DNA of 29,835 bases. Source: a virus. Numbering within the stretch: position 1 is the stretch's first letter; each line of letters opens with the position of its first letter. Shown one piece after another: positions 1 to 29,835 of this stretch. The stretch covers positions 1-29,835 of IMG/VR virus record IMGVR_UViG_3300047378_000206. The stretch is one strand, 5' to 3'. Below the pieces are notes generated by a model. The model searched no databases. It saw only the letters and a program-made list of their open reading frames with translations, and was not told the origin of the DNA. The translations under genes were made by a program, and so were the position numbers.

Positions 1-10
1 TTACTGTCAT
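1..10 (-). CDS. 5' end of a gene cut by the window edge
   Basis: On the minus strand an ATG at 10-8 is followed by ACA GTA and runs off the window. It is preceded by GAGG eight bases upstream, a good ribosome binding site just after the stop of the large ejection protein. Only three codons are visible, so the product cannot be named from these bases. If the sequence is circular, this could be the start of the small tail-assembly gene whose end lies at 29709-29835, although the simple join is one base out of frame. Confidence 0.4.
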
Positions 11-40
11 TTTATGGCCTCAATAATTCTGTTAATTATA

Positions 41-3000
41 CTATAAATCTTTTACAGATTCCTCTATCTCGTCAAAGCCCATTCGGAACCCTGACAAATT
101 TTGGTACGGTATAAGTCTGCGGATAGCCCGAACGTCTGAGTCTGTCATTTCTTGCCCTGACGCAACAGCATTAATTGCCTGTATCACAGTAGGTAGCAAT
201 CCGCCCAATGTTGGCCCCGCTAAATTTTCAGCAATAGACCTTGATACTTGTTTAGATGCTGGCGTACTAGTTCCTAACAACGGTCTTAACCCCACTGAAT
301 TGCTAGATATTTTTTCAACTAATCCGTTTAATTCTGACAAAATTCCAATAGCGCCAGACCTGTCAATTCCTTCCATTACCCATACAGCAGGATCGTCGCT
401 TATTTCTCGACCAGATTCTTTTTGCTTTAAGAAATAAGTGAAAGCCCCCATTCCTACAAGCATCGCAAAACCACCTATAGCGTTATGATCTTGTCCTTGC
501 AGTGCGGCAATTACCATTCTTTGATTAGTAGAAAGTATAAAAGATTTAAACTGACCTATTGTTTGCCCCATAGGTCTAGACATAAACAAAGGTTTTTCCT
601 GTCCAGGAACGACAATGACTCTATCGCTTTCCTTTCTTACAGCCGCGCCCCACATTCTTTCTAGGTCTGGTCTGTCCCAATTTTTAGCATTAGTAACCCA
701 AACCCCCTCGGTTTTTTCTCCATGCTTTTTAACTTGCTCCCACATATCTTTGGCTGATTGCTTGTCAATTCCTAACCTTTCTAAGCGCTTGTCAAACTTT
801 CCTTTTTGCAAGCTATCAAATACAGAGGTTTGCATAGTTACAGCGTGAACTTGCTTGATGCCAGCAGTCCATCTATCTAACAAATTAATTCTACCAAAAT
901 TGCGCGAGGCGCTACTAAGACCTCGCTCAAAAGCAGTATTTCCTTGTGCGTAATCTGCTACGTCTGCAATAATTGCTGACCGACGAGTAAGCGCAACTGA
1001 CCCAATGCCATACCTTTTGCTTTCTGCCGCTGAGACATTAAATGTTTTAGTATTTGCTATTAAAGGAATTAAGCCGCTTTTGAAAGTTCTAACAAACCCT
1101 TCAGCCATAAAAACTCGCGCAACATCAGGGAAGCTAGTAACAGTCACGCCGCCCAATAAACGCAAATAGTTTAAATCCCTAGATGCTCGCATAGTGCGTG
1201 TAAAGATATTATCTTCTGTATAGCCGTAAACACCACGAATACGATCACGCATTCCTGAAATGTTTCTAATATCTTGCTCTCTATTTTTTTCTAATTTCTG
1301 CTGTTGCTTAGAAGTTAATGACGTATTATTTGCTTGCTTACCATACCAAATGTTAATATCTCTTAGTTGGTCAGTCATATTGACATCACCAAACATTTTA
1401 ACTAGCTCTACATCTCCAGCTACGTTTTGCAAAAATCTTGGGCCTAAAAGCTCAATGTCATTTTCTAAAAATTCTTCAACTAATGCATCTGGTATTTGAA
1501 ATACGCGATTTCTTAATGGGCCTCTTAGCGCGGTTCCAGATATGCCTTCATTGTTTACGCCGCCACCTTTTGACCCTGCGCCCAATTTCCAATCATAAGG
1601 AAGTCTACCATCTGGACTGCCCTGTATTCTTTGTGCTATTTCTTGAGCAAGAGATTCATAATCTTGGCGTTCAAAATCCATGCCTTTCTTAAATTCAGCC
1701 TTATCAATAATTGCCTGTAATCTAGCAATTTCTTTGCCTACTTTGCTTGTTTTTAAAATTGGGTCAATAGGCGAAATTTTATCTAAAGAAAATCTTTTGC
1801 TTGCCTGAGTTCCTTTTTCTTTGTTTACAAACATTACAACAGCAATATCATCTTCAACCGCAATTACAGTTCCTACATTTCCCCTGTCTCCTGCTTTTAC
1901 TCTTGCGCCTTCAGTAATTTTAATTTCGGAAACTTTATCTTTGTTAAGAGCATCTATTTTCTCAGAAGCCGCCTTAGCATCTTCAAATAGCTTTACATCT
2001 TTCTCTGCAAGCCAGTCAGACACCTTGCTAACAAACTGAGGAAAGTTAGCTGAAATTTTATTTTTATTCCACACTCTATTCAAATAATTATTTGCCGTTG
2101 AAACGCTTACATCTTCTGGCAATAGCCCTTGCTCGATCATTTCTTTTTTCATAGGGTCATACAATTCTTGTACCCAAGAGTCAGCCGATGATTTTACTTC
2201 TGGGATGTTGCTTTTTCCTGTTCTAATAGTTGTAGATACAGCTTCGCTAAATTGTTTACGCGACATTTTGCCGCCAGCTTTTTTATACTGCGCTAAAAGA
2301 TTAACGTGCTGTTCAACTGCAATTCCTAGCTTTCCTGCGTGTAGCCCAGCTAATTGACCCGCTGACTGAACCGCCTCCCCATCCATTTTAATAATATTTT
2401 CTGCTAACAGGTTAGCTATAATTCTAGTGTCAGGAGCGTTGCTTGTAATTGTGCTTGCTACAGGATCCCAAGGCATTAGCTTTAAAAGTCCTTTAGCTAA
2501 TTTGCCAGATACTTGCTGATCTCCTCTGGTTTTAGCGGCTCCTATGCTTCCACCATTTAAAGGCTCGTTAGTTGTCGGATTGATTCCGTCTGCTATTTTA
2601 GGCTCTACGTTCATTGTATCTTCTACAGCGTCTACAAAAGCCTTGTCTGCTCCTGCCTCTGCTAATTTACTTGCTGTTGCGCCTAACACCCCACCAAGCA
2701 ACATTCCTCCTGAAATATTAATTGCAGATTCGCCATAGGTTCTAGTTAATTGCTGAGTATGTAAAGCCGCCTCTTGAATAGCAGTATCAATTCCCACTAT
2801 AGAGCCAGTTACCGCCGCGCCGCTAAGAATGCTTTTTCCTGCTCGATAAGTGTTTAATGCTACACCACCTATAGGCACTAATGATAGCGGATCAGATACA
2901 GCCATTACAGGAAGGCCAACTACAAAAGAAGTAGCGCCTCCCTTAGCTATTATTTCTTTATCATTTCTTTCTCTAGCAATCTGTTTTCTAACTGCTTCTA

Positions 3001-3274
3001 TTTCCTCATTATCGTCAGCAAAAATAGCGGCAATAACAAACTGTTCGTCTAGCTTTTCTTCTTCGGTAAACTGAGCATAAGCATCAAACGCACTATCGTC
3101 TTTAGTGTCTGGAAGCCCTACTTCTTGGCTAATTAATCCTCCAATCATGCTTTCCTGCCGAAAAAACGCTCCAGCAATTTCGCTAACGCTAGGCTTGTCC
3201 TCTGTAGGCAAAGTAGAAGTAACAACAGACTTATCGCCATATAATTGTGTTGCGGGAGATTGCGACCAACCCAT
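41..3274 (-). CDS. Large internal virion / DNA ejection protein (1077 aa)
   Basis: This is the longest protein of the window and the last complete gene of the virion operon. It fills the place of T7 gp16, the internal core protein ejected into the cell envelope to let DNA enter. No lysozyme or transglycosylase motif is obvious at the N-terminus, unlike T7 gp16. Hydrophobic, Gly/Ala-rich stretches lie at about residues 112-165 and 185-205, with another near 910-930. These could insert into a membrane during ejection. The middle and C-terminal parts are charged and helical. Its ATG overlaps the stop of the 719-aa gene (TAATG), indicating translational coupling. Family assignment rests on size, position and composition rather than on a conserved motif. 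Confidence 0.7.
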   Translation of the reverse strand: MGWSQSPATQLYGDKSVVTSTLPTEDKPSVSEIAGAFFRQESMIGGLISQEVGLPDTKDDSAFDAYAQFTEEEKLDEQFVIAAIFADDNEEIEAVRKQIARERNDKEIIAKGGATSFVVGLPVMAVSDPLSLVPIGGVALNTYRAGKSILSGAAVTGSIVGIDTAIQEAALHTQQLTRTYGESAINISGGMLLGGVLGATASKLAEAGADKAFVDAVEDTMNVEPKIADGINPTTNEPLNGGSIGAAKTRGDQQVSGKLAKGLLKLMPWDPVASTITSNAPDTRIIANLLAENIIKMDGEAVQSAGQLAGLHAGKLGIAVEQHVNLLAQYKKAGGKMSRKQFSEAVSTTIRTGKSNIPEVKSSADSWVQELYDPMKKEMIEQGLLPEDVSVSTANNYLNRVWNKNKISANFPQFVSKVSDWLAEKDVKLFEDAKAASEKIDALNKDKVSEIKITEGARVKAGDRGNVGTVIAVEDDIAVVMFVNKEKGTQASKRFSLDKISPIDPILKTSKVGKEIARLQAIIDKAEFKKGMDFERQDYESLAQEIAQRIQGSPDGRLPYDWKLGAGSKGGGVNNEGISGTALRGPLRNRVFQIPDALVEEFLENDIELLGPRFLQNVAGDVELVKMFGDVNMTDQLRDINIWYGKQANNTSLTSKQQQKLEKNREQDIRNISGMRDRIRGVYGYTEDNIFTRTMRASRDLNYLRLLGGVTVTSFPDVARVFMAEGFVRTFKSGLIPLIANTKTFNVSAAESKRYGIGSVALTRRSAIIADVADYAQGNTAFERGLSSASRNFGRINLLDRWTAGIKQVHAVTMQTSVFDSLQKGKFDKRLERLGIDKQSAKDMWEQVKKHGEKTEGVWVTNAKNWDRPDLERMWGAAVRKESDRVIVVPGQEKPLFMSRPMGQTIGQFKSFILSTNQRMVIAALQGQDHNAIGGFAMLVGMGAFTYFLKQKESGREISDDPAVWVMEGIDRSGAIGILSELNGLVEKISSNSVGLRPLLGTSTPASKQVSRSIAENLAGPTLGGLLPTVIQAINAVASGQEMTDSDVRAIRRLIPYQNLSGFRMGFDEIEESVKDL

Positions 3275-5433
3275 TATTTTATTTCCTGTGGTGCGCGAGT
3301 GTAAGCAGGATATGCGTCAGTGTATTGATAATCAGTAGCTAACGCATCTTGACCAACTTGTTTAATGCGTTCTTTTTCAGATTTTAACATAGCCTGATAT
3401 TCGTCTGTAGGATTCCACCGATTAAACACAGCCCCATCCTCTGCAATAAAGCTAGGCCGCAATAACGTCCCGTCTTTTGTTAAAATCATCACTGAATAAT
3501 CTGGCGCACCTTTAACGGCTAACCTTGATGTAATATCATCACTTTGCAAAAAAATACCTTCTTTTTCAAACTCAATTCCTTGCTCGGCATACTCCTTTTG
3601 TAGCGCGTTGTAAATATCGTCTTTGATATACTCTACACTTCCATCAACAGTGTAGTATAATTCTGGCGCGTTTCTCATTAAACCAAAGCTAGAGTTAGTC
3701 CAGTTTGCTTTCATGTTAGACATAGCCTTGCTTTTAGCGCCCTCTTCGGTACTGCCTGCTAGGAAGTAAGACTCTACTAGTTCTTTGTAGTCAGCAACCA
3801 TCTGACTTCCACCAATAGAATTAGAATCAAAATCTTGAAACCAGCCTGTAAACTCACTTTCAATCTCGTCAGCATATTTCTTTTCAAAAGACTTTTTATT
3901 GTCTTCAATATATTTTTTCCTACTCTGAACCATAGAAGCATTAGCAGGATTGGTTTGATCGTTCGCGTTAGCTATTGCTTTTTCTGCGTCTAAGTATTCC
4001 ATATTAAATGTTACTTGTTCAGCAAAAGCCGTTTCTCTAGGAGTAAACTCATTTCCCATTCCTGCAATTTGCAAAATCCTATCCATAGTGTTGGCGGCGC
4101 TTTTAACTAAAGCCCCATTGCCACTAACTAAATTGTTACGCAACTCTGTTTTCATTGCAGTAGGAACGTAGCGAGTACCCTCTACAATATTTGCTTGCAT
4201 AACCTCCCTGTCCATAGGATCATCAGGCAAAGCAGGGAAAATAGTTTCATAGTAATCATCTACCGCACCTTGAGTTAAAGGCTCTGTAGTAGGATTGCCG
4301 TTTATAGCCGCCATAGTGTTGCTAATGTTTTTTTGCTTTGTTATGTCAGCAGTAAATTGTGTGTTTACATAATTGCGATATTTTATTAATTCTTCTTCTG
4401 TAGATATCAAACCTTCTTTAAACATAGCATCAATTTCAGCAAACGCATCTTCAGAAGATATATTCCCTTCTTTAATGCTTTGCACTAGATTAGCTTTTTT
4501 AAGCATTTCTTCGCTAGATAATTGATTTTGCTCCGCAGTATATTGCTTAATTTTATCTTGCACTTTAGCATTTACCGTCTTTACTAAAGCATCTTTTTGT
4601 GCAGAGTTTAAGTCTGGAATATCTGATTTTATAAGATCAGAAACAAATTCTTCGCCTTTTTTAATTTGCTCTAAAGGATCAAGTGATTCATCAAAAATTG
4701 TTCTATCTAATTGTCCTAATACAGCTTGTTTTGCAACATCATCATCAATAGCCGCTTTTTGCTGTTCAGCGTACAAAGGAGTAATAACACCGTTTTTTAT
4801 AGCATTTTCTAAATCAAAAAATAATCCTAACTTTGCTTCTAAAGCTTCTTCCTCGTTACCGTTTCTAGTTAAATGAGAAATGGTATCTTTAGAAACCTCT
4901 AAGCCAGCTTCTAAATCGCCTCTTTGCTTGGCAACAATGCTTTTCTGTGTTTGATCATTAATTGGCTTTGCGTACTTAGAGTTTCTCTGTCTGTAAAATA
5001 AATCTACATTTGCTTTTACTGATTCTGGAGCTTTAGACGTTAATCCCTCAAAAGCCGCATCTGCAAGTTTTTGATAGCCTTCAATGTTATCAGGATTGTT
5101 TTTGTACGCATTAAGCATAGCTTCGTCTAAGTCTACTTTTAGATTTGCCTCATACGTAGCCACAGCAACAGAGTTATATGCTTGGGAACCCCAAGCTAAC
5201 GGATCTCTTTTCTTTAACTCCTCGCCTTCTTTTGCCGCCTTTATAGCGTCCTTAGCCGCCTGATCAGGAGCTAACTCTGTAGCCTTAGCCTTTCCAAACT
5301 GTTCAGCAACACCTGCTACAGTCTCTCCTAAGCCTGCTAGAGCCTGCATACGCCTAGCCGCAGAGTCATCTACCCCAGTAGGGCGAAACTCTCCGTAAGA
5401 TAGAATACGTTGTTGTCTAGGTTGTTTAGCCAT
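3274..5433 (-). CDS. Internal virion protein, T7 gp15-like position (719 aa)
   Basis: A large, soluble, strongly helical protein rich in Ala, Glu, Lys and Asp, with no membrane segment and no enzyme motif that I can see. It lies between a small membrane-like virion protein and a very large protein, the same small-medium-large order as T7 gp14, gp15 and gp16, which form the trans-envelope ejection channel. I therefore infer a periplasmic ejectosome component. It overlaps the upstream gene by 8 bases, and its stop overlaps the start of the next gene, so the three are probably made together. A structural role is likely, the exact equivalence less certain. Confidence 0.65.
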   Translation of the reverse strand: MAKQPRQQRILSYGEFRPTGVDDSAARRMQALAGLGETVAGVAEQFGKAKATELAPDQAAKDAIKAAKEGEELKKRDPLAWGSQAYNSVAVATYEANLKVDLDEAMLNAYKNNPDNIEGYQKLADAAFEGLTSKAPESVKANVDLFYRQRNSKYAKPINDQTQKSIVAKQRGDLEAGLEVSKDTISHLTRNGNEEEALEAKLGLFFDLENAIKNGVITPLYAEQQKAAIDDDVAKQAVLGQLDRTIFDESLDPLEQIKKGEEFVSDLIKSDIPDLNSAQKDALVKTVNAKVQDKIKQYTAEQNQLSSEEMLKKANLVQSIKEGNISSEDAFAEIDAMFKEGLISTEEELIKYRNYVNTQFTADITKQKNISNTMAAINGNPTTEPLTQGAVDDYYETIFPALPDDPMDREVMQANIVEGTRYVPTAMKTELRNNLVSGNGALVKSAANTMDRILQIAGMGNEFTPRETAFAEQVTFNMEYLDAEKAIANANDQTNPANASMVQSRKKYIEDNKKSFEKKYADEIESEFTGWFQDFDSNSIGGSQMVADYKELVESYFLAGSTEEGAKSKAMSNMKANWTNSSFGLMRNAPELYYTVDGSVEYIKDDIYNALQKEYAEQGIEFEKEGIFLQSDDITSRLAVKGAPDYSVMILTKDGTLLRPSFIAEDGAVFNRWNPTDEYQAMLKSEKERIKQVGQDALATDYQYTDAYPAYTRAPQEIK

Positions 5434-5911
5434 TTGGATTTTTCCCAGCAGTTGGTGTTCCTTCTTCTACTGGTGCACCGCCATCAGTACGACCGCCAGC
5501 ACTCATTAAACCTGAACCCATAGCAAGATTAAGTCCAGAACTTAAAGCGTTTAAATAACCTGTTTGTTTTGCCATTTTTCCTCGCATCTTTAATTGTCTG
5601 CGTTTTAACTTTTCAGACAACCCTATCATGCTTTCACTTGTGCCTATTGCTTTGGCACTTTCTAGGGCAATACTAGCAGGAGTTCCTTCTCCAGTCATAC
5701 CAGACATAGATGCTCCAACAATGTTAGAGGCAAGGACTTTATTTAACTCTTGTCGTCTTTGTAATTCACGACCTTCAGCGGCAATCTTTTCTTGTCTAGC
5801 CTGCTCTTCTAAAGCATCTTGTTGCGCTTTGCCTGCCTCAACTTGACCGTATATACTTGTTGCCGCACCAGCTACTACAGCTACTTGTGCCGCTACTATA
5901 AAAAATGCCAT
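5426..5911 (-). CDS. Small internal virion protein, T7 gp14-like (161 aa)
   Basis: The N-terminal 20 residues are hydrophobic (FFIVAAQVAVVAGAATSIYG), followed by a long charged helix full of Gln, Glu, Arg and Lys (about 25-65), then a Gly/Ser-rich region and a second helical stretch rich in Arg and Lys. This layout is typical of the small ejection protein of podoviruses, whose hydrophobic N-terminus is thought to enter the outer membrane. The C-terminal tail is Gly/Pro-rich. The ATG immediately follows the TAG of the cupin-like gene, with AGAGGA as ribosome binding site inside that gene's end. Assignment rests on composition and position. Confidence 0.7.
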   Translation of the reverse strand: MAFFIVAAQVAVVAGAATSIYGQVEAGKAQQDALEEQARQEKIAAEGRELQRRQELNKVLASNIVGASMSGMTGEGTPASIALESAKAIGTSESMIGLSEKLKRRQLKMRGKMAKQTGYLNALSSGLNLAMGSGLMSAGGRTDGGAPVEEGTPTAGKNPNG

Positions 5912-6241
5912 CTAAATATCCTCTGGCTCTAACAAAGCCGCTTCTATCTCGTCTATATCAGTTAAATGTGTAGGGTGATATGTAATCCATACACAGTCTG
6001 TTTCAGCGTATATAACACGCTTAGTTTGCGGAATAGTCTCTCCCATAAACGGAGCCTCTATGTCCAAGTTACCAAATTGGCTAGACACCTTACATCTACC
6101 CTTTACTACCATGTACAAGTGAGTCGTCTTGTGTAACGCTCCTACTAAACATACGCCAGCAGGAATAAACAACTCTCTTGCATATAAGCCATCACTAAAA
6201 TGATGCTTGGTTTCTAACTCTACAGTGTCACCTTTTAACAT
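5912..6241 (-). CDS. Cupin-like small protein inside the virion operon (109 aa)
   Basis: The sequence alternates short beta strands and turns. It contains H14-H15 (KHHFSDGLYARELFIPAG), an HKTTHLYMVVKGRC segment and a GETIPQTKRVIYAETDC segment. That pattern (charged strand, H-x-H-like pair, 'vvkG' turn, late strand with aromatic and acidic residues) resembles the double-stranded beta-helix of the cupin superfamily. It lies between the nozzle and the ejection proteins and ends flush with the next start, so it is probably made late. It may be a minor virion or assembly protein. The ATG at 6241 has no obvious Shine-Dalgarno; a TTG one codon earlier is the only nearby alternative. The fold is inferred by eye, and no catalytic function is claimed. 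Confidence 0.6.
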   Translation of the reverse strand: MLKGDTVELETKHHFSDGLYARELFIPAGVCLVGALHKTTHLYMVVKGRCKVSSQFGNLDIEAPFMGETIPQTKRVIYAETDCVWITYHPTHLTDIDEIEAALLEPEDI

Positions 6242-6285
6242 CAATGACTGTAGTTGTATTATGTCATCTTGCTTTGCTACTTGAT

Positions 6286-8922
6286 TTAAGATGATTCTAC
6301 CTCGTATTCTATAGCTTGGATATGGAATGGTGTAGGACTAGGCACTGTAATGACAGGCTGTATGTCTATGCCCCATCCGTTACCACCATTGTTATCTTCT
6401 ATAATACCAGTTTGTTCAGGTAGATTGGAATCTAATGGTGTGTTTGCCGCATCTCCAAACTGTCTAATAGGTACAGGATTGTCATCAATGTATACACCAG
6501 AGCTTTTGTACACTCTTAAGTTCATGCGCGTTATCTTCTTCTCACGCATTTGGTTTTGTCCAGCAGGGCCAGCAGTGTTTAAAGGCATACCTACAATCTT
6601 AGGTGTAAAGTTATAGCCTACCTCTACATCGATAACAGAACCAGAACCAAGAATAAATGTTTTTTCTTCATTAGTTAAAACAATAAAACCGCCTGCTTGA
6701 ACTACGCGCTTAGGAAGAGTATTACCTCTAGCTACAACGCTAACCGTTTCTCCATCTAAATGACACGCTCCAATAGGAGTTGTTAAGTACAAATTATTGT
6801 TAATTATGCTGGAAGGATTTGTGCGTTTAATAGCTGAGTCTAATAAGTAATCAAAGTCCCACTTCTCTATTGTGTAAGTAGTGTCAGATGCAGTAGTTCT
6901 TTTGTTGACTAAGAATAAGTCATTGTTTACTACAGATACAGATACAGTTTTAATAGGGTATTCTGTTCCAGTATCTCCATTAGTCCACTTAGTAAATCCG
7001 TTAATGTCTTGCGTACGCAAAGTATTAAGTATTGCGGCTGTACCATCTTGGTTAACAATAAATACCCAGTTAGCATCTTCTGATAACGATCCAGTTAATG
7101 TGGCTAGGTCAAGAGGTTGATCAATAAGCTGAGAAGACAACACAGATATGTCTGTACTGTTGTAAGCATCTTCATTGTAGTTATACAGATAAGATCGTAA
7201 TGTTCTGCCGTTTTGATCTACAAACAGTGTTGCACCATCTACAGACTTAACCTCTAAGAAAGATGCTCCATGTTGTGTTTGCGCTTCAATAGTAATGTCA
7301 GACGGAGTATTACCTCTAACAATAAACTCTGCCCCTGCTGTAAACACCTGTAGGCCACGATCAGGGTTAATGTCGATAATCTCTGTTAGCTGTCGTGAGG
7401 ATATGGTTGTAAAGATACCCTCGTCATCATCACCTTCTTCTGTGTAGAAATCAAAGAACGATCCAGACCTAGATGCAAACAAACTCTGTAGCTTAGACTT
7501 TGTACCGCCTAACCATAACCTTCCTGCATAGAATGCGGCAGTCTTAGGAAATCCTCTTCCTGAAGGTTGTCCTGCATTTGGTGAATCTGCGGCATAAGTT
7601 GCAGACCATACATCTTCCTTTCTAGGCTTGCCTGCTACGTCTAAAGTAATGGTAATAGGATGATCTGAGCCAGTAGTGACAAATGCTGTAAATTGATTAT
7701 ATGTTCCTGCTGAGTCTCCATCTATATCTATGCTATATGTTAGGGGCGCTGTATTTGTTACGGTTATGCCTGTATCTCCAAATATAGGCATATCTTGCAA
7801 ATTTTTCCTAATGTTTTCGGCTGTAGAAACTTTTCCTTCTACAGTATCTCCTGCAAACGTAATGTTTTTACTTAAAATTCCTTCAACATCTATTTGAAAT
7901 CTATCTCCTAATTCTTGAGAATTATGAAAAACAAGTGTTTGTTCTGCCGTTTCGGGCACTGGACTATTTGCATCATTGTAATCGTACTGAGGCACATTAA
8001 GAAAAGGAATGTCGTCAATAGTAAATACGTCACCACCTGTGTTTATTATTCTTTTAGGATGATGATCCTCATGGAACATTAACATGACGTTTTCTGTTTG
8101 CACATCACGTACAGTTGCTACCTCACTAGACTTAAAAGGCAACGGTAGATTAGCCACAGGAATATAAGTAGCTGTTTGATCTGTAACTCTATATAGCGCC
8201 ATGTTGCCATACGAAGGTGTAGTTTCTTCACCCCCAGTAACAACGCATAAATAATGCTTATCATGCTCAATACTAAAATCAAACGTTTTAACGTCAGAAG
8301 CATTAGCTGTGTGATAAAGTATATTAAACTCACTAAGCTTAACAGAGTGCGAAATACTTCCAGTATCGTTTTCTCTTACAATTCTAAAGTATTTATAAGC
8401 TAGATTATCGCTTGCTCTTATTCGTATAGACTGAGGCTCTTCCGTCACAGTTATTGATGTTAATAATGACCAAAATGAATTGTCTGTAGAAGCCTGTATT
8501 TTTAATACACACGACTGATTACCAGTTAACTGTATATCTTGTACGTCAATGTACTTACCTAAACTGCTTTGTCCAGATATGTCGTAGCTTACTAATATAA
8601 AAGGAGTGCTAGTTGTACCACCTGTTCCAATAACATTTGTAGTAGTTGTAGTAGCCCTGTTGAAATCATTAATGTCAGCGGGAGTGCCACCATTAGGCAT
8701 AGACGCAGTAATTTCAGAGCTAATAAAAGGCTTAATTATCTTCTCTGCTAGATCAACGTGCTGTGTTCCTGCTCTGCGCTTTAACCCTCCCTGTGGGACG
8801 ATAAGCACATTCTCAGCAGTTTCCATGCCCTGATAGTATTGGTCAAGATCAACACGACCTTTAAGTAAAGGAGATAGTTCTCCGCTAACGAAAGAACTTT
8901 GCAGGAATTTAGATTTAGCCAT
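6286..8922 (-). CDS. Tail tubular protein B / tail nozzle (878 aa), with discoidin-like insertion
   Basis: The N-terminus (QSSFVSGELSPLLKGRVDL, then YYQGMETAENVLIVPQGGL with RRAGT) is the signature of the T7 gp12-like tail tubular protein B / phage stabilisation family, which forms the nozzle of podovirus tails. Residues about 100-205 look like a separate domain: a strand-rich segment with 'LKIQASTDNSFW' and 'YKYFRIVRE' resembling F5/8 type C (discoidin) carbohydrate-binding modules. The rest is beta-rich with repeated 'TVFTAGAEFIVRG'-type elements, as expected for the propeller part. It is close to T7 gp12 (about 800 aa) in size, slightly enlarged by the insertion. Its start overlaps the stop of tail tubular A. 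Confidence 0.88.
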   Translation of the reverse strand: MAKSKFLQSSFVSGELSPLLKGRVDLDQYYQGMETAENVLIVPQGGLKRRAGTQHVDLAEKIIKPFISSEITASMPNGGTPADINDFNRATTTTTNVIGTGGTTSTPFILVSYDISGQSSLGKYIDVQDIQLTGNQSCVLKIQASTDNSFWSLLTSITVTEEPQSIRIRASDNLAYKYFRIVRENDTGSISHSVKLSEFNILYHTANASDVKTFDFSIEHDKHYLCVVTGGEETTPSYGNMALYRVTDQTATYIPVANLPLPFKSSEVATVRDVQTENVMLMFHEDHHPKRIINTGGDVFTIDDIPFLNVPQYDYNDANSPVPETAEQTLVFHNSQELGDRFQIDVEGILSKNITFAGDTVEGKVSTAENIRKNLQDMPIFGDTGITVTNTAPLTYSIDIDGDSAGTYNQFTAFVTTGSDHPITITLDVAGKPRKEDVWSATYAADSPNAGQPSGRGFPKTAAFYAGRLWLGGTKSKLQSLFASRSGSFFDFYTEEGDDDEGIFTTISSRQLTEIIDINPDRGLQVFTAGAEFIVRGNTPSDITIEAQTQHGASFLEVKSVDGATLFVDQNGRTLRSYLYNYNEDAYNSTDISVLSSQLIDQPLDLATLTGSLSEDANWVFIVNQDGTAAILNTLRTQDINGFTKWTNGDTGTEYPIKTVSVSVVNNDLFLVNKRTTASDTTYTIEKWDFDYLLDSAIKRTNPSSIINNNLYLTTPIGACHLDGETVSVVARGNTLPKRVVQAGGFIVLTNEEKTFILGSGSVIDVEVGYNFTPKIVGMPLNTAGPAGQNQMREKKITRMNLRVYKSSGVYIDDNPVPIRQFGDAANTPLDSNLPEQTGIIEDNNGGNGWGIDIQPVITVPSPTPFHIQAIEYEVESS

Positions 8923-9479
8923 TAACGCCTCACATTAATAAATGGTTGGCTTCTCATTGGCTCAGTAGGGTATTGTTGTGAGTCAGTGTAACGCGCCATA
9001 CGAGATGCGTTCACATACTTGTTTGCATTGATCTCAGCAGATGCCGCACTGTCTCTAATAGAAGGAGCAAAGTCCATTGCCAACGCATACTCTATCATCT
9101 TAGCAAAGTAGACAGGCCATTCGCTCTCAGGAACATTTGCTGTGTAATCAATGTATAAAGGGCCAGATGTATTAGTGTACACCTTATCCCCATAGATTCT
9201 GTATTGTACTGCTGGCTCTAACTTAATGACGTTAATCAAGTCAGCAGGCAACTGGTACATGTTTTGGTATTCAGTTCCTACAGGAGTCTGAGGAGTCATT
9301 GCTAGTTGTGCTGTACGTCTGGAAAATCCCCATCGGTACTTAGACATTTCGGACTGTACAATGTTGTCATATAGGTTATTAGCAACTGTCTCTGCTCTGC
9401 TATTACCGCTTAATGACGTAACTGGCAGATCGCCAATTAATATCAAGGCGTTAGAAATCAACTTAATCTTTTCTGCCAT
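8922..9479 (-). CDS. Tail tubular protein A (185 aa)
   Basis: This is a T7 gp11-like adaptor that sits between portal and nozzle. The N-terminus (ISNALILIGDLPVTSL, then NSRAETVANNLYDNIVQSEMS) and 'YRWGFSRRTAQLA' are characteristic of the family. 'YQLPADLINVIKL' and 'YIDYTANVPESEWPVYF' follow, and the length matches the usual 190-200 aa. The ribosome binding site AAAGG lies before the ATG. Directly upstream is a small basic/charged gene, and downstream is the nozzle, the usual gp11-gp12 order. Confidence 0.9.
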   Translation of the reverse strand: MAEKIKLISNALILIGDLPVTSLSGNSRAETVANNLYDNIVQSEMSKYRWGFSRRTAQLAMTPQTPVGTEYQNMYQLPADLINVIKLEPAVQYRIYGDKVYTNTSGPLYIDYTANVPESEWPVYFAKMIEYALAMDFAPSIRDSAASAEINANKYVNASRMARYTDSQQYPTEPMRSQPFINVRR

Positions 9480-9488
9480 AATAAACCT

Positions 9489-9761
9489 TTAAATTTTCGG
9501 AAGATTTTCAGTATATTTCTTCATTAACGCTTTATTTTTTTTAGTTAAAAAATCGTTAAGACTTTCTTGAGTTTTATATTTTGTTACTAATTTTGCATAA
9601 AGCTCTGTGTCTTTACTCTTTCGCGCTTCTGAAATCATTTTTACCGTTACGCGGCCTGCCGCCCTTTGCTCTTTTTCCAAAGACGCTCTACGTTTGTTTT
9701 CTTTAGCAGCTTTTAATCTTACGCGAAGTTGTTCTTTTTGTTGCTGTTTTATATCAGACAT
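9489..9761 (-). CDS. Small highly charged protein after the capsid gene (90 aa)
   Basis: A Lys/Arg/Glu/Gln-rich, probably entirely helical protein (SDIKQQQKEQLRVRLKAAKE at the N-terminus). An upstream ATG at 9797 extends the frame by 12 codons, but it lies in the terminator hairpin. The ATG at 9761 is preceded by AGAGGG and is preferred. Position between capsid and tail tubular A suggests a structural or assembly role such as decoration or head-completion, but no family is recognised. Its ribosome binding site follows the hairpin by only a few bases, so its expression should depend on readthrough of that terminator. Confidence 0.7.
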   Translation of the reverse strand: MSDIKQQQKEQLRVRLKAAKENKRRASLEKEQRAAGRVTVKMISEARKSKDTELYAKLVTKYKTQESLNDFLTKKNKALMKKYTENLPKI

Positions 9762-9772
9762 AAAACCCTCTT

Positions 9773-9797
9773 TGAGAAAGGGGGCCGAAGCCCCCAA
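9773..9797 (-). terminator. Terminator after the capsid gene, UUCG loop
   Basis: On the minus strand GGGGGC, TTCG, GCCCCC (9795-9780) form a six-pair G+C stem capped by the very stable UUCG tetraloop, followed by TTTCTC. The T-run is short and interrupted, so partial termination is likely. It begins 23 bases after the capsid stop, which fits a stop that sets capsid mRNA above downstream tail genes. Confidence 0.65.
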
Positions 9798-9817
9798 TCA
9801 GTTTACCCAAAAACAAC

Positions 9818-10648
9818 TTATACGTTATCTTTGTACTCAACTTTACAGATACCGTCAACATCACGTACGACGGCACCAGCTTTCATCATGCCGTTGCAGA
9901 GCCAAGAAGTCTTCTGTGCAACCCAATCCACAGAGGTCTTCATGTCAATACCAATAGCAAGTCCAACAGCGTCACGGCTAAAGAAGTATGAATCAACAGT
10001 GTTACTTGTAACAGTCAATCCACCTTCAGCACGATCATCAAGAATGATGAACTGGAATCCAGCTAGGCTATTTACGCCACCGCTAACAAGTGCTTTCACA
10101 GCTTGGTAGTCAGCAGAAGTAGCCTTCTCATCTTTCAAAAGACCGCCAAGTCCTGCACTGTTAATTGCGGCATACAAGTTAGCGTTAGGAACAGCTTGAC
10201 CACGCAATGCTACTTGAGCATCAATGACCTTAGCCATAGTAAGACCAGCACTACCGTGTGCAACAGTAGAAGAAGGAGTGATTGCATCAATAGCATCAAT
10301 TACTAGCTGATCACTACGACGACCCAAAGCGCCAGCGATAGTGTCTGCCAACTCTTGTTTCTCGTCAAAGTTTACTTCAGCTTGGTCAAAGATGTCTGTG
10401 TACTCAGGAGCATTCCAGTTTGCAAGAGTAGCTGTTGCAAATGCATAGCTTATGCCCATAGGAACAACATCAGCAGAGGTTGCTTTTTGGTTAGCAAGTC
10501 CCTTGCCCATGTTACGGAATTTGTAGGTGTCGCCAACTACATTGTTACGGATTGTTACAGCAGGCTTCAATAGCCCTTTTTGCGCGTACGCATGTTTTAC
10601 CATACTGTCAAATTCAATCGACGCTACGGCTGATAGATTAGCACTCAT
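9818..10648 (-). CDS. Major capsid protein (276 aa)
   Basis: The start at 10648 (MSANLSAVASIEF) is chosen because GAGGAAA lies just upstream. The frame stays open 13 codons further, but those codons include the ribosome binding site. The protein has an N-terminal segment with 'MVKHAYAQKG', then 'GDTYKFRNMGKG' and 'ADVVPMGI', a central 'LADTIAGALGRRSDQLVIDAI' and a C-terminal 'DWVAQKTSWLCNGMMKAGAVVRD'. This pattern is typical of HK97-fold capsid proteins of podoviruses, with length somewhat below T7 gp10. It follows the scaffold gene and has its own promoter (10773-10802), a stem in the 5' UTR and a terminator. It would be a very abundant late product. Confidence 0.85.
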   Translation of the reverse strand: MSANLSAVASIEFDSMVKHAYAQKGLLKPAVTIRNNVVGDTYKFRNMGKGLANQKATSADVVPMGISYAFATATLANWNAPEYTDIFDQAEVNFDEKQELADTIAGALGRRSDQLVIDAIDAITPSSTVAHGSAGLTMAKVIDAQVALRGQAVPNANLYAAINSAGLGGLLKDEKATSADYQAVKALVSGGVNSLAGFQFIILDDRAEGGLTVTSNTVDSYFFSRDAVGLAIGIDMKTSVDWVAQKTSWLCNGMMKAGAVVRDVDGICKVEYKDNV

Positions 10649-10703
10649 AATGATTTCCTCGAAAAGAGTATTAAAAAAAGTTTTCAAGGTTTTTTGCTGA
10701 GTA

Positions 10704-10743
10704 CCCAGTAAAAATGGTCAGCATTCAACCTAAATTTACTGGG
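10704..10743 (-). other. Stem-loop in the capsid mRNA 5' untranslated region
   Basis: CCCAGTAAA (10704-10712) and TTTACTGGG (10735-10743) are perfect 9-base inverted repeats separated by 22 bases. They lie downstream of the capsid promoter and about 55 bases before the capsid ATG. No T-run follows, so it is not a terminator. A 5' stem that protects the mRNA or a nuclease processing site is the likely role; a protein-binding site is an alternative. Confidence 0.55.
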
Positions 10744-10772
10744 CCTTTGGGAAAAGGGTATCCAGTGTACTG

Positions 10773-10802
10773 ATTATACACCTTTTACCCTATATTAATC
10801 AA
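10773..10802 (-). promoter_or_regulatory. Capsid promoter (TTGATT - 18 - TATAAT)
   Basis: On the minus strand the -35 TTGATT (10802-10797) and a perfect -10 TATAAT (10778-10773) are 18 bases apart, immediately at the end of the scaffold gene. It should start the capsid message about 120 bases before the ATG and gives capsid expression independent of the terminase promoter. Confidence 0.7.
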
Positions 10803-11506
10803 TTACCTGAACCGCCCCACGCTTCCATCATCTTTTGAATCTTGCGCTCGTGTTCTATATTTGTACTTCTTAGAAGGTTTCCTTGATCGTCTTTCTTAAA
10901 CATCTCTGTCTCGATAGCTTCCCAAGATAGACCTTGAGGGTTATGACCTCCCTCCATTGGCAGTTTAGCAGGAGCAGTAGCTTGTACTAGCATCTCAACA
11001 AGTGCAATAGTATCTGCGCTAGTTACTAAGTCTCTTGCTTGCTCGTAAGTCTCTGGATCAAGGTTGTTCTTCATAAACCCTTCTACAGTCTTAATTCTTT
11101 CCTGAGCATTTTCTCCCAACTTCTCTAGCTCGTGTTCTTGATTAACCTCTTGCGCGGCATAATCTTGAGCAGACAATAATTCCCATGCTTCCCCAAACGC
11201 ATCAGCACTCATGTTAGTTTTAGTAGCAAATGCCTCTAACTCTTGATACAAGGCATCATCATTCTCAATGCCTTCAGGGGGTGTATAACCGTCTTTAGGA
11301 GTTCCTTTAAATCCACCGAACTTCTTTGATAACTCAGAATATCCTTTAGCTTGATCTGCTACAGACTTATATTTTGTATCTAGCCATTCGGGTACTTCAC
11401 CAGTTCCTTTGATACCATCGGTTAAAAAATACTCACCTTCTGCAAGTTCTGGTGTAGCACTGTCTAACAAGGTATCGCTTTGTACAGCGGCTTGTTCTTC
11501 TGACAT
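10799..11506 (-). CDS. Capsid scaffolding protein (235 aa)
   Basis: An acidic, helix-rich protein directly upstream of the capsid gene, where T7 gp9-like scaffolds sit. The N-terminus is Glu/Ala-rich, followed by 'YKSVADQAKGYSELSKKFG' and 'FKGTPKDGYTPPEG', a motif repeatedly seen in scaffolds of this phage type. The C-terminal part contains 'ATAPAKLPMEGG' and a final basic/charged helix ('EHERKIQKMMEAWGG') suited to binding the capsid inner face. Length fits the family (about 230-300 aa). Its last bases hold the -35 box of the capsid promoter. Confidence 0.8.
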   Translation of the reverse strand: MSEEQAAVQSDTLLDSATPELAEGEYFLTDGIKGTGEVPEWLDTKYKSVADQAKGYSELSKKFGGFKGTPKDGYTPPEGIENDDALYQELEAFATKTNMSADAFGEAWELLSAQDYAAQEVNQEHELEKLGENAQERIKTVEGFMKNNLDPETYEQARDLVTSADTIALVEMLVQATAPAKLPMEGGHNPQGLSWEAIETEMFKKDDQGNLLRSTNIEHERKIQKMMEAWGGSGN

Positions 11507-11516
11507 AACTTAGTCC

Positions 11517-11798
11517 TTATTTGATTTCAGCTTGTTTCATTTGATTGATTAAAAACTTAATTACCCCACCCTCACCATTGTGGTAAGCGGCTTCATAATT
11601 AATATTTTCTGAACCAAAAGAAGTATCGTTCTCATATACAAACCTTCTGGTCAGGTCTGCTAAGATACGCGCTCCATCATCAGTTGTAAAGACTCTGTGG
11701 TATGCTTGAGCTAAGTCGTTAGCATTACGCTTACGTATTTCTGCTTGTTTTTTAGCAACTTCTGAATCAGCAAGTTGATCAATATTTGACCAACTCAT
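11517..11798 (-). CDS. Bbp19-like small protein between portal and scaffold (93 aa)
   Basis: The core 'LAQAYHRVFTTDDGARILAD' followed by 'LTRRFV' and 'YNEAAYHNGEGGVIKFL'-type spacing (here NYEAAYHNGEGGVIKFLINQ) matches the small Bbp19-like domain found in podoviruses of the Bordetella BPP-1 type and others. There it lies next to the portal gene and is thought to be structural. Its ATG overlaps the stop codon region of the portal frame's neighbour as ATGA, so it is coupled to its neighbours. The molecular function of the family is unknown to me. Confidence 0.75.
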   Translation of the reverse strand: MSWSNIDQLADSEVAKKQAEIRKRNANDLAQAYHRVFTTDDGARILADLTRRFVYENDTSFGSENINYEAAYHNGEGGVIKFLINQMKQAEIK

Positions 11799-13366
11799 TG
11801 AATAGGCATCGGTGGTTGTGATGTCTTCATGCCAGCTTGCGCGGCTTGTGCCCCAGCCTGAATAACCTGTGCTTTCTCAGTAGGTGTTCTTACCAGTTCA
11901 GCAGGCATTCCAGTCTTAGACGCTACCCATGTTCCAAAGTCTTCTTGCTTGAATCCAATCTTAGCTTGATCAGGGCCAGCATTCTGTAAGACAAACTGTA
12001 CTGCTTGTTGAACATTGATAATATCTTCAGCATCTTGTGCTTTAGCTAGAGGTGATAAGAACTTAATCTCAATATCACGCCCATCTAACTTTAAAGGCTG
12101 TAGTATTCCCCTACGTGTAAGGATGTGGACAACACGCTTGAGGATAGGAACAAGAACTTCTGTCTGTAAGCGACCAAATGCACTACCGATTCTCTTAGCT
12201 AACTCCCTTGACTCTATGGCTACCTCTGTCGCAGAACGCACAGCACCAGTAGGATCGCGCAGATCGTTAAACAAAGCACGTTTGATAGCAGTCTGTAGCT
12301 CCTGCATTTCAAATTGCGCCAATGCTAGGTTAGCACCAGTGTCCAATCTCTGGATAGAAGGGTTAGACGAGTTGTTAGAACCAACTGGAATAACAACTCC
12401 CGGACTTATAACTATATTGTAGGGGTTAGTCACGCCATCATCTGTAGCTGTATACATACCTGACAGGTCAATAGCGGCTTTCTGTAGTACAAATTCTTTT
12501 ACTTTGTTTAGTGAGCGTACATCAGGCAGTGCTTGTACAGCAGGGCCACGACCACGTATCTCACCAGAGACTTTAGAGTAACGACCAGTTACCCAAGGGC
12601 TTGAATCGCCAAAGTCTTCTTTCCAGCTTATACGATCTTCACCTTTAACCCATACACAGCCGTAGTATTTCTCAGACTTAGGCATATACACAACGCCTTC
12701 ACTGAGTTCTACTTCTGCATCGGGTTGATTGTCTATTAAATTCTGTACATTTTCTGAGGGCTTAAAGCCTCTCCACTGTCTTTTAAGGTTACGCGCTTTT
12801 ACGTTAAACCTACGCCAGTGTGTTTCAATAGAACCGTATGGGCCTTCTTCAAACGCAATACCTTTCTGTGGAATAGCGTTAAACACTAGTGGCATATTCG
12901 TGTTGTCAGTCTCATCAATACGTAACGTACCTGTACCGACTAACAGATCAAGAGCATGCTCATAGAACTGTGTAGCAAAGTTAGAACGGTTAATAAAATC
13001 AAAAACAATGTCTGCTTGTTCTTCTAGGTTTTTTCTTATGTCTTCTTCAGAGACATCAAACTCACCAGTCTCTAATGCCTTAACAACATTTAAAGATGGA
13101 GCAAAGGTTGCCCAGTTACTCCAGATAGGGGCGATGTTTTCTTGTAGCTTACTTGCTCCTTGTTGGATAGCTTCAATAGCAGTGGAGTCAAAGATACGAT
13201 CCATTTTCTTTGAGCCAGCAGTATTAGAGTCAAACAAGTTTCTGTTAGGAAGGAAGTATTCATAAGTATCATCTAATAGGTCATACCATGAGGCCATCTT
13301 GTTAAACGCTACAGACTCTCTTGCTTTTAAATCTTGTAATGATCCTAATTCTTTTGGCAGTTTCAT
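11795..13366 (-). CDS. Portal (head-to-tail connector) protein (523 aa)
   Basis: A T7 gp8-like portal that forms the dodecameric ring through which DNA enters and leaves the head. Family features are the N-terminal 'WYDLLDDTYEYFLPNRNLFD', 'IFDSTAIEAIQQGASKLQEN', the central 'GRGPAVQALPDVRSLNKVKE' and 'SGMYTATDDGVTNPYNI', and a C-terminal 'LRDPTGAVRSATEVAIESRE', all typical of the head-tail connector family. The length is close to T7's 536 aa. It begins right after the stop of a small Gly-rich gene, and its TGA overlaps the next ATG. Confidence 0.92.
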   Translation of the reverse strand: MKLPKELGSLQDLKARESVAFNKMASWYDLLDDTYEYFLPNRNLFDSNTAGSKKMDRIFDSTAIEAIQQGASKLQENIAPIWSNWATFAPSLNVVKALETGEFDVSEEDIRKNLEEQADIVFDFINRSNFATQFYEHALDLLVGTGTLRIDETDNTNMPLVFNAIPQKGIAFEEGPYGSIETHWRRFNVKARNLKRQWRGFKPSENVQNLIDNQPDAEVELSEGVVYMPKSEKYYGCVWVKGEDRISWKEDFGDSSPWVTGRYSKVSGEIRGRGPAVQALPDVRSLNKVKEFVLQKAAIDLSGMYTATDDGVTNPYNIVISPGVVIPVGSNNSSNPSIQRLDTGANLALAQFEMQELQTAIKRALFNDLRDPTGAVRSATEVAIESRELAKRIGSAFGRLQTEVLVPILKRVVHILTRRGILQPLKLDGRDIEIKFLSPLAKAQDAEDIINVQQAVQFVLQNAGPDQAKIGFKQEDFGTWVASKTGMPAELVRTPTEKAQVIQAGAQAAQAGMKTSQPPMPIQ

Positions 13367-13669
13367 TTATCTAGCCTTTCTTGTGGTAGTGTTAGTTGCA
13401 GTATATCCTGCACCAGATCGTAACCCAGAACTTCCTGCGCTACCGCCTCCAAAAACTCCAGCCCCAGCCCCAGTAAATCCTCGCGCAACACCTGATTGTC
13501 CACCTGCACCACCAGCTTTTGCTAACAAAGACTTAGACCCTAGCTTACCACGAGCCAAGGCTTTTAATCTTTTCTCACTTTCTTCCATCTCTTCATCGAG
13601 CATTCTACTTTGTCTTTCTACTACAGCTTTCTCTTGTGCCGTAGGTTCTGGTGCTTTAGGCCGCTTCAT
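13367..13669 (-). CDS. Small protein with charged N-half and Gly/Ala-rich C-half (100 aa)
   Basis: Residues 1-50 form a charged helix ('EKAVVERQSRMLDEEMEESE'), and residues 55-95 are nearly all Gly, Ala, Ser, Val and Thr ('GAGVFGGGSAGSSGL') ending in a basic tail. Small genes of this kind are common between terminase and portal genes in podoviruses. They resemble flexible virion or assembly factors, but I do not recognise a named family. It overlaps the upstream gene by 14 bases and abuts the portal start, so it is surely part of the head operon. Confidence 0.65.
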   Translation of the reverse strand: MKRPKAPEPTAQEKAVVERQSRMLDEEMEESEKRLKALARGKLGSKSLLAKAGGAGGQSGVARGFTGAGAGVFGGGSAGSSGLRSGAGYTATNTTTRKAR

Positions 13670-14006
13670 GGTGACTCCTTAGATGCTTTAATAATTGATA
13701 TGGCGTTAGAATGAAAGGATTGTTGATACCTAATATTTGTTTAGTATGACCTACACAAGTATTAAGCATAAATAATGATCTTCTGCATTCTCTTGGTATA
13801 TAACTTTTCATTATATATTTACCCTCGATTATACTCTTTTGGTCTATTACAGTAAATAAATCGACGCTTTTGACTGATTTTCCGTAGATAATGAAAGAAT
13901 TTGGCGTTGGTTTGACAATATAACAGTGCCTAATGCCTTTTTTTAAGAATTTTGACCACCATCTTTGCTGATCATCCTCAAAAATTACATAAACTTTAGA
14001 AGACAC
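13656..14006 (-). CDS. Putative permuted papain-like (NlpC/P60-type) protein (116 aa)
   Basis: Two motifs stand out. 'KGIRHCYIVKP' (His27) near the N-terminus and 'NTCVGHTKQILGI' (Cys84) near the C-terminus are followed by 'FILTPYQLLKHL'. A His motif before a Cys motif, with the Cys at the start of a helix, is the order found in circularly permuted papain-like peptidases/amidases such as the YiiX-type proteins. Similar small proteins next to the large terminase occur in other phages. A peptidase or amidase role is an inference, and a third catalytic residue is not identifiable by eye. It overlaps terminase by 11 bases and the next gene by 14. Confidence 0.6.
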   Translation of the reverse strand: MSSKVYVIFEDDQQRWWSKFLKKGIRHCYIVKPTPNSFIIYGKSVKSVDLFTVIDQKSIIEGKYIMKSYIPRECRRSLFMLNTCVGHTKQILGINNPFILTPYQLLKHLRSHHEAA

Positions 14007-15453
14007 TAACTTGTACTTTTGCTGTCACAGGTTTAGAAAACGTATCAGTACGTCTTAATGCGGCACGACCCTCGCCCTCACCTTGTAATGCGTACTCCAA
14101 AGCCTCAACAGGGTGTGAATATTCGTTCTTATCAGGCTCATCAGTGTATCTTTCCCCTGAAGTTTGGACTCTACGGTAGCAGAAACCACCTTGTAGACCC
14201 TTACGGATCATAGATGCTTTAGGTAGGACAATGAATCTAGGCTTACCATCCATACACATTTCTTTCATAGGGACTTCTAGTGCGGCTCTACGCTTCATAG
14301 GATCATTAGAGGCAGTAGGTTGACAGGGAATACCTGCGGCTCGCATGATTTGGAAAGGTGTTTCAGAGTTAGACTGGTTCTTATTGTTACCAGAGGGATC
14401 ACCCCATCCTTTAAACGTGTGATCAGGGTAGACTTCTTCGATGTATCTCTTAAGACTAGGGGCAAAGTCAACAGCACCAGAATCAGTTAACACGACTTCA
14501 TCAAAGCATACCCACCGTCCTATGGCGGTTCTCTGCATAAACGCACAGGCTGGTGTACGTCCAAAGTCAAATCCAAGGATAATAGGTTGATCTTTAGTAG
14601 GCGTAAACTCTAAGTGTTGACAGTGTACTGAATCAGTATACATAGGATGGACAGGTTTACCGTTAGACACAAAGCCGTATTCATTGGCTAGATTAACTTT
14701 AATCCAATCATCTGTCTTCCCTTGAAGTCCTCTTTTGTAATAGCCATCAGGAAGGTTAGTAAGGTTCTCAGCGTTTTTATTAATAATCCAGCTTTCACCA
14801 TCTTTCAATACCCCTCCTTGTTGTCTGTAGAATGCCCAGTCATCAGGTCGTTCTATCTCTGCTAACTTAAAATACCAATGGTCTTCATCAGGGGCGTTAC
14901 TATCTCCTATGATTCCATGATGTGTAGGACGCGCACCTTCCTTGTTAGAGGGATATCTACCATGTCTAAGGTCTAACATATCTAAAACAGCCTTAGAATG
15001 CTCCTTAGTCTCGTTTAACCACACCCATGTAGTCTGTATACCCCTAGCTTTCTTGACGTGTTCAGGACGGTCGAACGCAATAAAAACAACATCACACTCT
15101 ACCCTTGTGCCATCTTCTAGTTTAAACCGTATGAAGTGTGTAGGAGGCTCCTTGTTACCTTGTTTGAAGTCACCTAACTCACCGTGTATCTCTAACCAGT
15201 CTTTAATCGTAGTAGAGAACAGTTCAGAATAGGTGTTACGTGCGGCAATGATACGAGATAAGCGTACACCATAGTTCTTATGTTTCTTATCTTTAACAGG
15301 TGCTTGTTCACACATGAGGTCAAACAGTTTAAGAATACACTGGACGGTCTTACCAGAACCTAATGGCCCCATGATGAAGGAGTTTCTTGCGCGGCAATCA
15401 TTGAAATCTTGCAGGACTTGTCCCTGCGGCATTAAATTGTATTCAATTCTCAT
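13996..15453 (-). CDS. terL: Terminase large subunit (485 aa)
   Basis: The DNA-packaging motor: an ATPase domain plus a nuclease domain that cuts the concatemer. The Walker A motif GPLGSGKT is at residues 29-36, and 'TTWVWLNETKE' near residue 145 is the Walker B region. The nuclease domain begins at 'ILGFDFGRTPACAFMQ' with its first acidic residue, followed by 'KGWGDPSG' and the late 'EYSHPVEALEYAL', a terminase signature. Length is normal. It starts with ATG behind AAAGGT and overlaps the papain-like gene by 11 bases. The small subunit is not adjacent: three or four tiny genes separate the two. Confidence 0.95.
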   Translation of the reverse strand: MRIEYNLMPQGQVLQDFNDCRARNSFIMGPLGSGKTVQCILKLFDLMCEQAPVKDKKHKNYGVRLSRIIAARNTYSELFSTTIKDWLEIHGELGDFKQGNKEPPTHFIRFKLEDGTRVECDVVFIAFDRPEHVKKARGIQTTWVWLNETKEHSKAVLDMLDLRHGRYPSNKEGARPTHHGIIGDSNAPDEDHWYFKLAEIERPDDWAFYRQQGGVLKDGESWIINKNAENLTNLPDGYYKRGLQGKTDDWIKVNLANEYGFVSNGKPVHPMYTDSVHCQHLEFTPTKDQPIILGFDFGRTPACAFMQRTAIGRWVCFDEVVLTDSGAVDFAPSLKRYIEEVYPDHTFKGWGDPSGNNKNQSNSETPFQIMRAAGIPCQPTASNDPMKRRAALEVPMKEMCMDGKPRFIVLPKASMIRKGLQGGFCYRRVQTSGERYTDEPDKNEYSHPVEALEYALQGEGEGRAALRRTDTFSKPVTAKVQVSVF

Positions 15454-15513
15454 TTGCTACCTTTAGTTAATACTCGGATAGTCAGCACTGGTAAGGGATA
15501 CAGCCTTATATGT

Positions 15514-15530
15514 CCTATTAGTGTACTAGG
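15514..15530. other. 17-bp dyad upstream of terminase
   Basis: CCTATTAGTGTACTAGG is an imperfect palindrome (six of seven arm positions pair) about 60 bases before the terminase start. It could be an operator or a small RNA stem. No convincing -35/-10 pair with normal spacing is seen nearby, so a terminase-specific promoter here is not claimed. Confidence 0.3.
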
Positions 15531-15533
15531 TGT

Positions 15534-15698
15534 CTATTTAGACCAATCTATCTTATCGTAATTAGACTTAAATACTTCTCGACTACTCGCTGTAGACTTA
15601 CGAGCATGACTACCCTTACCACCATTGTATTCAGGGAAGTGCCTATCTCTTGTTTCTTTGTCTAACTTATGAACTAAGCTTGTGCCTTTCTTCGTCAT
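15534..15698 (-). CDS. Small basic protein upstream of terminase (54 aa)
   Basis: This short frame starts at an ATG preceded by AAAGGA with good spacing. The N-terminus reads MTKKGTSLVHKLDKETRDRH, and the rest is rich in Lys, Ser, Arg and Asp with 'GGKGSHARKS' in the middle and 'YDKIDWSK' at the end. The codon pattern and ribosome binding site make it a real gene. It is probably disordered and possibly nucleic-acid binding, but no family is recognised. It is directed like, and lies just before, the large terminase. Confidence 0.65.
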   Translation of the reverse strand: MTKKGTSLVHKLDKETRDRHFPEYNGGKGSHARKSTASSREVFKSNYDKIDWSK

Positions 15699-15707
15699 GT
15701 CATTCCT

Positions 15708-15833
15708 TTAATTAGTTACACCAGATGTAACCCCAATAGTTACGTTAGCAATAACCTTAATAGTTACGTTAGAGGTAACCATTAATAAACAAACCAAATA
15801 ACAAACCATACAAACAAACCAGTAAGTTACCAC
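15708..15833 (-). CDS. Possible small hydrophobic peptide encoded by repeats (up to 41 aa)
   Basis: An open frame runs from a GTG at 15833, overlapping the stop of the 60-aa gene, or from an ATG at 15809 (33 aa). It ends 9 bases before the start of the 54-aa gene. The first part is hydrophobic (VTYWFVCMVCYLVCLLMV), and the rest repeats Val/Thr units (SNVTIKVIANVTIGV). The DNA itself is repetitive here, and neither start has a clear Shine-Dalgarno. It may be a coupled membrane peptide or only a repeat-bearing spacer that happens to be open. Confidence 0.3.
   Translation of the reverse strand: MVTYWFVCMVCYLVCLLMVTSNVTIKVIANVTIGVTSGVTN
15735..15772. repeat. Direct repeat, two copies of AATAGTTACGTTAG
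   Basis: The 14-base unit occurs at 15735-15748 and 15759-15772, each preceded by TAACC plus two bases (15728 and 15752), so the repeat spans about 21 bases with a 24-base period. Immediately beside it (15785-15820) are three copies of AACAAACC-like units. The arrangement could be a protein-binding array, for example for terminase recognition, or simply the coding repeats of the small hydrophobic peptide. Confidence 0.55.
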
Positions 15834-16009
15834 CTACCGCATATACACGTTTCTTCTAAACACACACACTCACTAAACATCTTCTCATCTAACACATATA
15901 AGACTTCTTTCATCGCGTATAAGTCTTTATCAATTAAAGCCGTACAAAACGCTTCAATTAATTCGTAATCAGCATCACTCACAGGTTCATCCGTATTAAG
16001 ACTTATCAT
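15827..16009 (-). CDS. Small acidic protein with Cys-rich end (60 aa)
   Basis: A Glu/Asp-rich sequence with helices ('DADYELIEAFCTALIDKDLY') ending in a cluster of cysteines (ECVCLEETCICGRW). Cys at both CVC and CIC could bind a metal. The ATG follows the stop of the 65-aa gene with no gap, so the two are coupled. There is no recognised family. It sits between the small and large terminase genes. Confidence 0.55.
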   Translation of the reverse strand: MISLNTDEPVSDADYELIEAFCTALIDKDLYAMKEVLYVLDEKMFSECVCLEETCICGRW

Positions 16010-16207
16010 TTAATTATCATCCCTTAACCAATCCTTCATTACAAGCGTTTTTGCTAATTCAAGATAAAACACCTCAGATTCACTTCTAAGCGTACTTCCT
16101 ACCTCAACCCCTAGCTCACCTATAGAAATGACAATAAAGTCCTTAGAATGCCTTATATGAGCTTCTATGAGGTCTTCTACGTCAGGTCTGATCTTATGTA
16201 TAGTCAT
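16010..16207 (-). CDS. Small hypothetical protein between terminase subunits (65 aa)
   Basis: Acidic, mixed alpha/beta-looking protein (IRPDVEDLIEAHIRHS, then KDFIVISIGELGVEVGS, then a helix FYLELAKTLVMKDWL). No family recognised. The ATG at 16207 has no Shine-Dalgarno: upstream is an A/T-rich stretch including nine A residues on the minus strand, which might serve as an S1-type initiation region. It abuts the 60-aa gene exactly. Confidence 0.55.
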   Translation of the reverse strand: MTIHKIRPDVEDLIEAHIRHSKDFIVISIGELGVEVGSTLRSESEVFYLELAKTLVMKDWLRDDN

Positions 16208-16221
16208 TTAAAAAGTCATAA

Positions 16222-16277
16222 TTTTTTTTTGCGGGGGACATATATATACACATAACGCTCGCCTTCGGAGGGGGGGG
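16222..16277. other. Homopolymer-rich spacer after the small terminase gene
   Basis: This short spacer has nine T (16222-16230), five G (16233-16237), an alternating AT block (16240-16247) and eight G (16270-16277). It contains no complete gene and no clear hairpin with a T-run. Strings like this next to a small terminase gene could be a packaging-site region, but the sequence alone does not show it. Confidence 0.3.
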
Positions 16278-16289
16278 TACTATCCATCC

Positions 16290-16592
16290 CTAGTCCTTAT
16301 CGTTTGCTCCACCGTCATACTTCTTGCGCTGTATGCTGACTGTGAGACCTGTATCACCTGTACTGTGCTCTATTGCCTTTAGTTTTGGTGCTACATACTC
16401 CGCTATCTTGAGCCATGAAGCTATAGAGTCGCGTTGATTGGCTACCGATGGATCTTCCTGAGCTAACTGGTCGAGTGTGTGGGCCTGTTCTGCGGCCTTC
16501 ATGATGGGGTCGAAGTCTTTACCGTACATATCCTTTAGACGATTGAGAAGAAATGCCTTGTTCTTGCCTAATGCTCCCTTGGGACGTGCCAT
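16290..16592 (-). CDS. Terminase small subunit (putative, 100 aa)
   Basis: The basic N-terminus 'ARPKGALGKNKAFLLNRLKD' is the usual beginning of small terminase subunits of podoviruses. It is followed by helices ('FDPIMKAAEQAHTLDQLAQE' and 'SIASWLKIAEYVAPKLKAIE') and a polar tail with 'VSIQRKKYD'. Such proteins bind the packaging site and regulate the large subunit. The ATG is preceded by GAGG about ten bases upstream. It is the first gene of the leftward virion operon and lies right after a -10-like TATAAT. Confidence 0.75.
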   Translation of the reverse strand: MARPKGALGKNKAFLLNRLKDMYGKDFDPIMKAAEQAHTLDQLAQEDPSVANQRDSIASWLKIAEYVAPKLKAIEHSTGDTGLTVSIQRKKYDGGANDKD

Positions 16593-16655
16593 ATTATGTA
16601 ATCCTCTATATTATTTATTCCTACACCATTGATTCAATTGATCATTATTTAACCA

Positions 16656-16661
16656 ATTATA
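16656..16661 (-). promoter_or_regulatory. -10 box for the leftward virion operon
   Basis: TATAAT on the minus strand lies 64 bases before the small terminase ATG, in the divergent gap. No good -35 is found at 16-18 bases, so it may need an activator. Nearby, TCAATTGA is a perfect palindrome within repeated ATTGAT units (16629-16643) and could bind a regulator. Confidence 0.5.
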
Positions 16662-16769
16662 CCTAATTTACCTCTTATTTACCCCATTTATATGAGTAAA
16701 AGTTAGTTTAAATGCTTATTGTTATAAGAACTCGGTATATAAACCATGATAAAAAAAGGCTTTCGAGTA

Positions 16770-16797
16770 TTGCGATATGTCAAGATAAGAGTAAGAT
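16770..16797 (+). promoter_or_regulatory. Possible promoter of the small-gene early operon
   Basis: TTGCGA (16770-16775) and TAAGAT (16792-16797) are 16 bases apart and would start transcription close to 16804, shortly before the first ribosome binding site. Both boxes are imperfect. An alternative -10 is TATATA at about 16736-16741. Confidence 0.35.
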
Positions 16798-16826
16798 AGA
16801 TACCACACAAACAGAGAGGTAACAAC

Positions 16827-17000
16827 ATGACAAACTTAGATATGGCAAAAGAAAACATCAGCAAGAGAATAGAGTACTTTACTAAGGAGGCAGTTAAACA
16901 AGGTTATGGCAAGCGAATTAGTGAGAACACAATGAACTACGTCTATGGATTAAAAGAAGCCTTAGAGATGATTGAGTGGGCTGAATTAGAATCTGAGTAG
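16827..17000 (+). CDS. First small protein of the plus-strand early operon (57 aa)
   Basis: ATG follows AGAGAGG with ideal spacing. The protein begins MTNLDMAKENISKRIEYFTK and ends in an acidic 'ALEMIEWAELESE'. It is predicted to be all helical. No family is recognised. It leads a series of seven short plus-strand genes. The stop codon is directly followed by a folded intergenic element (17001-17047). Confidence 0.65.
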   Translation: MTNLDMAKENISKRIEYFTKEAVKQGYGKRISENTMNYVYGLKEALEMIEWAELESE

Positions 17001-17047
17001 TTAAATAGGTAGCATTGGAAACAGTGCTACTCATTGTAACTATTTAA
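17001..17047 (+). ncRNA. Structured intergenic RNA element: stacked helices with GAAA loop
   Basis: Starting at the base after the stop codon, TTAAATAG (17001-17008) pairs perfectly with CTATTTAA (17040-17047). Directly inside is GTAGCATTG (17009-17017), loop GAAA (17018-17021) and CAGTGCTAC (17022-17030), nine pairs with one G-U. The only unpaired part is TCATTGTAA (17031-17039) on the 3' side, giving 17 pairs with a nine-base one-sided bulge and a GNRA tetraloop. No T-run follows, so it is not a normal terminator. It fits an mRNA-processing or stability element, or a protein-binding RNA. It does not match a self-cleaving ribozyme core that I know. Confidence 0.7.
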
Positions 17048-17066
17048 ATAACTGAGGTAATACAAT

Positions 17067-17279
17067 ATGACAATTAAGACAATATTTGACCCACTATCTG
17101 CCAATATAAAGGAATCTAAGCGTGCCTACGATATCGCATGGCTTGGACTGTTAAATTATAAAGGTAGCGACAGCATGGAAGTAATCGCGCTAGAGAACGC
17201 TTTACAGTGTGCCTCCGATAATTGCCTAAATGCTTACAAGGCGTTCGATAACACTTATTACGCTTTACCTAAGGGCTAA
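17067..17279 (+). CDS. Small early protein (70 aa)
   Basis: ATG is preceded by GAGGTAA. A helical protein with aromatic residues ('YDIAWLGLLNYKGSD' and 'NALQCASDNCLNAYKAFDNT'), two Cys and no known domain. Its last codons (AAG GGC TAA) contribute GGG to the outer helix of the following hammerhead ribozyme, which begins three bases after the stop. Early phage proteins of this size often modify host functions, but nothing specific can be said. Confidence 0.65.
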   Translation: MTIKTIFDPLSANIKESKRAYDIAWLGLLNYKGSDSMEVIALENALQCASDNCLNAYKAFDNTYYALPKG

Positions 17280-17282
17280 TAA

Positions 17283-17335
17283 CTTACCTGATGAGACTAT
17301 AGGGGTATAGTCGAAACGCCTACGGGCGTAGTAAG
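17283..17335 (+). ncRNA. Hammerhead ribozyme, type I
   Basis: All elements of a hammerhead are present in order. Stem I 5' strand is CTTAC (17283-17287), then the core CTGATGA (17288-17294). Stem II is GACTATA, loop GGGG, TATAGTC (17295-17312), seven perfect pairs. Core GAAA follows (17313-17316). Stem III is CGCC, loop TACG, GGCG (17317-17328), with a UNCG tetraloop. U at 17329 pairs with the last A of GAAA, and A at 17330 is the cleavage residue. Stem I closes with GTAAG (17331-17335). Predicted cleavage is between 17330 and 17331. Outer GGG (17273-17275) and CCC (17337-17339) may extend stem I beyond an internal loop, the element that contacts loop II in fast natural ribozymes. With stem I open-ended it is type I. 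Cleavage would leave a 34-base leader on the next gene. Confidence 0.93.
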
Positions 17336-17364
17336 ACCCAATAACATAATAGAGGTAATACAAC

Positions 17365-17598
17365 ATGAAAGCGATTCAAATCAAATATTTATCAGCAACC
17401 GACACCAAAGGATCACGTTGGAAAGCATGGACTGAGGCAGGGTCAATGACCGTTGGCTATAACTACGCTTTAGACCCTAAAGAGAACGCTTTGGCACTCG
17501 CTACTGCATATTGCAAGAAATACGATTGGGCTATGCCTAAGGGCATCGGTTCAATACCTAATGGTGATTACGTAGTTACATTGGAGGCGACAACATGA
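17365..17598 (+). CDS. Small early protein downstream of the ribozyme (77 aa)
   Basis: The ATG follows AGAGGTAATACAAC. The sequence looks like a small alpha/beta fold: 'KAIQIKYLSATDTKGSRWKA', then 'ALALATAYCKKYDW' and a final strand 'GDYVVTLEATT'. Similar short phage proteins beginning with 'I.IkYl..Td.rGsR.kA' occur next to each other in many phages, but their role is not known to me. Cleavage by the hammerhead would place its mRNA 5' end 34 bases before the ATG. The stop overlaps the next start as ATGA. Confidence 0.7.
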   Translation: MKAIQIKYLSATDTKGSRWKAWTEAGSMTVGYNYALDPKENALALATAYCKKYDWAMPKGIGSIPNGDYVVTLEATT

Positions 17599-17717
17599 AA
17601 TACAGGGTATATTTTTATAGTTTTGACTATTCAAAATTTGCAGACACTTTAATTGATGCAAAAAGAATAGGCAGAGAATCAGGTTTTCTATATACAATTA
17701 ATGAGGTTACACAATGA
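17595..17717 (+). CDS. Very small early protein (40 aa)
   Basis: A 40-codon gene with 4-base ATGA overlaps at both ends and a GGAGG ribosome binding site. It starts MKYRVYFYSFDYSKFADTLI and ends 'GFLYTINEVTQ', aromatic-rich with strand-helix-strand character. The double overlap and the ribosome binding site argue that it is real. No family recognised. Confidence 0.6.
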   Translation: MKYRVYFYSFDYSKFADTLIDAKRIGRESGFLYTINEVTQ

Positions 17718-17905
17718 GACTAGAGAATATCGAAGCGTTAAAGGTACGCAACAGGAACGAGAGGGCAGAGAGATACTTAGCCCTTAAAAGACACGACAAA
17801 GCCGTTAGATCGACGCACAGAGCGGATATAAGCATATCGTTTCTAGCAGGCTTAACTGTAGCAGTGTTGGTCATGGGCTACCATATGCACGTTGGAGGGC
17901 TGTAA
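17714..17905 (+). CDS. Small single-pass membrane protein (63 aa)
   Basis: The first 40 residues are highly charged and basic (KVRNRNERAERYLALKRHDK), followed by one membrane segment (ISISFLAGLTVAVLVMGY) and a short tail. The positive charges before the segment predict a cytoplasmic N-terminus. TGAGG precedes the ATG, which overlaps the preceding stop. Function unknown; a small inner-membrane effector of early infection is possible. Confidence 0.65.
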   Translation: MRLENIEALKVRNRNERAERYLALKRHDKAVRSTHRADISISFLAGLTVAVLVMGYHMHVGGL

Positions 17906-17906
17906 C

Positions 17907-18110
17907 ATGACTCAGAAAGAACGCATATTGGATTACTTGGAGCGCGGGCATACATTGACGCGCTTGAACTCTTGGAAGATGCTAGGCATATTAGAATGTC
18001 CTGCTAGGATCTGCGAGTTAAAACAAGACGGCCATGACATAAAGACAGAACGGTTAACAGTAACTAATAAATATGGTGAAAAAGTATCTATTGCCAAATG
18101 GAGGTTGTAA
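17907..18110 (+). CDS. Small winged-helix-like protein (67 aa)
   Basis: The frame stays open upstream through a TTG, but the ATG at 17907 with GGAGGG seven bases before it is the evident start. 'TQKERILDYLERGHTLTRLN', then 'WKMLGILECPARICELKQDG' and 'IKTERLTVTNKYGEKVSIAKWRL' match the small helix-turn-helix proteins common in phages: three helices, then a beta wing. DNA binding is a fair inference. Its TAA overlaps the following ATG. Confidence 0.7.
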   Translation: MTQKERILDYLERGHTLTRLNSWKMLGILECPARICELKQDGHDIKTERLTVTNKYGEKVSIAKWRL

Positions 18111-18289
18111 TGAAAACAATAGAACAAGTAAAAAAAGCCGTAGACGATGGTAAATTGGTAAACTGGGCTAGTGATATTTACGAGGTCAAATACTGGCCTA
18201 TACCCAACATATACGTGGTAGTTTGCACTCTAAATCAATATGCTACTGGGCTTTGCAATGAATGCGTTAAAGATTGCTATATATCCTAA
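18110..18289 (+). CDS. Last small gene of the early operon (59 aa)
   Basis: The ATG at 18110 overlaps the previous stop (TAATG) and has GGAGG upstream. An ATG four codons earlier would lie in the ribosome binding site region. The product is short with 'TIEQVKKAVDDGKLVNWASD' and a strand-rich second half containing three Cys (VVCTLNQY, LCNECVKDC). A metal-binding site is possible. It is followed after 17 bases by a terminator. No family recognised. Confidence 0.6.
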   Translation: MKTIEQVKKAVDDGKLVNWASDIYEVKYWPIPNIYVVVCTLNQYATGLCNECVKDCYIS

Positions 18290-18306
18290 GAATATCTAAC
18301 CCTGCC

Positions 18307-18333
18307 AAGCCTCCATTATGGGGGCTTTTTATT
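18307..18333 (+). terminator. Terminator of the early small-gene operon
   Basis: AGCCTCC (18308-18314), loop ATTAT, GGGGGCT (18320-18326) forms seven pairs with one G-U, followed by five T and ATTT. It ends the plus-strand operon and overlaps the end of the convergent metallophosphoesterase gene. The opposite strand lacks a T-run after the stem. Confidence 0.85.
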
Positions 18334-19096
18334 TCCCTTCGTATTTGTTCCTTAGGTAGTCAAGCGACACCATCATAACATCCCCTGAGCCGTCATTAAC
18401 TTCGTGCAACATCCACACGCCACGCCATGACAAGTTATTATGCGGGGTAAGATAATTCTCTTCATGTTGGTAGAATATCCCTGCAAATATTCCGATCATT
18501 TGTTTGCCATCTGCACGTCTTGCAAAACTAATAGCCCTGTCTTGAACATGGCCCTGCACTGTACTCATGTGCATTTTGTTTAACATCAAAGTGGGGTTAG
18601 CTACTGGTCTCCCCATTATTCCACTGGTAAAGTAGTGTTGGTAGGCAATGTTATCTATGACTACGCATTCCAAAAAGCCATGCACCTCCCAACCCATTTG
18701 CTCAAGCTGAAAATCTTTAAACCCTATCAGCCCATCAAGCATGGGATCATCTTCAATCGCGCGTGTGATTCTGTTTTCATGGTTGCCTAACGTGAACACT
18801 AATCTAGGGTTCCACTGCTTGTGCTTGTTTGCCTTCAACCTTTTTTGCTCTGCCCTGATAGGTGCAAGGAATTTCTGCATAGCTTCGATGCCTGCGTCTA
18901 TGTCTTTAGAATACCGCCTACCCTCAAATGATTTCTTGCCCTTGTCGTATGACGAAAGAGATTCCATGTCCCAATGGTCTCCGCAATGCACAATAACATC
19001 GGGTTTCTTTTCTGCCGCGTATTTCCCTGCCCATGTCAAATGGTCAGTCGGTGTATTGGGTTTAACTTGAGTATCTGGAATAATAAAATGCTTCAT
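18329..19096 (-). CDS. Calcineurin-like metallophosphoesterase (255 aa)
   Basis: Motifs of the family appear in order: D8-T-Q10 (a Gln replaces the usual His of DxH), G39-D-H-W-D43, G104-N-H-E107, H154 in 'YQHYF' and H183 in 'QGHVQ'. These residues bind two metal ions and cleave phosphodiesters or phosphomonoesters. Substrate is unknown; phage members of this group are often found among recombination or DNA-metabolism genes. Its ATG is only 8 bases after the T-run of a terminator, with GTGAGG as ribosome binding site, so expression would need readthrough or antitermination. Confidence 0.85.
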   Translation of the reverse strand: MKHFIIPDTQVKPNTPTDHLTWAGKYAAEKKPDVIVHCGDHWDMESLSSYDKGKKSFEGRRYSKDIDAGIEAMQKFLAPIRAEQKRLKANKHKQWNPRLVFTLGNHENRITRAIEDDPMLDGLIGFKDFQLEQMGWEVHGFLECVVIDNIAYQHYFTSGIMGRPVANPTLMLNKMHMSTVQGHVQDRAISFARRADGKQMIGIFAGIFYQHEENYLTPHNNLSWRGVWMLHEVNDGSGDVMMVSLDYLRNKYEGK

Positions 19097-19104
19097 AGAG
19101 CCTC

Positions 19105-19129
19105 ACAAAAAAACGCCCCGAAGAGCGTT
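19105..19129 (-). terminator. Terminator in front of the metallophosphoesterase, UUCG loop
   Basis: Minus strand: AACGCTC, loop TTCG, GGGCGTT (19129-19112), seven pairs with one G-U, then seven T in a row. It overlaps the stop codon of the 24-aa peptide gene. It should end most leftward early transcription. Confidence 0.85.
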
Positions 19130-19202
19130 ATGAATTTGTTAAATCGTCTTTTGCAATGGCAAGCAAGCCGCACACTACAAGGACTATGTAGTAAGTAATC
19201 AT
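19128..19202 (-). CDS. 24-aa membrane peptide
   Basis: A tiny gene with GAGG six bases before the ATG. It encodes MITYYIVLVVCGLLAIAKDD followed by LTNS: one hydrophobic segment and a short polar tail. It lies between a TATAAT box (19231-19236) and the terminator, which overlaps its stop. Single-helix peptides like this can act on membrane enzymes or as toxins; here the role is unknown. Confidence 0.5.
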   Translation of the reverse strand: MITYYIVLVVCGLLAIAKDDLTNS

Positions 19203-19230
19203 TTCAACCTCATTATGTCTGTGAAGCGCG

Positions 19231-19236
19231 ATTATA
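19231..19236 (-). promoter_or_regulatory. -10 box before the 24-aa peptide gene
   Basis: A perfect TATAAT lies 29 bases before the peptide ATG. The best -35 (TTACCT, 18 bases upstream) is weak. It may give a short message containing only the peptide gene and ending at the terminator. Confidence 0.4.
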
Positions 19237-19292
19237 CTTACCTCCCATCCCTTTAGGTAATGACTTTTCTAAATAAGTGGCATACCAAAAGG

Positions 19293-19523
19293 TTATTTTT
19301 TCACTTCATCCGCTATCAAGAAATCAATGTACTGTTTTGCCTTGCGTAAATCCTCAATACCACCCTTATCACGCCATCGGCTGACATATTTAACCACATT
19401 TCCCTCGCAATATCCAAGTTGGTTGCCCAAGATGTAATCAATGGGCTGTATCTCGAGGTCTTTGTAGTGGGTTCCACCTATCTGGATATCCTTACTCACA
19501 TTGTTATCCTCTGAATTATCCAT
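19293..19523 (-). CDS. DUF3310 family protein (76 aa)
   Basis: The run 'GGTHYKDLEIQPIDYI' and 'EGNVVKYVSRWRDKGGIEDL' with 'RKAKQYID' is the signature of the phage DUF3310 family, often annotated as nucleotide-kinase-like but without a proven activity known to me. Length is typical. It is the distal gene of the recombination operon and overlaps the HNH gene by 8 bases. Confidence 0.88.
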   Translation of the reverse strand: MDNSEDNNVSKDIQIGGTHYKDLEIQPIDYILGNQLGYCEGNVVKYVSRWRDKGGIEDLRKAKQYIDFLIADEVKK

Positions 19524-19947
19524 TTAAACCTGCACCATTCTTAATATGCCATTGTTGATGATGACCAGAACATAACCACATAATATCAAGAGGCTTTGAG
19601 TAGTCGCAATGGTGCGCTGTAATGTTTTCCTCGGTGCCGCATACAGCGCAAGGCTCAGGAATCAGTGTTTTGGCAATAATAGCGCGACTAACCAGACGAT
19701 GCGCCTTGATCTTGGTCTGATTATTAGCTCTATATTTCTTGAAATATTCCTTCCTTTCCTGATACCTGTTACCCCTGTTATGGTCGTACTCTCTACACTT
19801 GTCTATATTATCTAGACGATACAGCCTGCTATGCTCTCTGCAACACACAGCGCAATCAAGCTTGTAACCATCGCGGCCAGTCTTGGATTTATAAAATGCG
19901 GACAGGGGTTTAGTCCATCCGCATTTGCGGCACTCTTTAGTGTCCAT
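19516..19947 (-). CDS. HNH endonuclease with zinc motifs (143 aa)
   Basis: The ATG at 19947 follows the SSB-like gene's stop by one base. The open frame continues 38 codons upstream, but only inside that gene. Two N-terminal CxxC pairs (C6/C9, C32/C35) form a zinc-finger of the type seen in phage HNH nucleases. The C-terminal domain has C100-x2-C103, H112-H113, then C126-x2-H129 and H134, as in HNH endonucleases. It could be a homing-type free-standing nuclease inserted between SSB and DUF3310 genes. It has no strong Shine-Dalgarno and is probably translated by coupling. Confidence 0.85.
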   Translation of the reverse strand: MDTKECRKCGWTKPLSAFYKSKTGRDGYKLDCAVCCREHSRLYRLDNIDKCREYDHNRGNRYQERKEYFKKYRANNQTKIKAHRLVSRAIIAKTLIPEPCAVCGTEENITAHHCDYSKPLDIMWLCSGHHQQWHIKNGAGLNG

Positions 19948-19948
19948 G

Positions 19949-20239
19949 TTAAAAAGGAATATCTTCAGAGGGTAACTCAGCCACTTGAGGCTTATCCATA
20001 GAAGATTGGCCGCCATCAGTGTAGAAAACCTTAACATTACCCAAGATAGGAGTCTGGACACCTTTCTCTCGCTCTTCTTTGTCTATAGACTGACTGATAA
20101 AGCCGTTGTTCTCATACTGGTCAGCAACCATAGTGTCTACAAACGTAGTGAGATCAAGGTAAGTACCCTTTTCTCCCTTGTATAGCCGCTCTTTGTCGAT
20201 CTTTGTTACATCAATTCTTACTGATAATCCTACTTTCAT
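19949..20239 (-). CDS. Single-stranded DNA-binding-like protein (96 aa)
   Basis: The sequence begins KVGLSVRIDVTKIDKERLYK, with 'GTYLDLTTFVD', 'NNGFISQSIDKEEREKG' and 'ILGNVKVFYTDG', a beta-rich OB-like layout. It ends in PSEDIPF, the acidic tip with terminal Ile-Pro-Phe that bacterial SSB proteins use to recruit partners. This family lies next to ERF and YqaJ genes in phages and is taken to be their SSB. The start overlaps the exonuclease stop (ATGA). Confidence 0.75.
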   Translation of the reverse strand: MKVGLSVRIDVTKIDKERLYKGEKGTYLDLTTFVDTMVADQYENNGFISQSIDKEEREKGVQTPILGNVKVFYTDGGQSSMDKPQVAELPSEDIPF

Positions 20240-20847
20240 TTTAAATTCTCCGTTTCATTAATAATAATATCAACAGCTTTTTGTACTTCAGCCGCCAACT
20301 TCTCTATGTACTCGTCATCTCGCTCCACCCTAATAATTAGGTAATGAGGCTTTTTGTCAGAGTACGCCATTAAATCCCACCACTTAGCACCTGTAATCAT
20401 CATGCAACCCATGATTTGTTGCTTGTACTTAGTAACAAAGGACTTATTGTCTCTATGATAGCCTACCATGTTAGCAGGACATTTTATCTCTAGCCCTCCC
20501 TCAAAATTGCCATCGCTATCTTTAATAATACCATCTGGACTGCAACCAAACTCCTCAGAATCGTCCAATATAAACCCATATTCTGTGACTTTTTGCTCAG
20601 TTATGAATGAATAATATTCACGCGCTTCAGGCTCTAAAAAACTACCGCGAGCCATGTGCTCATTCACGTAAACAGGGACGCGAACACCATTTAACCTTTC
20701 ATCTATCAACTCATCAATGTATTTTGCAGAAGAGATGCTTGGCTTCCCTGCGGAGGTAATCAGCTTGTTAAACATGGAAGCAGAGGGTCTACCCAATCTT
20801 GAGGCAAACCACTCGTCACTTCCTTGTTCATGGTCTAAGATTATCAC
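20236..20847 (-). CDS. YqaJ/lambda-exonuclease-like recombination nuclease (203 aa)
   Basis: The PD-(D/E)xK nuclease motifs are all visible: 'ARGSFLEPEAREYY' (E72/E74), 'GCSPDGI' with D105, and 'LEIKCP' with E120 and K122. These resect double-stranded ends 5' to 3' for annealing by the neighbouring ERF protein. Length (about 200 aa) is typical. The start is GTG at 20847, overlapping the ERF stop as GTGA, and the stop overlaps the SSB start. The three together form a complete single-strand annealing recombination set. Confidence 0.92.
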   Translation of the reverse strand: MIILDHEQGSDEWFASRLGRPSASMFNKLITSAGKPSISSAKYIDELIDERLNGVRVPVYVNEHMARGSFLEPEAREYYSFITEQKVTEYGFILDDSEEFGCSPDGIIKDSDGNFEGGLEIKCPANMVGYHRDNKSFVTKYKQQIMGCMMITGAKWWDLMAYSDKKPHYLIIRVERDDEYIEKLAAEVQKAVDIIINETENLK

Positions 20848-21419
20848 TTATTAGCCTTAGCATTCAGTGCCGCTACAGCTTTAGAGTAGTGGACAGCTAA
20901 CATATCATCCACTGAGGTTGCTTTGAAGTGCTTTAGAAAGACTTTAACATCTACTTTATGCTCTTCTATTAGCCCTTTGATCTCTTTAGCCTGATCGCCA
21001 GACACTACAGCATTTTTACTCTGGTTATTCCTAATCATTGCCGACTCTGCATCATCATCAGCAGTTGGTATACCTGCGATAGACTGCAAAGCGTATCGTC
21101 TTGCGTAAGTAATGGCGCTTCCTGCCGCTTGTGGATCAGCTTTAGTTGTGGGTAGTGTGTAGCTATGCTCCAAATACTCTCCAGATTCATGCATTAATAA
21201 GGTTGATACACCAATTCTACCATCGTCATTCGTTGGAAACTGAGTGTAAGACAGACCATGATTTGCAAACGGCTCTTTAATGGCCTTAATGACTGAAGTT
21301 AGATCAGCATAATCAGACTTAAAGAATGGATTTTTACTATCCTTAACTGCACCGCCCATTTCTGCTTGTGCTTTGCATAAAGATGCCGCTAGATTTTTAA
21401 TTGACTCGCTCGTATTCAT
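20844..21419 (-). CDS. erf: ERF-type single-strand annealing protein (191 aa)
   Basis: The family signature is clear: 'KSDYADLTSVIKAIKEPFA' near the N-terminus and 'DPQAAGSAITYARRYALQSI' followed by 'AGIPTADDDAE'. ERF proteins (as in P22) anneal complementary strands and circularise or recombine the injected genome. The C-terminal 60 residues are a separate helical part that is variable in the family. The start overlaps the preceding gene as ATGA; the end overlaps the exonuclease start. Confidence 0.93.
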   Translation of the reverse strand: MNTSESIKNLAASLCKAQAEMGGAVKDSKNPFFKSDYADLTSVIKAIKEPFANHGLSYTQFPTNDDGRIGVSTLLMHESGEYLEHSYTLPTTKADPQAAGSAITYARRYALQSIAGIPTADDDAESAMIRNNQSKNAVVSGDQAKEIKGLIEEHKVDVKVFLKHFKATSVDDMLAVHYSKAVAALNAKANK

Positions 21420-21631
21420 TGTTCGCTCCTCGCTGTAGCATTCGCCTCTAGGGTGTATGCCTTACCAAAACCTTTGTAGTATTTAGCTGACTCTCCGTCT
21501 TGCGCTTCGTAACCATGTATGCAATCGTACTCGCCTCTCTCAAAGTCTGAGAAACTTTCCAACATTAAGTTAATGTAAATGTTGCCATCTTCGGGAGGGC
21601 CTGTTCTTGCTGGGTTTTCATACTGTTTCAT
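21416..21631 (-). CDS. Small acidic first gene of the leftward early operon (71 aa)
   Basis: An acidic protein (QYENPARTGPPEDGNIYINL, then 'FSDFERGEYDCIHGYEAQDG') with GGAGA before its ATG. It is the first gene transcribed from the strong leftward promoter. There is no recognised family. Its position just ahead of ERF compares with small accessory genes of lambda's PL operon. Confidence 0.6.
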   Translation of the reverse strand: MKQYENPARTGPPEDGNIYINLMLESFSDFERGEYDCIHGYEAQDGESAKYYKGFGKAYTLEANATARSEQ

Positions 21632-21660
21632 ATCTATCTCCTATTGTTGTTTGTCATAGT

Positions 21661-21689
21661 ATAATGAACTACGGTTAACTAGATGTCAA
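21661..21689 (-). promoter_or_regulatory. Leftward early promoter (TTGACA - 17 - CATTAT)
   Basis: A perfect -35 TTGACA (21689-21684) and a -10 CATTAT (21666-21661) are 17 bases apart. A slightly downstream TATACT is an alternative -10. It drives the recombination operon and should be strong. The half-sites GTTAAC and GTCAAC around TAGAT (21674-21690) form an imperfect palindrome overlapping the -35, a likely operator. Confidence 0.75.
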
Positions 21690-21690
21690 C
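21674..21690. promoter_or_regulatory. Putative operator, imperfect palindrome
   Basis: GTTAAC-TAGAT-GTCAAC has one mismatch between its six-base arms and covers the -35 of the leftward promoter. A second inverted pair, ATTGA (21696-21700) and TCAAT (21714-21718), spans the rightward -35 to -10 spacer. The Cro-like protein encoded at 21751 is the natural candidate to bind them. Confidence 0.5.
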
Positions 21691-21696
21691 AAAAGA

Positions 21697-21725
21697 TTGA
21701 CTATAGACTAAAATCAATTTACAGT
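21697..21725 (+). promoter_or_regulatory. Rightward early promoter (TTGACT - 17 - TACAGT)
   Basis: TTGACT (21697-21702) and TACAGT (21720-21725) are separated by 17 bases and face the Cro-like gene. It lies back to back with the leftward promoter, with only 7 bases between the two -35 boxes. Confidence 0.65.
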
Positions 21726-21750
21726 TCACGCTCACTACCAAGGAGTTGTC

Positions 21751-21951
21751 ATGGACATCAACAAATCTATCGATTATTTTATGTATGAGTTAAGTTTAAA
21801 TCAAAGTCAGCTTGCTGTTGAGGCAGGTTTGGACTTGGCTACCCTAAGTTTGATCAGAAACAATCACCGATCTCCCAGCATGAAGACACTAACTAAACTA
21901 GCTAATGCTTGTGAAGTTAAGGTTAGCGAGTTCATTGCGGTAGGTGAGTGA
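21751..21951 (+). CDS. Cro-like XRE-family regulator (66 aa)
   Basis: A single helix-turn-helix domain: 'LNQSQLAVEAGLDLATLSLI' (residues 16-35), then 'RNNHRSPSMKTLTKLANACE'. Size and content match small Cro/C1-type regulators that bind as dimers. AAGGAG precedes the ATG. It is the first gene rightward of the divergent promoters, as cro is in lambda, and its stop overlaps the next start. No cI-like partner exists in the window, so it probably shuts down one or both early promoters rather than controlling lysogeny. Confidence 0.88.
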   Translation: MDINKSIDYFMYELSLNQSQLAVEAGLDLATLSLIRNNHRSPSMKTLTKLANACEVKVSEFIAVGE

Positions 21952-22646
21952 TGGAAAAGCCATCCTATTTTGCTATTCTGACTGCTGATGTGCGTTATGA
22001 CAAGACATTGAAGCCACTGGCTAGATTGTTATACGCAGAGATCACTGCATTGTGTAACAAAGAAGGCTACTGTTGGGCGGGTAATCAATACTTTGCTGAT
22101 CTATATGAAGTGGACAAGAACACAGTTAGTGGTTGGATAGGACAGCTTAAGACACGAGGATACATCACAGTACAACTTGAATACAAAGAAGGCACTAAGC
22201 AAATCCTCAATAGGTATATACGAATTAATGGGGAGGGTATACACAAAATAATAGATACCTCTCTACAAAAAGATAGTTACCCTATCAACGAAATAATAGA
22301 AGTTAATAAGACAATTAATAATACATTTAATAATACAGTTAATAATAAGGATTATTTTAGTCAGTTTTGGGATTTCTATCCTAGAAAAGCAGGTAAGGAA
22401 GCGGCAAGAAAAGCATGGGAAAAGTTACAACCTAATGAAGAACTGATGACATTGATTGCTAACAACATAAAAGAGCGCATAGATAAAGGTGAATGGCGAA
22501 AGGATAATAAATCATACATCCTGCACGCGAGTACTTTTTTAAACCAAAAACGATGGGAAGACGAAGTCTTGGAGAAACAACATGAAAAATCTAAATCAAC
22601 TGATACAGCAGGAAGTAAGTGGCTTAACCTCGAAGCCGACTTTTGA
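21951..22646 (+). CDS. O-like replication initiator with internal iterons (231 aa)
   Basis: The N-terminal half is a winged helix: 'YDKTLKPLARLLYAEITALC', 'WAGNQYFADLYEVDKNTVSG' and 'LKTRGYITVQLEYKEG'. This matches helix-turn-helix replisome organisers. A low-complexity linker with TINN, TFNN and TVNN units (about 121-132) is encoded by tandem 12-bp repeats. The C-terminal part 'FWDFYPRKAGKEAARKAWEK' is the usual partner-binding end of phage O-like proteins. It should bind the repeats and recruit the P-like protein made by the next gene. ATG overlaps the Cro stop; a GTG one codon earlier is possible. Confidence 0.88.
   Translation: MEKPSYFAILTADVRYDKTLKPLARLLYAEITALCNKEGYCWAGNQYFADLYEVDKNTVSGWIGQLKTRGYITVQLEYKEGTKQILNRYIRINGEGIHKIIDTSLQKDSYPINEIIEVNKTINNTFNNTVNNKDYFSQFWDFYPRKAGKEAARKAWEKLQPNEELMTLIANNIKERIDKGEWRKDNKSYILHASTFLNQKRWEDEVLEKQHEKSKSTDTAGSKWLNLEADF
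22311..22346 (+). repeat. Tandem 12-bp iterons in the O-like gene, probable origin
   Basis: Three exact-length tandem units ACAATTAATAAT, ACATTTAATAAT and ACAGTTAATAAT (22311, 22323, 22335) differ only at the fourth base, and a degenerate fourth unit lies just before (22299-22310, GTTAATAAG). They are in frame and very A+T-rich, both useful for initiator binding and DNA opening. In lambda the iterons likewise lie inside the O gene, so this is the best candidate origin of replication. Confidence 0.75.
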
Positions 22647-23034
22647 ACCAGAAAGAACACCAGAGGAAAAGCAGGCAACTAATTACTTGTTTGGATTGTT
22701 ATCTGTTGTCTTTGGAGAGAAGAAGATGTCCGTGACCTTCCCTGATGAGATGTTAATCGCGGCTAAGAGAATGAACGCCACAGCTATTGGGAAGTTCAGC
22801 CGTGAAGAGATAGACAAGGGCATAGTGTTTATCAAAGAACAACGTGCTAATGCTAACTCTGACTTTGACTGGCCTAACCTTGATCTTATCATTGGCGCGA
22901 TCAAAGATGCTAACAGAGTAAGGGCACTACACCGTGAATACGAGCCACCTGCCGCACTTATAGGACATGACAAGTCTGTAGCTGAAGAAGCAGGGCGAAA
23001 GGCTCTTGATGAAATGAAAGCATTGTTTAGCTAG
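22582..23034 (+). CDS. P-like replication protein / helicase loader (150 aa)
   Basis: It overlaps the O-like gene by 65 bases. The sequence contains 'TNYLFGLLSVVFGEKKMSVT', 'AAKRMNATAIGKFSREEIDK' and 'FDWPNLDLIIGAIKDA', the pattern of phage replication protein P and related loader proteins, and ends with 'YEPPAALIGHD' plus a short helix. Lambda P brings the host DnaB helicase to O-bound origin; the same role is inferred. It is smaller than lambda P (233 aa) but similar to short P-like proteins of other phages. GGAG precedes the ATG. Confidence 0.75.
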   Translation: MKNLNQLIQQEVSGLTSKPTFEPERTPEEKQATNYLFGLLSVVFGEKKMSVTFPDEMLIAAKRMNATAIGKFSREEIDKGIVFIKEQRANANSDFDWPNLDLIIGAIKDANRVRALHREYEPPAALIGHDKSVAEEAGRKALDEMKALFS

Positions 23035-23043
23035 GAGAATGAT

Positions 23044-23292
23044 ATGATTCAAGCGTTTACTGATACTGAGGCCGCTGTTGAAGAGGCACATTTTATACAG
23101 CACGCGTTACATGAAAATGCATACCTTGCGCTAGATAGAGGACATAAATTATATGTGTTAACAGCAAGGGATATGGAACGTCCTGCTAATTGCAAATTTA
23201 CCGTGATTGAAACATTTTATTTTAAAGGAAGTATGGATTATGAAGCAAAAAAATATTTTAAAGATTACTCCTCAAGGAACGAAGAGTCTTAA
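23044..23292 (+). CDS. Small hypothetical protein (82 aa)
   Basis: AGGAG precedes the ATG. Acidic, with a helical N-half ('TDTEAAVEEAHFIQHALHEN') and a strand-like second half ('RPANCKFTVIETFYFKGSMD'). There is no recognised family. Its last 53 bases overlap the next gene in another frame. Confidence 0.6.
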   Translation: MIQAFTDTEAAVEEAHFIQHALHENAYLALDRGHKLYVLTARDMERPANCKFTVIETFYFKGSMDYEAKKYFKDYSSRNEES

Positions 23293-23560
23293 GTTCATAG
23301 GTGAGAAGGATGGTTTTGAGACTGGCAGGATATACACCCTTGTTGAACTTTCTAAAATTACAGGTATAAAGCCTAATGCCCTTCAAAAAAGAATAGGAAC
23401 CAGCAATTTTTTTAATGAACATCATGTTAGACCGACATCTCCTTATCAAAATTACGGAGGGGATAGACTGAAAAGAGAAAAGAAACCTAAAGTTGTAAGT
23501 AGCGTATTTGAAAGTCACATTGAATTAATTAGCGCACAATGGTTAAAAAGGAAACTCTAA
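23240..23560 (+). CDS. Small basic, possible DNA-binding protein (106 aa)
   Basis: The ATG at 23240 (MKQKNILKITPQGTK) is chosen over an earlier one at 23207 because AAAGGAAG lies before it. A first part 'KFIGEKDGFETGRIYTLVEL' is followed by 'SKITGIKPNALQKRIGTSNF', which has helix-turn-helix spacing. The rest is basic. A regulator is possible but not shown. The start lies inside the 82-aa gene, and the stop overlaps the next ATG. Confidence 0.55.
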   Translation: MKQKNILKITPQGTKSLKFIGEKDGFETGRIYTLVELSKITGIKPNALQKRIGTSNFFNEHHVRPTSPYQNYGGDRLKREKKPKVVSSVFESHIELISAQWLKRKL

Positions 23561-23979
23561 TGGGTGAATCTTACACAGTAAACACTGAACAGAAGAAAGA
23601 ATTGTTTAAGAAGTTTGTCGATGAGTTGTTTGAAGACAAGCAGTACATTACTTTTCGATACACGTTTGGTAAGCCACGATCACCAAAGCAACAAGCGGCA
23701 CTGGAAGTCTACTTCAGAGAGGCGGCTAAGAAACTAAACGATGCAGGTATCTACCACCAGATGAACGCTAAGTTTATGAAGGGTGACATCGAGATACCGT
23801 GGACGCAAGAATCATTTAAAACATTCTGGAAGCAGATTCAAAACACCATGTATGACATAGAATCTACTACAGAGATACACTCGGACAAGGTAGCTAAAGT
23901 ATATGACGCTATCAATCGGGGTTTAGTGGAGCGAACAGGTATACACATACCATTCCCCTCAAAAGATATGACTGATTAG
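23560..23979 (+). CDS. NinB-like / recombination-region conserved protein (139 aa)
   Basis: The ATG at 23560 has AAGGAAA upstream and overlaps the preceding stop (TAATG). The protein has 'FRYTFGKPRSPKQQAALEVY', 'IEIPWTQESFKTFWKQIQNT', 'ESTTEIHSDKVAKVYDAINR' and 'ERTGIHIPFPS', a pattern that recurs in short phage proteins near ninG and is often placed near NinB. Whether it binds DNA as NinB does cannot be seen, so the name is a tentative comparison. Confidence 0.6.
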   Translation: MGESYTVNTEQKKELFKKFVDELFEDKQYITFRYTFGKPRSPKQQAALEVYFREAAKKLNDAGIYHQMNAKFMKGDIEIPWTQESFKTFWKQIQNTMYDIESTTEIHSDKVAKVYDAINRGLVERTGIHIPFPSKDMTD

Positions 23980-23987
23980 GAGTTAAC

Positions 23988-24101
23988 ATGGATACTTTAT
24001 TAGGCATTGCATGGCTCATACTTATGGGATTATTTGTAAAAGGTTACTGGGATCTAATCAGAGATGAACAAAAAGAATGGGAAAAGAAAAACAAACGCTA
24101 G
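23988..24101 (+). CDS. Very small membrane protein (37 aa)
   Basis: A strong TTAGGAG precedes the ATG. The peptide has one membrane segment (DTLLGIAWLILMGLFVKGYW) and a strongly charged tail (RDEQKEWEKKNKR). It lies between the NinB-like and NinG genes. Similar single-helix peptides occur in phage early operons; function unknown. Confidence 0.6.
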   Translation: MDTLLGIAWLILMGLFVKGYWDLIRDEQKEWEKKNKR

Positions 24102-24168
24102 GGTATACTCTGTGAAGGGTTCTAGAAGGGCGATTAAAGGGCTTGTAGAGCTTTCTAAGCGAGTTTAG
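24064..24168 (+). CDS. Possible basic peptide overlapping the membrane peptide gene (34 aa)
   Basis: In another frame an ATG at 24064 opens MNKKNGKRKTNARVYSVKGS followed by a basic helix (RRAIKGLVELSKRV). It overlaps the previous gene by 38 bases and reaches nearly to NinG, filling an otherwise empty gap. There is no clear Shine-Dalgarno, so it is a possibility only. Confidence 0.35.
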   Translation: MNKKNGKRKTNARVYSVKGSRRAIKGLVELSKRV

Positions 24169-24215
24169 GGATAAATATGATCTACCCTACAGGGTATGGT
24201 AAAATGAGGTTATTT

Positions 24216-24620
24216 ATGGCTGTTACATTACGTTCTAAGTGTTTGACTGCAATACAGAAATTGGCAAGAATCTCTGCCGCAGATGAGTATGGAATGGTTC
24301 AATGTGTGTCGTGTGATAAGAGAATGCACTGGAAGGAATGTGATGGTGGTCACTACATAGCTAAGGGTAGTAGTTCGTACTGGGCATTAGAGGTTGAGAA
24401 TGTCCACCCCCAGTGCAAGGGCTGTAATGCCTTTGGTATGTCCAAGGGTAGTGCTGAAGGACAGTACACACTATGGATGATTGATATGTACGGTGAGGAT
24501 TTTGTTCGGCAGATGCACCAAGATAAGAGAAAGATTAAGAAGTTGTACACTGCTGATTACAGAGATATGTTAAAAGAGTTTAATGATTTAATTAAATACC
24601 ATGAGGATAGACTGTTATGA
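24216..24620 (+). CDS. ninG: NinG / Rap recombination protein (134 aa)
   Basis: The lambda NinG (Rap) family: a structure-specific endonuclease involved in recombination. Zinc ligands are visible as C30-x2-C33, 'CDGGHYIAKG' (H46), 'NVHPQCKGCN' with H64, C67 and C70. The start at 24216 (MAVTLRSK) has TGAGG upstream. ATGs at 24177 and 24204 would add 13 or 4 residues and cannot be excluded. The start of the next gene overlaps its stop. Confidence 0.88.
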   Translation: MAVTLRSKCLTAIQKLARISAADEYGMVQCVSCDKRMHWKECDGGHYIAKGSSSYWALEVENVHPQCKGCNAFGMSKGSAEGQYTLWMIDMYGEDFVRQMHQDKRKIKKLYTADYRDMLKEFNDLIKYHEDRLL

Positions 24621-24853
24621 GTAATTTCTTAAATGACTTACGGAACAAGGCTATTGATTTAAAGATGGAGCATATACCAATACAGATGGATTCGATCTTT
24701 GAGGCTGTGCTGTATGGCTCTGCCCTGCCTGCTTATGCAGTAGAAGAGATAGACTTAATCTGGTCTGAGGTAGAGGCTGAACAAGAGGCTCTTGCTGAAC
24801 CTCCTACAGATGAAGAATTAAAGTTGCATCACCCTACGTTTAGTGTAGAATAG
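24617..24853 (+). CDS. Small acidic protein after NinG (78 aa)
   Basis: Highly acidic and helical ('IDLIWSEVEAEQEALAEPPT', 'DEELKLHHPTF'). The ATG overlaps the NinG stop (ATGA). It is the last gene before the terminator at 24956. No family is recognised; acidic late-early proteins sometimes act as inhibitors or antitermination factors, but nothing specific is visible. Confidence 0.55.
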   Translation: MSNFLNDLRNKAIDLKMEHIPIQMDSIFEAVLYGSALPAYAVEEIDLIWSEVEAEQEALAEPPTDEELKLHHPTFSVE

Positions 24854-24857
24854 ATTC

Positions 24858-24906
24858 TGTGTTAACTACCGTTACACAACCCCTTAGGACTCGTGCTCGA
24901 ACACGA
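24858..24906 (+). other. Two short hairpins in the gap after the acidic gene
   Basis: TGTG-TTAAC and GTTACACA (24858-24866, 24871-24878) pair with one bulged base. TCGTG and CACGA (24891-24895, 24902-24906) pair around CTCGAA, which looks like a tRNA T-arm. No full tRNA is present, and neither hairpin has a T-run. They may be leftover attachment or regulatory sequences. Confidence 0.35.
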
Positions 24907-24955
24907 TTACTAAAATATAATTTTCTATTTCATGTGTGTTACCTAGTGTTGTTTT

Positions 24956-24976
24956 GCCCCTTCGGGGGCTTTTTTT
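24956..24976 (+). terminator. Strong terminator before the basic-protein cluster
   Basis: GCCCC (24956-24960), loop TTCG, GGGGC (24965-24969), then seven T. It closes the rightward operon. The next promoter begins on the last T. Confidence 0.9.
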
Positions 24977-24984
24977 GGTATAAT
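24976..24984 (+). promoter_or_regulatory. Extended -10 promoter, predicted leaderless start
   Basis: TGGTATAAT is a textbook extended -10 (TGnTATAAT) directly behind the terminator; no -35 is present. The first transcribed base should be seven positions after the box, at 24991, which is the A of the ATG. No Shine-Dalgarno can exist in such an mRNA. Confidence 0.7.
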
Positions 24985-24990
24985 CAGAGC

Positions 24991-25269
24991 ATGGAAAAGA
25001 AGAGTCTCTTAAAAAGAATTGGCGTATCTGGTTACAACAAACCTAAGCGTACACCTAACCACCCTACTAAGTCCCACGTTGTTGTTGCTAAATCTGGTAG
25101 TCAGGTAAAGACTATTCGTTATGGTCAGCAGGGCGTATCAGGTGCAGGCTCTAATCCTAAGTCAGCTAAACAGAAGGCTAGACGTAAATCATTCAAGGCT
25201 CGCCATGCTAAGAACATCGCTAAGGGTAAGATGTCTGCGGCATACTGGGCTAATAAATCTAAATGGTAG
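24991..25269 (+). CDS. Basic DUF6321-like protein (92 aa)
   Basis: A Lys/Arg-rich protein with 'GYNKPKRTPNHPTKSHVVVA', 'VKTIRYGQQG', then 'RRKSFKARHAKNIAKGK' and 'SAAYWANKSKW'. This pattern matches a small basic family (DUF6321) common in aquatic phages. Function is unproven; nucleic-acid binding is likely from charge. It is the first of three small basic genes and appears to be read from a leaderless message. An upstream in-frame extension is crossed by the terminator and is not credible. Confidence 0.75.
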   Translation: MEKKSLLKRIGVSGYNKPKRTPNHPTKSHVVVAKSGSQVKTIRYGQQGVSGAGSNPKSAKQKARRKSFKARHAKNIAKGKMSAAYWANKSKW

Positions 25270-25278
25270 GGGAATCAA

Positions 25279-25455
25279 ATGCCACAAGGTAAGGGTACAT
25301 ACGGTAGTAAGGTTGGACGACCAAAGAAAGTAAAAGCTAAACGCGCACGTTCTATGCCGCTAGACAAAGAGCAAGCTGAAAAAGCTATACAGGCTTTGCG
25401 TGATGAGGCAGGTAGAAAGAAGTACCGTAAAAAGAAATCAATGTTGAAGAAATAA
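25279..25455 (+). CDS. Small basic protein, GRPKK type (58 aa)
   Basis: MPQGKGTYGSKVGRPKKVKA resembles the short phage proteins that begin KGTYGSKVGRPPKK; it continues with a charged helix ('LDKEQAEKAIQALRDEAGR') and ends 'KKYRKKKSMLKK'. AGGGGAA is the ribosome binding site. The family is recurrent among marine podoviruses, but its role is not known. Its TAA overlaps the next ATG (TAATG). Confidence 0.7.
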   Translation: MPQGKGTYGSKVGRPKKVKAKRARSMPLDKEQAEKAIQALRDEAGRKKYRKKKSMLKK

Positions 25456-25604
25456 TGAAAGGTTTATACGCAAACATACACGCTAAGAGAAAGAGAATAG
25501 CCGCAGGGTCTGGTGAGAAGATGCGTAAGGTTGGGTCTAAAGGCGCCCCTACAGCCAAGGCATTCAGGAAGTCTAAGAAGACAGCAAAGAGCCTGTTAAG
25601 TTAA
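25455..25604 (+). CDS. Small basic protein, KGLYANIHAKRKR type (49 aa)
   Basis: The start 'KGLYANIHAKRKRIAAGSGE' and 'KMRKVGSKGAPTAKAFRKSK' are a well-conserved motif of tiny phage proteins found beside structural or lysis genes in many marine phages. Strongly basic, so DNA binding or head-internal role is possible. It starts on the stop of the 58-aa gene and its TAA shares the palindrome TTAA with the stop of the convergent peptidase gene. Confidence 0.75.
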   Translation: MKGLYANIHAKRKRIAAGSGEKMRKVGSKGAPTAKAFRKSKKTAKSLLS

Positions 25605-25942
25605 TACGTCCAGATAACAGGCATAGTCTTTCTAGTGTCTACATGGATGAAGGTCTTAGCTACCCCTATCCCATTGAAGCCCATTGACTGAGCGTTCTTT
25701 ATAATCTGGTACGCTTCGTTACCGTTATTGATTCGTATGTCACTGGCTATCCCTTGTCCGTGGGTTCCGACCTTTGCCTTTCTTGCTTCGATGCTATGTG
25801 TCTTATCCCTGTACCCACTGGTGATGATAAACGGAAATCCGCATACATGACGCAACTCATCCAGCTTATCCATAAAATCAACACACATCTCATTGTTGCC
25901 TGTCTCCTGACAATCAAAGTCTTTTAACTTGAAGTATCTCAT
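25601..25942 (-). CDS. M15-type endolysin peptidase (113 aa)
   Basis: A single peptidase M15 (VanY/DacB-like) domain without signal peptide. Zinc ligands H61 and D68 in 'THGQGIASDI' and H100 in 'FIHVD', with D102 next to it; 'TSGYRDKTHS' precedes. Such enzymes cut peptide bonds of peptidoglycan. Small length fits the minimal M15 endolysin type. Its ATG overlaps the holin stop (ATGA), so both are made together. Confidence 0.9.
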   Translation of the reverse strand: MRYFKLKDFDCQETGNNEMCVDFMDKLDELRHVCGFPFIITSGYRDKTHSIEARKAKVGTHGQGIASDIRINNGNEAYQIIKNAQSMGFNGIGVAKTFIHVDTRKTMPVIWTY

Positions 25943-26343
25943 TTGTCTCTCTGTACGCCCTTAGCCTTCTCTACAGTTCTCATAGCACCAAGACCTAGCA
26001 TACCCATAAGAACAGGCATCATCTCAGATAGAGAAATAAGGGGTATTGAGACTTCAGACTCAGACAATGCTAATGCAAAGTTAGCCATAGGAATTAAGAT
26101 GAAGTTACCTGCCATACCGATTGCACAAATCCAACCTACTGCGGGTCGCCAACCTGCGACAAACATATTCTTATGTGCCGCCTCTACCTTGTTGACTTCA
26201 AGCTGTCCTTTAGCAAGCTCCTGAGCGTGACGCTCTGCCATTGTAGCAATCTGGTGAGCCAAGACATTACTCTGATCTTTATCTTGTATGAACTTATCAA
26301 GAAGCCCTGCTATTGGATTTATAAGGCTACGCAGTATAGTCAT
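25939..26343 (-). CDS. Holin, 3TM family-like (134 aa)
   Basis: The N-terminal 55 residues are charged and helical. 'AGWRPAVGWICAIGMAGNFI' begins a hydrophobic region ending near residue 122 that holds about two to three membrane segments, and 'GWRPAVGW' is the mark of the 3TM holin family (Holin_3TMs). It would form lesions in the inner membrane to release or trigger the endolysin. Overlaps both neighbours by four bases. Confidence 0.85.
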   Translation of the reverse strand: MTILRSLINPIAGLLDKFIQDKDQSNVLAHQIATMAERHAQELAKGQLEVNKVEAAHKNMFVAGWRPAVGWICAIGMAGNFILIPMANFALALSESEVSIPLISLSEMMPVLMGMLGLGAMRTVEKAKGVQRDK

Positions 26344-26513
26344 TTTGATTTTCTATTAACTATCTCTTGTACTGTTTTAGATTCGTATATCCTAATACCC
26401 AACCAGATAATAGTAAATAAACTAGCGGTAGGCGGTAACCAAGCGGCCAAAGAAAGTATGCCTGTTGATGCGGCAATTACGTCAAGTGTGTCTTTCGATT
26501 GTTCATCAAGCAT
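26340..26513 (-). CDS. Small one-helix membrane protein in lysis cassette (57 aa)
   Basis: The N-half begins MLDEQSKDTLDVIAASTGIL and a hydrophobic stretch follows ('LSLAAWLPPTASLFTIIWLG'), ending in a basic tail ('VQEIVNRKSK'). The stop overlaps the holin ATG (ATGA), and the start is behind GGAAC (weak). Placement next to holin and endolysin suggests an antiholin, pinholin-like or accessory lysis protein; which one cannot be told. Confidence 0.65.
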   Translation of the reverse strand: MLDEQSKDTLDVIAASTGILSLAAWLPPTASLFTIIWLGIRIYESKTVQEIVNRKSK

Positions 26514-26525
26514 AGTAAGTTCCTT

Positions 26526-26720
26526 TTATTTCTCTGACATTGCTTGTGTTGTTTGATAACGGAAAAAGATTCCACCCATTCCAAATAGAATACTGGCTAA
26601 CATAATAGTCTCAGCGGATAGGTTAAGCTGTAGGACGTACACTTGTAGAGCCGCTAAGGTTACACCAAAGACTTGCCATCTGTTACTACGGCTACGCCAG
26701 AATTGTTTTACTCTGTCCAT
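26526..26720 (-). CDS. Two-helix membrane protein in lysis cassette (64 aa)
   Basis: After a basic N-terminus ('DRVKQFWRSRSNRWQVFG') come two membrane segments, 'VTLAALQVYVLQLNL' and 'TIMLASILFGMGGIFFRY', and a short polar tail. The ATG at 26720 overlaps the previous gene by 13 bases and is preferred to an upstream start at 26735 inside that gene. Two-helix, positively capped proteins of this size are typical class II holins, so it is a second holin candidate. Confidence 0.65.
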   Translation of the reverse strand: MDRVKQFWRSRSNRWQVFGVTLAALQVYVLQLNLSAETIMLASILFGMGGIFFRYQTTQAMSEK

Positions 26721-27055
26721 GATAATTCTACCCACTCTTGGTTGTCTTCATCCCACTCATGTACACCTTCCTCTGGATAGGGTACAGGTGAGTCCCATAA
26801 ACAAGTGTCTTCGTTTAGTGTCCAGCTAGGATAAGGTTGTGGAGGTATGAAAGCATCACGCTCCTCATCGAATGTGTAGCCAATCCCTGCATAGTTCTTG
26901 CGGAAAGGAGTACCATCGTTAGCGTGAACACCGCCACTAGTATTGTAGCTAGTGCGCTTTGCTCCGTAATACTCTTCCCAGTTAATGTCACCTTCGTCTT
27001 TGCCGACAAACACCTGAGTGACTATGTTGTTATCTAATACTGCGTAATGTGCCAT
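26708..27055 (-). CDS. Conserved tail-region protein (115 aa)
   Basis: 'YAVLDNNIVTQVFVGKDE', 'TPFRKNYAGIGYTFDEERDA', 'FIPPQPYPSWTLNEDTCLWD' and a final 'EWDEDNQEWVELSW' form a very recognisable protein found beside tail fibre or lysis genes in many marine phages. It is Tyr/Trp/Asp/Pro-rich and acidic. Function is unknown to me; a chaperone-like role or tail-tip part is plausible from its neighbours. Confidence 0.75.
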   Translation of the reverse strand: MAHYAVLDNNIVTQVFVGKDEGDINWEEYYGAKRTSYNTSGGVHANDGTPFRKNYAGIGYTFDEERDAFIPPQPYPSWTLNEDTCLWDSPVPYPEEGVHEWDEDNQEWVELSWTE

Positions 27056-27060
27056 AGTGA

Positions 27061-27954
27061 TTATCCAAAGGTTACTGTGTCAGTTGGGCCAGCGGCTGTG
27101 ATTGTAGTTTTTTTGTAACCGCCAGATGTTGTAGTTGAAGAGGTAACACCACTAGTAAACGTAGGTGTAACACTGTCTGGATAAACTAAAATAATTATTC
27201 CTGAACCTCCAGCGGCCCCATTACTAAAACCACCGTAGTAAGAGCCGCCACCACCGCCTCCTCCTGTGTTTGCCGTGCCAGCCGCGGCAGATTGATTGTA
27301 TTGTCTTCTTGCTGAATAACCGCCACCACCAGAGCCTCCATTACCACCATAGCCTCCCTGAAAAGCGCCACCGCCTCCTCCTCCTGCAAGGTAGCCTAAT
27401 GCCGAAAATGGACTGAGAGTGACGTTTCGACCTATGCCTCCATGACCACCATTGTCACTACCACCATTGCCTCCTACGGCTCCTGCACCACCGCCTGCAC
27501 CAGCACCGTAGTTAGGGCTACTACTATTACCAGAGCCGCCATTGTTTCCTTGCCCAGATGTTCCATAGCCAATGGTTCCAGTACCCAAGGCTCCACTTAT
27601 AGCGCCACCGCCTGAACCACCATTGCCGCCAGCCTGAGGTGAATTATAATTTGACCCACCGCCACCGCCTATAGACACTATGCTAGAAACAGTAGAGTTG
27701 CTACCGCTTCCTCCTACGTCAGTCCCACTTTGGGGAAGCGCCCCCCCAGCACCAACAGTAACCTGATAAGCTGTATCAGTTTGTACTTCTAACAGGCTAT
27801 TGCGAAATCCTCCTGCACCACCACCTGCTAAAGAGTAACTCGCCCCAGACCCTCCACCAGCAACGACAACATAGGAAAGAGAGAATGGCCCTGCACCACC
27901 ACCACGACCAACAGCCTTGCCGATAGAGAAGACACTTACATTAGCGCCAATCAT
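27061..27954 (-). CDS. Glycine-rich tail adhesin (about 297 aa)
   Basis: After an N-terminal 30-residue part, residues about 32-255 are dominated by Gly runs ('VVVAGGGSGASYSLAGGGAG', repeated 'GGNGGSGGG'), with a C-terminal 'VTPTFTSGVTSSTTTSGGYK' segment. Glycine-rich domain proteins of this type occur as receptor-binding adhesins on phage tails, forming a glycine polyproline-II helix sandwich. The ATG at 27954 overlaps the stop of the spike-base gene (TGATG); a GTG one codon earlier is possible. It probably contacts the host surface. Confidence 0.75.
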   Translation of the reverse strand: MIGANVSVFSIGKAVGRGGGAGPFSLSYVVVAGGGSGASYSLAGGGAGGFRNSLLEVQTDTAYQVTVGAGGALPQSGTDVGGSGSNSTVSSIVSIGGGGGSNYNSPQAGGNGGSGGGAISGALGTGTIGYGTSGQGNNGGSGNSSSPNYGAGAGGGAGAVGGNGGSDNGGHGGIGRNVTLSPFSALGYLAGGGGGGAFQGGYGGNGGSGGGGYSARRQYNQSAAAGTANTGGGGGGGSYYGGFSNGAAGGSGIIILVYPDSVTPTFTSGVTSSTTTSGGYKKTTITAAGPTDTVTFG

Positions 27955-28226
27955 CACACCACCATTGCATGAATGCCAGTGGCAGTAGTACCTGTAGCTA
28001 AGACTCGGTTAACAGAGCAGATCAGATAGAAGTTATCAGGCACAGCTATTGTGCGAGAGGTCCCATACCTGTTGTGGAATGTTACGTTCCCTGCTCCTGT
28101 AATGTATAGGCCAATAGCAGTGTTGCCAGTGCCTACATTATCTGCACCGTCAGCAGGAGTTACAGGAACCATATCGTAAACGCTACCGTTAAGTTGACCG
28201 CCTACACCTTCAAATGGATTTGACAT
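27954..28226 (-). CDS. Spike-base-like protein (90 aa)
   Basis: 'SNPFEGVGGQLNGSVYDMVP', 'TPADGADNVGTGNTAIGLYI' and the final 'NRVLATGTTATGIHAMVV' resemble the small spike-base proteins of gene-transfer-agent and phage tails, which anchor a trimeric spike. Beta-rich with many Gly and Thr. GAGG lies before the ATG. Placed between the tailspike and adhesin genes, as that role would suggest. The family name is recalled by motif only. Confidence 0.55.
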   Translation of the reverse strand: MSNPFEGVGGQLNGSVYDMVPVTPADGADNVGTGNTAIGLYITGAGNVTFHNRYGTSRTIAVPDNFYLICSVNRVLATGTTATGIHAMVV

Positions 28227-28243
28227 TTTTAAACCTCGTTAAA

Positions 28244-29707
28244 TTAAGATGCGTTGATAGCACCAAATTGTCCAATGTAAAAATAAAAGTTACCCGATGT
28301 TGATCCTACTGGAGTAGCTTCTAACTGATTGTTTGCTTCGTCACCTGTCCATGTAAATGACGGATGGTTTGCGCTGCCGCCTGTTGTTAATCCGTTTTTA
28401 GCAATTTCCACTACATTAATTGCGTAAGAGTCAGCACCAATTGTATATTTTGTTACAAGAAGAACATAAGCAGAAGTATTAGCGGCCGATAAACTGACAG
28501 GTGATGAGTTACTAGCAACAATATGCAATATGCCTGAGTAATTAAGAGAGTTACCGAAAACAGAAGTTAAATCAATTACAGGAGTATTGGCGCTAGTAAT
28601 AGATAGATTATCAACTCTTTCAACATCTATAGGATTAATAACTGCGGCTGTACCTCTTACTCCTTGTTTAAATCTACAATTATTTAAAGCAAGTTTATGA
28701 TCTGTTGACACTACTCCTGTACTATTAACCGAAATGTCATGCTGTATAAAATATTCAAAAAACCTATTAACCTCAACATCAATAATGCTTTCTGAAGTTC
28801 CAGAAGTAGCGTCTATTAAATTGCTATACAACGAGCCGTAACCAGTTTCTTGCGCGAATCCGCTACTAGGCACATAGCTAAAACATTCGTTAAGAGTGCA
28901 ACGAGTGCCTTGCACTGTTGTGCCAGTATTAAGTGCAGTGCTGGATTGAAAAAGCCAAGCAGATCGTAAAAAGTTTTCTGCTCCACAACTTGTAAATGTA
29001 ACTCCTGCACAATTGCTAACTTTATATCCGTGACGACCTGTAGTGTCAGCACCGCAAGCAATAAAGCTAGAGTAACTTACATCTTTAATGTTAAACCCTT
29101 GTCCTGCTGTGTTAGTGTTTAGTGCGTAACAGTTGTTAATGTTAAGAGACGTATTGTAACCAGCACTAAAATCAAATCCAGTAATACCACCTTTAGATCG
29201 ACATTGATTCATTGTAACCATAAAACAACGCTTAAAATAAAAACATGAAACAAAATAATTTTGACAAAAAATTCGTTCAATAAATATTTCACTGCCAGCC
29301 TCAACATATAAGCCGTAGCTAGTTCTGTTGTTGCCTAAAATTTGCAAATCTTTAAAACTAGAATATGTAGAATTTACAACATTTATTGCTTGATCGCCTG
29401 TGTACCCATCACCAACATCAATAATAGTGTTGTGCATACCCTCGCCTTGTAGGGTAATAGAAGCTAACCCTTCACCTGTAGCAGATTCGTCACCACCTCG
29501 CACTACAATTGGCACAAGAATTTTATATCGCCCTACAGGAAAGTATACTACTCCACCTGTAGTGTAATCATTGTCAGTGTCTAGGCTGTCAATAGCGGCT
29601 TGAATAGCAACAGAGTCGTTAGTAACTCCATCACCTTTTGCTCCAAAGTCTTTTACATTAACTCGAGCGCCTTCGATCATACTGTTTGTTGCTTTTGTTA
29701 AAGCCAT
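28244..29707 (-). CDS. Beta-helix tailspike, pectate-lyase-type (487 aa)
   Basis: 'VNVKDFGAKGDGVTNDSVAI' with 'QAAIDSL' at residues 17-43 is the standard opening of right-handed beta-helix tailspikes (pectate lyase superfamily). Repeats of strand-turn units with Asn ladders ('GNNRTSYGLYVEAGSE', 'FTSCGAENFLRSAW', 'NITINNCYAL'-like segments) follow over residues 110-340. Such proteins bind and often depolymerise surface polysaccharide. A short N-terminal stretch 'ALTKATNSMIEGA' is the virion-binding arm. The C-terminal part is probably a trimerisation domain. GGAGAA precedes the ATG. Confidence 0.88.
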   Translation of the reverse strand: MALTKATNSMIEGARVNVKDFGAKGDGVTNDSVAIQAAIDSLDTDNDYTTGGVVYFPVGRYKILVPIVVRGGDESATGEGLASITLQGEGMHNTIIDVGDGYTGDQAINVVNSTYSSFKDLQILGNNRTSYGLYVEAGSEIFIERIFCQNYFVSCFYFKRCFMVTMNQCRSKGGITGFDFSAGYNTSLNINNCYALNTNTAGQGFNIKDVSYSSFIACGADTTGRHGYKVSNCAGVTFTSCGAENFLRSAWLFQSSTALNTGTTVQGTRCTLNECFSYVPSSGFAQETGYGSLYSNLIDATSGTSESIIDVEVNRFFEYFIQHDISVNSTGVVSTDHKLALNNCRFKQGVRGTAAVINPIDVERVDNLSITSANTPVIDLTSVFGNSLNYSGILHIVASNSSPVSLSAANTSAYVLLVTKYTIGADSYAINVVEIAKNGLTTGGSANHPSFTWTGDEANNQLEATPVGSTSGNFYFYIGQFGAINAS

Positions 29708-29708
29708 G

Positions 29709-29835
29709 TTATTCTCCTAATTCGGGACGAGTAGCAGGGAATGAATCTGTAGAGGGCCATTGCCTTAGCTCTTCCCTATAGGTTATGTAATCATCACGCT
29801 GTGGATGATCTGTTAAAGGCATGATGTAATCAGTA
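29709..29835 (-). CDS. Tail-assembly chaperone-like gene, 5' end outside the window
   Basis: The minus-strand frame from the window edge reads TDYIMPLTDHPQRDDYITYR followed by 'EELRQWPSTDSFPATRPELGE' to a TAA at 29711-29709. The 'YR..LR.WP..d.FP...P.l' pattern matches phage tail-assembly chaperone proteins that sit next to tailspike or fibre genes. Its 5' end is missing; an internal ATG (29824) could be a late start but lacks a ribosome binding site. Its stop is two bases before the tailspike start. Confidence 0.6.
   Translation of the reverse strand, partial: TDYIMPLTDHPQRDDYITYREELRQWPSTDSFPATRPELGE

Follow-up and report, generated by a model that had tools for sequence, protein, structure and literature searches.

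The sequence at 17283-17335 is a complete type I hammerhead ribozyme, predicted to be self-cleaving. It lies within a virus record that was analysed over a stretch of 29,835 nucleotides (IMGVR_UViG_3300047378_000206, positions 1 to 29,835; called the window here). The hammerhead is situated between two small genes and has the same orientation as both. It probably functions as a constitutive mRNA separator carried in a swappable gene cassette. The window contains podovirus-like structural genes, which encode a head-tail connector (PF12236), a major head protein, tail proteins and an internal virion protein. The features surrounding the hammerhead are listed in Table 1.

Table 1. Positions of the hammerhead, its parts and the neighbouring features in the window
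Feature	Position	Strand	Remark
57-aa ORF, first gene of the + strand group	16827-17000	+	stop TAG 16998-17000
E2, conserved intergenic hairpin	16999-17041	+	overlaps stop TAG of 57-aa ORF, precedes 70-aa ORF
Upstream 70-aa ORF	17067-17279	+	stop TAA 17277-17279, second TAA 17280-17282
Type I hammerhead ribozyme	17283-17335	+	base-by-base reading, covariance model, covariation
Stem I	CTTAC 17283-17287 / GTAAG 17331-17335	+	
Core, CTGATGA	17288-17294	+	
Stem II, 7 bp	GACTATA 17295-17301 / TATAGTC 17306-17312	+	
Stem II loop, GGGG	17302-17305	+	putative 5' half of pseudoknot (17303-17305)
GAA	17313-17315	+	
Stem III	ACGCC 17316-17320 / GGCGT 17325-17329	+	loop UACG 17321-17324
Predicted cleavage point, after A17 (17330)	17330/17331	+	position in hammerhead fold
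CCC in 3' tail, +7 to +9 past the cut	17337-17339	+	putative pseudoknot partner of stem II loop; sequence evidence
34-nt leader of downstream mRNA after predicted cut	17331-17364	+	Shine-Dalgarno-like GAGG 17352-17355
Downstream 77-aa ORF, PHROG 3199, function not assigned	17365-17598	+	start ATG 17365
Terminator-like hairpin with T run, end of gene group	18307-18335	+	consensus match only
RecE-like exonuclease	20236-20847		
Erf-like annealing protein	20844-21419		

All of the core positions of a type I hammerhead are in place (C3 U4 G5 A6 N7 G8 A9, G12 A13 A14, the A15.1-U16.1 pair and H17). Stems II and III are closed by loops and stem I is open at its 5' and 3' ends. The base-by-base reading agrees with an earlier note on this DNA, which had described a mismatch-free hammerhead of type I topology in sense orientation between the two genes, and had placed the cut and the length of the resulting leader as in Table 1. 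The one adjustment concerns stem III, whose parts are all present. The note's four base pairs and separate U-A core pair are counted here as a single stem of five, with the A15.1-U16.1 pair (A17316-T17329) included. The cleavage residue is A or C in nearly all relatives. RNAfold, which cannot model a pseudoknot, leaves stem I out of the minimum structure of the strand alone, and the fold stability of the ribozyme (z -1.4) is uninformative when taken alone.

A scripted finder that demands the hammerhead core with stems no shorter than 4/4/4 bp returned one match in the window, compared with 0.007 per random sequence of equal dinucleotide composition. The expected count for the fixed motif pattern is 0.00. 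Rfam, at its gathering cut-offs, reports nothing in the window. The best Rfam model at the site is RAGATH-1-hammerhead (RF03152), with 21.0 bits against a cut-off of 56.3; core and stem order are the same, but the upstream hairpin of the model is not formed in the window, where stem II has 7 bp. Hammerhead_1 (RF00163), the family with which the earlier note had proposed to check the site, gives 12.7 bits at the same place and thus stays under its cut-off of 34, with all core positions and the type I stem order alike. This silence says little about the site, because Rfam likewise missed all the hammerheads of eight other phage loci, which are rich in them. The cut-offs are simply strict for phage hammerheads, which they pass over. 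A covariance model of the relatives, built on 13 sequences with that of the window among them, finds the site with 86.3 bits (E 3.9e-24), the next best place in the window reaching 10.6 bits.

The relatives come nearly all from metagenomic contigs, in which genes were called by simple ORF rules. Viral contigs were scanned with a wide DNA pattern, CTGATGAGAC...GTCGAAAC, that makes no demand on stems I or III. Both stems, at 4 bp or more, are completed in 67 of the 101 distinct matches that have enough flank, compared to 0.7% when the flanks are shuffled. Among the remaining matches, several are hammerheads whose stem III is shaped differently, and some resemble type III. A tight scan (loop GGGG, 7-bp stem II) yielded 22 contigs with 13 distinct sequences, including that of the window, in one register. 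The core is intact and all 17 stem pairs are kept in each of the 13. Two-sided compensatory changes, the covariation for which the earlier note had asked, were found in 7 of 20 pairs and are distributed across stems I, II and III. None of 500 shuffles gave as high a count, nor did any slid alignment, a comparison that overstates independence because the aligned sequences are related. Judged from this alignment, the hammerhead is passed on by descent with its structure intact. The subfamily pattern had no match in the genome contigs searched, and the ribozyme had none in the phage-record collection searched.

The triplet CCC that follows stem I is invariant in the 13 family members. The earlier note had paired it with GGG 17273-17275 in an outer stem, through which terminating ribosomes would govern the folding of the ribozyme. 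That GGG accompanies only one upstream gene, shared by the window, L045 and L098, and is absent from relatives with other upstream genes, so that the outer stem was dropped and the proposed control, which depends on it, is unsupported. The occurrence of the upstream GGG with one upstream gene only also makes the GGGG loop of stem II the most likely partner, and GGG 17303-17305 would then form a pseudoknot with CCC 17337-17339, bringing the stem I side into tertiary contact with loop II. In the close family the search pattern fixes the loop as GGGG, so these pairs cannot vary there. When the loop was left free, 69 distinct hammerheads of the same geometry were obtained, and in 47 of these diverse phage sequences the loop II triplet pairs fully with positions +7 to +9 past the cut. 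The pair types include GGT/ACC, GGG/CCC, GAC/GTC, GAT/ATC, GCT/AGC and GGC/GCC, among others. Full pairing is seen in 12 of 23 distinct triplet combinations (3.7 expected; at most 10 in 5000 shuffles, the sequences being related). Much of the GCG/CGC group is explained by a one-base shift. A broader test without a fixed register had the same outcome.

The placement relative to genes recurs among the relatives. Among 101 distinct phage hammerheads, 64 combine a stop codon at stem I with a Shine-Dalgarno-like motif and an ATG located 12-70 nt past the cut; the same combination is seen at 1.1% of random same-strand positions and at none of the 101 ribozyme sites when the opposite strand is read. 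Leaders have a median length of 35 nt, and the Shine-Dalgarno-like motif is present in 96 of the 102 relatives in which a downstream start exists. The window hammerhead has the sense-strand, between-gene placement of phage gene-separating hammerheads, presumably on one transcript common to both genes. L025, L037, L088, L093, L104, L131 and L141 carry CTGATGAGAC..GTCGAAAC without a downstream stem III; most of these lie directly 5' of a Shine-Dalgarno-like motif and ATG, and several are type III-like.

The occurrence of several ribozymes close together is a frequent trait of such phage hammerheads, not an obligatory one. A single one is found in the window, where E2 occupies the preceding intergenic gap. 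Two are present on the L003 contig, and on contig IMGVR_UViG_3300025704_000035 a 3.2-kb stretch (L277, 37272-40447) contains five type I hammerheads that differ from one another, each between genes. The second hammerhead of the L003/L128 contig, at 4836-4897 (-), occupies the slot of E2. A U-U replaces the usual G-C at 10.1/11.1 of its stem II and the rest is intact, which makes this copy a natural test of that position.

In related phages the near-identical ribozyme of about 60 nt has upstream neighbours from about a dozen gene clusters and downstream neighbours from nine. The end of the window's upstream gene precedes three different downstream genes (window, L045, L098), and the DNA 5' of the ribozyme in L045 is 96.5% identical to that of the window. 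The PHROG 3199 gene stands behind two different upstream genes, and a gene beginning MKL..GSNQTELD behind at least five different upstream sequences. In L126 the flanks have no detectable similarity to the window and the ribozyme is unlike the window's only in the stem III loop. In L090 the hammerhead directly follows a gene end resembling a homologue of the 57-aa ORF. The 70-aa ORF has no match in PHROG or Pfam. Distant relatives of the 77-aa ORF lie near a genome end in T7-like Pseudomonas phage records, and the gene may be an early one, as the earlier note had called it.

A strict tie between the ribozyme and the downstream gene family was considered and rejected, the hammerhead preceding that gene only in L002-L005 of 23 homologous loci. 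In the ribozyme-less loci the same gene has another hairpin, or nothing recognisable, before it, and since the gene thus occurs without the ribozyme, the ribozyme is not essential for it. In L006 the PHROG 3199 gene is 95% identical, the hammerhead is missing and a hairpin of the E2 kind takes its place. A third kind of hairpin, with AT-rich outer arms GTAAATATAT ... ATTATATT, occupies the same slot upstream of the PHROG 3199 homologue in L007, L008 and L009.

E2 (fold z -4.6) is present in the window and in L006, L045, L114, L116, L147, L224-L226, L228, L231, L233, L235, L266 and L267. Its lower stem, AGUUAAAU/AUUGUAACU, which the search pattern itself fixed for the most part, hardly varies; the upper stem is compensating, and the hairpin has an AUUUAAA tail, with an ATG about 20 nt past the conserved tail. 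In nine sequences, four upper-stem pairs have two-sided changes; this count was matched by 155 of 500 shuffles, but none of them equalled E2 in covariation score or in the number of such cells. Matches to the upper-stem pattern outside the phage group were mostly unrelated hairpins and were set aside. A comparison of E2 with Rfam gave no match even at E 10. E2 and the hammerhead share the slot between stop and start and are interchangeable in the relatives, which fits a common separating job. Three gene families occur behind either element, and five loci are arranged as E2 - gene X - hammerhead - gene Y, gene X coming from four families in all and gene Y from three. In phage T7, RNase III processing hairpins between early genes split the early polycistronic mRNA. 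E2, likewise intergenic, could by analogy be of that kind; it may be an RNase III site, a processing signal of another kind that has gone unrecognised, or a novel self-cleaving RNA. The hammerhead differs from the T7 hairpins in that it would cut itself, no host enzyme being needed.

The following mechanism is proposed. A three-base-pair pseudoknot between loop II and the 3' tail would keep the hammerhead in its active fold, and the mRNA of the small-gene operon would be cut between the two genes during transcription. Processing of a polycistronic mRNA, as put forward in the earlier note, thus appears likely. A 2',3'-cyclic phosphate would terminate the upstream message, whose 3' end would consist of the stable hairpins of stems II and III. 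On the downstream side, the message would begin with a 5'-hydroxyl, followed by an open leader, whose predicted fold is weak (-5.2 kcal/mol), and the ribosome-binding site. The likely gain would be the separation of neighbouring genes, with the stability and translation of each made independent. The ribozyme would be one part of a gene-plus-separator cassette, since its DNA stays constant while the flanking genes change. A wider proposal is that this phage group uses interchangeable RNA separators, hammerhead and E2, as fixed borders between which genes are swapped. It is tentative and falls a little short of being probable. If it is true, each newly acquired gene comes with its own mRNA processing site. 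The shuffling could result from recombination at the repeated separators, and movement of the separators themselves is another possible source.

The repeated DNA might instead serve as a recombination anchor for swaps of small genes, with any ribozyme activity incidental or secondary. This is unlikely. Near-identical stretches of some 60 nt between many unrelated gene pairs are what such an anchor would look like, and the phage encodes RecE-like and Erf-like enzymes, which are able to recombine short homologies. However, a pure anchor would keep bases rather than pairs, and here the stems change by compensation with pairing maintained at 100%; the same slot is moreover filled in other phages by unrelated hammerheads of different sequence. 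Being a good recombination site could nevertheless account for part of the ribozyme's conservation. A regulated switch, in which terminating ribosomes or a ligand set the folding and tie cleavage to upstream translation, is distinctly improbable. It would be in keeping with the two stop codons immediately 5' of stem I in the window, and with the stop codons that end inside the CUGA core (the UGA of CUGAUGA) in 26 distinct phage hammerheads and, in another 20, lie 5 nt ahead of it. This spacing is accounted for by compact packing after the stop, though, the outer stem is not conserved, and the 53-nt motif has no aptamer-like extension. A constitutive separator is likelier than an on/off switch because the ribosome-binding site and start codon lie outside the ribozyme. 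A ribosome on the stop codon could momentarily mask the 5' strand of stem I.

There is very little probability that the hammerhead is a decayed or inactive copy kept by descent. Imperfect copies do exist elsewhere, such as the second one on the L003 contig, but the intact core and complete pairing in 13 of 13 distinct sequences, in spite of sequence change, argue against decay in this family. A chance match can practically be disregarded: the window has 19 occurrences of the core motif CTGANGA alone, yet the complete motif is expected so rarely, and stem completion, pseudoknot pairing and the covariance-model score so exceed their shuffled or background values, that chance is hardly credible, and the covariation in relatives already refutes it.

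Hammerheads between phage genes, and the class with a loop/tail pseudoknot, have been known since 2011. As the earlier note stated, such ribozymes occur in phages and bacteria: Perreault et al. (2011, PMC3088659) described types I-III from phages and prophages, where a single gene is often flanked by several of them. The pseudoknot was described as common and important for speed; clustered bacterial and prophage hammerheads were active in vitro and one triple array in E. coli, and 4 of 18 consensus-conforming hammerheads were inactive when assayed (PMC3088659). In an early-gene case, that of halovirus HF1/HF2, a transcript ends within three nucleotides of the hammerhead cut site; processing of long phage RNAs was proposed, and the flanking genes were said not to be constant (PMC3088659). 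A 2017 review regards the role of prokaryotic hammerheads as still open and notes the link to phages (PMC6155905). The window hammerhead shares with the 2011 set its type I topology, consensus core, predicted pseudoknot between the regions of stems I and II, and proposed part in phage RNA processing; clusters in that set flank single genes in prophages. It differs in that its subfamily scores below the Rfam cut-offs, is without a match in the phage-record collection searched, is near-identical between many gene pairs and is interchangeable with a non-hammerhead hairpin.

Constant separators with exchanged genes, and an interchangeable E2, were not found in the open-licence papers searched; they may have been described elsewhere. 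The SAS/ESAS repeats of Cluster K mycobacteriophages are likewise repeated intergenic elements before the starts of different gene families, some with inverted repeats and none with a ribozyme, but they mostly keep to the same gene families, whereas in the group of the window one gene can stand behind either element (PMC3203893). The theta ribozymes of gut phages are also small self-cleaving ribozymes in phage genomes, but have an HDV-like fold and are linked to tRNA (PMC10879173). The present subfamily offers a clean comparison of one ribozyme between many gene pairs, and of one gene behind a hammerhead or another hairpin, through which the proposed separation of mRNAs can be tested directly. 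A ribozyme that stays constant between changing gene pairs also marks sites of gene exchange.

The leader of the first + strand gene in the window, at 16786-16829 (GTAAGA..CCACACAAACAGAGAGGTAACAACATG), is close to the tail that follows the hammerhead in L147. It is possibly the remnant of a lost ribozyme.
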